A stretch of DNA of 64,000 nucleotides, taken from Tildeniella torsiva UHER 1998/13D (lineage in GTDB: Bacteria; Cyanobacteriota; Cyanobacteriia; Phormidesmidales; Phormidesmidaceae). The DNA is taken from contig JAHHIH010000009.1 of the NCBI GenBank assembly GCA_019358835.1, forward strand, positions 124,001-188,000, in the 5' to 3' direction. Below, one piece after another: positions 1-64,000 of this stretch (within the stretch, counting starts at the first letter, position 1; every line of letters begins with the position of its first letter). A program made the translations under genes and the position numbers. The notes beneath the pieces were generated by a model. That model saw only the letters and a program-made list of their open reading frames with translations, ran no database searches and had not been told where the DNA came from.

Positions 1-70
1 CCTGAGTGACATTGGTACCAAGATGTAATTTCATAGAACAAGGCAGTTAACCCCGATTCCCCGGCGGAAA

Positions 71-87
71 ACCGGAGTTGCTCCGGT
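71..87 (+). promoter_or_regulatory. Leader hairpin upstream of sat
   Basis: A perfect 7-bp stem (ACCGGAG / CTCCGGT) with a TTG loop lies 65 bases before the chosen sat start. It has no T-tract, so it is not a standard terminator. It may be a leader structure; no known riboswitch class was recognised. Confidence 0.3.
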
Positions 88-152
88 CAGCCAGGCCATG
101 GCTCAGCCTCAAATTTTTCGTGTTTCATCAGCAGAAGGCAGCGGTATCTCTC

Positions 153-1334
153 ATGACTCTACACAAAGACGGCATTGCCCCCCACGGCGGCACCCTGGTC
201 GATCGCCTGGCGACGCCTGACCAAACAGCCCAGTTCCTAGCCCAAGCCGATACCCTGCCCCGCGTCGGCCTGGACGAGCGGGCCTTTTCTGACCTGGTGA
301 TGATTGCCATCGGCGGTTTTAGCCCCCTCCACGGCTTTATGAAACAGGCCGACTACGACACCGTGGTCACCGACATGCGCCTGGCCGACGGTCTACCCTG
401 GGCAATTCCGGTCACCCTGTCGGTGGATGAAGCCACCGCAGCACCCCTTGTGGAGGGCAGCCTGGTGCGCTTAGATGACTCCACTGGTCGCTTTGTCGGC
501 GTGCTGGAACTGGAAGAAAAATATACCTACGACAAAGCCCGCGAGGTCGTCAAGGTCTACCGCACCGACGACGAGAAGCACCCCGGCGTCAAGGTGGTCT
601 ACGACCAAGGGGCGGTGAATTTAGCTGGTCCAGTGTGGCTGCTGGAGCGCGATCCCCATCCGCTGTTCCCCGCTTACCAGATTGACCCGGCGGCATCACG
701 GGCGCTGTTTCGCGATCGCAACTGGAAGACCGTCGTGGGCTTTCAGACCCGCAACCCCATCCATCGCGCCCACGAATACATTCAGAAGTGCGCCCTGGAA
801 ACCGTGGACGGGCTGTTTCTGCATCCGCTGGTGGGGGCTACTAAATCCGACGATATCCCCGCCGACGTGCGCATGCGCTGCTACGAAATTATGGTGGAAC
901 ACTACTTCCCCCAAGACCGCGTGATTCTTGCGATCAATCCTTCCGCAATGCGCTACGCTGGCCCTAGGGAAGCGATTTTCCACGCGCTGATCCGCAAGAA
1001 CTATGGCTGCACCCACTTCATTGTGGGCCGCGACCACGCTGGGGTGGGCGACTACTACGGCACCTACGACGCTCAGTACATCTTCGATGAGTTTGAGCCG
1101 ACGGAGCTGGGCATTGTGCCGATGAAGTTTGAGCACGCCTTTTACTGCACCCGCACCGGGGGCATGGCTACCTCTAAAACCAGCCCCAGCACCAAAGACG
1201 AGCGGATTCACCTGTCGGGTACCAAAGTGCGAGAGATGCTGCGCCGGGGTGAGCTGCCCCCGCAAGAATTTTCTCGGCCCGAGGTGGCGGCGGAACTGGC
1301 CAAGGCCATGCGGGTTCCCGAAGCCGTCAGCTAG
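153..1334 (+). CDS. sat: Sulfate adenylyltransferase (ATP sulfurylase)
   Basis: Cytosolic enzyme that makes adenosine 5'-phosphosulfate and pyrophosphate from sulfate and ATP, the first step of assimilatory sulfate reduction. At 393 residues it has the usual length of the single-domain bacterial type. The central part carries the family motifs [11 protein letters not shown] (nucleotide-binding QxRNP plus the HxxH pair) and [10 protein letters not shown] chose the ATG at 153 ([13 protein letters not shown]), where family similarity begins; a longer in-frame start at 78 would add 25 unrelated residues and lies inside a hairpin. No other sulfate-assimilation gene is adjacent. The caspase-fold gene follows after 18 bases and may be cotranscribed. 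Confidence 0.95.
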
Positions 1335-1352
1335 TAGGATGCAGGCAACTCG

Positions 1353-3584
1353 GTGACATTGAAACGACGGGCATTTTTGCAGCAGGCAAGCTTAGCATTA
1401 GGGGCATTGAGCCTAGGGGGCGGTGCCCTGCTGGCTAGCTTTAGCCAGTATCAGCAGGCTCTGGCCAAGCCCGCCCGTCGTAAACTGGCTCTGCTGATTG
1501 GCATCAACACCTACCCCGATCGCGCCCTCGACCCCGGTGTGGCCCAAGATATTGCCCTCAAGGGCTGTGTCACCGATGTAGATCTCCAGCGGCAGCTGCT
1601 GGTGCATCGCTTTGGCTTTCAGCCCACCGATGTGGTGACGCTGACCAACCAGGAGGCCACCCGCGCCAATATTTTGACGGCCATTGACGAACATCTGGTG
1701 CAGCAGGCCCAGGCTGACGATGCGGTGGTGCTGCACTTTAGCGGCTACGGCAGCCAGGTGCGAGTGGCTGAGGCTGGCGATCGCAGCGATTTACAGGTCG
1801 CCTGGGTAACGGTGGACAGCCGCCTGCCTAACGAAACCAATCCTGCCCTGGGCGACCTGCTTGAGGCCGAAGTAGTGGCCTGCCTCGGCCCGCTAGCCAC
1901 CGCCAACCTAACCACCGTAATTGACGCCGGCAGCCAGGATGCGGGCTACCTGCGCTGGGGAAATTCCCGCGTCAGGTCACGGCCTACGGTGCCCACGGGG
2001 CTGGTGTCGTCCCCAGAGACGCCAACGCCCTGGCCAGGGCTAGTGCTGCGGGCCGCCGAGATGGGCCGTCTGGTGCTAGAAAGCCAGTGGGACGGGTTTA
2101 GCGCTGGGGTTTTTACCTACGCCCTCACCCAAAGTCTGTGGGAGACAGAACCCGACCCCACCGCCAAGGTCTTGATGCAGCGCGCTGGCGCTCGGCTCCA
2201 GCGCTGGGTAGGAGCCGACCAGCAGCCTGAGCTGAGCGATCGCCGCCCGCCCCGTAGCGGCCCCATGGTCTACGGCTTGCCCCCTCAGCTGCCCCCAGCC
2301 GCAGGCGTGATTTTGCCGAGTAGCGAGGGTCGGCCTTTAACCGCCTGGCTGGGGGGCGTGCCACCCCAGGTGTTGCGCTACCTACAGCCCGGCTCTCGCC
2401 TGGTGGCCGGAATAGACGAGGGGGCAGTACTCCTCCGCCTAGAGTCTCGTACCGGCCTCAAAGCCTCGGTTAAGTCCCTAGAGGGCGAGGTGGTCCCGGC
2501 GACCCTGCCCAATCAGCCCCTCTTTGAACAGGTGCGGCGACTGCCCCAAACTATCGATTTAATTGTGGCTCTCGACAGCCAGCTCAAGCGGGTGGAGCGG
2601 GTCGATGCCACCAGCGCCCTGGCGAGCATTCCCCTGGTAACTTCGGTGACCGCCGGGGAAAAGGCCGCCGACTGTCTGTTTGGGCGATTGCCCACGGGCC
2701 CAGCCCCGACCCTGACCGCTGCTCTACCCAGTGCTGGCGAGGTCCTACCCAAGCTGGATAGCGATGCTCGGGGAGCCTCCCAGGGGGGAGAACGCTCCGC
2801 CGAGAGCAGCTACGGGCTGTTTGCCCCCAACCGTACCCTGCTGCCGGGCACCATGCTGGCCAGAGAAGAGGCCGTCAAAACAGCGGTCAACCGGCTCACC
2901 CCCTACCTGCAAACCCTGCTGGCCCTCAAGCTGGTGCGCCTCACTGAAAATCATGCGGCTTCCCAGGTGGCGGCGGCGGCGCTGCTGGAGGCGGTGCAGC
3001 CCAATCTGACGCCTTTGCTGGTACAAACCACCGAGCGTAGCCCCGCTGTCACCTGGCCGGTAGCGATTCGCCAGGCTCAGAGGTCGGCGACCGACGACCC
3101 CATCATGCTGCCCCGCGATGGCCGCATTGGCTACCGCCTAGCCAACCTCTCGACCCAGCCCCTGCACCTGCTGTGGATCAGCTTTGACAGCCGGGGGGAA
3201 TGCACCGCCCTGATGACGCTGCCCGATGCGATCGCCGCCGATGGAGCCGAGGTGCCCACCGCAGCCACCCCGCTGGAACCGGGGCAGCTGATTACCCTTC
3301 CTGCCGATGGCGCTGGCTGGGCCATGCCGGGGGCGGCCACCTGGGTAGAGGCCTATGTTATTCTCAGCACCCAGCCGCTAGAGCAGTGTTTAGCGGTACT
3401 GGGCGACGATCCGCCGTCGCTGGCTACGGGGTTTCGCCCAGTGCCCCAGCCCCTGCGGCTGGCCCAGGCGCTGCTGCAAGACCTCAGCACCAGCCCTGCC
3501 GCAGAGAACAAGCCCGCCCCCGACTACTACGCTCTGCACCACGATCGCTGGGCCACCCTGAGCTTTCGCTACACCATTGCCTGA
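1353..3584 (+). CDS. Caspase-fold (orthocaspase-like) protein, predicted catalytically dead, Tat-like signal
   Basis: 743 residues from a GTG start. The N-terminus (KRRAFLQQASLALGALSLGGG) looks like a twin-arginine signal, so export is likely. Residues about 43-260 resemble the peptidase C14 fold: an ALLIGINTYPD start, a DDAVVLHFSG strand and a TTVIDAG strand. The catalytic histidine of the SGHG motif is tyrosine (SGYG, Tyr132). The Cys-His of the DxCHSG motif is replaced (D191-A-G-S-Q). Cyanobacterial caspase homologues without the His-Cys dyad are a known class, so this is probably a non-peptidase member. The remaining 480 residues contain a late beta-rich stretch with GYRLANLSTQPLHLLW, a DUF4384-like pattern often found behind cyanobacterial caspase domains. 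Substrate or partner unknown. Confidence 0.75.
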   Translation: MTLKRRAFLQQASLALGALSLGGGALLASFSQYQQALAKPARRKLALLIGINTYPDRALDPGVAQDIALKGCVTDVDLQRQLLVHRFGFQPTDVVTLTNQEATRANILTAIDEHLVQQAQADDAVVLHFSGYGSQVRVAEAGDRSDLQVAWVTVDSRLPNETNPALGDLLEAEVVACLGPLATANLTTVIDAGSQDAGYLRWGNSRVRSRPTVPTGLVSSPETPTPWPGLVLRAAEMGRLVLESQWDGFSAGVFTYALTQSLWETEPDPTAKVLMQRAGARLQRWVGADQQPELSDRRPPRSGPMVYGLPPQLPPAAGVILPSSEGRPLTAWLGGVPPQVLRYLQPGSRLVAGIDEGAVLLRLESRTGLKASVKSLEGEVVPATLPNQPLFEQVRRLPQTIDLIVALDSQLKRVERVDATSALASIPLVTSVTAGEKAADCLFGRLPTGPAPTLTAALPSAGEVLPKLDSDARGASQGGERSAESSYGLFAPNRTLLPGTMLAREEAVKTAVNRLTPYLQTLLALKLVRLTENHAASQVAAAALLEAVQPNLTPLLVQTTERSPAVTWPVAIRQAQRSATDDPIMLPRDGRIGYRLANLSTQPLHLLWISFDSRGECTALMTLPDAIAADGAEVPTAATPLEPGQLITLPADGAGWAMPGAATWVEAYVILSTQPLEQCLAVLGDDPPSLATGFRPVPQPLRLAQALLQDLSTSPAAENKPAPDYYALHHDRWATLSFRYTIA

Positions 3585-3609
3585 ACCCATCGCCTGAACA
3601 ATGAGCGGT

Positions 3610-4164
3610 CTAGGCCAGCAACAGGCCGATCGCGCCTCCTATTCCCAGCCCCAGCAGACAGGTCAGCACCAAAATTAGGCTGGTTTTACGGCCCTTGTTG
3701 CGCCGCAGCAGGCGATCGCCCAGGGCCGCCGTCGTCAGGCTGCACAGCACCGCCAGCAGCACCGCCAGCAGGCTGTAGAGCACTATTTCAAAGAACGCCC
3801 TGCCAAGGGTGAGGTCGTCTAGGTTGTCGGTACCCAGGTGGTTGAGGGCGATCGAGAGCGCCACTGCCAGGGCCGTGCCCCCCACAATGCTGCCCAGCAC
3901 CAGCAGGTTGGCCGTCAGCCACCGAAATCGCTTGAGTGCTTCGGGGCCTGCCAGGGTCACCCCCTGCACGACGGTGCCTGCGGCGGCTATGGGCCAAACC
4001 CAGGGACTGGCCAGGCTGGTCAAAATCATCCCAGCAACAACGTAGAGTAGACCGCACAACAGCCACAGCCCAAAGAAGGGGCGGCGGGTGGAGGGTCGCC
4101 TCGCCGGGCGCTGACGCGGTTGACGGTTGAAGCCGGAGCGACGGCGCTGGGTCGGTTGGTTCAT
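3610..4164 (-). CDS. Small integral membrane protein, function unknown
   Basis: About 184 residues. A basic N-terminus rich in Arg, Pro and Gln (roughly residues 1-30) is followed by four or five hydrophobic segments: FFGLWLLCGLLYVVAGMIL, a WVWPIAAAGTVVQG region, LLVLGSIVGGTALAVAL, a leucine-rich helix before an LLRRNKGRK loop, and a glycine-rich last helix. The arginine-rich cytosolic head and Arg/Lys loop fit a plasma- or thylakoid-membrane protein. I do not recognise a family. An in-frame ATG five codons earlier (4179) is an alternative start. It converges on the caspase-fold gene and is divergent from the ZIP-like gene. Confidence 0.6.
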   Translation of the reverse strand: MNQPTQRRRSGFNRQPRQRPARRPSTRRPFFGLWLLCGLLYVVAGMILTSLASPWVWPIAAAGTVVQGVTLAGPEALKRFRWLTANLLVLGSIVGGTALAVALSIALNHLGTDNLDDLTLGRAFFEIVLYSLLAVLLAVLCSLTTAALGDRLLRRNKGRKTSLILVLTCLLGLGIGGAIGLLLA

Positions 4165-4262
4165 AGCAGACAGCCCCATAGACCGGTAAAATCCTAGGCT
4201 CTAGTTTGCCAGGAAGCGGAGCATTGTGCAGTACCCTGGTCATAATCCCTGTCATTTCGTCA

Positions 4263-5537
4263 ATGAGCGTTCCCATTGCTGCGCTAGTTCAAGGGTTGTT
4301 GGGTGCCTCTAGTTTGCTGCTGGGGGCAATTTTAGGAATTGCCTGGCGACCGGCGCGATCGCTCACAGCGGCCATCATGGCCTTCGGCAGCGGCACTCTG
4401 CTCTCGGCGATCGCCTTCGACATCACCCTGCCCGCCTACCAGAGCAGCGGCTTTTTGCCCCTGGTGGCGGGCTTTGCCCTGGGCGGCACCCTGTTTACCG
4501 TCATCGTGGGCTACATCGACAACCAGGGGGGCTTTATTCGTCACCCGTCATCGTCGCGGCGGTTTCTCTACCACCACCGCCAAGATGAAGCCTCTGAGGT
4601 GCTCGATCGCATCGGCCACATCGAAGTGCTCCACAGTCTCTCCCCCGACGAAATGCAGGCGATTATTCCCCTGCTCAAGCCGCTCCAGGTCGAGGCCGGG
4701 ATGGTGCTCTGCCAGGAGGGTGCCCCCGGCGACTCCATGTTCCTGATTGTGGAGGGGGATGCCGAGATCTACAAAGGCCCCCAATGGCTGGCCTCCCTGG
4801 GTTCTGGAGAAATCTTTGGCGAAATGGCGCTGCTGACTGGCGAGGAGCGATCGGCGACGGTGGTGGCCAAAACAGCGATGGAACTCTACGAACTCGACAA
4901 GGCCGATTTCGACGCCATGCTCACCTACGCCCCCCAGCTCTCTAGCGGGCTGAGCCGCATTCTGGCCCGGCGACTGCGCGAAACCACCCAGTCCACCGCC
5001 AAGCTTGCGCCGGTGGATGACGACCACTGGCGGCGGCAGGTGCTCGACAGCGTCGAGGTCGATATCCCCATCTCAGAGCAGCAGTTTAAGGAACTGGCCC
5101 AAAGCTCGGCCCCCCTGGCCATTCTGGTGGGCACCATGATCGACAACATTCCTGAGGCCCTGGTGATCGGCTTTCACGTGGGCACCGGTCATACAGGGGC
5201 GTCATTTTTGATGGCGGTGTTTATCTCTAACATTCCCGAGGCAATGTCAAGCTCCATCGGCATGCGTCAAGCGGGCACTTCGGCCAGCCGCATTTTGGCC
5301 CTGTGGGGCGGTGCGGTGCTACTCAGCGGGCTGGTGGCCATAGTCGGCAGCCAGCTGGTGCCGGTGGTCTCGGTGTGGATGCTCGATATGGCCAAGGCCA
5401 CCGCCGGAGGGGCCATTCTCGCCATGATCGCCAGCACCATGATGCCTGAAGCCTACGAAATGGGCGGTGGCTCGGTGACCTTCTCCACCATTGCCGGATT
5501 TTTGGTCAGCTTTTGGCTGGCCTCCTCGGCATTTTAA
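4263..5537 (+). CDS. ZIP-like metal transporter with an inserted cyclic-nucleotide-binding domain
   Basis: 424 residues from the ATG at 4263 (MSVPIAALVQG). Residues 1-95 form three membrane segments. Residues about 122-240 are a cyclic-nucleotide-binding domain with the phosphate-binding cassette FGEMALLTGEERSATV, which keeps the glutamate (E187) and arginine (R196) used for cyclic phosphate binding. Residues 280-424 form about five more membrane segments. The ZIP metal-site motifs in helices 4 and 5 (normally HNxPEG and HExPHE) appear as DNIPEA (294-299) and SNIPEA (322-327), so histidine ligands are missing and metal specificity is uncertain. The architecture suggests transport gated by cAMP or a related ligand; that is inference. 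An in-frame ATG at 4206 adds 19 residues without family support. Confidence 0.75.
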   Translation: MSVPIAALVQGLLGASSLLLGAILGIAWRPARSLTAAIMAFGSGTLLSAIAFDITLPAYQSSGFLPLVAGFALGGTLFTVIVGYIDNQGGFIRHPSSSRRFLYHHRQDEASEVLDRIGHIEVLHSLSPDEMQAIIPLLKPLQVEAGMVLCQEGAPGDSMFLIVEGDAEIYKGPQWLASLGSGEIFGEMALLTGEERSATVVAKTAMELYELDKADFDAMLTYAPQLSSGLSRILARRLRETTQSTAKLAPVDDDHWRRQVLDSVEVDIPISEQQFKELAQSSAPLAILVGTMIDNIPEALVIGFHVGTGHTGASFLMAVFISNIPEAMSSSIGMRQAGTSASRILALWGGAVLLSGLVAIVGSQLVPVVSVWMLDMAKATAGGAILAMIASTMMPEAYEMGGGSVTFSTIAGFLVSFWLASSAF

Positions 5538-5682
5538 GGGCAGCCCATCGCACCCTAACTCCCGCAACGCTTTGCCACCTTGCTTAAGTGGTAGGAGAAA
5601 GATTGCCTGACTGTAGCGTTCGCTAGCGCAGATTCCAGTTGGGGGTTCAGCATTCCTCCGACAAGCTCAGGGCACCGCCCAA

Positions 5683-5958
5683 CTAGTCTTCTGGCGGCAG
5701 CTCTGGCGGAGGGGAGACTTCGGCATCTAGCAGGTTGGCCTTAGATTTCTTCAGATCCTTCCACAGGCGCTTGATTTCGTCATAGGCCTGGTCGGCAGAC
5801 ATTTTGCCGCCAGTCTCGAGATTGCACACAAACGATACCCGCTGGGCAAACTCTTGCAGATTGGCGTTAAAGGCCAGCTGCTGCGGCGTAAACTCGCCCC
5901 AATACTTGCTGCGAGGAAATAGAAAGTTTTCCTTGGGGGAGGGTTGGCTGTCTGTCAT
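5683..5958 (-). CDS. Conserved small cyanobacterial protein (DUF7219-like)
   Basis: 91 residues, soluble. It contains the conserved stretches FLFPRSKYWGEFTPQQLAFN, LQEFAQRVSFVCNLETGGK and AYDEIKRLWKDLKKSK, which I recall from a small cyanobacteria-restricted family with no assigned function. The C-terminus is acidic and proline-rich. Its downstream flank (5538-5682) holds small repetitive motifs, including TCCGACAAGCTCAGGGC, which resembles a widely dispersed bacterial REP-like element. Confidence 0.65.
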   Translation of the reverse strand: MTDSQPSPKENFLFPRSKYWGEFTPQQLAFNANLQEFAQRVSFVCNLETGGKMSADQAYDEIKRLWKDLKKSKANLLDAEVSPPPELPPED

Positions 5959-6122
5959 GGCACCAGCGGGTAGAGGGCATAGCTCTTAGCTTACATTAGA
6001 TAAATTTTTGCCAGTTGGCGGTGATAGTGGCCTAAAACGTGGTCTGCAATACCTATAACTTGGCTTCGTGTAGCAGTCCATGTCGAGAACGCGATCGCAA
6101 AACTGGCCTGGAGGTGGTCAGG

Positions 6123-6345
6123 TCAACGTGCTAGCCACTGCTGAAGTTGCTCTACAGCAGCTGCGACAGTATTGGCGATCGCCTCGGGCAGCCCGGCAGG
6201 TCGAATCCATAACGCCCCGTGATCACTGCCAGTGAGTACCATCCATCCGGTAGAGGTAAGGGCATACCCCACGGCGTAGGCTGTTTCTATCTGGGCCGGG
6301 GTCGCTGAACCACCAGGCCATGCCCCGCATCGTGATCGGCGTCAT
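6123..6345 (-). pseudogene. Remnant of a LOG-family (lysine decarboxylase-like, TIGR00725-type) gene
   Basis: On the minus strand an ATG at 6345 starts MTPIT, and after one frame change the reading continues PGGSATPAQIETAYAVG, then ALTSTGWMVLTG. This matches the N-terminus of LOG-family nucleotide-binding proteins (MGPGxxATP, GWxLLTGG). The text then jumps directly to a typical C-terminal helix (LPEAIANTVAAAVEQLQQW) and a TGA at 6123-6125. About 73 codons remain of the usual 160-190. The PGGxGT core is missing, so this reads as a frameshifted gene with an internal deletion. The family call rests on motif memory, not alignment. Confidence 0.5.
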
Positions 6346-6484
6346 GGCGCTGGGGCGATCGCGATTAATGGCGGGGTCATGGGCACCACCTCTGGGAAAG
6401 TGCGGTTTGGCTCCGACCGGCGATCGCAAAAAAACTTGACGATGGATTCCCACCAGCCAGGGGAGCTGTCGTTTAGATTAAGTT

Positions 6485-6510
6485 AACGAACAGAGAATAA
6501 CGAATAGAGA
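6485..6510 (+). repeat. Short direct repeat upstream of the DUF1400 hydrolase
   Basis: AACGAACAGAGA (6485-6496) and AACGAATAGAGA (6499-6510) form a near-perfect 12-bp direct repeat with a 14-bp period, about 85 bases before the GTG start at 6593. It could be a tandem regulator site or slippage. The rest of 6346-6592 shows nothing else recognisable. Confidence 0.3.
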
Positions 6511-6592
6511 AAGTCTGGGTACTGTACCTCTAGCATAGCTCCGCACCACTGCTTGACCCTGGCCCGCTGCCCCTGCGTTTTAACCTTCTGCC

Positions 6593-8488
6593 GTGCGATT
6601 TACAGTGCCTTTCCTCAATAGCGTTAATCCTGCCCTCGGGCGGTGGTGCTGGGGTGCGATCGCAACAACTGGGCTGCTTGCGGGCGGGTTAGCCGTCAGC
6701 CCTGGGGCCGCCGCCGCGGATTCGATTACGGTGCGCCTGGGGCGGCTGTCGCAAACGGTGAGCCTAGATGATCTTCAGGCCTTTGCCGCCACCGGAGAAG
6801 TGCCCCGATCGCTGCGGCTCTACCAGCCGCTGCTCAACGCCAGCCTTCAGGAGATGCTCCAGGGCGAAATTGCCCTGGAACCCGAGGTGGGCCAGGTGAT
6901 TTTAGACGAGATTTTGCAGACCCCCGGCGGGGCGCGGCTGCTCGATACCCTGCGGGCGATCGCGCCCAACCTAGCGGCCGCCGACCTGCGCGTCACCCTC
7001 GAACAGGTGTCCCAGGCCGAGGAAGGCCTGACGCTGCTAGGCATTTTGCGGGCCATGCCCCAAGACACCCTAGAGATCAATGTGGGCACCCTGCTCACCC
7101 TGGCCTCTCAGTTTCGCCTGGCCGAGATGGAGAGCAAAGCCATCGGCCGAGTGCTGCGCAAAGATCCGGCGGCCGAAGCGACTGAAGCCGCACCACCGCT
7201 GCTGGGCATTGACCCTTTTTCCACCGGCTCCTCGGAAGTCGAACGCTGGGAACTAGTGCTGCGCGATCACAGCCGCGATCGCAGCATTCCCGTCGATATT
7301 TACTGGAGCAAAGACAGCCACGGCCCCCTGGTGGTAATCTCCCACGGGTTTGGGGCCGATCGCCGCTTCTTCGCCTATCTGGCCGAGCACCTGGCCTCCC
7401 ACGGGCTCACGGTGGTGTCGGTAGAGCACCCCGGCAGCAATGTGGCGGCTCTGCTGTCGCTGCCCGACGACGATCTGCCCGAAGCCGCTGCCCAGAGCCG
7501 CATTTTGCCTGCCTCCGAGTTTCTCGATCGGCCCCGCGACATCACCTACGTGCTCGATCGCCTGGAGAAGCTCAACACCTACTCCTACAGCCTGCGCGAT
7601 CGCATCAACACCAACCAGGTGGCCTTTATTGGCCATTCCCTTGGCGGATACACCGGGCTGGCCCTGGCTGGGGCGGCACTCGATCTGCGATCGCTCGAAG
7701 CCTATTGCCAAACCCTCAACCCCGTCAACGTCTCCCCCGCTGACTGGCTCCAGTGTGCGGCTCAAGATTTGCCTGTCAAGTACGCTAATCTGCGCGATGA
7801 CCGCATCACCCAGCTGATTGTGGCCAACCCCCTCACGGGAGTGCTGTTCGGCGAGGCGGGGCTAAGTCGGGTGCGGGTGCCAACCCTGGTTCTGGCCGGT
7901 ACCCACGACACTGTCACGCCCATGGCTAGCCAGCAGCTGCGACCCTTTATGCAGCTGCCCGCCGACAAGTATCTGCTTACCGTGGTGGGTGGGTCACACC
8001 TGAGCGTGGGTGACCCCAACAACCTCAACGCCGACCTGGGCCGGATTCCGTTTATGGCCGACCTGCCCGACGTGACCACGGCCCCCCTGCGTATTTTCCT
8101 GCAAGGAGTGAGCTTTAGCTTCATCATGCAGCAAACCCCTGAAGCCGAAGACTATGCCCCAGCCCTAAGCCCTACCGTGGCCCACGCGTTTTCGACCACC
8201 ACGATGTCCCTGCGGCTGAGCCAAACTGTACCTGAGGGGTTGGCCACTTGGCCCCGACTGCGCCAAAGCGGGCTGTACCGCCAGGAAGGGTTAATCAGCT
8301 ACCTGCCCTCTCTGCTGCACCTAGAGGGGCTAGCCATTCAAGACCAGTTTCAGGCCCTACAGCGCCAGATGGTCGCCTATCTGCGCCATACTCCCCCTTC
8401 CCTAACGGCTGTGTATTGGCCATTTTTGATGCCACAACTGCCGATGCAGGCCCGCCAGCCCGGCAACCAATCGGCCACCTCTCAGTAG
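6593..8488 (+). CDS. Exported alpha/beta hydrolase with N-terminal DUF1400 domain
   Basis: 631 residues from a GTG start. Residues about 18-43 form a hydrophobic signal (TTGLLAGGLAVSPGAAAA). Residues 44-150 match the cyanobacterial DUF1400 module (ITVRLGRLSQTVSLDDLQAF onward). Residues 220-500 are an alpha/beta hydrolase: an oxyanion-side HGFGADRRFF, the nucleophile elbow GHSLGG with Ser349, a GTHDTVTP acid region and GGSHLSVGD supplying the catalytic histidine. The roughly 110-residue tail has no recognised domain. The family acts on esters or lipids in the periplasm, but the substrate is unknown. Upstream lies a pseudogene and a short direct repeat. Confidence 0.85.
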   Translation: MRFTVPFLNSVNPALGRWCWGAIATTGLLAGGLAVSPGAAAADSITVRLGRLSQTVSLDDLQAFAATGEVPRSLRLYQPLLNASLQEMLQGEIALEPEVGQVILDEILQTPGGARLLDTLRAIAPNLAAADLRVTLEQVSQAEEGLTLLGILRAMPQDTLEINVGTLLTLASQFRLAEMESKAIGRVLRKDPAAEATEAAPPLLGIDPFSTGSSEVERWELVLRDHSRDRSIPVDIYWSKDSHGPLVVISHGFGADRRFFAYLAEHLASHGLTVVSVEHPGSNVAALLSLPDDDLPEAAAQSRILPASEFLDRPRDITYVLDRLEKLNTYSYSLRDRINTNQVAFIGHSLGGYTGLALAGAALDLRSLEAYCQTLNPVNVSPADWLQCAAQDLPVKYANLRDDRITQLIVANPLTGVLFGEAGLSRVRVPTLVLAGTHDTVTPMASQQLRPFMQLPADKYLLTVVGGSHLSVGDPNNLNADLGRIPFMADLPDVTTAPLRIFLQGVSFSFIMQQTPEAEDYAPALSPTVAHAFSTTTMSLRLSQTVPEGLATWPRLRQSGLYRQEGLISYLPSLLHLEGLAIQDQFQALQRQMVAYLRHTPPSLTAVYWPFLMPQLPMQARQPGNQSATSQ

Positions 8489-8530
8489 AGCCAAAGAGAT
8501 ACTGGGGCCAGCGGGATGACGCAAAAAACG

Positions 8531-9379
8531 CTAGTCCTGTGACCCCATCGTGTAGCCATCGGGCATAATGGTGCCCTGCACATCGGTGCGTCGCAGGTTG
8601 GTGTAGTCGAGCTTAGCGTTGATCATGACCGCATCGGTGAGGTCGGCTCCGCTTAGATTAGACCAGCTCAAACGGGTGCGATACAGGGTCGCCCCCCGCA
8701 GATTGGCCCCCCGCAGCGAACTCCAGCTCAGATTGGCCCCGCGCAAATTGGCGTGGGATAGATTGACGTTCACCAGGTTGGTGCTGGTCAGCTTGGCTCG
8801 GCTCATGTCGGCCTCTTGAAAGTCAGCCCCTTCGAGCGTGGCCCCCGTGAGCACTGCCCCCACCAGCACGGCTCCCCGCAGGATGGCTCGATTCATGAGG
8901 GCACTGGTCATATTGGCATGTTCGAGGTTGGCCCCTTCCATGTCAGTCGCCAGCATTCTGCCCCGGCTGAGACTGGCCTCGCTCAGCACGGCCTTGTGTA
9001 GGGTAGCGTGGTCGAGCACGGCTTCATTGAGGTTGGTTTCACGCAAAATTGCCTGGCTCAAGTTGGCTCGCACTAGATTGGCGCTGCGCATGCCCGCCTC
9101 GCTCAGGTCAGCTCCCACTAGATGAGCGTCGGCCAGGTCGGCCCCAATCAGGTTGGCCAAAATTAGCGTGGCCTGGTCGAAATTGACATCGGTGAGCTTA
9201 GCTTCGCGAAAGTTGGCGCCAACTAGAGTTGCCCCAGCAAAGGTCGTATTTTGCAGATTAGACTGGCGAAAATTGGCACCGCTGAGGTTTTGCCGACTCA
9301 GGTTAGCTCCGATTAACTGAATGCCGCGAAAGTCTCGCTCTCCTGCGGCGTAGCGCTCCAGCAGAGCAGCGACGGTCAT
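8531..9379 (-). CDS. Pentapeptide-repeat protein
   Basis: About 282 residues, almost entirely A(N/D)Lxx pentapeptide repeats (GANLSRQNLSGANF and so on), which fold as a right-handed quadrilateral beta-helix. A short N-terminal segment (MTVAALLERYAAGERDFRG) precedes the repeats, an arrangement common in cyanobacteria. No catalytic or membrane part is visible, and the molecular role of these proteins is usually unknown. The frame extends upstream to a TTG at 9460 with a proline/serine-rich stretch; I prefer the ATG at 9379, where the conserved part begins. The repetitive coding strand also creates antisense open frames that should be ignored. Confidence 0.85.
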   Translation of the reverse strand: MTVAALLERYAAGERDFRGIQLIGANLSRQNLSGANFRQSNLQNTTFAGATLVGANFREAKLTDVNFDQATLILANLIGADLADAHLVGADLSEAGMRSANLVRANLSQAILRETNLNEAVLDHATLHKAVLSEASLSRGRMLATDMEGANLEHANMTSALMNRAILRGAVLVGAVLTGATLEGADFQEADMSRAKLTSTNLVNVNLSHANLRGANLSWSSLRGANLRGATLYRTRLSWSNLSGADLTDAVMINAKLDYTNLRRTDVQGTIMPDGYTMGSQD

Positions 9380-9571
9380 CTCTTCGGGTAGATTGGGGGG
9401 GTGAGACCCAACGAACTGAGAACTAGGGGGGGGCGTTTCCAAAGAAAACCTCAACAGCAACGATAATCAGGGTTTTAGCTACAGCTCCCGGCGTTTCAGT
9501 TCGCGGAAAGAGTACTTGGGCAGTAAGACAAGCTGTCATCTGCCCCAGGCTAGATGTTTTAGGATAACCAG

Positions 9572-9613
9572 AAGCCTGCCCCCGGTAAACGGTTGCCTAG
9601 GTCTGGCAGGCTT
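9572..9613. repeat. Inverted repeat in the 9380-9800 intergenic region
   Basis: AAGCCTGCC (9572-9580) pairs perfectly with GGCAGGCTT (9605-9613) across a 24-base loop. It lies between the divergent pentapeptide and DUF6816-like genes. No T-run follows on either side. Apart from this and a TATGCT -10-like element near 9749, the intergenic region shows nothing recognisable. Confidence 0.35.
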
Positions 9614-9800
9614 GATCCCTGCAACCTTAACAGTTCTCAATCTGCCCTGCTGAGGTCGAGGTCGAAAGATCAGCCAATCCACCCAGATGCCAGGCCAAGC
9701 GACTCGCCTAGCTAGGGAAAAACGGCAAAGCAGATTTTTCTCTAATGTATGCTAATTCTGAATTTAGGTTGTTCTAGCCTGCCATCTGGGTCGCTAAACC

Positions 9801-10652
9801 ATGTCTCGATCGCTGCTCACTCTCCTGCGTCGCCGTCTGTTTTGGCTCACCCTGCTGCTGACGGTGTGGCTGTTATGTAGTGGACAGGCTCAGGCGAGCC
9901 AATCTTCAACTCTGGCCGATCGCATCGCCACCTTTCCCCAGGAAAGCCGCAAGCCAACCTTGCCCGCCGCCCAGGGCGATCTGGTTTACCCCGACTGGCT
10001 GCGGGGTGAGTGGCAGCTCACCAGCACCCTGGTAGATCTGGCGGCTCCCTTGGCCCCCGATTTGGTGACCCCCGGTTTTAAGGGCAACCAGGCCCAGGTG
10101 GGTCTGCCCGTGACCTGCCCAGTGCGATTTGTGACGGCCCAACGGTCATGGGTCGGTACCCTGGGATCAGCGCAGCGGCTGATTCCCGCAGCTAAAGGCG
10201 CACCTCAAACCGTGGCCGATCGCGCCTTTAACGGGCTGAGCCTGGCCCGCGCCTACCTGGGCGACGCCACGGTGAAGGCGGTCAAGGTAGACCCCAATAA
10301 CCCCAACCGCCAGGTGACGCTGCTGACGGGCAACCGCCAGCTTGAGTCTACGGTGACGGCCCGAGCCTTTGAAACGGCGACGGCCGATGAGTTCGTTACT
10401 GTAGAGCGGTTTCAGCAGGTGTTTCGGGGCGGGGTGGCGGTGCCTTACTTCAACGAAGTCGAGACCACGACGGCCTACCGCCGAGCGGACGATGGCTCTG
10501 ACGGGCCGATTTCTGAGCCTCGCGTTCTCGCTGACCAGGTGACGGCGGTATACCTATCACCCCAAGATCCTGACTTTCTCACGGCGCAAAACCGACCTGT
10601 GGCGCTGTATCGCTACCAGTTGGAACTGGTGAGAGACAGCGGCCCATCCTAG
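9801..10652 (+). CDS. Exported conserved cyanobacterial protein (DUF6816-like)
   Basis: 283 residues. The N-terminus (RRRLFWLTLLLTVWLLCSG then QAQA) is a clear Sec signal peptide with a basic head and an AxA-type cleavage site, so the product should be periplasmic or lumenal. The mature part has conserved stretches PDWLRGEWQLTSTL, FIDR-like AFNGLSLARAY and VTVERFQQVF, and reads as a beta-rich lipocalin-like fold. This resembles a cyanobacteria/chloroplast family listed as DUF6816; I am not certain of the number. Its stop codon overlaps that of the convergent SGNH hydrolase gene by four bases. Confidence 0.65.
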   Translation: MSRSLLTLLRRRLFWLTLLLTVWLLCSGQAQASQSSTLADRIATFPQESRKPTLPAAQGDLVYPDWLRGEWQLTSTLVDLAAPLAPDLVTPGFKGNQAQVGLPVTCPVRFVTAQRSWVGTLGSAQRLIPAAKGAPQTVADRAFNGLSLARAYLGDATVKAVKVDPNNPNRQVTLLTGNRQLESTVTARAFETATADEFVTVERFQQVFRGGVAVPYFNEVETTTAYRRADDGSDGPISEPRVLADQVTAVYLSPQDPDFLTAQNRPVALYRYQLELVRDSGPS

Positions 10653-11515
10653 GGCCGAAACTCGGTCTCATTGAGCAGGGCCAGGGCGGTGCGCCACACC
10701 ATATAGCCGTCCTCGTTGAGGTGCAGCCCGTCGGTGGTGAGGTCGGCCCGCAGGTAGCCTTCGCCGTTAACAAACAGCGGATATAAGTCTAAGAACTCAG
10801 CTCCGGTCTCGGCGGCAACGGCCTTGAGCTGGCCATTCACCGTGCGAATTTGGTCGGGGGCTACCTTCACTAGGCGATCGCGCCCCTCCCAGGTGGCCAT
10901 CTCGCCGCCGTGGGGCAAAATCGACTGCACCACCACCCGCGTTTGGGGATGGGTCTGGTGCAGGTAGTTGACGATTTTGCGAACGTTGTACGCCAAATCG
11001 GCCTCGGAACCGCCCCAGATCAGATCGTTGATGCCCACCATAATGAACACCGCCTCAGGGGAGGTCTGGTCGAGCAGGTAGAGGCGATCGCGCAACCCAG
11101 TCGATTTTTCCCCTGAAATCGCCTGATTTAACCAGGTTCTGCGCCCTGGCAACATGTTAGCTGGAAACCACAGCGTCAGCGAATCGCCCAGCAAAATGGT
11201 TTGATGCGGAGCCTCAATCGCGACCATTGCATCGGCTTCGGCAGCTAGCAGCGCCACCCACTGCTCGTAGTCGAGGCTGTGGCGCGTTCCCAGTCCGGGT
11301 TCAAAGGGGGCCACAGCCGGCTGCTGTTCAGAAGCGAAGGCGTTGGCTTGGGGTAGCATGGCATCGCCCGCCTGGCTCAGCTGCCGCAGCATGACCATGG
11401 CGGTAATAAACAGCAGCCCATTCAACACCAGCGACAGCAGCGCCCAAGGGGGTACCCCCTGTAGCCGGTTCAGCGCCAAGCGAAGCTGAGGATAGGGTTG
11501 AAGCGGTAAGGCCAC
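10649..11515 (-). CDS. SGNH/GDSL-type hydrolase, membrane-anchored
   Basis: 288 residues. Residues about 22-45 form a transmembrane anchor or uncleaved signal (ALLSLVLNGLLFITAMVML). The rest is an SGNH hydrolase: block I ILLGDSLTLW with the nucleophilic serine, a glycine in the block II region, block III VGINDLIWGG with the oxyanion asparagine, and block V DGLHLNEDGY with the catalytic Asp-x-x-His. Such enzymes deacylate or deacetylate lipids and glycans at the envelope. The substrate cannot be inferred here. It converges with the DUF6816-like gene and their stop codons overlap. Confidence 0.85.
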   Translation of the reverse strand: MALPLQPYPQLRLALNRLQGVPPWALLSLVLNGLLFITAMVMLRQLSQAGDAMLPQANAFASEQQPAVAPFEPGLGTRHSLDYEQWVALLAAEADAMVAIEAPHQTILLGDSLTLWFPANMLPGRRTWLNQAISGEKSTGLRDRLYLLDQTSPEAVFIMVGINDLIWGGSEADLAYNVRKIVNYLHQTHPQTRVVVQSILPHGGEMATWEGRDRLVKVAPDQIRTVNGQLKAVAAETGAEFLDLYPLFVNGEGYLRADLTTDGLHLNEDGYMVWRTALALLNETEFRP

Positions 11516-11647
11516 GGCGATATACCTACAAACCTGGAGCTAGAGAAGCAGCGCTCCCAATGGGTCAAATTGTAGATAGATTTTCTCCCACAAACCACTT
11601 TTGCGGCGAGGGTTTTTTACACAACATGAGGGATGGCCCAGGGAAGG

Positions 11648-12739
11648 CTACACATTGAACCGAAATAGCATCACATCGCCTTCCTGCACCACGTACTCTT
11701 TGCCCTCGCTGCGCACCTGGCCTTTGTCTTTGGCTGAACCCATTGACCCCGCCGCCACCAGGTCTTTGTAGGCCACGGTTTCAGCTCGAATAAAGCCCCG
11801 CTCAAAGTCGGTGTGAATCACACCAGCGGCCTGGGGGGCAACCATGCCCGCCTTAATCGTCCAGGCGCGGGTTTCTTTGGGGCCAGTGGTGAAGTAAGTG
11901 CGCAGCCCCAGCAGTTCGTAGGTGGCGCGAATGAGGGTCTTGAGGCCGCCCTCTTCGACGCCGAGGGCTTCGAGAAAGTCCTTGCGCTCCTCGTCGTTTA
12001 AATCCACTAGCTCCGACTCCACCTGAGCCGAAATTACGACTACCTGAGCATCTTCCGCCGCCGCCACGGCCCGCACCTGCTCGACCCAGGCATTGCCGCT
12101 GGCCAGGTCGTCTTCAGAGACATTGGTGGCATAGATTACGGGCTTGCGGGTGAGCAGCCCCAGGGGCTTGATAATCGCCTCGGCCTCTTCGTCTAGCTCC
12201 ACCTGGCGGGCGGTTTTGCCCTCGTTGAGCACCGGCAGTATTTTTTCGAGAATGGCTAGCTCGGCCTGGGCCTCTTTGTCGGCGCGGGCCAGCTTGCGCA
12301 CCCGATCGACCCGGCGCTCGAGCTGGGCCAGATCAGATAGGGCCAGCTCCAGGTTGATTACCTCAATGTCGCGCACCGGGTCAACGGAACCGGAGACGTG
12401 GATGATGTCGTCGTCCTCAAAGCAGCGCACCACGTGGACGATCGCATCCACCTCGCGAATGTTGGCCAAAAACTGGTTGCCCAGCCCTTCTCCCTGGCTG
12501 GCCCCCTGCACCAGTCCCGCAATATCGACAAACTCAACCCGAGCGGGCACGGTCTCGACCGAGCTAGAAATGTCGGCCAGCACCCGTAGCCGGGCATCGG
12601 GCACCGCCACAATGCCCACGTTGGGCTCGATGGTGCAAAAGGGAAAGTTCGCGGCCTGGGCCTTGGCGTTGGCCACCACGGCATTGAACAGGGTAGATTT
12701 GCCAACGTTGGGCAGGCCAACAATGCCAGCTCGTAACAT
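11648..12739 (-). CDS. ychF: YchF/OLA1-type P-loop ATPase
   Basis: 363 residues, the usual length. G1 is [14 protein letters not shown] near residue 8. The Obg-like G3 region reads [19 protein letters not shown]. The C-terminal TGS-like domain ends with the conserved [19 protein letters not shown]. The family binds ATP rather than GTP, associates with ribosomes and tunes translation and redox stress responses. An 18-bp perfect inverted repeat lies 25 bases upstream of the ATG, inside its probable leader. Confidence 0.96.
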
Positions 12740-12763
12740 GGGATAACTCTAGATTGAGATCGT

Positions 12764-12801
12764 TAGATAGGTGTTTGCCGATGTCGGCAAACACCTATCT
12801 A
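12764..12801. repeat. Perfect 18-bp inverted repeat with 2-nt spacer
   Basis: Bases 12764-12781 and 12784-12801 are exact reverse complements (arm TAGATAGGTGTTTGCCGA), with TG between them. It lies between divergent ychF and the lipoprotein gene. It could be an operator, an RNA hairpin in the ychF leader, or a palindromic mobile remnant. There is no T-tract on either side. Confidence 0.8.
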
Positions 12802-12883
12802 GCATAGGAGAGGATGGGGCCATTGCGGAGGTGTTGCTATACCCTTAAGGCAAACCAAACCAACGACCGCAAAAGGGTGAGCT

Positions 12884-13501
12884 ATGGCTGGAGTGACAGG
12901 GGCAACGCAACGGGTGCAGCTCGTTCTAGTGGCCGGGCTGATGGCGCTGGGGCTGGGGGGATGCAGCACCCTGGGCCTGTCGCCGCGATCGCCCGAAGGC
13001 ACTGGCGAGATGAGCAACCAGTACGTTGACCGTGGGTTTCGCGGCGATATGCTGGTGAGCCGCATGAAGCCCGTGCAGATTCGGCTGCCACCCGGCTGGA
13101 GCGCCGCCCCCACCGGCACGCTGCACAACAACGCCGACCTAGAAGCCTACAACCTCGACGAAAATATGTTTCTGGTCGTGGTAGGCGAAAATCGTGAGGC
13201 CGTGGCCCCCGGTAACATTGAAGAGCAGGCCAATTTCTATCTGCAAATTCTCAAGGGCGGCTTTAGCCAGGTGATTGCCAACCAGGCCCGTACCGGCGTA
13301 GAACGAATCAGCAGCTTTCCGGCGGTGCAGTACGAGGTGCGCGGTGATCTATCTCAAAGCAAAGTTGCCTATCTGCACACCACCGTTGAGATGGGCGAAG
13401 ACTACTACCAGGTCGTCGTCTGGACTCCAGACGATCTGCGGATGGCCAATGCCGATGCTATGCGGGCCGTCGTAGAAGAATTTCGCGATGCCCAGCCTTA
13501 A
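12884..13501 (+). CDS. Predicted lipoprotein, PsbP-like in outline
   Basis: 205 residues. A hydrophobic stretch (LVLVAGLMALGLGG) ends in a lipobox with Cys27, so the product should be lipidated and face the periplasm or thylakoid lumen. The mature part contains LPPGWSAAPTG, a conserved long helix EEQANFYLQILKGGF and a VVVWTPDDLR strand followed by a helix to the end. The order and size recall the PsbP/Mog1 fold, but the sequence is not CyanoP, so I make no functional claim. It is divergent from ychF across a 144-base region with a perfect palindrome. The thioredoxin-fold thylakoid gene follows on the same strand. Confidence 0.7.
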   Translation: MAGVTGATQRVQLVLVAGLMALGLGGCSTLGLSPRSPEGTGEMSNQYVDRGFRGDMLVSRMKPVQIRLPPGWSAAPTGTLHNNADLEAYNLDENMFLVVVGENREAVAPGNIEEQANFYLQILKGGFSQVIANQARTGVERISSFPAVQYEVRGDLSQSKVAYLHTTVEMGEDYYQVVVWTPDDLRMANADAMRAVVEEFRDAQP

Positions 13502-13609
13502 GCGCCGCCATTCTGTGGCCTAATAGAGTCTGTGGCTGTGGGGCGTTGGCGAAGCCTTGCCTGTGGCAAATCGCCCCTCAGCTCAAACCTCCGGCCCTAG
13601 ACCAAGGAT

Positions 13610-14233
13610 ATGATCGCCATGCTGCGCTGGCTCACTGCAACGCTTCCCCCCGTGCCGTTCTTCCCCAACGCCATCCCTCGACTGAGTCAGGGCGTTGGGC
13701 TGGTATGCGCGGCTCTGCTGCTGTGGCTGGGGCTAGGCGGCCAGCCTGCGGCCTGGGCGGGCCTCACCGACGACAACTACGACGGCAATATCTTTGCCCT
13801 CTATGCAGGCAATGGGTCGCTGGTGCCCCCCAACGTTAGCCTGGCGCAGTCGCTGAAGTACGGCAAACCCGCGATCGTGGTGATGTTTGTAGACGACAGC
13901 AGCGACTGTAAGAAATTTGCGTCGGTAGTTTCCCAGCTCCAGGCCCCCTACGGGCGGGTGGCCAATTTTATTCCCATTATGGCTGACTCGATTCCGGTCA
14001 AAGATGCCTACGAGCCCAACGAGCCGGGCTACTACTTTAAGGATGCCGTGCCCCAAACCCTGGTATTCAATGCCCAGGGAGAGCTGGTGTTTAACGAAAT
14101 TGGCATGGTGGCCTACGAGGCGATCGACGATGTCATGCGAGAGGTATTTGACCTACTGCCCCGCACCGAGTCGGAAGAGCTGCGCCGCCGCCCCATCAAC
14201 GAGGTGAACTCGGAGCTGGTGCCAGAGCAGTAG
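13610..14233 (+). CDS. Thylakoid-associated thioredoxin-fold protein (photosystem I accumulation factor type)
   Basis: 207 residues. Residues about 27-51 form a hydrophobic signal or anchor (LVCAALLLWLGLGGQPAAWA). The following GLTDDNYDGNIFALYAGNGS, FVDDSSDCKKFASVVSQLQ and PGYYFKDAVPQTLVFNAQGE are hallmarks of a cyanobacterial family annotated as a thylakoid photosystem I accumulation factor. The fold is thioredoxin-like, but the active-site position reads SSDC with only one cysteine, so disulfide exchange by a CxxC pair is not possible. The last 38 bases overlap the 3' end of the convergent Rieske gene. Confidence 0.75.
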   Translation: MIAMLRWLTATLPPVPFFPNAIPRLSQGVGLVCAALLLWLGLGGQPAAWAGLTDDNYDGNIFALYAGNGSLVPPNVSLAQSLKYGKPAIVVMFVDDSSDCKKFASVVSQLQAPYGRVANFIPIMADSIPVKDAYEPNEPGYYFKDAVPQTLVFNAQGELVFNEIGMVAYEAIDDVMREVFDLLPRTESEELRRRPINEVNSELVPEQ

Positions 14234-15230
14234 CGCTATCTTTGGAAAAATTAGGTTCAACCACCGCTGGAAAGCTGGCAAAATTACGCTTTACCCAGTC
14301 CATGCCCACCTCATTGTTGAGCTTGATTTTCTGCGGACTGTTGGGGTAAATCTTGCCTAAAATATCGGCATCTTGCTCGACTACCACTTTGCCAAAGTTG
14401 AGGTAGCTGCGTCTCAGCAGATTGAAGGCGGGATGCTTGGCCAGACCAAACAGCAAAATGTAGGTGCGGGTGCGGTTCTCAGCCTCGGGCACAAACAGGT
14501 GGCACTGCGCTATTTTGCCCAGGGATGATTCTCCATGAAAAATGATCAGAGCTGGAAAGTGATTTTCAAGGTGGGCCTTGATGGTGCTGGGCAGCAAAAA
14601 CAAATCTGGACGGCGCAGTTTTTTTGCTAAAGCGTAGGGCGCAGTAGGCATGTCGTAGTAGGCATGGGATTCGTGCCCTCGATCGACGAACTGTTGGAAC
14701 TGCACCTCGGCAATGCGAAACAGATCGCGGTGGGTGCCGTTTTGATGGTTGTAGTCGTGCATATTGAGCAGCATGGTGAGCAGGCCGGTTTCCACCGTGC
14801 AATCAGCGGTATGGCCGATGAAGGTGTACTGGGCTGCGATCGCATTCAGCACCCCTGGAATTGGCACCTTGGGTTCGTAGCCCCCGTAAGACCAAACAAA
14901 ATCGCCCTGAACAATCAGCTCTAGCGGCTCCAATTGAGGCAGCGTTTGCTGATGGGAACCCGGCAGCACCGTACAACCCCGAGCGTCGAACCCCAGGGCA
15001 TGGAACGGGCAAACGACTCGACTGCTGCCGTCACCCAACCCTTCGCACCAGCCCTCTGACAGCATAGCCCCCAGGTGCGGGCAGGCGTTGGGCAGGGCAT
15101 GAACCTCACCTATGCCATCTTTCCACATTACATAGTCATTACCGTAGAGGGAGATTTTGCGAGGCTGGTTAGTGGTCAGCATAGACTTGTGCGCCACAAG
15201 CCAGGGCGCACCGGGAAGCATGGACTGCAT
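14196..15230 (-). CDS. Rieske non-heme iron oxygenase, alpha-subunit type
   Basis: 344 residues. The Rieske [2Fe-2S] ligands are visible as C50-P-H52 and C74-P-F-H77. The mononuclear iron facial triad is visible as D159, H162 and H167 in the pattern D-x2-H-x4-H (HDYNHQNGTH). This is the architecture of ring-hydroxylating dioxygenases and of cyanobacterial/plastid PAO-like oxygenases, although the protein is shorter than PAO and lacks its C-terminal CxxC. The substrate is unknown. I chose the ATG at 15230 because GGAGG sits five bases upstream; a TTG at 15278 is possible but poorer. It is divergent from a TetR-type gene across 52 bases, suggesting local control. Its 3' end overlaps the convergent thylakoid gene. 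Confidence 0.85.
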   Translation of the reverse strand: MQSMLPGAPWLVAHKSMLTTNQPRKISLYGNDYVMWKDGIGEVHALPNACPHLGAMLSEGWCEGLGDGSSRVVCPFHALGFDARGCTVLPGSHQQTLPQLEPLELIVQGDFVWSYGGYEPKVPIPGVLNAIAAQYTFIGHTADCTVETGLLTMLLNMHDYNHQNGTHRDLFRIAEVQFQQFVDRGHESHAYYDMPTAPYALAKKLRRPDLFLLPSTIKAHLENHFPALIIFHGESSLGKIAQCHLFVPEAENRTRTYILLFGLAKHPAFNLLRRSYLNFGKVVVEQDADILGKIYPNSPQKIKLNNEVGMDWVKRNFASFPAVVEPNFSKDSATALAPAPSSPR

Positions 15231-15282
15231 AGAGGCCTCCGGGGGATATAAAATTGTGAGAAATTCGTCGTGTTTCAAAAAT

Positions 15283-16071
15283 ATGACAGATGACTCACAT
15301 TCGTCAAGCCACCTGCGTCGTCAGCCTAAGCAGCGCCGAGGTCAACGGCGGGTCGAAAAAATTCTAGAGGCCGCTGCTCTGGTGTTTGATGAGGTGGGTT
15401 ATGAAGCGGCGACTACCCACCAAATTGCGGAACGGGCAGGCACGGCGATCGGGTCGCTGTACCAGTTCTTTCCTGACAAAGCGGCAATCTTTAACGCGAT
15501 GGAGCTGCGCCACCTGGAACGAGTGCAGGCGATGTGGGGCCAGGCCAATGCCCGAGAACTGTGGCGACTGCCGCTGAAAGAGATGCTGGCGCAGCTGACG
15601 ACTGGCGTGGCTGCACTGTTTGAGCAGCCGGTGTCGCGAGTCATGTTTGTACAGTTCTATACGGCCCGCGATCGCTTCCAAACCATTGACGACAGCCTGA
15701 CCCAGGGGGCGATCGCATTTGTCTCTGCCATCCTGCACCAGCGCAACCCAGACCTGTCAACGGAGCGGCGCGATCTCTTGGCGGAGGTCTGTGTGCACAG
15801 CTGCAATGCTCTAATTTTGGCGGCTCTGCGACAGCCAGATGAAGCAAAGCGCGATCGCCTGATGCAGCAAATTCCAGTGCTGTTGGCCGCGTACTTAACT
15901 GCCGATGTGGGCGATCAAATTTGCGGCCATGTAATGAATGTAATGATTTGCCCCCACTGTAAATCCCAGGAACTCGCCAGAAACGGGCGGCGGCGGGGCA
16001 AGCAGTGCTATCTGTGCAAAACCTGCGGCAAGCAGTTTGTCAATCCACTGGCAGAGCTTGCTGAGGCTTAG
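15283..16071 (+). CDS. TetR/AcrR-family regulator with C-terminal IS1/InsA-type zinc ribbon
   Basis: 262 residues from the ATG at 15283. Residues about 13-70 are the TetR helix-turn-helix (RRVEKILEAAALVFDEVGY, TTHQIAERAGTAIGSLYQFF). The ligand-binding and dimerisation helices run to about 215. The last 42 residues are a separate module, MICPHCKSQELARNG then RRGKQCYLCKTCGKQF, with CxxC pairs at 223/226 and 245/248. This matches the DNA-binding zinc ribbon at the N-terminus of IS1-family transposases (InsA), not anything usual in TetR proteins. No stop separates the two parts. Divergence from the Rieske gene suggests control of that gene, possibly by a Rieske substrate. The 3' end overlaps the inositol-phosphatase gene by 32 bases. 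Confidence 0.85.
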   Translation: MTDDSHSSSHLRRQPKQRRGQRRVEKILEAAALVFDEVGYEAATTHQIAERAGTAIGSLYQFFPDKAAIFNAMELRHLERVQAMWGQANARELWRLPLKEMLAQLTTGVAALFEQPVSRVMFVQFYTARDRFQTIDDSLTQGAIAFVSAILHQRNPDLSTERRDLLAEVCVHSCNALILAALRQPDEAKRDRLMQQIPVLLAAYLTADVGDQICGHVMNVMICPHCKSQELARNGRRRGKQCYLCKTCGKQFVNPLAELAEA

Positions 16072-16876
16072 CAACTTCCTGCACTAAGGGCTGAAACACC
16101 TCCACCCAGGCTGCCTGAGCCGTTGCCAGGGTGGGGTAGGGACGGCGGCTGTAGTCTTTGCCGACCTCCAGCGGAAAGGGTTCGACATCGTCCAGCGGTA
16201 CCCAGGTAGCTCCGGCTGCCTGAATAATTGCCCACACCGCCGCAATATCCCAGATCTTAGGCGTTGCCTCCACCGCGCCGATCGCCCAGCCCGCTCCCAC
16301 CATCAGCAGGTTGTAGGCCGCCGAGCCCAGCATGCGAATCTTGCAGGGAAAGGGATTGGCCAGCACCGCAGTGCTGCGGGCGCAGAGGCTAAAGAACTGG
16401 TTTTTGTCTGGGGACGCAGCGCTGCTGTGAATGGGGCGGCCATTGCAGTAGGCCCCGCTGGGCATTTCCAGCCCGCTTTGTCCCGGCCAGTAGCCGTAGA
16501 AAGATTGGTTTAACGGCGGCATTGCTACATATCCAAACACCGGGATGCCGCGATACAGCAGCCCCAGCGAAATGCCCCACACCGGAATGCCGCGCGTGAA
16601 GTTGGTGGTGCCGTCGATGGGGTCAATAATCCAGCACCAGTCGGTGGCGGGGAAGATGTGCTCTACCTCTTCGCTGAGCACGCCATGGTCAGGGAATGTT
16701 TGATGGATAGCGGCGCGCAGGTTATCGTCGGCCCAGCGATCGCACCGCGTCACCAAACTGCCATCGGCTTTCAGGTCGGCCTGCACCTGGCCAAAGTCTT
16801 CGAGCAGTTTTTGGCCCACGGTTTTTGTCGTGGCCTTGGCAAAGGCCAGCACCTCGTCCCAGAAGTTTTGTGACAT
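16040..16876 (-). CDS. Inositol monophosphatase family protein
   Basis: 278 residues from the ATG at 16876. The Mg-dependent phosphatase motifs are visible: a Glu-Glu metal site (SEEVEHIF), WIIDPIDGTTNFTRG, and the C-terminal WDIAAVWAIIQAAGATW. Family members hydrolyse inositol-1-phosphate, histidinol phosphate, fructose-1,6-bisphosphate or PAP; the substrate is not evident. The MFS gene upstream ends three bases before this ATG, so the two are probably translated together. The 3' end overlaps the TetR-zinc ribbon gene tail-to-tail. Confidence 0.9.
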   Translation of the reverse strand: MSQNFWDEVLAFAKATTKTVGQKLLEDFGQVQADLKADGSLVTRCDRWADDNLRAAIHQTFPDHGVLSEEVEHIFPATDWCWIIDPIDGTTNFTRGIPVWGISLGLLYRGIPVFGYVAMPPLNQSFYGYWPGQSGLEMPSGAYCNGRPIHSSAASPDKNQFFSLCARSTAVLANPFPCKIRMLGSAAYNLLMVGAGWAIGAVEATPKIWDIAAVWAIIQAAGATWVPLDDVEPFPLEVGKDYSRRPYPTLATAQAAWVEVFQPLVQEVAKPQQALPVD

Positions 16877-16878
16877 GC

Positions 16879-18381
16879 TCAATCCATATCGCTTTCGAGG
16901 GCAGCGGCGATCGCCGCCTTGGCATTGGCCTGAAATTCTTGAATATTCACCCGGCTGAGCAGCCAGATCGCGATCAGCATGCCGATCGCTTGCAGGGTAA
17001 ACACCAGCCCGTAGGCCAAAAATGCCTGGGGCTGACCCACTTCCCCAGCGCCATTGAAGGTTCTAAGGATGGCCCGACCGAGATCGAGCACGCCACCGCC
17101 GAGGACTGTGGCACTGCCTCGGGCGATCGCCTGGGCCAACCCCCAAGCCCCAATAAACGTCCCCGCCGTCTCGGCTACCGTCAAATCCAGCATCAGCACG
17201 ATCGCCCCCAGGGTGAGAATGCCAGAGGCCGTGCCAAACAAAAACACCGCCGTCAGCAGAATCGTCGGGTTCCCCGTTAGCCCCGACAGGGTAATGCCCA
17301 CCAGGCACAGTGCCGCCCAGCTACAGCCCACCACCACAGTGCGCTTTTTGCCCAGGCGAGGCACTATTAACCAGCCGCTGACAATAATGCTCAGCAGCGT
17401 GCCCATGCCAAAGGCGGCGTTGAGCTGGGTGGTTTCGGCAATGGTCATGCCAAAGACTTCGCCGCCGTAGGGCTCCAGCACCGCATCCTGCATGAACAGG
17501 CTGAGGCTGAGCACTAGCAAAAAGGTAAAAAACAGCCCCGTCTGGCGGCTGGCCGTGAGAATCTTGAGGGCGCGACCGAGGGTGAGGCTGTCTTCGCGAT
17601 CGCCTTCCTGGGCCGGTCTGCAACCATCCAATCGTCCATTCCTGAGCGACGACCGCTGGGTCAGTCGCGAATACTTGCGCTCAATGCCGTAGGTGCTCAG
17701 CACCGCCAGCACGCACACCACCGCTGGCGCAATAATAAACAGCCGGTTCACCGCGCTGCGCACCTGGTCAAAGGGGGCATTCAGCTCAATCGGCTTCAGC
17801 ACAATCGAGGTGATAATCACCCCGGTGATAATGCCCACCATCAGCATGGCCCAGCCGATACCCACCAGGCGAGAGCGGCTGTCTTCATCCGACACATCCA
17901 CCAGCAGCGCCGTAAACGGAGTCGAGGTAGCGCTCAGGGCCAGACCGTAGATCGCAAACAGCAGCCCCAGCAGCCCCACCCACGGATACACCGCTGGCCC
18001 CCAGCCATCCTCGGCAATGCGGCTGCCGATCTGCCACACCACCTGCAGTGCGCAAAACGCCGTCACCGCCACCGTCACAATGCCCAGCCAGATGTAGCCG
18101 CTGCGGTGGTGGCCAAAAATTGGCCTAGAGTCAGACATCTGACCAAACCAGATCCGGGCGGGGGCCATAAACTGGTGCACGGCGATCGCCCCCGCCGCCA
18201 CCAGCGCCGGTACTCGCAGTTCTTCAATCATCACCCGGTTGAGCACCCCCAGGGTGAGCAGCGACATAATGCCCAGGCCCATGTTGAACACCCCTAGGCG
18301 CAGCATGGTCAAAATACCGAGGTCGGGCTTAGGGGCGGCCGCCGAGCCTGGGGCCGAGGGCGAAATGTCGGGGCTGGTCAT
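16879..18381 (-). CDS. PucC/BCD-family MFS transporter
   Basis: 500 residues with about twelve hydrophobic segments. The start LGILTMLRLGVFNMGLGIM, the loop GQMSDSRPIFGHHRSGYIWLG and the overall spacing match the bacteriochlorophyll-delivery (PucC/LhaA) branch of the major facilitator superfamily. Cyanobacterial members are thought to handle chlorophyll or antenna assembly in the thylakoid membrane. A hydrophilic insertion of about 45 residues after helix 6 is normal for MFS proteins. It forms a tight two-gene unit with the inositol-phosphatase gene. Confidence 0.88.
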   Translation of the reverse strand: MTSPDISPSAPGSAAAPKPDLGILTMLRLGVFNMGLGIMSLLTLGVLNRVMIEELRVPALVAAGAIAVHQFMAPARIWFGQMSDSRPIFGHHRSGYIWLGIVTVAVTAFCALQVVWQIGSRIAEDGWGPAVYPWVGLLGLLFAIYGLALSATSTPFTALLVDVSDEDSRSRLVGIGWAMLMVGIITGVIITSIVLKPIELNAPFDQVRSAVNRLFIIAPAVVCVLAVLSTYGIERKYSRLTQRSSLRNGRLDGCRPAQEGDREDSLTLGRALKILTASRQTGLFFTFLLVLSLSLFMQDAVLEPYGGEVFGMTIAETTQLNAAFGMGTLLSIIVSGWLIVPRLGKKRTVVVGCSWAALCLVGITLSGLTGNPTILLTAVFLFGTASGILTLGAIVLMLDLTVAETAGTFIGAWGLAQAIARGSATVLGGGVLDLGRAILRTFNGAGEVGQPQAFLAYGLVFTLQAIGMLIAIWLLSRVNIQEFQANAKAAIAAALESDMD

Positions 18382-18527
18382 AGGTCTTTATTAAAGGTTG
18401 CGATAGGGGTGATTCAACCGAGCTAGCAAACCATTCTCAGCGAATAGATAGTAATACCTTAGACCCTAATTGCTAGGTCGCGAACCCCCTCGACTAGGCC
18501 GCTGGCGATCGCCCACCTAAACCGCCC

Positions 18528-18553
18528 AAAAAAGAACCCAGGCTTTGCCTGGG
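18528..18553 (-). terminator. Rho-independent terminator of pstB
   Basis: On the minus strand CCCAGGC-AAA-GCCTGGG (18537-18553) is followed by TTCTTTTTT (to 18528). It is a perfect 7-bp stem with a U-tract, 54 bases past the pstB stop. Confidence 0.85.
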
Positions 18554-18606
18554 CGTGATTGTAAAACCTGTTCGTTACTCGGGGCAACCTTGTCGTTGCG
18601 CCGGGG

Positions 18607-19410
18607 TTAGCCGAAGCGACCCGACACGTAGTCACGGGTAAACTGCTCACGGGGGTTGTTAAACATGACCTCGGTATGGTCGTACTCCACTAGGTAGCCG
18701 ACTTTGCCACCCTTGCCAGTCGCCTCGGCATTGTAGAACGCCGTGCGATCAGACACCCGCGAGGCCTGCTGCATATTGTGGGTCACGATAATGATCGTGT
18801 AGTCTTCCTTGAGCTGCTTCATGGTCTCTTCGACTTTGATGGTCGAGATCGGGTCGAGGGCCGAGCAGGGCTCATCCATCAGAATGACGTCGGGCTGAAT
18901 GGCGATGGTGCGGGCGATGCAAAGGCGCTGCTGCTGACCGCCCGACAGCGATAGGCCGCTCTGCTTGAGCTTGTCTTTCACTTCATCCCATACGGCGGCC
19001 TTGCGCAGAGACGTTTCTACCAGTTCATCCATATCGCCTTGGTAGCCATTAATACGGGCACCCCAGGCAATATTTTCGTAGATCGACTTAGGGAAAGGGT
19101 TGGGCTTCTGGAACACCATGCCGATCTTGCGGCGCAGCTCGACGGCATCGACTTTATTAGCATAGATATCGCTGCCGTGGAAGGTGATTTTGCCCTCTAC
19201 CCGGCAGGAGGCGATCAGGTCGTTCATGCGGTTAAAGCAGCGCAAAACGGTGCTCTTACCACAGCCGGAGGGGCCGATAAAGGCTACAATCTCGTTCCGA
19301 GGAATGTCTAGGTCTACGTTGCGCACGGCCAAGGTAGAGCCATAGTAAACATTGAGATTTTCGGCCCTCAGGGCTACATCCGTAGAGGTTGGAGCATAGG
19401 TGTTTGACAT
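18607..19410 (-). CDS. pstB: Phosphate ABC transporter ATP-binding protein
   Basis: 267 residues. Walker [13 protein letters not shown], signature LSGGQQQRL and Walker [14 protein letters not shown] are intact, and the C-terminal [20 protein letters not shown] region is typical of PstB. It energises PstSCA-dependent high-affinity phosphate uptake at the plasma membrane. No pstS, pstC or pstA lies next to it: it stands alone with its own terminator and promoter region. A two-copy Pho box 74-92 bases upstream of the ATG suggests phosphate-starvation control by the SphS-SphR (PhoR-PhoB) system. Confidence 0.95.
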
Positions 19411-19483
19411 TTAGGCACCAGGATCGCGCTACAGTCCAAGCAAAAATGAACATTCTAACTATTGCAGGCCCCGATGCCCTTTG

Positions 19484-19502
19484 GGGTTAAGGATAGGCTA
19501 AG
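19484..19502 (-). promoter_or_regulatory. Putative Pho box upstream of pstB
   Basis: Read on the minus strand: CTTAGCCT (19502-19495), three bases, CTTAACCC (19491-19484). These are two direct repeats with 11-bp spacing that match the cyanobacterial Pho-box consensus PyTTAAPyPy(T/A). A TAGAAT -10-like element lies about 25 bases downstream. The rest of 19411-19796 shows no gene. Confidence 0.6.
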
Positions 19503-19796
19503 AGACCTCAACCCAGGCCAATCAGCTCCCAGAAAATCGTTGACTGCGCTCTATTTTTTTTATACCAAGCGCCCTAGACTCACCCAAAACGGTTACTTTG
19601 CCGCTACGACTGCTTTAAATCACTTAGCTTTCTCCCCCAAGGTGCTGAAATAGCTGTTTGAGATCACGGGCTAGTCCCCTACTTAGCCCCTAGGATAGGC
19701 CTACAAGCCAAGCCCTGACTTTCTGTAAACATGTGGCACAGCAGGTGTTTCAGGGCCGGTCTCGGCGCTTTATTCTAGAAAAGCAGGTAGGGTGTT

Positions 19797-21953
19797 TTGC
19801 TTCACTTAATATTGCCGCTCAATCCAGTGCCAAAACTCCCGCTCTACCGACTGTTTAGCCGCTTGCTTAAGCCCTTCTCGCTCAGCACGGTGTTGGTAGC
19901 GATTTTTGTACTTCAGCTGATTGGTGCGGTAGGGCTGCTGGGGTTTTTGAGCTTTTATCTGGGGAACTGGGCCGTGGCGTTGGTCAGCCTGGGGGCGATT
20001 GGTAGCTCGATAGTGGTGGGGCTGGCGGTGGTCAACCGGGTGCTACAGCCCATTGCCCAACTGCACCGGGCCATTCAGGCGACGGCCCAGGGCAACTGGC
20101 AAACCCCGGTGCCCATCGAAAGCACCGATGAACTGGGGCAACTGGCGCGAGCCTTCAACACGATGGCGGCCAAGCTGCACGATTCGTTTACGGAGCTAGA
20201 GCACCTCAACCGTGAGCTACAGCGCAGCGAGCGACGGTGGCGGCAGTTTTTAGACGGCATTCCCCTGGGAATTGCCGTGTACGATCGCCACGGTCAGATG
20301 GTGTTTGCTAGCCAGCAGGCCCGCATTTTGCTCTGCCTCGAAGATATGCCCTCGATACCGTCGCTCGGCTTAGATGAAACCTGCATTGCCTATCGGGCCA
20401 GCACCGGCCAGCGCTACCCCACTGAGGCCCTGCCCATTACCGTGGCGCTGCGAGGGCAAACCGGCTGGGCCGACGATATTGAGCTGCGGCCCGGCAATCA
20501 GCCTATCCCCATTGAAATGGTGACGACGCCCATTTTTGACCAGGGAGGGCAGGTGGAATATGCGATCGCCGCCTTTCAGGACATCACCACCCGCAAGCAG
20601 GCCCAGACCTTGCTGGCCGACTATAACCAAACCCTAGAGCGCCAGGTGGCCGATCGCACTGCCGCCCTGCGCCAGGCCGAGGCCACCCAGCGGATTATTC
20701 TGGAGGCGATTCCAGACCTGCTGGTGCGCTTTTCGGGCGACGGCGTTTGCCTCGATGTGATGAATGCCGGAGCGGTCAGTCTCATCGTTGATCCCAGTGT
20801 CCAGATTGGCAAACCCATGGAGGCGGTGCTGCCCGCCGATATGGCAGCCGAGCGCATGCACTACATTCAGCGGGCTTTGCAAACCGGCGAACCCCAGGTT
20901 TATGAATATCGCTGCTTAACTCCCGACGGCTGGCACCATGAAGAAGCTCGCATTGTCCCCAGCGGCCCTAACCAGGTACTGGCGATCGTGCGCGACATTA
21001 CCGAGCGCAAGCAGGCCGAGGCCGAAATTGCTCGCCAGCGACAGTTTCTGCAAAATGTGATCGACAGCATTCCCAGCATTATTGTGGTCAAAGACCGCCA
21101 GGGCCGGGTGCAGATGGCCAACCGCGCCAGCGCCAGTCTACATGGCATTACCCCCGCCGACATGGTAGGTAAACTCGACACCGACTTTAATCCCAACGTC
21201 TCGGCCTTTGAGGCGATTCAGCAATACCGCATTCATCAACAGGTGATCGAGACCCAGATGCCCTACCAGGGTGAGCAGGAGGTGATCGACCGGGTGGGCA
21301 TTCGCCGCTGGTACCAGGTGGTGATTAGCCCCTTTCAAGATGCCAGCGGCACCGTCAACGGCGTAATCACCAACTGCATCGACATCACCGATCGCAAGGG
21401 CATGGAAACCGCCCTGACCGAGGCCAACGAAACCCTAGAGCGCCTGGCCACCCTCGACGGGCTCACCCACATTCCTAACCGCCGCCGCTTTGACGAGTAC
21501 TTAGAGCAGGAGTGGCAGCGCATGGTGCGGGAGCAGCAGCCCCTGTCGCTGATTATGTTTGATGTCGATTTTTTCAAGCCCTACAACGACTGCCTGGGCC
21601 ACCAGCAGGGGGATGAGGCGCTGATTGCGATCGCCGCCGCCGCCACCCGCTCGGTCAAACGGGCCGCCGATCTGCTGGCCCGCTACGGTGGCGAAGAGTT
21701 TGCCGTAATATTGCCCAACACCCGCCGTGCCGGGGCCGAAATTGTCGCCAAGGCCCTGCAAGACGAGATTGCTGCCCTGCGAATTATCCATCCCCAGTCG
21801 TCCATCGGTGACTATCTCACGGTCAGCATTGGCATCGCCAGCGTGGTGCCCACCGCCGACCAGTCGCCCGAAGACCTGATTGCCGCTGCGGATGCGGCGC
21901 TGTATCAGGCTAAAAGAAGGGGGCGCGATCGCTACTGGATTCGCCTCATCTAG
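19797..21953 (+). CDS. HAMP-PAS3-GGDEF diguanylate cyclase
   Basis: About 718 residues. Two transmembrane segments lie near residues 25-80, then a HAMP domain (RVLQPIAQLHRAIQATAQG). Three PAS domains end in AAFQDITTRKQAQ, AIVRDITERKQAE and TNCIDITDRK. The GGDEF domain has the active-site GGEEF at residues 631-635 and an inhibitory RxxD site (RAAD) five residues before it. It should make cyclic di-GMP with product inhibition intact. There is no periplasmic sensing domain of useful size, so input probably comes from the cytosolic PAS domains. The TTG start at 19797 is uncertain; an in-frame GTG lies ten codons later. It is divergent from pstB. Confidence 0.88.
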   Translation: MLHLILPLNPVPKLPLYRLFSRLLKPFSLSTVLVAIFVLQLIGAVGLLGFLSFYLGNWAVALVSLGAIGSSIVVGLAVVNRVLQPIAQLHRAIQATAQGNWQTPVPIESTDELGQLARAFNTMAAKLHDSFTELEHLNRELQRSERRWRQFLDGIPLGIAVYDRHGQMVFASQQARILLCLEDMPSIPSLGLDETCIAYRASTGQRYPTEALPITVALRGQTGWADDIELRPGNQPIPIEMVTTPIFDQGGQVEYAIAAFQDITTRKQAQTLLADYNQTLERQVADRTAALRQAEATQRIILEAIPDLLVRFSGDGVCLDVMNAGAVSLIVDPSVQIGKPMEAVLPADMAAERMHYIQRALQTGEPQVYEYRCLTPDGWHHEEARIVPSGPNQVLAIVRDITERKQAEAEIARQRQFLQNVIDSIPSIIVVKDRQGRVQMANRASASLHGITPADMVGKLDTDFNPNVSAFEAIQQYRIHQQVIETQMPYQGEQEVIDRVGIRRWYQVVISPFQDASGTVNGVITNCIDITDRKGMETALTEANETLERLATLDGLTHIPNRRRFDEYLEQEWQRMVREQQPLSLIMFDVDFFKPYNDCLGHQQGDEALIAIAAAATRSVKRAADLLARYGGEEFAVILPNTRRAGAEIVAKALQDEIAALRIIHPQSSIGDYLTVSIGIASVVPTADQSPEDLIAAADAALYQAKRRGRDRYWIRLI

Positions 21954-22039
21954 CTAATCGTTGCCTGTCAGGATGCCCTGGGCATTCTAAGATCAGTCGC
22001 TGAGAGGGTTGGGCTAGCCATAGCTCAGCCCTTATTCAT

Positions 22040-23293
22040 ATGAAAATTGCCTACGCCACCACCTACGACGTGCGCGATCGCGCCACCTGGCCTCGCCGCC
22101 ACCTGGGCCTCTACGGAGCCGGGCAAAAAATTGCTGAACTCTTGCAAAATGCTGGGGCTGAGCTGGAGTTTCTCGGCCCTCTAGAGCGGCGCAAGGTGCC
22201 CATTACCCGGCTCAAGTGGCTAATTTACCAACGCCTGGGGCAGAGCTACTACAGCCCTGTGGAACCTTGGGTTTCGCCCTACTACGCTCGCCAGATTGAG
22301 GCCCAACTCGCCTGCTCCAAGGCTGACCTACTGCTCTGTCCTGAAAATGCGATTCCTTTGGCGCGGGTGCGCACGGCGCTGCCCACGGTGCTGTGGACTG
22401 ATGCGCTGTTGGGCAGCCTGGTGGATTTTTATCCCTATCTAACCAACCTGTGTCCTGAGACTCGGCGGCGGCTGCATGTTGTGGAGAAGGCGGCGCTGGA
22501 ACGGTGCGATCGCGTCATTCTCACCTCCCAGTGGGCGGCCCAGTCGGCGGTGAATCTCTACGGCCTGCCCGCCGACAAAATTCGCATCATTCCCCGAGGC
22601 GCTAGCCGCGCCCAGGATCTGACTCAGACCGAGATCGAAGCTCTGATCGCACAGCGACCCCCAAGCCCCTGCCGGCTGCTTTTCCTCGGGGTGGACTGGG
22701 AGCGCAAGGGCGGGCCGCTGGCTCTAGAGGTGGCTCAAACCCTCAACCAGCAGGGCGTGAAGACAGAACTCTGGGTTGTCGGCTGCGAACCTAAATGGGC
22801 AGGCGATCGCCCCAGCTTTGTGCGCTCCTGCGGGTTTATCGATCGCGCTACCCCCGAGGGTGAGGCTCAGTTTGCCCATTTGCTCGGCACCGCCCACTTT
22901 TTAATCTTTCCTACCAAGGCCGATACCTTTGGGGTGGCCATCAGTGAAGCCAATTCCGCTGGATTGCCCTGCGTGGCGGCGGCTGTGGGGGGCATTCCCA
23001 CCGTATTGCAGACCGATATCAACGGCAGAGCCTTCCCGATAGCAGCCACCGCTAGCGACTACGCTCAATATATCGCGGCCTATATGGCTGACTATCCCCG
23101 TTATCAAGCGCTGGCTCTCTCGGCCTGGCGGCACTACCGTCAGCACCTGAGCTGGGATGCCGCCCAGCAGCAGGCTTGGGGCTATTTGCAGGAGCTGGTG
23201 ACCGGGGGCGATCGCAAGACGACCTCAACCCCGATTCAGCCATGCCGTCCTCGTCGCCTCTTCCCATCCTTAAGCAAAGGATTCAGAGCCTAG
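22040..23293 (+). CDS. GT4-family glycosyltransferase
   Basis: 417 residues, soluble or peripheral, GT-B fold. The N-terminal half begins MKIAYATTYDVRDRATW with a GAGQKIAELL glycine-rich loop. The C-terminal half carries RLLFLGVDWERKGG, the nucleotide-sugar site TKADTFGVAISEANSAGLP with its acidic residue, and VGGIPTVL. This is the retaining GT4 (GT group 1) pattern used in extracellular polysaccharide or glycolipid synthesis. The acceptor is unknown. Its 3' end faces the ferredoxin gene only 23 bases away. Confidence 0.85.
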   Translation: MKIAYATTYDVRDRATWPRRHLGLYGAGQKIAELLQNAGAELEFLGPLERRKVPITRLKWLIYQRLGQSYYSPVEPWVSPYYARQIEAQLACSKADLLLCPENAIPLARVRTALPTVLWTDALLGSLVDFYPYLTNLCPETRRRLHVVEKAALERCDRVILTSQWAAQSAVNLYGLPADKIRIIPRGASRAQDLTQTEIEALIAQRPPSPCRLLFLGVDWERKGGPLALEVAQTLNQQGVKTELWVVGCEPKWAGDRPSFVRSCGFIDRATPEGEAQFAHLLGTAHFLIFPTKADTFGVAISEANSAGLPCVAAAVGGIPTVLQTDINGRAFPIAATASDYAQYIAAYMADYPRYQALALSAWRHYRQHLSWDAAQQQAWGYLQELVTGGDRKTTSTPIQPCRPRRLFPSLSKGFRA

Positions 23294-23316
23294 CTGAACG
23301 GGTTCAGGCAGCATGC

Positions 23317-23559
23317 CTACCAGGTTGGATCGACGTAGAGGTTGATGACCAGCGTGTCGTGGCCCGGCGGCACCGCCGAAATGCAAGCGCAGATCGGGTC
23401 TGCTTCCCCCTCTAGCTCTACTTCGCAGGCATGGCACGACCCCATGAGGCAACCGGTGGGAATGCTCACCCCGGCGCGATCGGCCACCGCCAGCAGGGGC
23501 TCCCCTACCTCGGCGTCGATGGTGACGCCATCGGGCAAAAATTGAATAGAAACGCTCAT
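23317..23559 (-). CDS. Short [2Fe-2S] ferredoxin
   Basis: 80 residues. The plant-type cluster motif is visible as CLMGSCHAC (C-x4-C-x2-C) with the fourth ligand in the ICACISAVP stretch. The protein ends soon after DTLVINLYV, so it is a compact form (typical PetF has about 97 residues). It probably transfers electrons to a dedicated partner rather than serving as the main photosynthetic ferredoxin. It follows a DUF2470 gene after 14 bases on the same strand, suggesting a two-gene unit. Confidence 0.9.
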   Translation of the reverse strand: MSVSIQFLPDGVTIDAEVGEPLLAVADRAGVSIPTGCLMGSCHACEVELEGEADPICACISAVPPGHDTLVINLYVDPTW

Positions 23560-23573
23560 GGCAGGGATACCGA

Positions 23574-23855
23574 TTAAGCTCTGGCCTTGGCCTGCTTGAG
23601 CATGGCGACTAGGGTGTGGTGGGCATCTTCGGCCCCCTCTAGGGTGTGGTCAAAGGGCACTCGCACGGTGGTTGGGGCACCGTCTACGGTCACCGCCAGG
23701 GTCATGCCCTCGGGGTCAACCGACTCCATTACAGCGGCGGTGGCGGCGGGCTGGTTGCCGTAGGCGGTGGCGTAGAGCAGTACCGCTTCGGTGTGGTCGT
23801 CGTTCATGTGTTTGCAGATGCGATCGCTCACCGCTGGAGTAATTGGCTCAGCCAT
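23574..23855 (-). CDS. DUF2470 (haem-oxygenase HugZ-like) protein
   Basis: 93 residues. It has the DUF2470 signature SDRICKHMNDDHTEAVLLYA followed by a beta-rich half (MESVDPEGMTLAV, VRVPFDHTLEGAEDAH). In longer proteins this domain sits beside a flavin/haem-binding split barrel. Standalone copies in cyanobacteria have no proven function. Close coupling with the short ferredoxin (14 bases) hints at redox or tetrapyrrole chemistry, which is inference. Confidence 0.85.
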   Translation of the reverse strand: MAEPITPAVSDRICKHMNDDHTEAVLLYATAYGNQPAATAAVMESVDPEGMTLAVTVDGAPTTVRVPFDHTLEGAEDAHHTLVAMLKQAKARA

Positions 23856-23904
23856 AGAAAATCCCGTAGACTACTTCAACATTGGCCATTTGTTACATGC
23901 TGTT

Positions 23905-24318
23905 ATGATACCGCCCCTGCCACCCTCCTCAGAGCATCCCTGGCCTACGGGCCATGTTTTTCAAAGCCCAGGGGCGCACCTCACCTACCGCGTCGTCGGC
24001 CCCTGCTGCCGCCTGTTCGATCGCGATCAGCTGCCCTGGCCCTGCTGTCGCATTCAGTGGCGGGGCAAAGAACCCAGCTGGCGGCGCATTGGCAAGCAGT
24101 TTGTGCCCGATATGGCCACCCGTAAGTCACCCTCCTACTGCGTCGAAATTGTGGGTCAGGGCTATGGGGCGCAGGCGTTTGTCACCACCCTCTATACCGC
24201 TAAGCTCGATCGCGAAACCCAGGCCTGGTGGCACAGTCGCCTGCCTCAGGAGGAGGAGGCCTCGCCGAGTGAGAAAGTTTGTAACAAAATAGACATACAG
24301 ATCGCCGATTCGCAGTAG
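23905..24318 (+). CDS. Conserved-looking hypothetical protein upstream of psaI
   Basis: 137 residues from the ATG at 23905. The composition is protein-like: RVVGPCCRLFDRDQLPWPCC, RIGKQFVPDMATRKSPSYC, then a Trp-rich AWWHSRLP and an acidic tail. Six cysteines are present but no known motif. A longer in-frame reading from 23791 would run antisense into the DUF2470 gene and is unlikely. I do not recognise the family. psaI starts 44 bases after its stop, so cotranscription is possible. Confidence 0.5.
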   Translation: MIPPLPPSSEHPWPTGHVFQSPGAHLTYRVVGPCCRLFDRDQLPWPCCRIQWRGKEPSWRRIGKQFVPDMATRKSPSYCVEIVGQGYGAQAFVTTLYTAKLDRETQAWWHSRLPQEEEASPSEKVCNKIDIQIADSQ

Positions 24319-24362
24319 TCTTATGCTCAATGCTGTGATGTTGCTATTGAGGTAGAAACCCT

Positions 24363-24473
24363 ATGCCAGCTGCCTTTTTACCCTCTATTCTGGTTCCTTT
24401 GGTGGGAATTGTTTTTCCCGCCGTTGCCATGGCCTTTTTATTCCTTTACATTGAGCGGGATGACGCCGCTTAG
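24363..24473 (+). CDS. psaI: Photosystem I reaction centre subunit VIII
   Basis: 36 residues and one transmembrane helix: [19 protein letters not shown], then [17 protein letters not shown]. The [11 protein letters not shown] start and FLYIE end are the PsaI signature. PsaI sits in the thylakoid membrane at the PSI trimer interface and stabilises PsaL. psaL is not adjacent here. The methyltransferase-glycosyltransferase gene begins 23 bases downstream on the same strand. Confidence 0.93.
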
Positions 24474-24496
24474 ACCCTAGAAGCCCCTAAACGTCT

Positions 24497-25969
24497 GTGA
24501 TTCAAGCCCATTCCACTGATTTGCTTGAGGCCCCCAAGCAAGACTTCAAGCAAGACATCCGGGCCTATTTTGATCGCATTGCCCCCGAGCTAGATCGCTG
24601 GAGTCGTCGCAACCGCTACTACTACAACGACCTGGCTCGGCTTCATCAATTCATTATTCCGCCCGGCAGCCGCGTGCTAGAGATCGGCTGCGGTACCGGT
24701 GATTTACTCCATTCCACGGCTCCTGCCATTGGGGTAGGCCTAGATTTTGCCCCGACGGTGACGGCGATCGCCCGTCAGAAATATCCTGAACTCGCCTTTT
24801 ACACGCTGGATGCTGAGGCGATCGAACCCGCTCAGCTGGCTCCAGACCATCGCCAGTTCGACTACATTCTGCTCTCAGGGGTTCTGGGCTACCTGGGCGA
24901 TATTCAGGCCGTACTCCAGCGGTTGCAGCCTTTCTGCCAACCTCACACCCGCCTGATTCTCACCTTCCACAGCCATCTCTGGGAACCTCTGCTGGGCTTA
25001 GCTGAACGGATAGGGCAGCGCCGTCCCCAGCCTCCCCAAAACTGGCTCAGCATGGATGATGTAGCCAACCTGCTCACCATTACTGGCTATCGCCCCCTGC
25101 AGCGGGGCAACCGGTTTCTCTGGCCCAAGTTTGTGCCAGGGATGGCAGGCCTGGTGAACCGCTATCTAGCGCCCTTACCCCTAGTCAAGCACCTGTGTCT
25201 GACCACGTTCATAGTGGCTCGGCCTCAGCCTGTTCCCAGTACAGAGCCGCCAACCTGCTCGGTGATCATCCCCGCCCGCAACGAGGCCGGCAATATTGCC
25301 GCTGCCGTAGCTCGACTGCCCCAACTCGGTGCCCATACCGAAGTTATCTTTGTTGAGGGGCACTCCCGCGACCAGACCTGGCCAGCCATTCAGGATTTAG
25401 TGCAGACCTACCGAGGGCCTTTCACCTTAAAAGCTTTCCAGCAGACGGGGCGGGGCAAGGCCGATGCGGTGCGCCTGGGGTTTGACCAGGCCAGCGGTGA
25501 TATTCTGCTCATCCTTGATGCCGACCTGACTGTTCCCCCCGAAGATTTGCCTCACTTTGTCGAGGTGCTGGCCTCAGGGCGGGGAGAATTTGCTAACGGG
25601 TCTCGGCTGGTGTACCCCCGATCCAAGACCGCCATGCCCTGGCTCAATATGGTGGCCAACAAAATCTTTGCCCTGCTGTTTTCGTTTTTGCTGGAGCAGC
25701 CGCTTAAAGACACCCTCTGCGGCACTAAGGTGCTGTGGCGGCGCGACTATCAGCGCATTGCCGCCGGGCGCAGCTACTTTGGCGACTTCGACCCCTTTGG
25801 GGATTTTGACCTGCTGTTTGGGGCTGCCAAACTTAATCTTCACATTGTAGAAGTGCCGATTCGCTACCAGCCCCGCACCTACGGCAGCTCAAACATCGCC
25901 CACGTCAGAGAAGGGCTGATTTTGCTAAAAATGTGCCTCTACGCCTCTCGCAAGCTCAAGTTTCGTTAG
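24497..25969 (+). CDS. Fusion of SAM-dependent methyltransferase and GT2 glycosyltransferase
   Basis: 490 residues from a GTG start. Residues about 20-215 are a class I methyltransferase with the SAM motif VLEIGCGTGDLLHS. Residues about 250-480 are a GT-A glycosyltransferase of family 2, DPM1-like: SVIIPARNEAGNIAAAV, FVEGHSRDQTW, GKADAVRLGF and the metal-binding DADLTVP. A GTKVLWRR region and PIRYQPRTYGSS lie near the end. It probably adds a sugar to a lipid carrier and methylates a related substrate in polysaccharide or glycolipid synthesis. It follows psaI by 23 bases, an unusual neighbour. Confidence 0.88.
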   Translation: MIQAHSTDLLEAPKQDFKQDIRAYFDRIAPELDRWSRRNRYYYNDLARLHQFIIPPGSRVLEIGCGTGDLLHSTAPAIGVGLDFAPTVTAIARQKYPELAFYTLDAEAIEPAQLAPDHRQFDYILLSGVLGYLGDIQAVLQRLQPFCQPHTRLILTFHSHLWEPLLGLAERIGQRRPQPPQNWLSMDDVANLLTITGYRPLQRGNRFLWPKFVPGMAGLVNRYLAPLPLVKHLCLTTFIVARPQPVPSTEPPTCSVIIPARNEAGNIAAAVARLPQLGAHTEVIFVEGHSRDQTWPAIQDLVQTYRGPFTLKAFQQTGRGKADAVRLGFDQASGDILLILDADLTVPPEDLPHFVEVLASGRGEFANGSRLVYPRSKTAMPWLNMVANKIFALLFSFLLEQPLKDTLCGTKVLWRRDYQRIAAGRSYFGDFDPFGDFDLLFGAAKLNLHIVEVPIRYQPRTYGSSNIAHVREGLILLKMCLYASRKLKFR

Positions 25970-26136
25970 GCGTCAAAGGGCCAGATTGCAGAGGACTTTG
26001 GTTGCTCGATGTCAGTGAGGCATCAGAAATCGAGCCTATCCTGCCTGTTCATCGCTCAATTTAGCGCTGTGCCGAATTCCCAGCTGAGGTCGAAAAATTT
26101 GGAGTCAATTCCTAATTGGAATCGCCTTCAAATCTG

Positions 26137-27081
26137 TCAGTTTGCTGGAAGCTGACCCAAATGACTTTGGGCTTTAGCTGCCCAGGTCGGGTTACCCATG
26201 GTGATGTAGAGGTTCTTGGCGTACTCCAGCACGGTACGGGCTTCATCAAAACGACCGAGTTGGATGAATGCTAGTCCTGCGCTGTAGTAGGCATCGGCAT
26301 AGCCACCGTTAATGTGAGTCGCTGTGCGAAACGAGTTGAGGGCAGTTTCGGTTTGGCCCTGGTTAAACCGGGCAATCCCTAGATTGTAGTGGGCTTGGGC
26401 ATAGCGGGGCTGAAGAGCGAGAGCCTGCAGCAGCACAGCCTCGGCTTCGGCATTGTGCTCCGTTTGCAGGTAAATGATGCCCCGCTGCAAAAAAGACTCA
26501 GGAGCATTGGGGCTGAACTGTCCGGCCTGTTCAAAGGCAGCTAGGGCCTCAGGAAAGCGCCCTTGGGATTGATAGACGAGGCCTAAGTTGTAGTGGGCAT
26601 TGCCTAAATCGGGCTGAATCGCGATCGCCCGCTGCAAATACTGTTCGGCCTGGTCGAGGTTGTTGCCCTCAATGAGGGCACCGCCCAGATTGGCGTAGGC
26701 CAAAGCAAACTGCGGATCGGCTCGAATCGCTGCCCAGAAGGCGGAGGCGGCTTCCTGAAGTTCACCCTTTTGGCGCAGGGCTAGACCAATGTTGTAGTGA
26801 GCAGCGGCCAGGGTGGGGTCGAGGGTTGCGGCCTGCTGAAACTGAGCCAGAGCACCGTCGATTTGCCCCTGCTGGACAAGGGCCAACCCCTGGTTGAGGG
26901 CAGCCTCTGCCGCTGCGGGCGGTGCATTCTGAGCGTAACCCGCGCTCGGATGCAGGGTGGGATAGAGGAGTGGGAATGCGATCGCAGCGGCGATCAAATT
27001 CCCTCGTAAATGCCACAACCGTCGTAAGTTGGCCCGTATCATGGCTTGCTGCAAAGGCCTTTGCTCCGATAGGACGCCCAT
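26137..27081 (-). CDS. Exported TPR-repeat protein
   Basis: 314 residues. An N-terminal signal-like stretch (LIAAAIAFPLLYPTLHPSAGYAQ, residues about 29-51) follows a basic head, so the product is probably periplasmic or membrane-anchored. From about residue 58 onward the protein consists of about seven 34-residue tetratricopeptide repeats (for example AAHYNIGLALRQKGELQEA and YNLGLVYQSQGRFPEAL). It is likely a scaffold; the partner is unknown. An in-frame ATG 13 codons downstream is an alternative start. About 340 bases of AT-rich upstream region separate it from the divergent LuxR-type gene. Confidence 0.88.
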   Translation of the reverse strand: MGVLSEQRPLQQAMIRANLRRLWHLRGNLIAAAIAFPLLYPTLHPSAGYAQNAPPAAAEAALNQGLALVQQGQIDGALAQFQQAATLDPTLAAAHYNIGLALRQKGELQEAASAFWAAIRADPQFALAYANLGGALIEGNNLDQAEQYLQRAIAIQPDLGNAHYNLGLVYQSQGRFPEALAAFEQAGQFSPNAPESFLQRGIIYLQTEHNAEAEAVLLQALALQPRYAQAHYNLGIARFNQGQTETALNSFRTATHINGGYADAYYSAGLAFIQLGRFDEARTVLEYAKNLYITMGNPTWAAKAQSHLGQLPAN

Positions 27082-27194
27082 AAGAGTATAGACAAGGGCT
27101 CACTTTTTCAACTCCTAAACCGATATTTGTTAACTCTTGTCAAGAAATAATGAATTTCTGGATCCAAAAAACTTATTCCAAAAAAGGGATATCA

Positions 27195-27208
27195 GTAAAT
27201 TTACGTAA
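27195..27208. promoter_or_regulatory. Overlapping palindromes in the 27082-27461 intergenic region
   Basis: GTAAATTTAC (27195-27204) and TTACGTAA (27201-27208) overlap, and CTTCATGAACGTGAAG lies about 20 bases further on. They sit between the divergent TPR and LuxR-type genes and could be regulator sites. I cannot assign them. Nothing else is recognisable in this region. Confidence 0.3.
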
Positions 27209-27461
27209 AAAATCGCCAAACTTTCCAGACTGGAGCTTCATGAACGTGAAGAATCTGTCAGTTCAAGGCGCTTTGTCGCCGTCAGTGGCCACCGCTGCCG
27301 CCGCAACCCTGTAGAAACCACTTAGAAAACTGTCCTCTGTGTGCGGAGATCTCCTCCTTTGAGTTGAGGTTCTCCCTATCGCAAATAGTCAAGCGCAAAT
27401 TAACAAGCTGTGTTTCCGGATGACTCCTTTAACTCTGTTGTGTTTTCAACCAGGTAGCCCC

Positions 27462-28073
27462 ATGGTCACTATGAGTTCATCCACCACCCTCTCTAACTCT
27501 CGTTTTATTGCCCCCGAACCGACCCAGGAGAACAACGCCAATCTACCCCTGCTTAGCGCCGTGCTCGAAGGCTTTGTTGACGGCATTTTAGTGCTGACCG
27601 AAGACGGCACCTGTGTACACAGTAATCAGAAGGGTAGAATTCTCTGCCGCGACCTCAGCGACGGCAATAGCACCAGCCCTCTACCCGCCAATCTCAAAGC
27701 CATGTGCGTGCACCTGTTAGAAAGCCGTGAGTTTTATCCCGATACCCTAATGGTTCTCACCCAGGAGCTGACAGCGCGCTCTGGCCACCAAATTCGAGCC
27801 CGCATCCAGTGGCTCGATCTGCCCGCCACGGCCCAATCCTATTTGCTGGTTTCCCTAGAAAATAAAACCCGCTCAGCCCACGCCTCCGCCATGCTTGAGG
27901 CGATCCAGTACAACCTTACTCCCCGTGAGCGCGCGGTGTGGGTATTGCGCCGCGCCAATCGCACCTACGACGAAATCGCCCAGGAGCTTTACATTACCGT
28001 CAATACTGTGAAGCGCCACCTCAAGAGCATCTATGCCAAGCGGAAGGAGGTGATTGAGGCGATCGCAAACTAA
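27462..28073 (+). CDS. LuxR-type transcriptional regulator
   Basis: About 203 residues. The C-terminal 60 residues are a LuxR/FixJ helix-turn-helix: LTPRERAVWVLRRANRTYDE then IAQELYITVNTVKRHLKSIY. The N-terminal part (LPLLSAVLEGFVDGILVLTE and following) reads as a PAS-like sensor with no visible ligand residue, and there is no phospho-acceptor receiver domain. It is probably a cytosolic DNA-binding regulator answering a small molecule or partner. Starts at 27420, 27462 and 27471 are all in frame; I took 27462 because a weak AGG lies seven bases upstream. Confidence 0.8.
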   Translation: MVTMSSSTTLSNSRFIAPEPTQENNANLPLLSAVLEGFVDGILVLTEDGTCVHSNQKGRILCRDLSDGNSTSPLPANLKAMCVHLLESREFYPDTLMVLTQELTARSGHQIRARIQWLDLPATAQSYLLVSLENKTRSAHASAMLEAIQYNLTPRERAVWVLRRANRTYDEIAQELYITVNTVKRHLKSIYAKRKEVIEAIAN

Positions 28074-28252
28074 CCTCCAGCAACCAACCGCGTCGTTGGA
28101 GATCCCCTTAGGCCACTCTCCGTGCTGCGTAGCTCTAGCTATTCCCTAGGGGTTAGCCCCCACCCCTGACGGTAAGGTAGAGTCAGAAAAAGCCCTGCTC
28201 CATGAAATCAAACTCTGGAGCGGGGCAGACCTACCCTTCTCCACCTTCGCCC

Positions 28253-29032
28253 ATGCTGCCTAAGGATGATCTGCTCAGATCCACAGAAAATCGCGACTGC
28301 CTAGCCCGCATCCTAGATCAGGCCGAGCAGGCCATTAAAACCTGGGACGTTGTCGTCACCGATTTTTTGTCACCCCCAGATCAGATCGAGGCCAAAGCGC
28401 TGCTTCAGCGCTTAACTGATCTTCACAGCCTGGTCTGGGGTGGCTACCCCCAGGCTGAGCGTCAGCGGCTGGCGATCGCCCGATCCGATATCCCCCTCGA
28501 TCAGAGCCAAATCCCCCTATCGCTCCTGACAGTAGGGGGAAACTTCATGTTCGACCCCGCTAGCCACGGCGACTTTTTGGGGGCCCTGCTCGGCACCGGT
28601 CTCCACCGTGACAAAGTGGGCGACATCATCGTGCTAGGCGAGCGTGGGGCGCAGGCGATCATTGTGCCCGAACTGGCAGAATTTCTCATCCAATCGCTTA
28701 CTCAAGTGCGCTCCGTACCCGTAAAGACCCAGCCGCTAGAGTGGGATCAGCTACGGGTGCGTGCGCCTCAGAAAAAAGACCTAACCACTGTTGAGGCCTC
28801 CCTCAGGCTCGATGCGATCGCCTCTGCTGGGTTCGGCATGTCGCGCAGCAAAATGGCCGACTTGATCAACAGCGGCGATGTGCGCGTGAACTGGAAGCCG
28901 GTCACCCAAGCCAGCTACACCCTGACCACTGGAGACTTAATCGCAATTCGCGGCAAGGGAAGGCTTGAAATTGGTGAAATCGCCGTTACTAAAAAAGAGC
29001 GCTATCGCGTCAGCTTGACTCGCTATAGCTAG
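28253..29032 (+). CDS. Photosystem II S4-domain protein
   Basis: About 259 residues. It begins MLPKDDLLRSTENRDCLARI and continues EQAIKTWDVVVTDFLSPP, the start typical of the cyanobacterial/chloroplast photosystem II S4-domain family (TIGR03069, YlmH-related). A central YlmH-like region (GVILGERGAQAI-type, here DIIVLGERGAQAIIV) precedes a C-terminal S4 RNA-binding domain: LRLDAIASAGFGMSRSKMAD, LINSGDVRVNWK and GDLIAIRGKGRLEI. A role in RNA binding linked to PSII biogenesis is the family view. A start at 28202 would add 17 low-complexity residues. Confidence 0.88.
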   Translation: MLPKDDLLRSTENRDCLARILDQAEQAIKTWDVVVTDFLSPPDQIEAKALLQRLTDLHSLVWGGYPQAERQRLAIARSDIPLDQSQIPLSLLTVGGNFMFDPASHGDFLGALLGTGLHRDKVGDIIVLGERGAQAIIVPELAEFLIQSLTQVRSVPVKTQPLEWDQLRVRAPQKKDLTTVEASLRLDAIASAGFGMSRSKMADLINSGDVRVNWKPVTQASYTLTTGDLIAIRGKGRLEIGEIAVTKKERYRVSLTRYS

Positions 29033-29156
29033 CGACAAGGGATGGGCTAGCCATGACAGGTTTATTTGCTTAACTACGCTAGTGCCAGCCCTTAGGCCAA
29101 GCAAACGTGCTGTTCCCCTACTTTGCTTCTCAATCACGGATGCTTTTAGCAAGAAC

Positions 29157-29190
29157 ATAAAAAAGGGGAAAGCCCACAGTGGACTTTCCC
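29157..29190 (-). terminator. Rho-independent terminator of the CDP-sugar operon
   Basis: On the minus strand GGGAAAGTCCAC-T-GTGGGCTTTCCC (29190-29166) forms a 12-bp stem with one G-U type mismatch, followed by a run of six or more Ts. It lies 41 bases beyond the last gene of the operon. Confidence 0.85.
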
Positions 29191-29230
29191 TCTTGCATTA
29201 AGCCTGTTGAGCAGTAGGAAATTGCTCTAG

Positions 29231-30589
29231 CTACGCTACCCCTACCAGGGATTTTTGTGGAGCAAACATAGCGTTTTGCTCAGCCCGCAGCTTGTCGCAC
29301 AGACGCCCAGGGGGAAGTTCAACATCGTCGTAGGTTAACGTCTGATCCTTAGCAACATCCCGCTTTAGCCTACAGCCCTCAGCTAGCCCCACCGGCAGCA
29401 AGTTTTCCGCCGCGGTAATTTCAGCGGTTTCGCACTCGCCGTAGGTCATAAAGCCGCCAATGCAGTCGATGGTTTCGCCAGCTTTCAGGTCGATTTTTGC
29501 GGTGGTCACCACATCGACCTTCTGACCAGCAATAGGGGTCATAACGGCGTCGCCAAACAACACAACGCGAGCGACCGACAGTGGCACTTCAAAGTGGCAC
29601 AGGTGGTAGGGGGTGTAGAAGCTATATAGAGGCCCCTCGCCCAGCTTGTAGAGGTTTAGATAATGGCGCTGTTTGGGATCATCGTGGGTGCCAAATACGT
29701 AGACCCCCGGTCCTGGCTTGACTGCCACAACATAGTCAACAATACCGCCTAGCTCCTTGAGCTGGTCAACATCGTATAGCTTGGTCAAGTCATCAATGTG
29801 GCCGGTGTAGTTGAGACCGTACTGCTTCACCAGCTCATCCTGATGGAGCCTAAAGTCATGGCCCAGCATGCCGCGCTTAGCGACAGTCATACCGGTAGCA
29901 TTAGCCACAATGGCCTGCTCAAAAGAGACTTTAGTACCATCGGCAAAGCTGGTTACCATGTTTACGTTCTGCCCCCACTGTTCAGCAAATCCCTTTTGAG
30001 TAGTGGGGTTACGGTAGGGGTCTTGCAGGCCCTTGATGTTGCCGCACACCAGTGGGGTAAGGCCAATGCTCTTAACAAAGCGGTAGAGGTTCATTTCAAC
30101 CCCAGGCTGGTCGCCGTCACAGGCTGACAAAATCACCCCAGCTTTGTCTGCGTAGGTCTTGAGAATGGGGCCGATGGTGCCATCTAGCTCAGCGTTCATG
30201 AGCACGACGTGCTTCTTGTGGGCGATCGCCTCCATCACCACATGGGCACCAAACTCTACCGCACCAGTGACCTCAATCAGAGCATCGATCCCCTCTGCTC
30301 GACACAGCAGCATCGGGTCATCGGTAACGGCATAGCCGCCCGTCGCAATACTGTCTTCTAAGTCAGTCACAGTGGAGACGACGTTAATATTCTCGACGCC
30401 TGCTTCTTGATAAGCCCGCTTGGCGGTATCTACATTGCGATTTGAGATCGCCACCAGCTCCATACCCGGCACAGAGTTAATCATTTGGTTCGCGACCCCG
30501 CGCCCCATAAACCCTGCGCCGATCATCCCCACTCGAACTGGGTTGCCGGCTTCCTGTCTGGCTTTTAACGCCGTATCAACAATAAACAT
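29231..30589 (-). CDS. COG4091-type oxidoreductase (homoserine dehydrogenase-like with C-terminal SAF domain)
   Basis: 452 residues. The N-terminal Rossmann part has VRVGMIGAGFMGRGVANQM and resembles homoserine dehydrogenase. The middle (IEVTGAVEFGAHVVMEAIAH, LSACDGDQPGVEMNLYRFV) fits the same family. Residues about 365-435 are an SAF domain (LPVGLAEGCRLKRDVAKDQ), as in sialic-acid synthase antifreeze-like tails. Such proteins recur in sugar-nucleotide clusters, where they probably reduce or oxidise a modified sugar; true homoserine metabolism is unlikely. It is the last gene of a five-gene minus-strand operon and lies 100 bases after the rfbC-like gene. Confidence 0.85.
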   Translation of the reverse strand: MFIVDTALKARQEAGNPVRVGMIGAGFMGRGVANQMINSVPGMELVAISNRNVDTAKRAYQEAGVENINVVSTVTDLEDSIATGGYAVTDDPMLLCRAEGIDALIEVTGAVEFGAHVVMEAIAHKKHVVLMNAELDGTIGPILKTYADKAGVILSACDGDQPGVEMNLYRFVKSIGLTPLVCGNIKGLQDPYRNPTTQKGFAEQWGQNVNMVTSFADGTKVSFEQAIVANATGMTVAKRGMLGHDFRLHQDELVKQYGLNYTGHIDDLTKLYDVDQLKELGGIVDYVVAVKPGPGVYVFGTHDDPKQRHYLNLYKLGEGPLYSFYTPYHLCHFEVPLSVARVVLFGDAVMTPIAGQKVDVVTTAKIDLKAGETIDCIGGFMTYGECETAEITAAENLLPVGLAEGCRLKRDVAKDQTLTYDDVELPPGRLCDKLRAEQNAMFAPQKSLVGVA

Positions 30590-30689
30590 GGTGTTTAAAC
30601 CTAAGCGATAGATCAGGTTGAAATAGCGGAATAAAGGCCAGTTCTTTTATTGAGGGTTGCTCTCAGTAAAAGAACTGGCAGAGAGTTAC

Positions 30690-31220
30690 CTAGCCCTTAA
30701 AGGGAGGCCACTTAGCATCTTTTTCAGAAATAACCGTCACGGGAATCGGCCATTCAATGCCAAAGGTGGGGTCATCATAACGAATGCCCTGCTCGTAACC
30801 AGGCGAGTAAAACTCACCTACTTGGTAGATCACTTCGGCATCGTCGGTCAGTGCCTGGTAGCCGTGGGCAAACAGCTCGGGTACGTACAGTGCCTTACGG
30901 TTGTCAGCACTTAGCTCAATGCCAAAGTGCTGCATGTAAGTCGGAGAATCAGGTCGAATATCGATGATGACATCGTAGATAGCGCCGCGAGTGCAGCGCA
31001 CCAGCTTAGTCTCGGCGGCTGGGGCCAGCTGGTAATGCATGCCGCGCAGAGTGCCTTTTTTATAGTTAAAAGACATGTTGCACTGGGCAACCATAGGCTT
31101 TAACCCATGCTCTTCAAACTCTTTGGCGCAAAAAGTACGAGCAAAGCCGCCTCGGTCGTCGCTGCGAATTTCGAGATCGATGACAAAAGCATCTTTAAGA
31201 TTAGTTGCTTCAAAAATCAT
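30690..31220 (-). CDS. RmlC/RfbC-type sugar-nucleotide 3,5-epimerase
   Basis: 176 residues, cupin fold, the usual length. The family motifs are visible: RDDRGGFARTF-like SDDRGGFARTF at the start, GTLRGMHYQ with the catalytic histidine, and VPELFAHGYQALTDDAEVIY with a conserved tyrosine further on. In rhamnose synthesis RmlC epimerises dTDP-4-keto-6-deoxyglucose at C3 and C5. Here the neighbour is a CDP-sugar enzyme, so the substrate may be a CDP-linked 4-keto sugar. It starts two bases after the epimerase stop, suggesting translational coupling. Confidence 0.9.
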   Translation of the reverse strand: MIFEATNLKDAFVIDLEIRSDDRGGFARTFCAKEFEEHGLKPMVAQCNMSFNYKKGTLRGMHYQLAPAAETKLVRCTRGAIYDVIIDIRPDSPTYMQHFGIELSADNRKALYVPELFAHGYQALTDDAEVIYQVGEFYSPGYEQGIRYDDPTFGIEWPIPVTVISEKDAKWPPFKG

Positions 31221-31222
31221 GG

Positions 31223-32248
31223 CTAGCTCCAGAAGAAATCTTTATCGATTTGCTGGGTACGAATGAGATACTCCAGCTGCTTGAGACGGGTGAACCCGCG
31301 AGAGGTAAACATCTCTTCGGTCATATCAATTTGCTGGAACACCTTTAAAAGTTGCTCCGCACCGCGTCTGGCATCCCAGTCGCACTTAAATCCGGGCAGT
31401 ACGCTGTTGATTTTGTCGAAGGATACGCGATAGCTGCGATTGTCTGTGTCAGGCTTGCCAAAGCTCAGCTGACATTCAGGGAAAGTCTCTGCAACGATCG
31501 TGGCAATTTCGCGCACCTGGTAGTTGTGGTTGGTGTCGCCAACGTTGAAAACTTGGTTGTGGACAATATCGCGGGGAGCTTCGAGAGCACAGATAATTGA
31601 CTTAGCAATATCTAAACCGTGCACCAGAGGTCGCCATGGAGTACCGTCGCTGGTCATGCGAATTTCTTTGGTTGTCCAGGCTAACCCCGAGAGGTTGTTG
31701 AGCACAATATCAAAGCGCATGCGGGGAGATGCCCCATAGGCGGTGGCGTTCCGCATGAAGGTGGGAGAGAAGTCATCGTCCGCCATCGGCTTCAGATCTT
31801 GCTCAACAAGAGTTTTGCATTTAGCGTAGGCGGTTTGAGGATTGACCTCAGACTCCTCGGTAACGTAGTCATCACCTTCAGCAACGCCGTAAACGCTACA
31901 GGATGACATATAGACAAATCGACGCACCCCAGCGGCCTTGGCTAATTCTGCTAGGCGTACAGACCCTTTGTGGTTGATGTCATAGGTGATGGTGGGGGCG
32001 AGCTTGCCTAGGGGATCGTTAGAGAGCTCAGCCATGTGAACAATGGCTTCTACACCCTCAAGATCGGCAGCCTCAATGTTGCGAATATCTTTGTTTAGGG
32101 TTTTAGCCGACGAGTTGATGCCGTTGTAAAGCCACCCTGCTTTGTAAAAGCCGGTATCGACTCCAACAACGTCATGGCCTTTTTGCAAGAGTAACGGAGC
32201 TAGCAAACAGCCGAGATAGCCTTCTGTACCAGTAACTAATACTTTCAT
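31223..32248 (-). CDS. NAD-dependent sugar-nucleotide epimerase/dehydratase (extended SDR)
   Basis: 341 residues. It has the NAD-binding TGTEGYLGCLL at the N-terminus, the MSSCSVYG strand and the catalytic YAKCK (YxxxK). The C-terminal part has PLVHGLDIAKSIICAL and NVGDTNHNYQVREIA, typical of nucleotide-sugar modifying extended SDRs. It does not carry the signature I would expect of CDP-glucose 4,6-dehydratase (RfbG), so reaction and substrate remain open. It lies between the lhgO-like gene (24 bases) and the rfbC-like gene (2 bases). Confidence 0.88.
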   Translation of the reverse strand: MKVLVTGTEGYLGCLLAPLLLQKGHDVVGVDTGFYKAGWLYNGINSSAKTLNKDIRNIEAADLEGVEAIVHMAELSNDPLGKLAPTITYDINHKGSVRLAELAKAAGVRRFVYMSSCSVYGVAEGDDYVTEESEVNPQTAYAKCKTLVEQDLKPMADDDFSPTFMRNATAYGASPRMRFDIVLNNLSGLAWTTKEIRMTSDGTPWRPLVHGLDIAKSIICALEAPRDIVHNQVFNVGDTNHNYQVREIATIVAETFPECQLSFGKPDTDNRSYRVSFDKINSVLPGFKCDWDARRGAEQLLKVFQQIDMTEEMFTSRGFTRLKQLEYLIRTQQIDKDFFWS

Positions 32249-32272
32249 GAGTGAATTCCTGTTTGAGTGTGA

Positions 32273-33493
32273 CTAGAGTGCAACAGAGGTCGGAGCCGTG
32301 GCATTAACCACTTGGGAGGCGACCTCTTTACCGATTTCCAGAGAGGATGTGGCTGCTGGGGACGGCGCGTTCAAGACATGAATTGACCGCTCCCCGTTGA
32401 CGATAAGGAAGTCATCAACCAAACTGCCGTTGTTCATTAGGGCTTGAGCCCGTACCCCGGCATGGGTAGGAACGACGTCTTCACTGCGAACCTCTGGAAT
32501 GAGGCGTTGCAGGCTTTTGACGAAGGCCGCTTTGCTGAAGGAGCGAACGATTTCACGGACACCTTCATCCGCATGCTTTGAGGCCAGCTTCCAGAAGCCT
32601 GGATAAGCCATCACTTCAGCAAAGTCTTTCAGATCGAAATCAGTCTTTTTGTAGCCTTCTCGCTTCATGCTTAGGACAGCGTTGGGCCCAGCGTGAACGC
32701 TACCATCGATCATTTTGGTGAAGTGCACCCCAAGGAAGGGGAAGCTGGGGTTGGGTACCGGATAGATCAAGGTATTGACCATATGTCTTTTCTCGGGCAC
32801 TAGCTCGTAGTACTCACCGCGAAAAGGCACGATCTTTGCTGATGGCTTGAGGTTAGCCATTTGAGCTACTCGATCTGAGAATAGCCCCGCGCAGTTAATT
32901 AAAAACTTCGCTTTTATGGTGCCTTTGTTGGTTTCTAGAACCACGTTTTGTGGCTCTAGAGAGATGCCTAACACTTTAGTATTCAAGCGGAGATCGTTGT
33001 CGAACTCTTGAATAATCTCAATGTATTTTTGGCAAACCGCTTTGTAATTAACGATGCCGGTCGAATCTACCTTGACAGCAGCAATGCAGTTGACGTAAGG
33101 TTCGACCTCCTTAACTTGCTCAGGCGTAATCTTGGTAACGGGAATTTCGTTTTGAAGACCGCGCTGGAAGAGATTCTCTAGGAGTGGTAGTTCTTTTTCT
33201 TGGGTTGCAACGATGACCTTGCCGCAGACGTCATAGGGAATGTCATGCTGGCGGCAAAAGTCTACCATTGACTGACAGCCTGCCCGGCTAAATTTTGCTT
33301 TGAAGCTGCCGGGTTTGTAGTAGATGCCGGAGTGAATGACTCCGCTGTTGTTACCTGTTTGGTGATAGGCCCAAGAGGATTCTTTTTCGATGACGGTAAT
33401 TTTGGCGCTGGGGAGCATTTGGCTCAGCTTCATGGCTGTAGCCAGGCCCACAATGCCACCGCCAATAATGGCGTAGTCGTAGGTATTGGACAT
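32273..33493 (-). CDS. lhgO: L-2-hydroxyglutarate oxidase-like FAD-dependent oxidoreductase
   Basis: 406 residues, DAO fold. The FAD-binding YDYAIIGGGIVGLATAMKL is at the N-terminus, followed by SWAYHQTGNNSGVIHSGIYY, both typical of LhgO (YgaF). VINCAGLFSDRVA-like FLINCAGLFSDRVAQM and a C-terminal glycine-poor NAPSPAATSSLEIG are also present. LhgO oxidises L-2-hydroxyglutarate to 2-oxoglutarate, but homologues inside sugar-nucleotide operons may oxidise another hydroxy acid. Two sampled 60-base lines here count 38-40% GC, well below neighbouring genes, which hints at transfer. The gene lies second in the operon. Confidence 0.85.
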   Translation of the reverse strand: MSNTYDYAIIGGGIVGLATAMKLSQMLPSAKITVIEKESSWAYHQTGNNSGVIHSGIYYKPGSFKAKFSRAGCQSMVDFCRQHDIPYDVCGKVIVATQEKELPLLENLFQRGLQNEIPVTKITPEQVKEVEPYVNCIAAVKVDSTGIVNYKAVCQKYIEIIQEFDNDLRLNTKVLGISLEPQNVVLETNKGTIKAKFLINCAGLFSDRVAQMANLKPSAKIVPFRGEYYELVPEKRHMVNTLIYPVPNPSFPFLGVHFTKMIDGSVHAGPNAVLSMKREGYKKTDFDLKDFAEVMAYPGFWKLASKHADEGVREIVRSFSKAAFVKSLQRLIPEVRSEDVVPTHAGVRAQALMNNGSLVDDFLIVNGERSIHVLNAPSPAATSSLEIGKEVASQVVNATAPTSVAL

Positions 33494-33547
33494 TATGTTT
33501 GCTCTAGTTCGCAGTTATACAGGCTGTTTTGGAACGCAAGGCTTGAA

Positions 33548-34321
33548 TTACCAAACTTTCCAGGGGGCTTCTCCAGATTTCCATAATCCTTCAAGATTAT
33601 TTTTGTCTCGAAGAGTATCCATAGGTTGCCAGAATCCATCGTGCCGATAGGCTGACAATTGACCCATCTCAGCCAGCTTAGTTAGGGGCTCATGCTCCCA
33701 CATGACGTCTTCATCCGGGATAAAGTCGATAACTTGGGGGTCTAAGACAAAATAGCCACCGTTAACATAGGCTTCATCGCCATCGGCTTTTTCAGCAAAG
33801 GATGCGATCGTGGTTTGCCCTTCATGTAATGCGATCGCCCCAAATCGACCAGGTGGCTTGACTGCGGTAAGCGTAGCCAGGGTACCCTGCGCCTCGTGGA
33901 ACTTGATGAGTTCGGTGACGTTTACATCGCTAACCCCGTCTCCATAGGTGAAACAAAAGGGCTCAGGCCCGATATATTCTCTTACCCGCTTGAGACGTCC
34001 ACCAGTTAGTGTTGATGCGCCAGTATCGATTAGCGTAACTTTCCATGGCTCAGCTTTGCCATTATGGATATTCATTTGGTTGTAGCGCAGGTCAAAGGTT
34101 ACATCTGACATGTGCAAAAAGTAGTTGGCAAAATACTCTTTGATGACATAGCCTTTGTAGCCACAGCAAACGATGAAATCGTTAATACCGTGGGCAGCAT
34201 AAATTTTCATGATGTGCCAGAGGATGGGATAGCCCCCAACCTCAACCATGGGTTTAGGCTTGATGCTAGTCTCTTCACTTAGACGAGTACCTAAACCACC
34301 AGCTAATATAACTGCTTTCAT
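33548..34321 (-). CDS. rfbF: Glucose-1-phosphate cytidylyltransferase
   Basis: 257 residues. The nucleotidyltransferase start [20 protein letters not shown] then [18 protein letters not shown] is the RfbF signature. [14 protein letters not shown] supplies the metal-binding Asp. The enzyme makes CDP-glucose, the precursor of 3,6-dideoxyhexoses and branched CDP-sugars in O-antigens. It is the first gene of the operon, with a 54-base gap to the lhgO-like gene. A gene for CDP-glucose 4,6-dehydratase is not recognisable nearby. Confidence 0.95.
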
Positions 34322-34953
34322 AAACCCTCTAGAAATTGATAAAACTAGGAAGTTCTGGTCTTTGATCCGATGCGCTCAGCTTACGGAAGCTGAATTATGG
34401 TCTAACTCGTTGCAGTCTATAGAAATACTGCTATGTCAAGTCAATATCCTCATTTTTCGTAGAAAATTCTATTTGCCTAGGGCTAGAGAATTAAGCTGGA
34501 GCCAAGCGAATCTCTGGTTTAAGTATTCTTACCGTAGCTTACGTCAGGCCTTTACACTCTACCTGCTATCTTCAGTGGCATTAACAAGTTTTTAACTTGA
34601 TCATGAAGTTGTGCACTTTTAGGACTAGTGGAAGCGCTGCCAGGATGGAATCAGCATGCTTGAGTATGACCTAGGCCTTTCTCTATAGTGACGATGAAGA
34701 TGATTACGCTTGCCTTAGATTCGCCTAGTGGCTAGCTTAGCCCTGACCCGGACTATCATTATGAGCAGTCGGTGAAGTCAAATCGTCAGCGTGTGAAAAC
34801 CCCATAAATATAGTTGGAGCTATTCAAATCTAACCTTTTCGGGTTAGATCAGCCTTAAAGTACCCTACTGGGAGTTTGGGCTAACTCTAGAAAAGTAGAA
34901 AATTAAAAAAATAAATTTATTGTGAACGAACAGCGTCTGTGGAATAGCCCTAG
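34322..34953. other. AT-rich intergenic region upstream of rfbF
   Basis: About 630 bases without a convincing gene. It holds one stem-loop (ATCTAACC / GGTTAGAT, 34828-34849) and AT-rich tracts, and should contain the operon promoter. A plus-strand open frame that begins inside rfbF and ends at 34595 has no protein-like features. Confidence 0.5.
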
Positions 34954-36018
34954 CTAGGGCAAGGGCTGTACCCGCTGGGGTGGCCAGTAGATTTTGTAGG
35001 CATTGCCCACTACGTGAGCTCGGGGCAAGAATCCCCACACGTGGGAATCTCGACTGTTGTTGCGATTGTCTCCAAGGACAAACAGGTGGTCAGTGGGCAC
35101 TGTTTGCGGCCCCCACTGGTATTGGATAGGCTCGCTCAACGGGGACTCGACTAGGCGGATGCCATCTAGCCACACCTGGCCGCTGCGTATTTCTACCTGC
35201 TGGCCGGCTAGGGCGATGACTCGCTTCACCATCAGATTCTTGAGTTCTCCAGCTTGTTCGATTGGAGTGCGCTCTGGATTGGAAAAGACAATGATGTCGC
35301 CTGCTGCTAAGAGATGCGTTAACGGGCGCGGGCGGACGAAGATGCGATCGCGCACCTCCAGCGTAGGCAGCATTGACTCGCTGGGCACAATGCACTGCAC
35401 TACCTGGTTATAAACCACAAAGGGTATGGAACTGACCGCCAACCTAGTGGCCATTACTGCCACTAGGAGGCCCGCCAATAGCCGCCACTGCCGCCGCCGG
35501 GCCGGAGCTGAGCGGTAGGCCAGCCCACAGGCCACTGCCCAGATAATGGGCGGAATTGGCAACAGCATCGGATTGAAGTTGGCTAGGTAAGCGGTGAGGA
35601 TGCCCAAGATCAGCAGTACACCCGCAATGGTGGCCTTTTGCAAAAAGAGGTGCCCTAGCCCCGGCAATATCTGGGAAAGAAATACTGGATACCAAGGATC
35701 GCTGGATTGGTAGCGCAGCGGGCTAAACTCGTCGAGGGTTACGCCCTGCTTCGCAACATGGTGGCTATCCCACAAATTGAATATATATAGACTAAGCAGT
35801 GGGATAAGGGCCATTAGCCCTCGCAGAGTGTTACCCCTAGGGGCAAAGATCGACCAGAAGATAAAGGCGATGAGCCCCAGGTGAGCTGCGGCGATGGACA
35901 GACCACGGGCGATCGCACCATCGTAAATTTGCCCCACGCCAGGAAGTGCCGCCGACAGATTGACCGCCAGCCACGGACTTTTTCGTGGGCCTACCAGCAC
36001 CTTGGGGATTGCCTTCAT
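34954..36018 (-). CDS. lepB: Signal peptidase I with duplicated N-terminal membrane modules
   Basis: 354 residues. The C-terminal part (from about residue 200) is a type I signal peptidase: PSESMLPTLEVRD with the catalytic serine, a KRVIALAGQ box with the general-base lysine and the late GDNRNNSRDSHVWGF box. The first half carries two copies of a TM2-like module, ALPGVGQIYDGAIARG and ILPGLGHLFLQKATIAG, each followed by hydrophobic helices. That makes it far longer than minimal cyanobacterial LepB (about 200 residues). It cleaves signal peptides at the plasma or thylakoid membrane. It starts 9 bases after gatD, as the third gene of murT-gatD-lepB. Confidence 0.9.
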   Translation of the reverse strand: MKAIPKVLVGPRKSPWLAVNLSAALPGVGQIYDGAIARGLSIAAAHLGLIAFIFWSIFAPRGNTLRGLMALIPLLSLYIFNLWDSHHVAKQGVTLDEFSPLRYQSSDPWYPVFLSQILPGLGHLFLQKATIAGVLLILGILTAYLANFNPMLLPIPPIIWAVACGLAYRSAPARRRQWRLLAGLLVAVMATRLAVSSIPFVVYNQVVQCIVPSESMLPTLEVRDRIFVRPRPLTHLLAAGDIIVFSNPERTPIEQAGELKNLMVKRVIALAGQQVEIRSGQVWLDGIRLVESPLSEPIQYQWGPQTVPTDHLFVLGDNRNNSRDSHVWGFLPRAHVVGNAYKIYWPPQRVQPLP

Positions 36019-36027
36019 AGCTCAGGC

Positions 36028-36819
36028 TTAGCCATAGCGATGAATAACAGACTCGTGGGCAGCAAATTCCTCGGTGTCAGCCAGAGTGGGAAGGGTGAGG
36101 CTGGTGTCGGCATACTTGCGGCGTAGGGCTAACCCAATCAGATAGTCGGCAAAATGCGGATTTTTGGGCAGCAGCGACCCGTGCATATAGCTGCCGAACA
36201 CGTTTTTGTAGCGCGCACCCTCATACTCGGCGGTGGCATTGTTGCCAAACCCGGCGATGGTTTTAGCTAGGGGCTCTACGCGATCGCCTAGGTAGGTTTG
36301 CCCTGAGTGGTTTTCAAACCCCACCAGGGTTCGAGGAATGGCTCGGGGAGCCGCGTACATTGTCTGCATCTCGGCGTAGGTGGCAGGGGTGATTTCGACA
36401 ATTAGGTTGCCGATGCACCGCTGCTTGACGTCGGTGCCCGGTGCGCGGGTGTTGACGTTGATAATGCCCAAACCCTGAGTCTCTTCACCACTGCCCATGA
36501 GAAAGGTGTTGCCCATCAGCTGGTAGCCTCCGCAAACTCCCAGGAACAGTACCCCTGCTTCGGTATCGGCTCGAATAGCCTCGTACTTGAGCTGGTGGAA
36601 GTCGTTGACTACTGCCGCTTGGTCAGTGTCTTGGCCACCACCCATGAAGTAAAGATCGGTCTGGCCGCTTTGAGCCATCTCTCCCATTGTCAGGGCTTTC
36701 ACCGTGCAGTCAATGCCCATCCACTGGCAGCGGCGGCGCAGCACGATGAGATTGCCGGTGTCGCCATAGAGGTTGAGGTGGTCGGGGTAGAGGTGGGTAA
36801 TGGTTAGGGCGTAGGGCAT
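36028..36819 (-). CDS. gatD: Lipid II isoglutaminyl synthase, glutaminase subunit
   Basis: 263 residues, class I glutamine amidotransferase of the CobQ/GatD type. The nucleophile is in LGVCGGYQLMG. The FMGGGQDTDQAAV region and the start ITHLYPDHLNLYGDTGNLIV are characteristic of GatD. With MurT it converts the second-position D-glutamate of lipid II to D-isoglutamine, using ammonia from glutamine. It lies 71 bases after murT, and the spacer holds a dispersed hairpin repeat. It is followed by lepB. Confidence 0.92.
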   Translation of the reverse strand: MPYALTITHLYPDHLNLYGDTGNLIVLRRRCQWMGIDCTVKALTMGEMAQSGQTDLYFMGGGQDTDQAAVVNDFHQLKYEAIRADTEAGVLFLGVCGGYQLMGNTFLMGSGEETQGLGIINVNTRAPGTDVKQRCIGNLIVEITPATYAEMQTMYAAPRAIPRTLVGFENHSGQTYLGDRVEPLAKTIAGFGNNATAEYEGARYKNVFGSYMHGSLLPKNPHFADYLIGLALRRKYADTSLTLPTLADTEEFAAHESVIHRYG

Positions 36820-36836
36820 GGTGGATAGGTAGGGGG

Positions 36837-36871
36837 TGGATGGGTAGGGACAGACCCAGGTGTCTGCCCTA
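36837..36871. repeat. Dispersed hairpin repeat, copy 1
   Basis: TGGATGGGTAGGGACAGACC followed by CAGGTGTCTGCCCT forms a stem (AGGG-CAGAC / GTCTG-CCCT) with one bulged A. Similar copies lie near 38246 and 51823. It sits between murT and gatD and is probably a cyanobacterial REP-like element. Confidence 0.6.
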
Positions 36872-36890
36872 GAGGATGGGTTGGAGAGCG

Positions 36891-38207
36891 TTAGACCACA
36901 TCCAATGTTTTGCCCATGAGCTTGCGAAATTCGAGCATGGCGGTGTAGGTGGGCAGAACAAAGACTGTGTCTCCGGTATTGGCTTTGTCAAAAGATAAAT
37001 CGATCGCCTGGCGGATTGATTCGTCGGTGGGGATAGGACTGTGGGAGATATCCAAGGCATATTTGAGCCGCACTGCCATATCTTTGGCGCGAATGCCTGT
37101 ACAGAGAATCCAGTCAATATCGGCATGGTTGAGCCGTTCGAGTTCGCTATCCCACAGCCAAGAGACGTCTTTGCCGTCGGCGGTGTTGTCGTTGATAGCG
37201 AGAATGAGCTTAAGGGCGGGAATATTGCGCAGCAGCTCTAGGCTGAGGCTAAAGCTGGCAGGATTTTTTACCAGCAGCAGGCGATAGTTGACCTGTTTAT
37301 CGCCCTGCTGGCGGGTGAGGATTTCGCCCCGACCAAAGGCTGGTTTGAAGGTTTTGAGCCCGGCGATCGCAGTGGCTCCGTCTATACCTAGGAGGTTAGC
37401 GATCGCGATCGCAGTCAGGGCATTGTACACATGAAAGAACCCTGGCGATACCGTCTTGGCCTGGGGCAGGTTCACCCTCTCATCATTAATATGCCCTTGA
37501 ACTGAGAAATCGGTGGTTAGGTCTTCGTTGATGTGGATATTGGTTGCCTCTAGCCCCTGACTGCTGGGGTCGCGACGGTTGAGCTGGCCCTCGTAGGGCA
37601 GAAATTTGGCGTACTCTGGGGCGAGAGACATATAGTAGGTGGCGTTTCCCATCCCCTGGGTAAGGCGAGCGGTGCGGGGATCGTCGCCATTGACGACTAC
37701 GGCGGCGGTGGGGCACTGGGCGATGCCGTCGCGAATCAGCTTTTCGGTGCGATCGATTTCGCCGTAGGCATCGAGCTGGTCGCGATAGAGGTTGGTAACG
37801 GCAATAATATTGGGTTTGAGCAACCTGGCGATGCGGGGCAGGGTGGCCTCTTCGACTTCGAGCACCGCATGGGTGAAATCTAGGCGGCCAACGGCGTTGC
37901 TCTGCTTAAGGAGTTCTGACAAAATGCCCTGGCTGAGGTTGGCCCCGGCCTTGTTGCGCAGTACCTTGGCCCTCGGCACTTGGTCAAACACGGCGCTGAG
38001 CATGGTCTGGCTGGTGGTTTTGCCGTTGGTGCCAGTAATGGCCACCACGACTGGAATTTGGCTGACTAAGGCCTCTAGCACAAAGGGGAAGTAGCGTCCG
38101 ACTAGGTAGCCTGGCAGCGCGGTACCCGACCCCCGCCCCGACACCCGTAGGGCTAGGGTCAGCAGCTTGGCAAACGCGACAATAGGAAGCAGCAGCAGTT
38201 GGTTCAT
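36891..38207 (-). CDS. murT: Lipid II isoglutaminyl synthase, Mur-ligase subunit
   Basis: 438 residues from the ATG at 38207 (MNQLLLLPIVAFAKL). The reading frame is open further upstream but shows no family similarity there. The Mur-ligase ATP site VVAITGTNGKTTSQTML is intact. The middle contains NIIAVTNLYRDQLDAYGEID and the C-terminal DUF1727 region has NDNTADGKDVSWLWD. MurT binds ATP and lipid II; GatD supplies ammonia. Together they amidate D-Glu of peptidoglycan. Classical MurT has a four-Cys zinc loop in the middle domain, which I do not see here. It is the first gene of a murT-gatD-lepB operon. Confidence 0.93.
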   Translation of the reverse strand: MNQLLLLPIVAFAKLLTLALRVSGRGSGTALPGYLVGRYFPFVLEALVSQIPVVVAITGTNGKTTSQTMLSAVFDQVPRAKVLRNKAGANLSQGILSELLKQSNAVGRLDFTHAVLEVEEATLPRIARLLKPNIIAVTNLYRDQLDAYGEIDRTEKLIRDGIAQCPTAAVVVNGDDPRTARLTQGMGNATYYMSLAPEYAKFLPYEGQLNRRDPSSQGLEATNIHINEDLTTDFSVQGHINDERVNLPQAKTVSPGFFHVYNALTAIAIANLLGIDGATAIAGLKTFKPAFGRGEILTRQQGDKQVNYRLLLVKNPASFSLSLELLRNIPALKLILAINDNTADGKDVSWLWDSELERLNHADIDWILCTGIRAKDMAVRLKYALDISHSPIPTDESIRQAIDLSFDKANTGDTVFVLPTYTAMLEFRKLMGKTLDVV

Positions 38208-38245
38208 GGCCGGGCTAGGCAGATCATGAGGGAAAGGGTAGCAGA

Positions 38246-38271
38246 GTGTAGGGACAGACCCATGAGTTTGC
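38246..38271. repeat. Dispersed hairpin repeat, partial copy
   Basis: GTGTAGGGACAGACCCATG followed by AGTTTGCC matches the left half of the repeat at 36837 and 51823 but has lost the matching right arm. It lies in the murT leader. A separate perfect hairpin (AGACGCA / TGCGTCT, 38301-38318) follows. Confidence 0.45.
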
Positions 38272-38349
38272 CACAAGTTTTTTGAGTTGAGGGGATGGAG
38301 AGACGCATTTTTGCGTCTTGGAAGAAACACACGAGATTGAGGGGAATTT

Positions 38350-39150
38350 GTGGACAATCGGGGGACAGTCCTATGGGTGATTGGGGGAACGGGGGAGGCG
38401 GTGGAGTTGGCCGCTGCCTTGGCAGCGGAGCAAATTCCCTGTTTGGTCACGGTGACCACGGCAGCTGCGCGGCATGCCTATAAAGAGAGTACTTATCTAA
38501 AGGTTCTAGTTGGGGGACTGGATGAAGCATTGCTGGGGGAGTTTATGCGGGCTCAGCACATTGGGGCGGTGCTAGATGTGTCGCATCCGTTTGCGGTGGA
38601 GATTTCACAGGGGGCGATCGCCGCTGCCCAGATCCTCAACCTCCCATACTGGCGCTACGAACGTCCTGCTCTAGAAAAAGCCTCTTCTAACGGGCGCATT
38701 CACTATATAGATGACCTCCAGGTAGTGCTCACCCCTGAGATTCTGCTAGAACAGCGCACATTGCTCACCCTCGGCTATCGCTGGCTGCACCATTTCACCC
38801 CCTGGCAGACTCAGGCTACCCTGTTCGCCCGCATCTTGCCCTCGCTGGTAGCGCTGGACGCTGCCTTAGCCGCAGGCTTTACCCCCGATCGTCTGATCGC
38901 CCTACGTCCTCCCATTGCTGCCGAGCTAGAACGCGCCCTCTGGCAGCAGTGGGGTATCACTCAGGTCATTACCAAAGCCTCTGGCGCTCCTGGGGGAGAA
39001 GATACCAAGCGGGCGGCGGCTGAACAGCTAGATATTGCTCTGTTTATTTTGAATCGGCCCCAGCTCGATTACCCGGTGGTCTGCCTTAGCCAGGAGGAGG
39101 CTTTGGCGCTTTGCCGGGGGTGGTGGCGATCGCGCCCCAGCCACGAATAA
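38350..39150 (+). CDS. cobK: Precorrin-6A reductase
   Basis: 266 residues from a GTG start. It begins VLWVIGGTGEAVELAAAL, a dinucleotide-binding glycine motif, and continues VLDVSHPFAVEISQGAIAAA, a hallmark of CobK/CbiJ. The C-terminal TKASGAPGGEDTKRAAAEQL is also characteristic. It reduces precorrin-6A (or cobalt-precorrin-6A) with NADPH in the corrin pathway of B12 (pseudocobalamin in cyanobacteria). No other cob gene is nearby. It is divergent from murT. Confidence 0.92.
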   Translation: MDNRGTVLWVIGGTGEAVELAAALAAEQIPCLVTVTTAAARHAYKESTYLKVLVGGLDEALLGEFMRAQHIGAVLDVSHPFAVEISQGAIAAAQILNLPYWRYERPALEKASSNGRIHYIDDLQVVLTPEILLEQRTLLTLGYRWLHHFTPWQTQATLFARILPSLVALDAALAAGFTPDRLIALRPPIAAELERALWQQWGITQVITKASGAPGGEDTKRAAAEQLDIALFILNRPQLDYPVVCLSQEEALALCRGWWRSRPSHE

Positions 39151-39434
39151 AATCTGCGGACTTATCTCCCACGCCTCACAGATTATCTCCTCCCGCAGAG
39201 GTAGTGAAGTCCGTTCGGGAATGCTATCCTTGGCCTTCAATTTGTGCGCTACTATGGGCTATCCCCGGTTGCTGCTCATCGGGATCGCCTTGGCAAAAGT
39301 TGCTGTATATCGCCAAAAATAGGGATTTTCTACGCTCAAGCCCAAAGATGTGCGCCAAATTTTCAGTTAGCTCCTATATTTAGTTGGTCGTTTCGCTCGC
39401 TAAGTCTCACGAGAGCATTGTGCACAGGTCGTCC

Positions 39435-40889
39435 ATGACAGCTTTTCCCATGCCATCCGGGCCATCATCCTCCTTTGAAAGCGCTAGCAGTAGCGCTCTA
39501 CCCGATACCCCACCTGTGTTTGCCCTCAAGGAACTGGTGGCTCGGCTGCAGCGTGAGCAGTACAAAATTCAAGATTTGCTCAGTTCGCTGGGGTTCGCCC
39601 TCCGCAGCCTCAACAACCTGAATCAGTTCCTTGAGCTGATTCCAATGATTGCCAGCCGGGTAACCGACGCCAGCGGCGGTGCTCTGGTGCTATTCCGAGC
39701 CGATGGGCAGGTTCGCCTAGAGCGACTGCACTGCCAGAGCGAAGACCAATGCCAGAATGTGCGATCGGCCCTGGAAGCGGCTACCCGTCAAGTGACCGCC
39801 AGCTTCAAAGCTGCCCCCGAGAGCAGCATGATGTCGATGGCGCGCAACGCCATGCTGGCCCTCGATCGCCAGGTTAACCGCTACCTGGGCGACGAGTTTC
39901 AGCTGTTTGGCACCGCCATTATTGTGCAAAACGTGGAGCGGGGAAGGCTCTACGTGTTTAGCCGCGACCCCGACTACGCCTGGACGGAGACCCGTCAGAA
40001 GCTGGTGCGACTGGTGGCTGACCAGACCTCGGTGGCGATCGAAAACAACGAGTTGACGGCGGCGGTGCGCAAAAAAGAGCGCCTCGATCGCGAACTCGAA
40101 ATTGGTGCCGAAATTCAGCTGCAACTGTTGCCCCGCGAGTGCCCTGCTATCAAAGGGATGGATTTGGCAGCGAAGTGCCGCACCGCTCACAAGGTGGGTG
40201 GTGACTACTACGACTTTATCCCTACCACCTTTGACCAGCTGCGCCAGACCGGCTCCCAGCAGACGGCGGCGGCTCCATGGAGCTTTGCTATTGGGGATGT
40301 GATGGGCAAAGGGGTGCCCGCCGGGCTAATCATGACCATGATGCGGGGCATGCTGCGAACGGAGGTGCTCAACGGCCACTCCCCGGCCCGCATTTTGCAA
40401 GACTTAAACTTCGTCATGCACAGCGATCTCGAAAGCTCGAACCGCTTTGTGACGCTGTTTTATGCCGAGTACAACCCTAAAACTCGTCGCCTAGCCTACG
40501 GCAACGCCGCCCACAATCCGCCACTGCTGTGGCAGGCCGCCACTAACACCATCACCCGACTTGATACTCCTGGCATGCTGCTGGGGCTAGATATGAACAC
40601 CGAGTACTGCGAGGCCGAGGTGGAGCTTCAGCCGGGCGACACGGTGGTGTTTTACACCGATGGGTTTACCGAGGCGGCCAACCCTCGCGGTGAGCGCTTT
40701 GAGGAAGAGAACCTGGAGCGGGCACTCCAGTGGGCCTGCCGCAACTGCACGTCAGCCGAGGCGATTTTAGACTACACCTTTGACCTGCTCGATCGCTTTA
40801 TTGGCGGCGATCGCAGCAACGACGACGACATGACCCTGGTGGTGATGCGGGTAAAACCAGAGCTTCAGCTCAACCTGTTTGATAACTAG
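39435..40889 (+). CDS. SpoIIE-family PP2C phosphatase with GAF domain
   Basis: 484 residues from the ATG at 39435. An N-terminal Ser/Pro-rich stretch and a coiled-coil-like helix (LKELVARLQREQYKIQDLL) lead to a GAF domain (about 75-220). The C-terminal SpoIIE/PP2C domain has the metal motifs KVGGDYYDFI and IGDVMGKGVPAGL and the final DDMTLVVMR. It probably dephosphorylates an anti-sigma antagonist or similar STAS protein in an RsbU-like switch, with the input read by the GAF domain. No antagonist gene is adjacent. The frame is open to a TTG at 39384; similarity begins later. The 284-base upstream gap shows no gene. Confidence 0.9.
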   Translation: MTAFPMPSGPSSSFESASSSALPDTPPVFALKELVARLQREQYKIQDLLSSLGFALRSLNNLNQFLELIPMIASRVTDASGGALVLFRADGQVRLERLHCQSEDQCQNVRSALEAATRQVTASFKAAPESSMMSMARNAMLALDRQVNRYLGDEFQLFGTAIIVQNVERGRLYVFSRDPDYAWTETRQKLVRLVADQTSVAIENNELTAAVRKKERLDRELEIGAEIQLQLLPRECPAIKGMDLAAKCRTAHKVGGDYYDFIPTTFDQLRQTGSQQTAAAPWSFAIGDVMGKGVPAGLIMTMMRGMLRTEVLNGHSPARILQDLNFVMHSDLESSNRFVTLFYAEYNPKTRRLAYGNAAHNPPLLWQAATNTITRLDTPGMLLGLDMNTEYCEAEVELQPGDTVVFYTDGFTEAANPRGERFEEENLERALQWACRNCTSAEAILDYTFDLLDRFIGGDRSNDDDMTLVVMRVKPELQLNLFDN

Positions 40890-40978
40890 CGAGTTCCCAA
40901 ATTCTCGACCTAGATGCTCGGCCCAAATTCTTGGGCGGACGGCGCTAGACTTGAGGTATCAGCCTCAGTAATTGCGCC

Positions 40979-41575
40979 ATGTTCCCATCCCCACGTTGGT
41001 CATCTTTGAGACGAGGCGTTGCGCTGGCCGGTGCCGGTCTACTAACCCTAGGGTCTACCTGGGGATTTTTAGCGCCAGCCTCCGCCCCGGCCATTCAGTA
41101 TTCTGATGGCACCGTTGGTTTTTCGTACCCGCCGCGCCTGACCGAAAGCTACGCCACCCGCAATCTGGTCAGCGAAAGCAACGTCACCTACTACCTCACC
41201 TTTGATTTTCCTGAGGCGGCGGTTGAATCCCTCGACCGGGTGGTGATTCGCCTGAATGAAGGGTATGACCCAATTTTTCGCTATCGGCTAGAGGCCACCG
41301 AAGCCTTTGCCAATACCTCGGAGGGTCGGGTACGTTTGCCCCTCGGCGAACTCACCCAAGACCAGGACGCCCGCGAATTGACGATTTCCTTTGACCCACC
41401 CGCTGAACCTGGGGTCCCGATCACCTTGGCCCTGCGGCCCGTGCGGAATCCTCGTTTTGGCGGGGTTTACCTGTTTGGGGCGACGGCTTACCCGGTGGGC
41501 GAAACGGTGGATTCCACCTTTATGGGTTACGCCCGGTTGTCGTTTTATGAAAGGGATCGCGATCGCTGGCCTTAG
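40979..41575 (+). CDS. Exported DUF2808 protein
   Basis: 198 residues. A basic N-terminus and hydrophobic segment (GVALAGAGLLTLGSTWGFLA) form a signal peptide. The mature part has YYLTFDFPEAAVESLDRVVI and VPITLALRPVRNPRFGGVYL, conserved in the cyanobacterial DUF2808 family. It is periplasmic or lumenal and its function is unknown. The 2H phosphoesterase gene follows on the same strand after 28 bases. Confidence 0.85.
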   Translation: MFPSPRWSSLRRGVALAGAGLLTLGSTWGFLAPASAPAIQYSDGTVGFSYPPRLTESYATRNLVSESNVTYYLTFDFPEAAVESLDRVVIRLNEGYDPIFRYRLEATEAFANTSEGRVRLPLGELTQDQDARELTISFDPPAEPGVPITLALRPVRNPRFGGVYLFGATAYPVGETVDSTFMGYARLSFYERDRDRWP

Positions 41576-41603
41576 CTCAAACTCCCATCGCTAAGGTTTG
41601 CCT

Positions 41604-42197
41604 ATGGCCAGTCCATCGCCAGAGTCGGCTAGATTTTTTGTGGCCCTACTGCCGCCCCAGCCGGTGCAGGACGCCATCACCGCCATCAAGCAAGAAATTG
41701 AGCAGCGCTTTGGCAGCAGGGCCGCTCTTAGATCTCCGCCTCACATCACCCTACAGCCACCTTTTGTGTGGCATCTAGATCGGCTGGATGAGCTACAGTG
41801 CCACCTGCATAGATTTGCCCGTCAGCAGCGGCCTATTCCTGTTGTTCTAGAAGGGTTTAGCGCGTTTCCGCCGCGAGTGATTTATGTCGATGTGCGCCAG
41901 ACGGCAGCGGTGATGGCCGTTCAACCTGCCTTAATCGCCTATCTAGAAACTCACTGCGGGCTGCGGGAGGGCTATCGAGAACCTGGCTCCAACCGTCGCG
42001 CCCCTTGGCCCTTTACGCCCCATGTCACCGTGGGCTTTCGTGACCTCAGTCCCGAGGTCTTTTACCAGGCCTGGGAGGAGTTTGAGCACCGCCCTTTCTC
42101 GGCAGATTTTGAGGTGTCCACTCTGACCTTGCTCCGCCACGACGGGCAAAAATGGCAAGTTTTCTCTGAGCTGCCGCTGGGTACTCCAAAGGCTTGA
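41604..42197 (+). CDS. 2'-5' RNA ligase/2H phosphoesterase family protein
   Basis: 197 residues. Two HxTx motifs are present: PPHITLQPPF near residue 45 and TPHVTVGF near residue 140, which define the two-histidine phosphoesterase fold (ThpR/LigT). Members hydrolyse cyclic phosphodiesters or act on RNA ends. The in-vivo substrate is unknown. A TTG two codons upstream is an alternative start. Confidence 0.88.
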   Translation: MASPSPESARFFVALLPPQPVQDAITAIKQEIEQRFGSRAALRSPPHITLQPPFVWHLDRLDELQCHLHRFARQQRPIPVVLEGFSAFPPRVIYVDVRQTAAVMAVQPALIAYLETHCGLREGYREPGSNRRAPWPFTPHVTVGFRDLSPEVFYQAWEEFEHRPFSADFEVSTLTLLRHDGQKWQVFSELPLGTPKA

Positions 42198-42248
42198 TTT
42201 ACTGGGCATTCGGGATTGTGTAGAAGCTTATACCGAATAGAGATTCCC

Positions 42249-42280
42249 TTGACATTAGGCAAAACCGTAGCTTACTATAC
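42249..42280 (+). promoter_or_regulatory. gifB promoter with overlapping NtcA box
   Basis: TTGACA (42249-42254), an 18-base spacer, and TACTAT (42273-42278) form a good sigma-70 promoter. GTA-N8-TAC (42267-42280), the NtcA consensus, covers the -10 element. That placement fits repression by NtcA, as is known for gif genes: high when nitrogen is ample, off under nitrogen limitation. Confidence 0.8.
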
Positions 42281-42295
42281 AGAAGTAATCAGAAA

Positions 42296-42369
42296 TTCGT
42301 TCATCTCGCCTTTTCGATGCCGACTAGAGCGAGACGGAAGTAGGGGTTAATAGCCCCCGAAGGAACGCG
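42296..42369 (+). ncRNA. Glutamine riboswitch (glnA RNA motif)
   Basis: P1 pairs CGTTC (42298-42302) with GAACG (42363-42367). P2 pairs TCTCGC (42304-42309) with GCGAGA (42329-42334). P3 pairs GGGG with CCCC (42343-42357). The conserved cores GACGGAAGTAGG (42333-42344) and CGAAGGAACG (42358-42367) match the glnA RNA motif, which binds glutamine. It lies in the 5' leader of gifB, 45 bases before the ATG. Glutamine-induced activation of gifB by this riboswitch class is established in Synechocystis. Confidence 0.88.
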
Positions 42370-42413
42370 CCCCAATGTTCTGATCAAACCCTTGATCTTT
42401 TGGAGGCGACCCC

Positions 42414-42881
42414 ATGAAACTCACCTATCGCGGCGTAAGCTACGACTACACCCCCCCCGTTGTGGAATCCAACCTAACCGATGAGGTTGGCAAGTTCCGT
42501 GGCGTAGATATTCGATTCCGCACCGTTAAGAAAGCGGCTGTGCAGCAGCCCACCCTAGACTTGGTCTATCGCGGTGTGGCTTACCAGTCTGGCACCCCTG
42601 AGGTTGCCCCTGTGGTTGAGGTTGCACCTGTCGCTGCGATCGCATCGACAGCAACAGCAGCCCCCGCCGTAGCAACCGCCTTGAGCACCGAAGACAAAGC
42701 CCGCATGAGCATGATGAACCGTCATCGCTCCGTGAAGCAGCGTCAGCAATCGATGCTGGCCCGTCTGGCCACCGAAGCCGGTCTGCCCGCCGAAGCCGCC
42801 CACTACTGGAACCACATCCAGGGCAAGGTACACCCCAGCTTCTGGGCGACCTACAGCCGCAGTGGTGCCGCCGCTAGCTAA
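42414..42881 (+). CDS. gifB: Glutamine synthetase inactivating factor IF17-type, DUF4278-fused
   Basis: 155 residues, preceded by TGGAGGCGA as ribosome-binding site. Residues 1-60 carry DUF4278 with two YRGVxY motifs (LTYRGVSYDY, LVYRGVAYQS). An Ala/Val/Pro linker follows. Residues 92-155 closely resemble the 65-residue IF7/IF17 inhibitor (MMNRHRSVKQRQQSMLARLA, then YWNHIQGKVHPSFWATYSRS), rich in the basic residues that bind glutamine synthetase. It blocks GS when nitrogen is plentiful. Control by an NtcA box and a glutamine riboswitch upstream fits this role exactly. A strong terminator follows. Confidence 0.9.
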   Translation: MKLTYRGVSYDYTPPVVESNLTDEVGKFRGVDIRFRTVKKAAVQQPTLDLVYRGVAYQSGTPEVAPVVEVAPVAAIASTATAAPAVATALSTEDKARMSMMNRHRSVKQRQQSMLARLATEAGLPAEAAHYWNHIQGKVHPSFWATYSRSGAAAS

Positions 42882-42900
42882 GCTCCTCACCTGTTGAATG

Positions 42901-42940
42901 AACAGCCCCTGCCAGATGTTGCTGGCGGGGGCTGTTTTGT
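42901..42940 (+). terminator. Rho-independent terminator of gifB
   Basis: AACAGCCCCTGCCAG (42901-42915) pairs with CTGGCGGGGGCTGTT (42922-42936) with one G-U position, then TTTTG. It lies 20 bases after the gifB stop. The following stretch to 43250 shows no gene. Confidence 0.88.
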
Positions 42941-43250
42941 TGGCCGCCGCCGCAGGAAACCGTTCTTTGGGGCAATCTGACCGTCGGTGTCTCCTACGGC
43001 GGCACTCTAAACCCGTTTGGTTATCTCAGCGCAGTCGCTTGGGCAGGATGAATTGCCGATCAGAATTGGGAAAAATAGTTTGACCCCTGCTGGTATAGCG
43101 GTAGTGATACAGACAGAAGGTCGCCCCAGCCCTAGATTAGTGGTTAAACCTCTGAGATGACGTTTGTACTTAGGAATTTTTTGTTGCCCCGCGTTTCCTA
43201 GGCCCTTGGTGTGGTAAAACCTGCACGCATAGGGGGCTCCAGTTTCCCTG

Positions 43251-46200
43251 TTGTTTTGCGTCCCACGGTTTACTGTGTCTCTAACTCCCAATGGGTTACC
43301 TATCAACCTTAGCCCCTTGCCTCAGCCTGGCCGAGGGGCAGGGGGAGTGGTCTTAGACTCTCAAGGTCATAACCTCTTCAATATGGCCTTAGATGCCATG
43401 CTCATTGCCAACGATCAGGGCCAGTATGTTGAGGCCAACCCTGCTGCATGCAATCTGCTGAACTGTGGTCGAGACCAGATCATTGGCCGCACCATTGCCG
43501 ATTTTTGTGTTCTGCCCTCTGGCGCAAACCTATCTCAGCAGTGGCAGGCGTTTTTGGCGCAGGGCCAGATGCAGGGAGAAATTGCCCTAAGGGTGGGCAA
43601 TGGGGAAGAACGCATTGTAGAGTACGCGGCTACGGCCAACATCTCTCCCCATCTTCACCTGTCTATTTTGCGGGATATAACCGAGCGCAAACAGGCTGAG
43701 GCGCTAAGGGAGCATCTCAATCAGGTGCTGGCCCAACAGGTCAAAGAACGCACCGAGGAGTTACGGGGCGTTCAGACCCGACTCGACCACGAGCACTCTC
43801 TGCTGGACGGCATTCTGAGCAATATTGACGGCGTGGTTTGGTCCCTGGATTTACAAACGATGGCGACTCGCTACGTCAATTCTGCGGTAGAAACCCTCTA
43901 TGGCTATTCTAAGGAGGCTTTTCTCACGGCCCCTGGTCTGTGGCGCAGTCTAATTCATGCCGCCGACCAGCCCAAAATTGAGCAATTTTTAGGGCAACTC
44001 CGCGATCGCGATCGGTTTGATTTGGAGTACCGCATTACCCGAGCCGATGGAGAGCTGCGCTGGGTGCGCGATCGCTCCCGGGTGATTTATGACTCAGCGG
44101 GCAATCCGGCTCGCCTAGACAGGGTTACCACCGACATTACCGAACAAAAGCAGCTAGAGGAAGCCCTGCGTCTGAGTGAAAGTCGGCTGCGGGCCATATT
44201 TCAGCAGGCGGCCCTGGGTATCAACCAGGCGGCCCTAGATGGTCATTTTTTGCAGGCCAACCAGGCCTACTGCGACATGTTGGGCTATAGCGAAGCAGAG
44301 CTACTACAGCTGCGGTATCAAGATATCGCCCATCCCGATGAGTGCCAAGAAACTGAGGCGGCCCTGGCTAAGCTCTATGCCAGGGAGGCCGCTTCGGTTG
44401 CCCTAGAAAAACGCTACTTTCACAAAGACGGCAGCGTGCGGTGGACCAATCTGGTGCTGTCCATTCTACGGGATGCCGATGGGCGGGCCATTTCAGATAT
44501 TGCGATTGTGCAGGACATCAGCGATCGCAAACAGATGGAGCAAGCGTTTGAAGAAGAGCGCAGCCTGTTCATCGGTGGCCCTACGGTTGTGATTCGCTGG
44601 GGGCCAACCGATGACTGGCCCGTAGAGTATGTCTCGCCAAACGTGCAGGCCCAGTTTGGGTACGAACCGAGCGATCTCGTGCAGGGCCGGGTGGCCTTTG
44701 CCGCGCTCATTCACCCAGACGATATTGCCCAGATGCAGGTGGAGGTGAGTGGGGCGGTGGCGGCCCAAACCCCGTTCCACGCCACAGAATATCGGCTGCG
44801 CCACGCCAGCGGCGAATACCGGTGGATCGATGAATTCACGCGGATCATCTATGGAGCCGACGGTACGGTAGTCAAATTTTTGGGCTATATCCAAGACATT
44901 ACCGAGCGCAAGGAAACGGCGCTGGCCCTGCAAAAAAGTGAGGCCACGAAGCGGGCCATGCTGGCGGCGATTCCCGATCTGCTGATGCGGATCGATTGCC
45001 ACGGTCTGCGCTACGACTTTATCTCTGGTGGCGAGATCACCCTCTATGGCAATATCGACCCCCAGCGCCCTCAGTCAATTTACGAGATGCTGCCTAGGTT
45101 GCTGGCCGATCAGCGGCTGCACTTTATTCGCCAGGCGCTTGACACCGGGGAGCGGCAGATCTACGAATACACCATTACCGTAGATGGCAAACCCTACTAC
45201 GAAGAAGCGCGGATTGTGCCCTTGGAGGGGGACGAAGCGTTGGTTATGGTGCGGGATGTAACTGGTCGGGTAATGGCGGAGAAGGCTTTGCGTGAGAGCC
45301 AGCAGCGCTTCCAGGCGATCTTCGACCAGATGTATCAGTTTATTGGCCTGCTAACCCCAGAAGGCATTCTGCTAGAGGCCAATCAGACCGCGCTGGCCTT
45401 TGGTGGCTTTAATCGAGAAGACGTGGTGGGTCGCCCGTTTTGGGAGGCGGGCTGGTGGACGCTTTCCCTTGAGACCCAGTCCCGGCTCAAGCAGGCGATC
45501 GCGACGGCCAGCCAGGGAGAGTTCGTCCGTTATGAGGTGCAGATTCAGGGGGCCGACCAGCAGCTGATCACTATTGACTTCTCCCTACGGCCTGTGTTGG
45601 ATGACCAGGGCCAGGTGGTGCTGCTGATTCCGGAGGGGCGTGACATCACCCAGCGCAAGCGCATGGAAGAAGAACTCCAGCGCACCAAAATCTTTTTAGA
45701 GCAGACCAGCGCCATCGCCCGCGTGGGCGGTTGGGAAGTCGATTTACAGCAGGAAATGGTCTATTGGACGCCAACGACGCAGGAGATCCATGAAGTAGAG
45801 GCTGATTTTAAGCCAACTCTAGCGATGGCTCTTGACTTTTATCTGGAGGGAATCAATCGCCAGCGCATCACTGCAGCCGTAGAGCAATGCCGCCACACGG
45901 GGCAGCCGTGGGATGAAAAGCTGCAAATAGTGACCGCTAAGGGCAATCTGCGCTGGGTGCGATCGCTAGGGCAAGCCGAGTTCATCACCGGGAACTGCGT
46001 GCGCATCTTTGGAGCGTTTCAGGATATCGATGCCCAGATGCGGGTAGAAATGCAGCTCCAAGAGTTGACGCAGGAGCTTCAGCAGGCAAACGAAGAACTC
46101 AATCGGATTGCCACCACCGATGCCCTTACTCGGGTGGCCAATCGTCGCCATTTCGATCAGGTGTTCACCCATGAGTGGGTGCGGGCCCAGCGAGCCACCA

Positions 46201-46649
46201 CCTCCCTCGCTCTGATTATGTGCGATGTGGACTATTTCAAGCCCTACAACGACCACTATGGCCACCCGGCTGGCGATCGATGCCTGCAACAGGTGGCCCA
46301 CCTGCTAAAGGCACACATTCAACGCCCTGGGGACGTGCTGGCTCGCTACGGTGGCGAAGAATTTGTGGTGCTGCTGCCCCAAACTACGCTGGAGGGGGCC
46401 ATGGCGGTGGCCGCCAGAATTCAGCACCAGTTTACCCAGGCCCGGCTCCCCCACGGGTTTTCCTCGGTGGCTGACCACATTACCTTGAGCTTTGGCATTG
46501 CCTGCTGTGTGCCCCGCTCAGAGACCTTGCCCAGCGGGCTACTGGCCGCTGCCGATGCCGCCCTATACCAAGCCAAACTGGCGGGCCGCAATCGCTACTG
46601 CATTGGTACTAGCGATCGGGTTATTGTCCCGAATTTGCCAAGAGACTGA
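43251..46649 (+). CDS. Seven-PAS GGDEF diguanylate cyclase
   Basis: 1132 residues with no transmembrane segment, so soluble. Seven PAS/PAC units can be counted by their C-terminal ends: LRDITERKQAE, TTDITEQKQLEE, VQDISDRKQMEQ, IQDITERKETA, VRDVTGRVMAE, GRDITQRKRMEE and FQDIDAQMRVE. The GGDEF domain follows with GGEEF at 1034-1038 and an inhibitory RxxD (RPGD) five residues before it. No EAL domain. It makes cyclic di-GMP in response to internal redox, light or ligand cues. The start is a TTG; an in-frame ATG at 43383 begins near the first PAS domain. Its last 55 bases overlap the convergent exported-protein gene. Confidence 0.88.
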   Translation: MFCVPRFTVSLTPNGLPINLSPLPQPGRGAGGVVLDSQGHNLFNMALDAMLIANDQGQYVEANPAACNLLNCGRDQIIGRTIADFCVLPSGANLSQQWQAFLAQGQMQGEIALRVGNGEERIVEYAATANISPHLHLSILRDITERKQAEALREHLNQVLAQQVKERTEELRGVQTRLDHEHSLLDGILSNIDGVVWSLDLQTMATRYVNSAVETLYGYSKEAFLTAPGLWRSLIHAADQPKIEQFLGQLRDRDRFDLEYRITRADGELRWVRDRSRVIYDSAGNPARLDRVTTDITEQKQLEEALRLSESRLRAIFQQAALGINQAALDGHFLQANQAYCDMLGYSEAELLQLRYQDIAHPDECQETEAALAKLYAREAASVALEKRYFHKDGSVRWTNLVLSILRDADGRAISDIAIVQDISDRKQMEQAFEEERSLFIGGPTVVIRWGPTDDWPVEYVSPNVQAQFGYEPSDLVQGRVAFAALIHPDDIAQMQVEVSGAVAAQTPFHATEYRLRHASGEYRWIDEFTRIIYGADGTVVKFLGYIQDITERKETALALQKSEATKRAMLAAIPDLLMRIDCHGLRYDFISGGEITLYGNIDPQRPQSIYEMLPRLLADQRLHFIRQALDTGERQIYEYTITVDGKPYYEEARIVPLEGDEALVMVRDVTGRVMAEKALRESQQRFQAIFDQMYQFIGLLTPEGILLEANQTALAFGGFNREDVVGRPFWEAGWWTLSLETQSRLKQAIATASQGEFVRYEVQIQGADQQLITIDFSLRPVLDDQGQVVLLIPEGRDITQRKRMEEELQRTKIFLEQTSAIARVGGWEVDLQQEMVYWTPTTQEIHEVEADFKPTLAMALDFYLEGINRQRITAAVEQCRHTGQPWDEKLQIVTAKGNLRWVRSLGQAEFITGNCVRIFGAFQDIDAQMRVEMQLQELTQELQQANEELNRIATTDALTRVANRRHFDQVFTHEWVRAQRATTSLALIMCDVDYFKPYNDHYGHPAGDRCLQQVAHLLKAHIQRPGDVLARYGGEEFVVLLPQTTLEGAMAVAARIQHQFTQARLPHGFSSVADHITLSFGIACCVPRSETLPSGLLAAADAALYQAKLAGRNRYCIGTSDRVIVPNLPRD

Positions 46650-47170
46650 AGCCGCTGTCTTCGCCCCATCCACAGGGGGTAGCCGTTGGCATCGCGCAGC
46701 TGCAAGATTCGATCGCCCTGGGTCACCTCAGCGGCCATCAGCACCGCTTGACCATTCCAGTCATTTCGAAAGCCCGTTACCTCTAGGGGCTGATGGAAAT
46801 CAATCTCAAAACCCTGATCATCCAGATACCAATCTGGCCCCAGGTGCACCGTCAGCGTTTCTTGCGCCGTAGTCAGGTTCAGAAACACTCCCTGGTGGCC
46901 ACCGTAGCGACTTATCTCGGTGGCTGTACCTTGCAGAGTTTCTACCTTGTCAGGGTCAAACACACCGCCGTTGACGCAGGGCATGCCTCCCCCCCCTTGC
47001 CCCATACCTGGGCCGCCTTGCCAGCGATCGCCCATCATGTGGCGACCCATGGGCCACCAGCCGGTCTGGTTTTGGGCTTTCAGTGGAGTCGCGGTCAAGG
47101 CCAGGGTGGCGATACTGGCACCGGCCAGGGCTGAAAGCGCGATCGCCAGTGAAACAAGCTTAGTGGTCAT
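46595..47170 (-). CDS. Exported Met/His-containing beta-rich protein, possibly copper-linked
   Basis: 191 residues from the ATG at 47170, preceded by GGAGGG eight bases upstream; a 14-codon extension lacks support. It has a classic signal peptide (LVSLAIALSALAGASIATLA, then LTATPLKAQ). The mature start is rich in Trp, Met and His (WWPMGRHMMGDRW) and glycine, a possible metal-binding segment. The rest reads as an OB-like beta barrel: VETLQGTATEIS, LTVHLGPDWYLD and LEVTGFRNDWNGQAVLMAA. It lies divergent from the copper chaperone/CopA block, 296 bases away, which suggests a role in periplasmic metal handling; that is inference. I do not recognise the family name. Confidence 0.75.
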   Translation of the reverse strand: MTTKLVSLAIALSALAGASIATLALTATPLKAQNQTGWWPMGRHMMGDRWQGGPGMGQGGGGMPCVNGGVFDPDKVETLQGTATEISRYGGHQGVFLNLTTAQETLTVHLGPDWYLDDQGFEIDFHQPLEVTGFRNDWNGQAVLMAAEVTQGDRILQLRDANGYPLWMGRRQRLQSLGKFGTITRSLVPMQ

Positions 47171-47264
47171 GGGAAAGCCCTCCTTTGGGTGGCTAAACCT
47201 CACCGACGGCAACCCGCCAAACGGCCTAGCATAAGGAGAAATGGCAGGACGGGTTCTTGCTTAC

Positions 47265-47280
47265 ACAGGCAAAAGCCTGT
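47265..47280. promoter_or_regulatory. Palindrome between the two copper-linked transcription units
   Basis: ACAGGC-AAAA-GCCTGT is a perfect hairpin 95 bases upstream of the exported-protein start on the minus strand. It could be an operator or leader hairpin; no regulator can be assigned. Confidence 0.35.
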
Positions 47281-47406
47281 CCTAGGATGCTCTCTTACTC
47301 TGTGGCGGACTGTAGCGGATCGCCTCTATAGCTCTAGCTTAGATCCCCGGTTTGGCGGGTAAGGCAGGTTCGCAACAAAAGCATGAATATTGATACAAAT
47401 ACCCCC

Positions 47407-47438
47407 TTGACTCTCCAGTTCACTGGAGCCTCCAAGAT
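47407..47438 (+). promoter_or_regulatory. MerR-type promoter/operator of the copper block
   Basis: TTGACT (-35, 47407-47412) and CAAGAT (-10, 47433-47438) are separated by 20 bases, the over-long spacing typical of MerR-activated promoters. The spacer begins with a perfect dyad CTCCAG-TTCA-CTGGAG (47413-47428), the CueR/CoaR-like operator style. The chaperone gene starts 28 bases downstream, behind GGAGG. No merR-type gene lies in the window. Confidence 0.75.
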
Positions 47439-47466
47439 AGACCCATGCAATTTTGGAGGTTGATCC

Positions 47467-47661
47467 ATGCCCCTTTCCCTCACCGTGCCTAACCTGGCCT
47501 GCTCTGCTTGCGTCGAGACTGTGACCAAAGCGATTCAGGCTGTCGATGCCACAGCCCAGGTCGCCGCCGACCCCAAAACCAAAGCGGTCACCGTTGCCAC
47601 CGAAGCCTCTGAAGCCGATATCAAGCAGGCGATCGCTGCCGCAGGCTACACCGTGGCCTAG
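47467..47661 (+). CDS. Small HMA-domain copper chaperone (CopZ/Atx1-like)
   Basis: 64 residues, a single heavy-metal-associated domain. The metal-binding loop is [15 protein letters not shown], with CxxC at the usual place. The end [13 protein letters not shown] is typical of the fold. It probably delivers Cu(I) to the adjacent CopA. The loop lacks the M of the usual MxCxxC (here LACSAC). It is preceded by a good ribosome-binding site and by a MerR-type promoter, and CopA starts 47 bases after it. Confidence 0.92.
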
Positions 47662-47708
47662 AGCCGACCTTACAGAATCTCAAACCCCATCTAGTTAGGA
47701 GGGAATCT

Positions 47709-49958
47709 ATGGAAAATCAAATTCTTAAGCTACGAGGCATGAGTTGCGCCGCCTGCGCCAGCAACATCGAAGAGGCGATTCGCGCGGTGCCCGGTGTCGA
47801 AGCCTGCAACGTTAACTTTGGTGCCGAGCAGGCCGCCGTCACCTACGACCCCCACCAGACCAACCTAACCTACATTCAGGCGGCGGTGGATGAGGCGGGC
47901 TACAAAGCCCAACCCCTAAAGGATGTGATGGCTCCAGAAGACGATGCCGAGCGGCGCGAGCGGGCCGCCGAGAACCGCCAGCTCACCCGCAAAGCCGGGG
48001 TTAGCCTGGTGGTTGGGGGCATTTTGGTCATCGGCTCGCTACCGATGATGCTGGGCCTGCCTATTCCCTTTATCCCCATATGGTTGCACAACCCCTGGTT
48101 TCAGCTGGTGCTGACCACGCCTGTGCTGTTCTGGGCGGGCAATTCCTTTTTTATCAACGCCTGGAAAGCCCTCAAGCGCCATTCTGCCAGCATGGATACG
48201 TTGGTTGCCGTAGGCACCGGCACCGCCTTTCTCTACTCGCTGTTTCCCACCGTCTATCCCCAGTGGTTTATCGACCAGGGGCTGAATCCGGACGTGTATT
48301 TTGAAGCCGCCGCCGTGATTGTCGCGCTGATTTTGCTGGGTCGCCTGCTGGAGAACCGGGCCAAGGGGCAGACTTCAGAAGCGATTCGCAAGCTAATGGG
48401 CTTGCAGGCCAAAACCGCGCGGGTGATTCGCGACGGACGAGAATTCGACATTCCCATTGCTGAAGTGGTGCTGGGCGACGTGATTCTGGTGCGCCCCGGT
48501 GAAAAAATCCCCGTCGATGGCGCAATCATCGACGGGGCCTCGACCCTGGATGAGGCGATGGTGACGGGCGAAAGCGTGCCCGTGCAGAAAACCGTGGGCG
48601 ACGAGGTGATTGGGGCCACGCTGAATAAAACCGGCAGCTTTAAGTTTCGCGCCACTCGCGTCGGCAAAGATACGTTCTTGGCGCAGATCGTCAAGCTGGT
48701 GCAGCAGGCCCAGGGGTCAAAGGCCCCAATTCAGAAAATGGCCGACCAGGTAACGTCGTGGTTTGTGCCGGTGGTGATGGCGATCGCGATTCTCACCTTC
48801 ATCGTCTGGTATAACGTCATGGGCAACGTGACGATGGCGCTGATTACCACCGTGGGCGTGCTGATTATTGCCTGTCCCTGTGCCCTGGGCCTGGCGACGC
48901 CGACCTCGATCATGGTTGGCACCGGCAAAGGCGCTGAGAACGGCATTTTGATCAAAGGGGCCGACAGCCTGGAACTGGCCCACAAAATCCAGACCATCGT
49001 GCTGGATAAGACAGGGACGATTACCCAGGGCAAGCCGACCGTAACCGATTACCTGACCGTCAACGGCACCGCTACCGAGCTGCACCTGCTGAAACTGGCA
49101 GGAACGCTGGAACGCAACTCTGAGCATCCCCTGGCCGAAGCCGTGGTCAACTATGCCCAAGCCCAAGGGGTGACTTTGGAGGAGGCCCAAGGCTTTGAAG
49201 CCGTGGCCGGTAGCGGCGTCCAGGGTTCTGTGGCCGGTCAACGAGTGCAGATCGGCACCCACCGCTGGATGACGGAACTGGGCATTGCCACCGATCGCCT
49301 GCAAACCCAGTGGGAGCAGCTAGAATCCCAGGGCCGCACGGTGGTGTGGCTGGCGGTGGATGGCACAGTCGAGGCGATTTTGGCGATCGCCGATGCAGTC
49401 AAGCCCTCCTCTGCCGCCGCCATTGCCACCCTGCAACGCATGGGCCTAGAGGTGGTGATGCTGACCGGCGACAACCGCCGCACCGCCGAGGCGATCGCCC
49501 GCGAAGTCGGCATTACCCGCGTCTTTGCCGAAGTGCGCCCCGACCAAAAAGCCGCCCAGGTCGAAGGTCTGCAACGGGAAGGCAAGGTAGTCGCCATGGT
49601 CGGCGACGGCATCAACGACGCCCCAGCCCTCGCTCAAGCGGATGTCGGCATGGCGATCGGCACGGGCACGGATGTGGCGATCGCCGCCAGCGACATCACC
49701 CTGATCTCCGGCGACCTGCACGGCATTGTCACCGCCATTCAGCTCTCCCGCGCCACCATGGCCAACATTCGCCAAAACTTGTTCTTCGCCTTCATCTACA
49801 ACGTCGCGGGCATCCCGATCGCAGCTGGTATTCTCTACCCCATCTTTGGCTGGCTGCTCAGTCCGATCATCGCCGGAGCGGCCATGGCCTTTAGCTCAGT
49901 GTCGGTAGTGACGAACGCGCTGCGATTGCGGAACTTTCGGCCCAGATTGCAAGAGTAA
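47709..49958 (+). CDS. copA: Copper-translocating P1B-type ATPase
   Basis: 749 residues. One N-terminal HMA domain with GMSCAAC. Eight predicted membrane helices. The ion-selectivity motif is [15 protein letters not shown] (C389-P-C391), the phosphorylated aspartate is D433 in [11 protein letters not shown], and the hinge motif is [18 protein letters not shown]. The HP motif SEHPLAEAV is present. It exports or delivers Cu(I) across the plasma or thylakoid membrane; cyanobacteria use CtaA and PacS paralogues for these two jobs, and location cannot be read here. It sits in a copper block between the small chaperone and a cupredoxin protein. Confidence 0.95.
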
Positions 49959-49966
49959 GAGAGGGA

Positions 49967-50048
49967 AGTTTTGAATTTTGAGTTTTGAATTTTGAGTTAC
50001 AAGCCTCCATAGAGAACTCAAAACTAAACACTTAAAACTCAAAACTCT
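49967..50048. repeat. AT-rich imperfect inverted repeat
   Basis: Two direct copies of TTTTGAATTTTGAG lie on the left, and the complementary ACTCAAAACT / AAAACTCAAAACTC lies on the right, between copA and the cupredoxin gene. It resembles AT-rich small dispersed repeats of cyanobacteria. A polypyrimidine stretch rich in CCCC follows before the next ribosome-binding site. Confidence 0.55.
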
Positions 50049-50101
50049 TCCCCACTCCCCACCCCCCACTCCTCTCCCCCCCATCCCCCAGGAGCTTTCC
50101 G

Positions 50102-51061
50102 ATGAAACCTAGGCACCTTCCCCTCACCACCCTCGCCAGTCTGACCATCTCGCTTAGCCTCGCCACCGGCACTCCGGCCCAAATGAACCACGATGACATG
50201 GCCCCTACCTCGACCGGCCAGTTCCAACGCATTGAGCAACCGCTCTGGTCTAAGGTAGCGGTCACTGGGGCTGGACTAGGGCTGATTGGCCTAGAACTAT
50301 GGTGGTTCTTGCTCAGCAAGCCTAAGTCGCGCCAGGCTACCACCACGGGCGGCGTGCAAGAGGTCACCGTCACCGTCGATGGCGGCTACGACCCCAACCA
50401 TATCGTCGTGCAGGCGGGGCAGCCGGTGCGGCTCAACTTCTACCGCAAAGACCCCAGCAGCTGTCTCGAAGAAGTGCGCTTCCCTGACTTTCGCATTGCC
50501 CAGGGGCTGCCGGTGAACCAGACGACGGCGATCGAGTTTACCCCCACCCAGCCGGGCCGCTACGAGTTTGCCTGCGGCATGAATATGTTTCGCGGCACGG
50601 TGGAAGTTGTCGCTGAGGACGGTGAATTGTCCCCTGCTGTCGCCACCGCCAAGGCAGAGCCGATCGACCATCAGCCCCATCATTCAGTGGAACCCGCGAC
50701 CGATCCCGTTCTGGTGCCAGAGGTAGCTGAGGCGACGCTCACCCCTGAGGGCATGCAAACGGCCTCAGTGACGGTGACTAAGGGCTATCAGCCCAACCGC
50801 ATTGTTGTCGAATCGGGGCGGCCCGTGCGGCTCGACTTTCGGCGAGAGACCCATAGCGGCTGCTATGCCCAACTGCTGATTCCTGATTTTGGGATTGCGG
50901 TAGATTTGCCCGAAGGCGAGACTGTCTCGGTCGAATTCACGCCGACAGCACCCGGCGAGTACCAGTTTATGTGCGGCATGAAAATGAACTTCGGCACCAT
51001 TGAGGTGCGCCCTGGTGCAGGCTCGGTGAATGGCAAAACAACTGCCCATGCCGCCGCTTAA
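50102..51061 (+). CDS. Tandem cupredoxin-domain protein
   Basis: 319 residues. A signal-like N-terminus (residues 1-27) is followed by a membrane segment (50-71, KVAVTGAGLGLIGLELWWFL). Two homologous cupredoxin domains occupy residues 86-170 and 218-303. Each has a proximal Cys (C121, C254) and a YEFACGMNM-type end: C158/M160/M162 in the first, C291/M293/M295 in the second. Classical type 1 His ligands are absent, so Cu(I) binding by Cys and Met is more likely than electron transfer. The two domains read as an internal duplication. It follows copA on the same strand and is probably cotranscribed. Confidence 0.88.
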   Translation: MKPRHLPLTTLASLTISLSLATGTPAQMNHDDMAPTSTGQFQRIEQPLWSKVAVTGAGLGLIGLELWWFLLSKPKSRQATTTGGVQEVTVTVDGGYDPNHIVVQAGQPVRLNFYRKDPSSCLEEVRFPDFRIAQGLPVNQTTAIEFTPTQPGRYEFACGMNMFRGTVEVVAEDGELSPAVATAKAEPIDHQPHHSVEPATDPVLVPEVAEATLTPEGMQTASVTVTKGYQPNRIVVESGRPVRLDFRRETHSGCYAQLLIPDFGIAVDLPEGETVSVEFTPTAPGEYQFMCGMKMNFGTIEVRPGAGSVNGKTTAHAAA

Positions 51062-51064
51062 CGG

Positions 51065-51104
51065 GGTGTCAGGGATAGAGACCGGGTTCTCTACCCCTGA
51101 CACC
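51065..51104 (+). terminator. Strong stem-loop after the cupredoxin gene
   Basis: GGTGTCAGGGATAGAGA (51065-51081) pairs with TCTCTACCCCTGACACC (51088-51104) with one mismatch over 17 bp, loop CCGGGT. No T-tract follows, so it may be a processing or mRNA-stabilising structure rather than a true terminator. Confidence 0.5.
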
Positions 51105-51217
51105 TCAAAGGGGCCAACTAATTAAGGTGAGTGAAGAACACGGGCGTAGACTGGGGCGGCGCGAGTACCCTGGCAACGGGGATGAACCTGGCCAACCCCG
51201 TGAGGTGCCGCCAAACT

Positions 51218-51820
51218 ATGCTGATCTACGGGCTGTGTTTTATTGTCGGGGGCATTTTTGTCTTGCTGGCCGCCGTCGGCGGGCTCGATGGCGTAGACAT
51301 TGACACCGATTTTGATTTTGATGTCGAAGCGTCCGCCAATATTGACGACATTGACGGGGGCACTCAAATTGACCAGACGCTGACGGCCCTGCGCGATCGC
51401 TGGTGGCTGCCCTTCCTCAGTCTGCGGTTTTGGACTTTTGCCCTCTGCTTCTTTGGTCTGGCGGGGCTACTGCTCAACCTGGTGCAGCCCGACCTGGCGG
51501 GGTGGCTGGGGGCGCTAATTGCGGCGCTGATGGGGCTGTTTTGCGGGCTGGTGGCGGCGCTGGTGCTGCGATCGCTCGGTCGCCAATCCGTCAGCAGCCT
51601 GATTCGCCCCGAAACCCTGACTGGCCAGATCGCCACCGTGGAAATTCCCTTTGATACCAACAGCCGGGGTAAAGTCAGCCTCAGCCTCGGCGGCTCCACC
51701 ATCAGCTTTTTTGCCATTACCCAGGAAGAGCGCGAGTTTCACGTCGGTGAAACGGTGCTGGTGGTAGGCATGGAGCGAGATAAGTTGTGGGTGGCTGCGG
51801 CGGAGGGGGTGGATGTGTAG
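51218..51820 (+). CDS. NfeD-like membrane protein
   Basis: 200 residues from the ATG at 51218; a GTG at 51131 would add 29 residues before the first helix. Three hydrophobic stretches (MLIYGLCFIVGGIFVLLAAV, FWTFALCFFGLAGLLLNL, LIAALMGLFCGLVAALVL) lead to a cytosolic OB-like domain (IRPETLTGQIATVEIPFD, FHVGETVLVVGMERDKLWV). This is the NfeD arrangement seen next to flotillins. An acidic Asp-rich loop (DGVDIDTDFDFDVEA) lies between helix 1 and 2. It is followed by two flotillin genes and probably forms a membrane-microdomain complex with them. Confidence 0.82.
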   Translation: MLIYGLCFIVGGIFVLLAAVGGLDGVDIDTDFDFDVEASANIDDIDGGTQIDQTLTALRDRWWLPFLSLRFWTFALCFFGLAGLLLNLVQPDLAGWLGALIAALMGLFCGLVAALVLRSLGRQSVSSLIRPETLTGQIATVEIPFDTNSRGKVSLSLGGSTISFFAITQEEREFHVGETVLVVGMERDKLWVAAAEGVDV

Positions 51821-51822
51821 GT

Positions 51823-51862
51823 GGATGGGTGCGTAGGGGTAGACCCACGTGTCTGCCCTAGG
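51823..51862. repeat. Dispersed hairpin repeat, copy 2
   Basis: GTGGATGGGTGCGTAGGGGT followed by AGACCCACGTGTCTGCCCTA matches the repeat at 36837. The arms can pair as TAGGGG-AGAC / GTCT-CCCTA. It sits between the nfeD-like and first flotillin genes. Confidence 0.6.
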
Positions 51863-51905
51863 GCGATGGCGGCGAAAATTTTGGCACATCAAGGAGCACG
51901 CAGGT

Positions 51906-53285
51906 ATGACAGCGAGAATTCATCAAACCGAAACGGTGGCCCTGGCAGAGGCAATGCCGACCATGCCAACGATCGCCCAGAGCGGGGGGCGGGCCTTGGG
52001 GGGCGGGGCGATCGCCGTCCTGATCTTCGCGGTGCTGATCGCGATCTGGGGCATTAACGCCCTAGTGCAGATCTGCGATCCCAACAAAATTTTGATTATC
52101 TCGGGGCGCAAGTACCGCCGAGCCGATGGTCAGACCCTGGGCTACCGGGTGATCTATGGAGGCCGCACCTTCCGCATTCCCATTCTTGAAACGGTCAAAA
52201 CTATGGATTTGACCACCATGCCGGTGCCGATTGAGGTCACCAACGCCTACTCGAAGGGGGGGACGCCGCTGGATATTCAGGCGATCGCCAACGTCAAGAT
52301 CGCCCGCGATGAGGTGCTGGTCGGCAATGCGATCGAGCGCTTTTTAGGCCGGGGCCGCGAAGAAATTTCTCGGGTGGCGCGGGAAACCCTGGAGGGCAAC
52401 CTGCGTGGTGTGGTGGCCACCCTCACCCCCGAACAGCTCAACGAAGACCGGCTCCAGTTTGCCGAGCGCATCGCTAGCGACGTGCGCAACGACCTGGTCA
52501 AGCTGGGTTTGCAGCTCGACACCCTCAAAATTCAAAGCGTCGCCGACCATGTTGACTACCTCAACTCGATTGGGCGGCGGCAGATTGCCAACGTCGTGCG
52601 CGATGCCGAGATCGCCGAATCTAACGCCGTCGCCGAAGCCGAGCAAATTGAGGCCGACAGCGCTCGCGAGGCCGAAGTGGCCAAAACCCAGGCCCGCACC
52701 GTGATTCAAGAGAAAGAAAACGAGCTGCGCCGCATCACCGCCGAGGTCGAAAAGCAGGCCCGCATCGAAGAAGAGCGCACTCAGGCCGCCGCTGCCGAAG
52801 CCCGCGCCCGCGCCCAGCGAGAACTCCAGGCGATTCGCGCCAACCTGGAGCAGGCCCGTCTGGAGGTAGAACAGGTGCTGCCCGCCAAGGCCCAGCAGCG
52901 CGCCCAGGAATTTCAGGCCCGAGGGGCCGCCGCCACCCTCGAAGAAAACGCCAAGGCCTCGGCCCAGGCCAGCCAAATGCTGGTTCAGGTGTGGCAAGAA
53001 ACGGGGGTAGATGCCTCCCAGATCTTTTTGGTGCAGCAGCTTGAAATGGTGCTCAAAGAAGCGGGGCGCATCCCCGGTCGGCTGCACCTGGGGCAGGTAA
53101 ACGTGATCGACAACGGCGACGGCAAGGCGATCGCATCGTTACTCAACGCCTACCCCGAAATGGTGAAGCAGTTTCTGCGCCAGTCCGAGGAGATCCTTGG
53201 CATTCCCCTAGCGGCGGGCCTGACGCCTCAGCCCAAAGCCATCGACAGCGTACCGCCTATTTCACAGCTTTCGGAGAACCTATGA
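51906..53285 (+). CDS. Flotillin-family (SPFH) protein 1
   Basis: 459 residues from the ATG at 51906, with AAGGAG upstream. One N-terminal membrane segment (GGGAIAVLIFAVLIAIWGI) is followed by an SPFH/PHB domain (about 60-220; IEVTNAYSKGGTPLDIQAIA, RETLEGNLRGVVATLTPEQ). A long Ala/Glu/Arg-rich coiled coil follows (about 240-370), then a globular tail. Flotillins oligomerise into membrane microdomains. Its stop overlaps the start of the next flotillin gene (ATGA), so the two are translationally coupled. Confidence 0.92.
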   Translation: MTARIHQTETVALAEAMPTMPTIAQSGGRALGGGAIAVLIFAVLIAIWGINALVQICDPNKILIISGRKYRRADGQTLGYRVIYGGRTFRIPILETVKTMDLTTMPVPIEVTNAYSKGGTPLDIQAIANVKIARDEVLVGNAIERFLGRGREEISRVARETLEGNLRGVVATLTPEQLNEDRLQFAERIASDVRNDLVKLGLQLDTLKIQSVADHVDYLNSIGRRQIANVVRDAEIAESNAVAEAEQIEADSAREAEVAKTQARTVIQEKENELRRITAEVEKQARIEEERTQAAAAEARARAQRELQAIRANLEQARLEVEQVLPAKAQQRAQEFQARGAAATLEENAKASAQASQMLVQVWQETGVDASQIFLVQQLEMVLKEAGRIPGRLHLGQVNVIDNGDGKAIASLLNAYPEMVKQFLRQSEEILGIPLAAGLTPQPKAIDSVPPISQLSENL

Positions 53286-54565
53286 GCCTGATTTTTACCC
53301 TACTGGTGGTCATGTTTGGGGCCACCGGCAGTCTGCTGCTGATCATCAAAAACCTCTACTACATCTGCCAGCCCAGCGAAGTACTGATCTTTTCGGGCGA
53401 TCGCCGCACCGTCGGCGATGGTCACAGCGTCGGCTATCGCCTGGTTAAAGGCGGCAGCAGCATTCGTAAACCCCTGCTCGAAAAAACGTTCCGCATGGAA
53501 CTCACCAACATGATCATCGAGCTGAAGGTCGCCAGCGCCTACTCCAAGGGCGGCATTCCCCTCAACGTCGACGGCGTGGCCAACATTAAAATTGCGGGTG
53601 AAGAACCGGCGATTCACAATGCGATCGAGCGCCTGCTGGGCAAAAGCCGTGAAGAAATCGAGAAAATTGCCCGCGAAACCCTGGAGGGCAACCTGCGGGG
53701 CGTTCTGGCCACTCTCACCCCCGAACAGGTGAACGAAGACAAGATGGCCTTTGTGCGCAACCTGCTCGACGAAGCCGACGACGACCTGGCACAGCTCGGC
53801 CTAATTCTTGACAACCTGCAAATTCAAAACATCTCCGACGATGTTGGCTACCTCAACTCGATCGGGCGCAAACAGCGGGCCGACCTGCTACGCGACGCCC
53901 GCATTGCTGAGGCCGAGGCCAAAACCCAGTCGGCTCTCCAGGCCTCCGAAAACCTCAAACGCACCTCCCTGCGCCAGATCGAGGCCAAAATAGAGACCAC
54001 CCGCGCTGATGCCGATCGCCGCCTGCAAAACGCCCTCAGCCAGCGCCAGGCGGCGATTTCTGAAGCCGAGTCAGAAATCGCCGCCGAGGTCGCCCGCACC
54101 GAGGCCGAGCTGGCCGTGCAGCGCGAGCGCCGCAACCAGGTCGAGCAGCAGCTCCAGGCCGATGTGATTGCCCCCGCCGCCGCCTCGTGCCAGCAGGCCC
54201 AGGCCCGCGCCAAGGGCGACGCCGCCAGCATCGTCGAAGACGGTCGCGCCCGTGCCGAGGGCATTCGCGAACTGGCCACCACCTGGAAAGCCGCAGGCGA
54301 CCACGCCCGCGAAATCTTTCTCTTCCAAAAGCTGGAGTCGCTACTGGCGAATTTGGTCGATACTGTGCCCGACGTGGAGGTCGAAAGCATCACCGTGATT
54401 GATCCGGGGCGGGGCGGCAGCGCCACCAAGCTGGCCTCGTTTATGGAACAGATGAAGCAGGCCACGGGGCTAGATTTAGCTCAGACTTTGCAGAATCTAG
54501 GTGGCGGCAACACCTCCCAGGCATCACTAGCCGCCAAGCCAGACGCTGATACAAACCAGGGGTAA
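53282..54565 (+). CDS. Flotillin-family (SPFH) protein 2
   Basis: 427 residues. It has an N-terminal membrane segment (LIFTLLVVMFGATGSLLLII), an SPFH domain (VASAYSKGGIPLNVDGVANI, RETLEGNLRGVLATLTPEQ) and a long coiled coil rich in Ala, Glu, Gln and Arg (about 220-330). It is a clear paralogue of the preceding gene; the stretch from RETLEGNLRG to YLNSIGR is almost the same in both. It shares the ATGA overlap with that gene, suggesting that the two proteins form a hetero-oligomer together with the NfeD-like protein. Confidence 0.92.
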   Translation: MSLIFTLLVVMFGATGSLLLIIKNLYYICQPSEVLIFSGDRRTVGDGHSVGYRLVKGGSSIRKPLLEKTFRMELTNMIIELKVASAYSKGGIPLNVDGVANIKIAGEEPAIHNAIERLLGKSREEIEKIARETLEGNLRGVLATLTPEQVNEDKMAFVRNLLDEADDDLAQLGLILDNLQIQNISDDVGYLNSIGRKQRADLLRDARIAEAEAKTQSALQASENLKRTSLRQIEAKIETTRADADRRLQNALSQRQAAISEAESEIAAEVARTEAELAVQRERRNQVEQQLQADVIAPAAASCQQAQARAKGDAASIVEDGRARAEGIRELATTWKAAGDHAREIFLFQKLESLLANLVDTVPDVEVESITVIDPGRGGSATKLASFMEQMKQATGLDLAQTLQNLGGGNTSQASLAAKPDADTNQG

Positions 54566-54588
54566 GACCTTTATTACTGGTCAGTCCT

Positions 54589-54669
54589 ATGGATTACTAT
54601 TTAACCCCCGATGCTGAGCAAGAACTAAAACGCTAAGACATTTGGGCCTGGAGTAGGGGATCTTTATAG
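54589..54669 (+). pseudogene. ParE/RelE-type toxin remnant
   Basis: ATG begins MDYYLTPDAEQELKR, then TAA, and the same frame goes on DIWAWSRGSL, then TAG. YLTPxAEQxLxxIWxYS is the start of RelE/ParE-type toxins. Only the first 25 codons remain, with an internal stop and no antitoxin gene, so the module is decayed. Confidence 0.55.
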
Positions 54670-55792
54670 CCTGCGGCGAGTCTACCAGGTCGCAATAATG
54701 GACTGCGGCTCGAATCGGTAGAACGTGGGCTGCTGGTAGGCGACGATCGCAGCTCTGCTGTGCCCCATCCGATCGGCCCAGCAAAGCTATGTGAGTGAGT
54801 ACCCCTGAAATGCAACCTGCATCAACGGCAGCAGGCTCAAGAGCAAAGCGATGGTGCAAAAGCCCTGGGCGATCGCGGTTACTTTTATCCAAAAAATAGG
54901 GTTTTCTTACAACTGCAGGCTGCCAGCAATCTTAGTCTGGAGAAGAATGACCATATTTTCAATTTAGCTGCTTGATGGGGCGAACAAGGTCAACAGGCAG
55001 ATTATCGCGATCGCCTGCCCAGATTGTTTTATGCCCAATCAACATCACCTCTATCGAAAGGATTTGTTCTCACCTCAGGGAAATTGCTGAACTTTGCACT
55101 AGCAAGAGCAAGTAACTAAATTGGTATAGCTAAGTTTTGCGTCTTTTCACTTAGAGGCAGAGATAAGATAAGGAGCGCAAAAGGTGGGCCTTTAAAAGGC
55201 TTGAGTTACAGTTTGTAACGCCAGCAGGTGCTTGAGGTTTTTTAGAGAAAACGGGGCACATTTAATTAGAGGGATATGTTTTCGGTGGCGAATAACCTTC
55301 AAACAGCTATTCCCTCTTTTGTTATCTAAGTCGCCCTTTGAAACGGATTCATCTATGTTCCCAGACCCGCCTGTCTTCGTTAAATTTATCATTTAAGTCT
55401 CTTAGCACGCCCCACGCTATAGACTGCTCAAGCCGCAACCTGCTTGATTCGACCACTCAAACAACAAAAGCTTTACTGCTCTCAATGTTGCTTTGTAGTG
55501 CTCCTCAAAAAACCTTTATTCCCAAATTGGGTCAGCTTAATTCACCTTAGTTCACTAGCAGCCTTTTGCACTACAGACGAAGCAAAGCCTGCTCAGTAAC
55601 TCAGGTATAGCCAATTAATACATCCTGGGAGAAAGCATGTGTACTCCTGGAGTGTTGCTTGTTGCTCATTATTCCTTGAGATTGCAGCGTTGTCTGCAGT
55701 TTCACTAGTCGTTGGTTGTTTACAGCGTCTTGGTTACTCTTGGCGAAACTAGCCAAAATTCACAATTTCGCATATTCAATTAGGAGTACACA
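54670..55792. other. Long non-coding region before the DUF4347 gene
   Basis: About 1.1 kb without a supported gene. Short open frames on both strands have no recognisable protein features. One stretch near 54840-54960 reads like decayed coding sequence in several frames, but I cannot name it. The AT-rich second half should hold the promoter of the large DUF4347 gene, whose ATG follows a TAGGAGT ribosome-binding site. Confidence 0.4.
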
Positions 55793-58700
55793 ATGCTTCA
55801 AGCTGCTCAGTCCGTCGTTTTTATCGATGCCAATGTTAGTAACGTTCAACACCTTGTAAATGGCGTGTTGCCTGGTGTCTCTGTCAAGGTGCTGACTCCT
55901 GATATCGACGGTATTGCCCAAATTACTGACTACCTTAGGGCTTACCCTGCTAGCACTGTGCATATTGTCTCCCACGGTGCTCCTGGTATTTTGCACCTGG
56001 GCAACACTCAGCTCAATCTAACTAATCTAGAGAACCACGCTCAAGCGTTACGGTCGTGGTTCTCCCCTCAAGCTTCAAACCCCACCCTGCTGCTCTACGG
56101 CTGCAATGTCGCTGCCGGAGATGCGGGAGAAGAGTTTATTGAGACACTGCACACACTCACGGGAGCATCCATTGGAGCCAGCACGACCAAAGTAGGCAAT
56201 CCTAACCAGGGGGGAAGCTGGAACTTGGATAGGCAGGTGGCTGACCCCACTTATACTGCTGTCTTTAACGCCGCTGCTGTAGAAAGCTACAGCGGTGTTT
56301 TTGCTGTCTCAGTTTCTGGGCTAAACAACTTCACGTATACAGAGGGCTCAAGCCCAGTTGTCGTTGATAACAGCATTAACTTTAGCAGCACCGTCAACTA
56401 CAACGATGGTAGTTTGCGCTTTGACCTAACCAACGGCACCAGTGCTGACCAATTTGCTCTTACCAGCTCTGCTACGCCTAATGCAGTTGGGGCAATTTCG
56501 GTCGTGGGTGCAGATGTTTATTTGGGCAATGGCAGCGGTCGCGATCGTATTGGCTCCATTGATGCAGTACTCAACGGCACCAATGGCCAGGACCTGGTAA
56601 TTAACTTTGCTAGCCCGCTAACTAACTCTGGCTTTGAAACTGGCAACTTAACCGGGTGGACGGCTTTTAACCAGAACTATAGTTCTGTTAACAACCTTAA
56701 CGGGCAAAGCATTCCTTACAAATTTAACGCTTTACTTGGGACCGATACTGGCAATGGCACGATTATTTTAGGGAGCAACCCTAACGCATCGTATAGCGTC
56801 ACTGTTCAATCGTCAGTTGTCAGTACCGGAAACTTTGCTCTGCAGTTAGTAAGCAATGGTAGCATCAGCGGTCCGAGTGGTTCTGACCGCTACACAGGGA
56901 ACGGCTCGTTACACGGCCCTTACGTGCGCAGCAACACTTTCCAAGCTTTTATTGGCGACAGCATTACCTTAGACTACGCTGCTCAGAATGGTCAGGATGC
57001 CTACGAGGTGTTTGGTTTCTTGGTAGGAGCTGGCGGCGACAGCATCTTTGGCACCGGCGATGATACCCGCAGCCGCTTGTTTGCGCAAAGAGGCGACACT
57101 CAGTCCTTTACTGAGGCTAGTGCCGTTATCAGTACCACTGGTGCCTACCAGTTCGAGTTTGTGGGTGGCACCTACGACAAGACTGGTGGTCTAGCCTTGG
57201 GTGCCAGTCTGTACATCGATAATGTGCGATTGGTATCGGCTACCACAGTAAACGACGCCGTAGTGGCTGCTATTGCCCAGCAAATCACCTTCCAGAACAC
57301 TTCCAATGCACCCGACACTACCACCCGTAACCTGCAAGTTACCGTTATCAACAGTAATAACGAGAGTAGTTCTGTCAGCTCTTCGGGTACAGTGATTGCC
57401 GTTGATCAACTCCCCAATCTAACCTTCCCCACCGGGGCCATTGCTTTAAGCGACGGAACGGCTGCAGTTATTGCTGCCAATTTAGGCCTGGTCGATGCCG
57501 ATGGTCCTGCGATTGGTGGTGCCAAGGTTTCTATCGGTACTGGTTTCAAAGCTGGCCAAGATGCCCTAGGCATTCTAGGACAGGCCGGTAATAGCGGCAC
57601 CGTTGACGGCATTGTCTGGGGCTACAACAGCTCTACTGGTATTTTGACCTTAACCGGAAATGCTTCAGCAGCAACATACGAAGCGGCTCTGCGCAAGGTC
57701 ACATTTATCAGTCTCAATGATACCGCTGCTACAGCTGGTGCTAGAGATGTGCAATTTACCATCGGTAACCCGCCCACTAACTCTGGCAATGTTAGCGTTA
57801 CGGTTAACAATGTTAACGATGCACCTACCGGTAGCGTTACGCTTACGGGCGCAGTGCAGCAGGGATCTGTTCTTACCGCAAATACTTCCACCTTGGCCGA
57901 TGCCGAGGGCTTGGGCACTCTGAGCTACCAGTGGCAGCAGTCTAGCGATGGCAGCACCTGGACAACGATTGCTGGGGCCACGGCCAGTACCTTTACGCTT
58001 ACCCAAGCGCAGGTTAACCAGTTTGTGCGGTCGCAGGTGAGCTTCACCGATGGCGGCGGTACTGCTGAATCGGTCTTGAGCAATGCCACGGCAACCAAAG
58101 TAGCTAACGTCAACGATGCACCCGCGGGCAGTGTCACTATCAACGGCACCATCGCCCAGGGTCAAGTTCTGACCGCAAATACCTCTAACCTGTCCGATCC
58201 CGATGGCCTAGGTACCCTAAACTACCAGTGGCAGCAGTCCACCGATGGCGTTACCTGGACAACGATTGCCGGGGCCACGGCCAGTACCTTTACGCCCGCT
58301 CAGGCGCAGGTCAACCAGTTTGTGCGATCGCAGGTCAGCTACACCGATGGCGGCGGTACCGCTGAATCGGTCTTGAGCAATGCCACGGCAACCAAAGTCA
58401 CCAATGTTAACGACGCACCCACAGGCGGCGTCACCCTCAGCGGCACCGTCGCCCAGGGTCAAATCCTGACTGCAAATACCTCCACCCTGGCTGATGCTGA
58501 TGGCTTAGGTACTCTGAGCTACCAGTGGCAGCAGTCTAGCGATGGCAACACCTGGACGACCATTTCTGGGGCTACGGCCAATACTTTTACCCTTACCCAA
58601 GCGCAGGTTGGTCAGTTCGTGCGATCGCAGGTCAACTTCACCGACGGCGGTGGTACCGCTGAATCGGTCTTGAGCAATGCCACGGCAGCCAAAGTAGCCA

Positions 58701-60352
58701 ACGTCAACGACGCACCCACAGGCGGCGTGGCCCTCAGCGGCACAGCAGCGCAGGGTCAAATCCTGACCGCTACCTCCACTTTGGGAGACCCCGATGGTCT
58801 GGGTACCTTAAACTACCAGTGGCAGCAGTCTAGCGATGGCATCACCTGGACGACCATCACTGGGGCTACAGCCAGTACTTTTGCGCTTACCCAAGGGCAG
58901 GTCAACCAGTTCGTGCGGTCGCAGGTCAGCTTCACTGACGGCGGCGGCAGCCTCGAAACCGTTAACAGCAGTGCCACGGCAGCCAAAGTCGCCAATGTCA
59001 ACGACGCACCTACGGGCGGCGTCACCCTCAACGGCACCGGCGCTCAGGGTCAAATTCTGACTGCAAATACTTCTAACCTGTCTGACCCCGATGGCCTGGG
59101 CACCTTGAACTACCAGTGGCAGCAGTCTAGCGACGGCAACACCTGGACGACCATTGCTGGGGCTACAGCCAGTACCTTTACACTCACCCAAACGCAGGTC
59201 AACCAGTTCGTGCGATCGCAGGTCAACTTCACTGACGGCGGCGGCAGCCTCGAAACCGTTAACAGCAATGCCACGGCAGCCAAAGTCGCCAATGTTAACG
59301 ACGCACCCACAGGCAGCGTCACTATCGACGGCACCGTCGCCCAGGGCAAAATCCTGACCGCAAATACCTCTACCCTGTTTGATGCTGATGGCTTAGGTAC
59401 TCTGAGCTATCAGTGGAAGCAATCTAGCGATGGCATTACCTGGAGCAACATTGACGGCGCGACTGGCAATACCTTTAGCCCCCGCAATGCCCAGGTAAGC
59501 CAGTTTTTGCAGGTAGCGGTGAGCTATGTGGATGGACAGGGCACTTCAGAGTCACTGACGAGTGCGCCCACCAGCGGGAGCGTCGTGAAGTTCAACGCCA
59601 CCTCTGACTTCAACGGTGACGGTTCTGTCGATATCTTCTGGCGGCATCAGAACGTTGGAGAGTCGGTATTTTGGCTAATGGACAACGTCGCCTTTTCCGG
59701 GGATGGTGATTTTCTGTCGCCGACCATTGCAGACGTCAATTGGGATATTAAGGCCGTGGGTGACCTCAATGGCGACGGCGACCCTGACCTAGTCTGGCAA
59801 AACAAAGCCACTAATCAGGCAGCTGTTTGGCTCATGGACGGGGTTAACCTCACCTCTGGGGCTCTTCTGCCCAATGATGCTGCCGCGGGCTGGAAGGTGG
59901 TTGAATCTGGCGACTTTAACAGCAATGGCAAAGACGACATCCTCTGGCGCAACGCCAATACCGGTCAGCTTGCGGTTTGGTTTATGGATGGCACTGACCT
60001 AATTTCTGGAGAGTTTATTACTCTCAACGCAGGCCTCGATTGGGAAGTGGGAGCCGTAGGCGACTTTACCAAAGATGGCAAGACAGACATTTTTTGGGAA
60101 AACCGCATTACCGGTGCCAACGCGTTCTGGGAAATGGATGGGACTACCTTTGTTAACGGTTACCAAACCGCTACCGCTGAGACTATTTGGCAGGCACAGG
60201 GAGCCGCTGACTTCAACCAGGATGGCGACCTAGATCTACTGTGGCACAACCCCGGAACTGGGGAAAATGCGCTGTGGTTGATGGATGGTATGAATCTAAC
60301 AGCGGGCGTTGCGTTGCCCACTACGGAGGTTAGCTGGAACCCTTCTGTGTAG
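55793..60352 (+). CDS. Large DUF4347 surface protein with Ig-like and FG-GAP-type repeats
   Basis: 1519 residues. Residues 1-165 are DUF4347 (SVVFIDANVSNVQHLVNGVL, TVHIVSHGAPGILHLG, LLLYGCNVAAGDAGEEFI), found at the head of giant cyanobacterial secreted proteins. Residues about 290-480 form a lectin-like beta module (NSGFETGNLTGWTAFNQNY). A cadherin-like stretch leads to six tandem Ig-like repeats of 99 residues (673-1266), each starting NVNDAP. Five VCBS/FG-GAP-like repeats with DxNxDG calcium motifs (FNGDGSVDIFW type) end the protein. No Sec signal and no RTX tail are seen. It is probably a calcium-dependent adhesin or sheath protein. Confidence 0.88.
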   Translation: MLQAAQSVVFIDANVSNVQHLVNGVLPGVSVKVLTPDIDGIAQITDYLRAYPASTVHIVSHGAPGILHLGNTQLNLTNLENHAQALRSWFSPQASNPTLLLYGCNVAAGDAGEEFIETLHTLTGASIGASTTKVGNPNQGGSWNLDRQVADPTYTAVFNAAAVESYSGVFAVSVSGLNNFTYTEGSSPVVVDNSINFSSTVNYNDGSLRFDLTNGTSADQFALTSSATPNAVGAISVVGADVYLGNGSGRDRIGSIDAVLNGTNGQDLVINFASPLTNSGFETGNLTGWTAFNQNYSSVNNLNGQSIPYKFNALLGTDTGNGTIILGSNPNASYSVTVQSSVVSTGNFALQLVSNGSISGPSGSDRYTGNGSLHGPYVRSNTFQAFIGDSITLDYAAQNGQDAYEVFGFLVGAGGDSIFGTGDDTRSRLFAQRGDTQSFTEASAVISTTGAYQFEFVGGTYDKTGGLALGASLYIDNVRLVSATTVNDAVVAAIAQQITFQNTSNAPDTTTRNLQVTVINSNNESSSVSSSGTVIAVDQLPNLTFPTGAIALSDGTAAVIAANLGLVDADGPAIGGAKVSIGTGFKAGQDALGILGQAGNSGTVDGIVWGYNSSTGILTLTGNASAATYEAALRKVTFISLNDTAATAGARDVQFTIGNPPTNSGNVSVTVNNVNDAPTGSVTLTGAVQQGSVLTANTSTLADAEGLGTLSYQWQQSSDGSTWTTIAGATASTFTLTQAQVNQFVRSQVSFTDGGGTAESVLSNATATKVANVNDAPAGSVTINGTIAQGQVLTANTSNLSDPDGLGTLNYQWQQSTDGVTWTTIAGATASTFTPAQAQVNQFVRSQVSYTDGGGTAESVLSNATATKVTNVNDAPTGGVTLSGTVAQGQILTANTSTLADADGLGTLSYQWQQSSDGNTWTTISGATANTFTLTQAQVGQFVRSQVNFTDGGGTAESVLSNATAAKVANVNDAPTGGVALSGTAAQGQILTATSTLGDPDGLGTLNYQWQQSSDGITWTTITGATASTFALTQGQVNQFVRSQVSFTDGGGSLETVNSSATAAKVANVNDAPTGGVTLNGTGAQGQILTANTSNLSDPDGLGTLNYQWQQSSDGNTWTTIAGATASTFTLTQTQVNQFVRSQVNFTDGGGSLETVNSNATAAKVANVNDAPTGSVTIDGTVAQGKILTANTSTLFDADGLGTLSYQWKQSSDGITWSNIDGATGNTFSPRNAQVSQFLQVAVSYVDGQGTSESLTSAPTSGSVVKFNATSDFNGDGSVDIFWRHQNVGESVFWLMDNVAFSGDGDFLSPTIADVNWDIKAVGDLNGDGDPDLVWQNKATNQAAVWLMDGVNLTSGALLPNDAAAGWKVVESGDFNSNGKDDILWRNANTGQLAVWFMDGTDLISGEFITLNAGLDWEVGAVGDFTKDGKTDIFWENRITGANAFWEMDGTTFVNGYQTATAETIWQAQGAADFNQDGDLDLLWHNPGTGENALWLMDGMNLTAGVALPTTEVSWNPSV
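57809..59587 (+). repeat. Six tandem 297-bp repeats inside the DUF4347 gene
   Basis: Units start at 57809, 58106, 58403, 58700, 58994 and 59291; unit 4 is one codon shorter. Each encodes NVNDAP, then a WQQSSDG and a QVNQFVRSQV core. Units are highly alike at the DNA level; the last is most divergent. Expansion or loss by recombination is expected. Confidence 0.95.
59607..60352 (+). repeat. Five FG-GAP/VCBS-like repeats at the 3' end of the DUF4347 gene
   Basis: About 150-bp units encoding a DFNGDGxxDIxW-type calcium loop and a WLMDGxxL strand. They are less alike than the Ig-like repeats and probably fold as a beta-propeller. Confidence 0.8.
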
Positions 60353-60424
60353 CTGTAAGGGATAGGTTGCTGCGCCGGGGTGGCTAACCACTCCGGCGTT
60401 AGGCTTCAGACCCGAGCAATTTTG

Positions 60425-60456
60425 AACCCATAGCCTGCGCCAGGCTATGGGTTTTT
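60425..60456 (+). terminator. Rho-independent terminator of the DUF4347 gene
   Basis: AACCCATAGCCTG-CGC-CAGGCTATGGGTT is a perfect 13-bp stem followed by TTT. A second imperfect hairpin (CGCCGGGGTGG / CCACTCCGGCG) lies just before it. Confidence 0.88.
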
Positions 60457-60605
60457 AGTCTTTTCACAGCCCCCATTTGAGGATCGCTACGCAGCGGTCG
60501 TCAAGCTATTGAATGACTGGCCCTATGGGCGGTCTGATATTTGGCTAGGGGAAAAAATTGCATTCAAGCCTGTCAACTTCCGCTGATGGCAGCCTTGATT
60601 AAACG

Positions 60606-60657
60606 TCTTGAAAAAGAAAGACAGCCCTTGCCTGGCTAGGGCAAGGAATAGCCAGGC
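60606..60657 (-). terminator. Probable terminator of the NhaC gene
   Basis: On the minus strand, TAGCCTGGC-type arms (GCCTGGCTA 60630-60638 and TAGCCAGGC 60649-60657) form a 9-bp perfect stem, followed about 12 bases later by TCTTTCTTTTTC. It lies 27 bases after the nhaC stop. Confidence 0.6.
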
Positions 60658-60684
60658 TAAAGATCCTCCTTAACGCGATCAAAC

Positions 60685-62043
60685 TCAGCAATGGCCTGGG
60701 GGCAAGTTACCCAGGGTCTCACCCGGCGACGATCGCCCCCTAACCCAGACCAGTCCAAACACAGGCAGCAGGTAGAGATAGCAGGCAAAGGGAATGAAGC
60801 CCGCATTCACCCCGAGAATAGTGGCTGGAACCAGCCCGGCGATGTTCCACGGAATCAGAGGGGAGATCACCACGACGGTATTTTCAAGGTCGAGGGCCAG
60901 GGCTGAGGGCGGGGCTTGGGTGCGGTGGTAGGTTGGGCCGAGGAGCTGCTGGGTCAGCAAAATGGCGATGGTTTGGGTACAGCCAAAGGCCGCTGAGAGG
61001 GTGCCCACCAGCGTGGTGGCCCAGATGCGATCGCCCGGCGTTTTTACCCGCTCTAGCGATCGCTCCACCTGGTGCAGCAGCCGCGTTTCGGCAAAGATTC
61101 CCACAAAGGCGGTCGAGATCACCACCACCAGCGACACCCGCACCATGGCTGCCACCCCGCCGCCCAGCACAATGGCGGTGAGCGGTGAGTCAGCCCCTAG
61201 GTGAAACCCGGTGAGCAGATATTGCAGCACCTGCCCTAGGCTGTAGTGCTGATAGGCCACCGCCAGGGCGATCGCCGTGGCAGTACTGGCCACCATGGCC
61301 CGCTGCACCGGCACCCGCCGCAGCGCCAGCAGCATCATCACCCCCGCTGGCAGCAGCGTCACCGGGCTGAGGTGAAACTCGGCGGCCAGGTCGGCGGCTA
61401 GGCTTGACGCGGCTAGGGGAACTGGGGCGAACCGGGCAAAGCCGGTGTAGATTGCGATCGCCAATCCCAGAGGCAGCAGCGAAGTGCGCCCCATGCGGCG
61501 AATATTGTCGTAGATATCGGTGCGGGTAATGGCGGCAATCAGCAGCGCGCTGGAAGACATGGGGGAGGCGCGATCGCCCACGTAGGCCCCCGCAATAATC
61601 GCTCCGGCAATCAGGGAACGGTAAAACCCGCTGGCTTCACCGCCCGCCACCATCATCATCAGCGCTACCCCCACCGTGCCCACGGTGCCAAAGGAGGTGC
61701 CCAGCAGCAGCGACATGGCGCTGGTCAGCCCAAAGGCCACCAGCACGAAGCTGTGGGGCGTTACCACCTGGAGGCCGTAGTACACCAGCGTCGGCACGGT
61801 GCCCGCCGCCATCCAGCTGGCGGTGACGGCGCCGATCAGCAGCAGCACCCCGATTACGGGCAGGGCTTTTTGGCTGCCCCGCCACCCCATGGTCGCCAGC
61901 GCCCGCAGCGAAAACCCTCGCCGCCACAGCACCCCCACAAACAGGGCCATCGCCAGCACCAGCGGATAGGCGATGAACACGCCTCGCACTGCGCCCAGCA
62001 GCAGCGCCCCAAACGATAGCCCAAAGGCCAGTCCAATATCCAT
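60685..62043 (-). CDS. nhaC: NhaC-family Na+/H+ antiporter
   Basis: 452 residues with about eleven hydrophobic helices. The family stretches FGLTSAMSLLLGTSFGTVGT, AGAIIAGAYVGDRASPMSSS and LENTVVVISPLIPWNIAGLV are NhaC signatures. It exchanges Na+ for H+ at the plasma membrane and supports pH and salt balance. No neighbour shares its function; the hybrid kinase gene upstream is on the same strand 96 bases away. Confidence 0.9.
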   Translation of the reverse strand: MDIGLAFGLSFGALLLGAVRGVFIAYPLVLAMALFVGVLWRRGFSLRALATMGWRGSQKALPVIGVLLLIGAVTASWMAAGTVPTLVYYGLQVVTPHSFVLVAFGLTSAMSLLLGTSFGTVGTVGVALMMMVAGGEASGFYRSLIAGAIIAGAYVGDRASPMSSSALLIAAITRTDIYDNIRRMGRTSLLPLGLAIAIYTGFARFAPVPLAASSLAADLAAEFHLSPVTLLPAGVMMLLALRRVPVQRAMVASTATAIALAVAYQHYSLGQVLQYLLTGFHLGADSPLTAIVLGGGVAAMVRVSLVVVISTAFVGIFAETRLLHQVERSLERVKTPGDRIWATTLVGTLSAAFGCTQTIAILLTQQLLGPTYHRTQAPPSALALDLENTVVVISPLIPWNIAGLVPATILGVNAGFIPFACYLYLLPVFGLVWVRGRSSPGETLGNLPPGHC

Positions 62044-62139
62044 AGACGGGTATCAAATCCTTAGCCTAGCGGCGGGCGATCGCCCCGGCAAAAGCATCCC
62101 CCGATGCTTTCTATCGATGCGGTAGATGGATCGGGTTGA

Positions 62140-64000
62140 CTACTCTGGAGCACCAGTCCTGGCCAGTTCTGCCACCGCCAGCAGCAGCTGGTCGGGCTCG
62201 ATGGGCTTAGTTAGGTGTTTCTGAAAGCCATGGGCCAGGGCGCGGTGCCGATCTTCTGGTTGGGCAAAGGCAGTGAGGGCGATCGCCGGTACCCGTCCAC
62301 CACAGTCGGGCGGCAGGCTGCGAATCTGTTGCAGCAGGCTGTAGCCATCCAGTTCGGGCATGCCGATGTCACACACCAACACATCGGGCTCAAAACTGGT
62401 GAGGTGCGGCAAAACGTCGTGCCCCGAGGCCACAACTCTAACTTCAGCCCCGTACTGGCCGAGCACCGTCGCCAGCAGGTCGCGGGTATCTTCGCTGTCG
62501 TCCACGGTGAGCACCTTAATTCCTGTCAGGTCGATCACCGTGGGGGGGTGAGTCTCATCTAGGGAAGGAATTGAGGCATCGGCCATCAGCGGCAGCCGCA
62601 GGGTAAAGGTTGACCCCAACCCCTCGCCTGGGCTATCGGCCACAATGCTGCCGCCGTGGGCTTCGACCAAATATTTAACGATTGAGAGCCCCAGCCCCAG
62701 CCCGCCGTACTGGCGAGTAATCGACACATCTTCTTGGCGAAATGAGTCGAAGAGCTGCGGCAAAAAATCTCGGCGGATGCCCTTGCCAGTATCGGTAATG
62801 GTGACCTGGGCGCAGTTGTTCAACGACTCTAGGCAAACCTCGATCTGCCCGCCCTGGGGCGTAAACTTGACCGCATTAGACAAAAGATTCCAAATTACCT
62901 GCTGCAGGCGGGCGCTGTCGCCTCTGACCAGGCAGGCCTCGGCCAGGGCGGTGCGCAGAGCGATCGATTTGGCCTGCACAGCGGTGCTCACCACCTCCAT
63001 AGAGGCCCCAATCACCGAGGCCAGATCGATCGCAACATCGCTAATCTCAAGCTTGCCCCGCAGAATTTTGGCCACATCTAGCAGGTCGTCGATCAGCTTG
63101 GTTTGCAGCTTGGCATTGCGCTCGATGGTAGAGAGGGCGCGACGGGTCTTAGTGGCGTCGAGCTGGTTGGTCTGGAGCAGTTTGGCCCAGCCCAAAATCG
63201 GGTTCAGCGGCGACCTAAGCTCGTGGGAGAGAATTGCCAAAAACTCGTCTTTGGTGCGGTTGGCCCGTTCCGCATGCTCCCGCGCGGTCTGCTCTCGCTC
63301 TAGCAACTGCTTGCGCTCAGTGACATCGCTGGCTGCCCCAAACCATTCAACAATTTCATTGCGTTCATTGAGCAGCGGCACGGCCCGAGACACCGACCAG
63401 CTCAAGGTACCATCTGGTTGCAGCACCCGGTGCTCCAGCTCAAAGGGGCGCTGATCGCGAATGGCTCGCTGAATGGCGTCCCACACCTGGGGCCGATCGT
63501 CCTGGGGAATGTAGGTTTCTAGCCATGAGCGATCGGGCTGCTCGCCGCTGGGGAGAAAAGCCTGACCATCGAGGTTGTACATTTTGCTCCAGTCGGCGCT
63601 CATTTTGTAGAGCGTGTCTGAGCTAGCGGTAACGAGCATGCGAAACTGGGCTTCGCTGCGGCTCAGCTGCGCTTCGGCCCGAGCGCGCTCCACGGCGGCC
63701 CAGGTGCGCTCGGCAGTTTCTTGAATCAGCGAAACTTCGAGGGCCGTCCAGTCACGGGGGGCTGACTGAGCGACGTTAAACACCGCAACCAGCTGATAGT
63801 CTTTGACTAGGGGAATACAGACCAGCGCGGCCATGCCCAACGCCTCGAACTGGGCCTGTTCTGATGCGGTAAGCACCGTGGTATTGGCTATATCGGCCAG
63901 CAGCAGCGGATGCCCCGTGCGCAGCAGCGTATGCACGGTCGAGAAATCTTCAAAATGGTAAACCCCAGCCATGCTGGGCTCACCGTCTTGCCGATAGTCA
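62140..64000 (-). CDS. Hybrid histidine kinase (GAF-PAS-HisKA-HATPase-REC), N-terminus beyond the window
   Basis: At least 619 residues; the frame remains open past the right edge (DYRQDGEPSMAGVYH at the border), so the start is not seen. Domain order: part of a GAF domain, a PAS domain (YKMSADWSKMYNLDGQAFLP, ending AASDVTERKQ), HisKA with FLAILSHELRSPLNPILGWA (phospho-His), HATPase with NLLSNAVKFTPQGG and a GLGLGLSIVK box, and a C-terminal receiver with VDDSEDTRDLL and phospho-acceptor Asp in VLVCDIGMPELDG. It is a soluble phosphorelay kinase; no DNA-binding partner is adjacent. Confidence 0.93.
   Translation of the reverse strand, partial: DYRQDGEPSMAGVYHFEDFSTVHTLLRTGHPLLLADIANTTVLTASEQAQFEALGMAALVCIPLVKDYQLVAVFNVAQSAPRDWTALEVSLIQETAERTWAAVERARAEAQLSRSEAQFRMLVTASSDTLYKMSADWSKMYNLDGQAFLPSGEQPDRSWLETYIPQDDRPQVWDAIQRAIRDQRPFELEHRVLQPDGTLSWSVSRAVPLLNERNEIVEWFGAASDVTERKQLLEREQTAREHAERANRTKDEFLAILSHELRSPLNPILGWAKLLQTNQLDATKTRRALSTIERNAKLQTKLIDDLLDVAKILRGKLEISDVAIDLASVIGASMEVVSTAVQAKSIALRTALAEACLVRGDSARLQQVIWNLLSNAVKFTPQGGQIEVCLESLNNCAQVTITDTGKGIRRDFLPQLFDSFRQEDVSITRQYGGLGLGLSIVKYLVEAHGGSIVADSPGEGLGSTFTLRLPLMADASIPSLDETHPPTVIDLTGIKVLTVDDSEDTRDLLATVLGQYGAEVRVVASGHDVLPHLTSFEPDVLVCDIGMPELDGYSLLQQIRSLPPDCGGRVPAIALTAFAQPEDRHRALAHGFQKHLTKPIEPDQLLLAVAELARTGAPE

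Follow-up and report, generated by a model that had tools for sequence, protein, structure and literature searches.

Why does a transcription regulator of a cyanobacterium end in the DNA-binding zinc ribbon of a transposase? The question is raised by a gene of Tildeniella torsiva UHER 1998/13D, which lies in a stretch of 64,000 nucleotides of contig JAHHIH010000009.1 (hereafter the window, whose positions we use). A preliminary description of this DNA had read the gene as a TetR regulator fused in frame to a ribbon of the IS1/InsA type, and had seen in the ribbon either a domesticated second DNA-binding head giving new operator specificity or the scar of an insertion that captured the stop codon. 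The gene has the following parts, with the residues of its product, P0001, numbered from the one after the initial Met.

15283-16071, plus strand: tetR-ribbon gene, ATG at 15283, stop codon at 16069-16071, 262 amino acids including Met
15361-15501, plus strand: TetR_N helix-turn-helix, residues 26-72 (PF00440, 53.7 bits, cut-off 24)
15571-15897, plus strand: TetR_C_15 domain, residues 96-204 (PF17918, 70.3 bits, cut-off 26.8)
15931-15945, plus strand: junction element GTAATGAATGTAATG (V-M-N-V-M), whose synonymous sites hardly vary among relatives
15949-16044, plus strand: IS1/InsA-type Cys4 zinc ribbon, residues 222-253 (NF050000, 44.0 bits, cut-off 28)

The reading frame is uninterrupted from the ATG to the stop codon and encodes the three domains in this order, which confirms the in-frame fusion. 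The N-terminal part belongs to the TetR/AcrR family by its helix-turn-helix, its C-terminal domain and its fold. The tail qualifies as an IS1/IS1595 N-terminal zinc-binding domain by a score above the curated cut-off of NF050000 and by four cysteines, C222, C225, C244 and C247, which form the two CxxC pairs noticed earlier; NF048018 also matches it (residues 222-251, 43.8 bits, cut-off 27). The narrower Pfam model Zn_ribbon_InsA (PF03811) gives 18.9 bits, or 22.8 with the tail alone, below its cut-off of 26.1. The protein is neither a full-length IS1 transposase (NF033558 gives 30.2 bits of the 100 required and covers profile positions 1-33 of 199) nor an InsA repressor, which joins ribbon and helix-turn-helix, since it stops 8 residues past the ribbon match. 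Nothing around the gene contradicts the earlier remark that other insertion sequence (IS) remnants are lacking: by eye, no transposase is apparent among the 30 open reading frames of at least 80 amino acids between 10 and 22 kb, and the 10 further ribbon matches in this genome (E<=1) are all on other contigs.

The fusion is found in many families of Cyanobacteria. Among the 143 genomes made up of this one and its relatives, 63 match the protein at E<=1e-10, and in 27 the alignment runs from residue 9 or earlier to at least residue 252, through the ribbon. Among 386 genomes sampled from the phylum, the level of E<=1e-25 is reached in 16, and in 13 of those the alignment includes the ribbon. A separate collection of contigs gave 165 relatives out of 207 candidate stretches. 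The 80 best yielded 79 loci, which to judge by their titles are all cyanobacterial; the match extends to at least residue 251 in 72 loci, the nearest named records being Phormidium tenue FACHB-1052, Leptolyngbya sp. FACHB-60 and Nodosilinea. The search found no match on phages, and 3 of the 139 matching plasmid records carry the TetR to residue 252 (identity 46-67%). For the relative BAZ36578.1, on a plasmid of Calothrix NIES-4101, the annotation says no more than "TetR family transcriptional regulator protein", and its neighbour is a "putative rieske 2Fe-2S domain protein". All these samples were picked by similarity to the query, so their counts are not prevalences. Because the same in-frame join recurs in many separate genomes, both a sequencing frameshift joining two genes and a local scar are rejected; neither condition that would have refuted the preliminary description (a tail confined to this strain beside IS debris, or such a frameshift) applies, and its idea of an insertion that captured the stop codon is not supported.

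Pairwise dN/dS was computed over 11 orthologues, of which ten belong to the Nodosilinea group and one is a neighbour from the same family (Nei-Gojobori type, pooled pairs, figures without a significance test). It is about 0.02 in the helix-turn-helix, 0.19 in the TetR C-terminal domain, 0.29 in the linker, about 0.10 in the ribbon, 0.35 in the residues after it and 0.66 in the N-terminal codons. Judging from these ratios, the ribbon is under purifying selection. Its four cysteines are invariant in 33 of 33 aligned sequences, which had been picked as ribbon-bearing. In an AlphaFold2 model of P0001 (mean pLDDT 85.7), the ten-residue blocks of 221-250 score 83-91 and the linker residues 213-218 fall below 50; the ribbon is predicted to be folded and the linker flexible. 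The TetR part resembles 3mvp most closely (Z 18.1, rmsd 4.3, 196 residues aligned), and the best matches of a PDB sequence search are 2oer and 3bni. In the structural search with the whole model, it is residues 16-211 that are covered in at least a fifth of the rows, so the ribbon is barely tested by fold, and a PDB search with the ribbon alone returned mostly eukaryotic zinc fingers and is not meaningful.

Tails differ among relatives. The comparison covers 104 distinct TetR-domain sequences, after removal of L117 and L119 ahead of tree building, and its two source collections share many genomes. Of these sequences, 81 terminate in the ribbon and are spread over many cyanobacterial families, 3 have the ribbon followed by an InsA-like helix-turn-helix, 15 have a winged-helix-like segment and 5, two of them outgroups, have no tail. 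The winged-helix-like relatives are listed here.

L039, L041, L111, L113, L121-L132 and L135: a segment (SRRTLQRDL) replaces the ribbon; several of these loci have only one operator-like box (see below)

No Pfam model matches this segment over its cut-off in the four proteins tested, and its label rests on weak HxlR and DeoR matches and on its appearance. The tail types require 9 changes on the TetR tree, where the possible minimum is 3, and sequences with winged-helix-like tails fall on both sides of the deepest split within the family. Tails thus appear to have been exchanged, lost or gained more than once, on a tree whose deep forks have moderate support (99/82 and 91/67). In the tailless relatives L107 and L109, no ribbon was found in the downstream DNA examined. 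The apparently tailless L108, from Phormidium tenue FACHB-886, is an insertion: an IS of about 1.4 kb with 13-bp inverted ends (L108:3087-4499, also in L256) separates the TetR from a stranded downstream ribbon that is still intact. Microcoleus sp. FACHB-61 has a truncated TetR part with an intact ribbon (L117:2693-3172).

The ribbon resembles that of InsA. The IS frames of relatives, such as the insA frame L167, consist of ribbon and helix-turn-helix, and an InsA-like helix-turn-helix still follows the ribbon after the TetR domain in L102 (Brasilonema), L104 (Scytonema) and L115; the Pfam scores of this helix-turn-helix are below the cut-off in the first two and above it in L115. A tree of the ribbons, poorly resolved with its 31 columns, separates 11 IS ribbons, 5 ribbons of GntR regulators and that of L115 from the rest (100/95). 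L115 is very divergent and has no Rieske neighbour within about 2.4 kb on each side; together with the grouping of its ribbon with those of IS, this means that it may be a separate capture. As L166, an IS ribbon, branches within the TetR group and L104 borders on the IS side, the tree does no more than suggest a single capture by TetR. The GntR cases were found in 5 of 192 genomes (G012, G017, G028, G051 and G061).

L173:751-1623, L170, L183, L184 and L185: GntR/FCD regulators with the same kind of InsA-type ribbon at the C-terminus

The ribbon pattern is absent from the GntR sequences aligned past a stop codon in G102, G013, G518 and G043, as we checked in the sequences themselves. The GntR case suggests that the capture of such a ribbon by a regulator happened more than once.

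What the fusion might regulate is indicated by its surroundings, in which the relevant features are these.

14196-15230, minus strand: Rieske non-heme iron oxygenase, 344 amino acids, divergent partner (PF00355, 54.1 bits, cut-off 20.3)
15255-15275, plus strand: operator-like box 1, TGTGAGAAATTCGTCGTGTTT, match to the EM motif
15278-15307, minus strand: predicted sigma-70-like promoter of the Rieske gene, TTGACG, 18 nt, TATTTT (or 16 nt, CATATT)
15282-15302, plus strand: operator-like box 2, TATGACAGATGACTCACATTC, overlapping the tetR start codon and the predicted Rieske promoter

A gap of 52 bp separates the two genes. The partner is a Rieske oxygenase by its profile match and by the Rieske CxH/CxxH and D-x2-H-x4-H motifs, kept in 28 of 28 aligned sequences. 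A divergent Rieske gene adjoins 80 of the 81 distinct ribbon-bearing TetR (the exception, L088, has 248 nt of upstream sequence), 2 of the 3 with ribbon and helix-turn-helix, 9 of the 15 with a winged-helix-like tail and all 3 tailless ones within the family. The two genes also occur together across genomes. Within the genus (26 genomes), the 9 with the TetR all have the Rieske gene at E<=1e-70 and the 17 without it all lack it at this level. In the whole set of 143, the Rieske gene passes this level in 36 genomes: 25 of the 27 that have the full-length ribbon TetR and 11 that do not, five of these 11 carrying the form with the winged-helix-like tail. G074 and G133 have the ribbon TetR and a Rieske match short of that level, and a more divergent Rieske gene adjoins the regulator there (L035 and L036).

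The boxes were defined by an EM motif, aTaTGAcAaATcatTCgcgTTTgT, trained on the same loci (L035 was left out of the box count), so the following counts are in-sample: two boxes are present in all 79 ribbon loci, in both loci with ribbon and helix-turn-helix and in all 3 tailless loci, and the 9 loci with winged-helix-like tails have two boxes in 2 cases, one in 6 and none in 1. Five of the six one-box loci belong to one clade, which also holds the locus without a box, so the difference could reflect descent. After mononucleotide shuffling (five rounds of 93 regions), no region reached the threshold. The motif is near-palindromic (TRTGA-N8-TCRYR) and scores on the reverse strand too in 90 of 93 regions; the commonest spacing is 27 bp, in 54 of the 86 loci with two boxes. 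In loci where tetR apparently starts further downstream (e.g. L037 and L113), the box is still present. A strict pattern has 14 matches in six genomes, 12 of them at the tetR/Rieske locus (one being box 2 on the other strand), which points to the TetR-ribbon protein as a local regulator. The two others lie beside another TetR gene (G004) and inside a reading frame (G000). At the former (L216, G004:C3:64879-64899), the match falls between a tail-free TetR gene and a divergent glycosyltransferase-like gene.

The promoter prediction gave 2 promoters, against a mean of 0.1 in shuffled sequences. The sequence GTCAA, which belongs to the first hexamer of this promoter, comes after the last box in each of the 79 ribbon loci and, among the 8 loci with winged-helix-like tails that have a box, in 3. 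Synonymous change is low where box 2 overlaps the coding sequence (pS 0.22 in the N-terminal codons against 0.50 in the whole gene). Since the same paired boxes occur in all three tailless loci (one of them L108, with its IS-cut TetR), and also in two of the nine with winged-helix-like tails, the ribbon probably does not set operator specificity. The earlier interpretation therefore holds in part: the element looks domesticated, given its presence in many families, the conserved gene order, the purifying selection and the relatives that keep an InsA-like helix-turn-helix, and the new operator specificity has so far found no support.

From the computed fusion, conservation, synteny, boxes and resemblance to InsA, we infer how repression, ligand release and ribbon contacts could be combined at this locus. 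TetR dimers would sit on the two near-palindromic boxes and cover the close-set start regions of tetR and the Rieske gene, so that the protein would repress its own gene and the divergent oxygenase; a ligand, perhaps a substrate of the oxygenase, would free the dimers from the boxes. The ribbon would derive from in-frame reading of an insA gene of the IS1 type and would have been retained as an auxiliary module which, tethered by the linker, would most likely add DNA contacts, non-specific or in the flanks, and help dimers to cooperate on the paired boxes. We give a little better than even chances to this account of a local, probably autoregulating repressor with the ribbon as an auxiliary DNA-contact module, of which the ribbon part is the weaker half. 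According to PMC12428005, the zinc finger and the helix-turn-helix of InsA are both described as required for binding specific to the inverted repeats (IR). As most members of the family lack this helix-turn-helix, their ribbon may not bind DNA alone. A ribbon could also serve protein contact or metal/redox sensing.

The auxiliary-module account leaves one observation unexplained, a DNA-level constraint at the fusion junction. In 83 distinct junctions, the codons ahead of the first Cys are GTA (80), ATG (80), AAA (63), GTA (81) and ATG (83), and the pattern in related loci is GTA-ATG-AAA/AAT-GTA-ATG. GTA encodes Val at the first site in 35 of 36 non-redundant genes (below 82% identity) and at the second in all 36, whereas codon use gene by gene would predict the commonest codon in about 13 (z about 9). 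At synonymous sites only codons 8 and 2, in the operator overlap, are more constrained; codons 138 (6.1, the best), 118 (5.6) and 167 (5.3) also stand out among those outside both regions, so the background is not flat. The idea that the junction is a general genomic motif is not supported: in 291 genomes, 51 of the 57 matches to its pattern lie at TetR genes by coordinates, one is ahead of an IS-severed ribbon and five are elsewhere (a backward-pattern control is not independent, as the reversed pattern matches the AAA form too). A programmed +1 frameshift, conceivable since GTA puts TAA or TGA in the +1 frame, is not supported either: upstream of the junction that frame is open over a median of 11 codons, often only 2, against 12 at control positions.

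The junction codons are possibly a retained insA start, and the gene could then yield, besides the fusion, a second product, a free ribbon protein of 42 residues that starts at the internal ATG and acts separately, like a mini-InsA. This is a possible but doubtful reading. The ATG two codons ahead of the first Cys is universal in the junctions compared, nearly always after GTA, some insA frames (L003 and L005) have V-M at the same position, and the RNA structure predicted around it, computed for every second of 82 loci (41), is weak (about -3 to -4 kcal/mol per 41 nt, where the profile averages -6.3). However, weak structure follows from A+T richness even if it also fits an internal start, no Shine-Dalgarno-like sequence is seen by eye, a start codon by itself gives no need for GTA over GTT, and the exact GTAATG was not found before the ribbon in the IS copies compared. 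A broader version, in which the cyanobacterial TetR/Rieske locus carries an exchangeable C-terminal module (InsA ribbon, ribbon with helix-turn-helix, or winged-helix-like segment) behind a nucleotide-fixed junction that keeps the insA start, and yields from one gene a two-headed repressor as well as a free ribbon, we regard as unlikely. The invariant cysteines and the iron-sulphur partner would suit a ribbon that senses zinc or redox state, metal loss or Cys oxidation altering the repressor and tying oxygenase expression to metal or redox conditions; as the ribbon is of a DNA-binding type and other relatives have a winged-helix-like segment in its place rather than another sensor, this is distinctly unlikely. 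Finally, readthrough into an insA fragment might have left a tolerated tail without function, as the existence of L107 and L109 without a tail would allow, but the low dN/dS of the ribbon, its invariant cysteines and its presence in many families make this highly improbable.

The locus documents well, by genome comparison, that a DNA-binding piece of a transposase can be retained in the long term in a bacterial transcription factor, and its relatives display intermediate and alternative tail states. It offers a testable system for the effect of an added ribbon on a TetR repressor, and its join exposes a constraint on synonymous sites that awaits explanation. In titles and the openings of abstracts, with subscription literature mostly outside the search, we found no description of a TetR-ribbon fusion or of the Rieske/TetR locus, and its novelty is provisional.

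With IS1-type InsA and the IS1 transposase (NF050000, NF033558) the fusion has the Cys4 ribbon in common, and three fusion relatives keep the helix-turn-helix too; in contrast to them, it shows no match to the catalytic part, lies outside any IS and carries the ribbon at the C-terminus of a host regulator. With TetR/AcrR regulators of the TetR_C_15 type (PF00440 and PF17918) it shares both domains, and differs by the Cys4 ribbon after a flexible linker. PfsR of Synechocystis is likewise a cyanobacterial TetR, which binds its own promoter, but PMC4092027 gives it 203 residues, a length that leaves little room for such a tail. The oxygenase partner shares its Rieske domain and the D-x2-H-x4-H motif with its structural neighbours GxtA/SxtT, dicamba monooxygenase and KshA, from which it is distant (14-19% identity in the Foldseek rows); as the model compared is of low confidence (mean pLDDT 62.8), these matches identify the partner as a Rieske oxygenase and nothing narrower.
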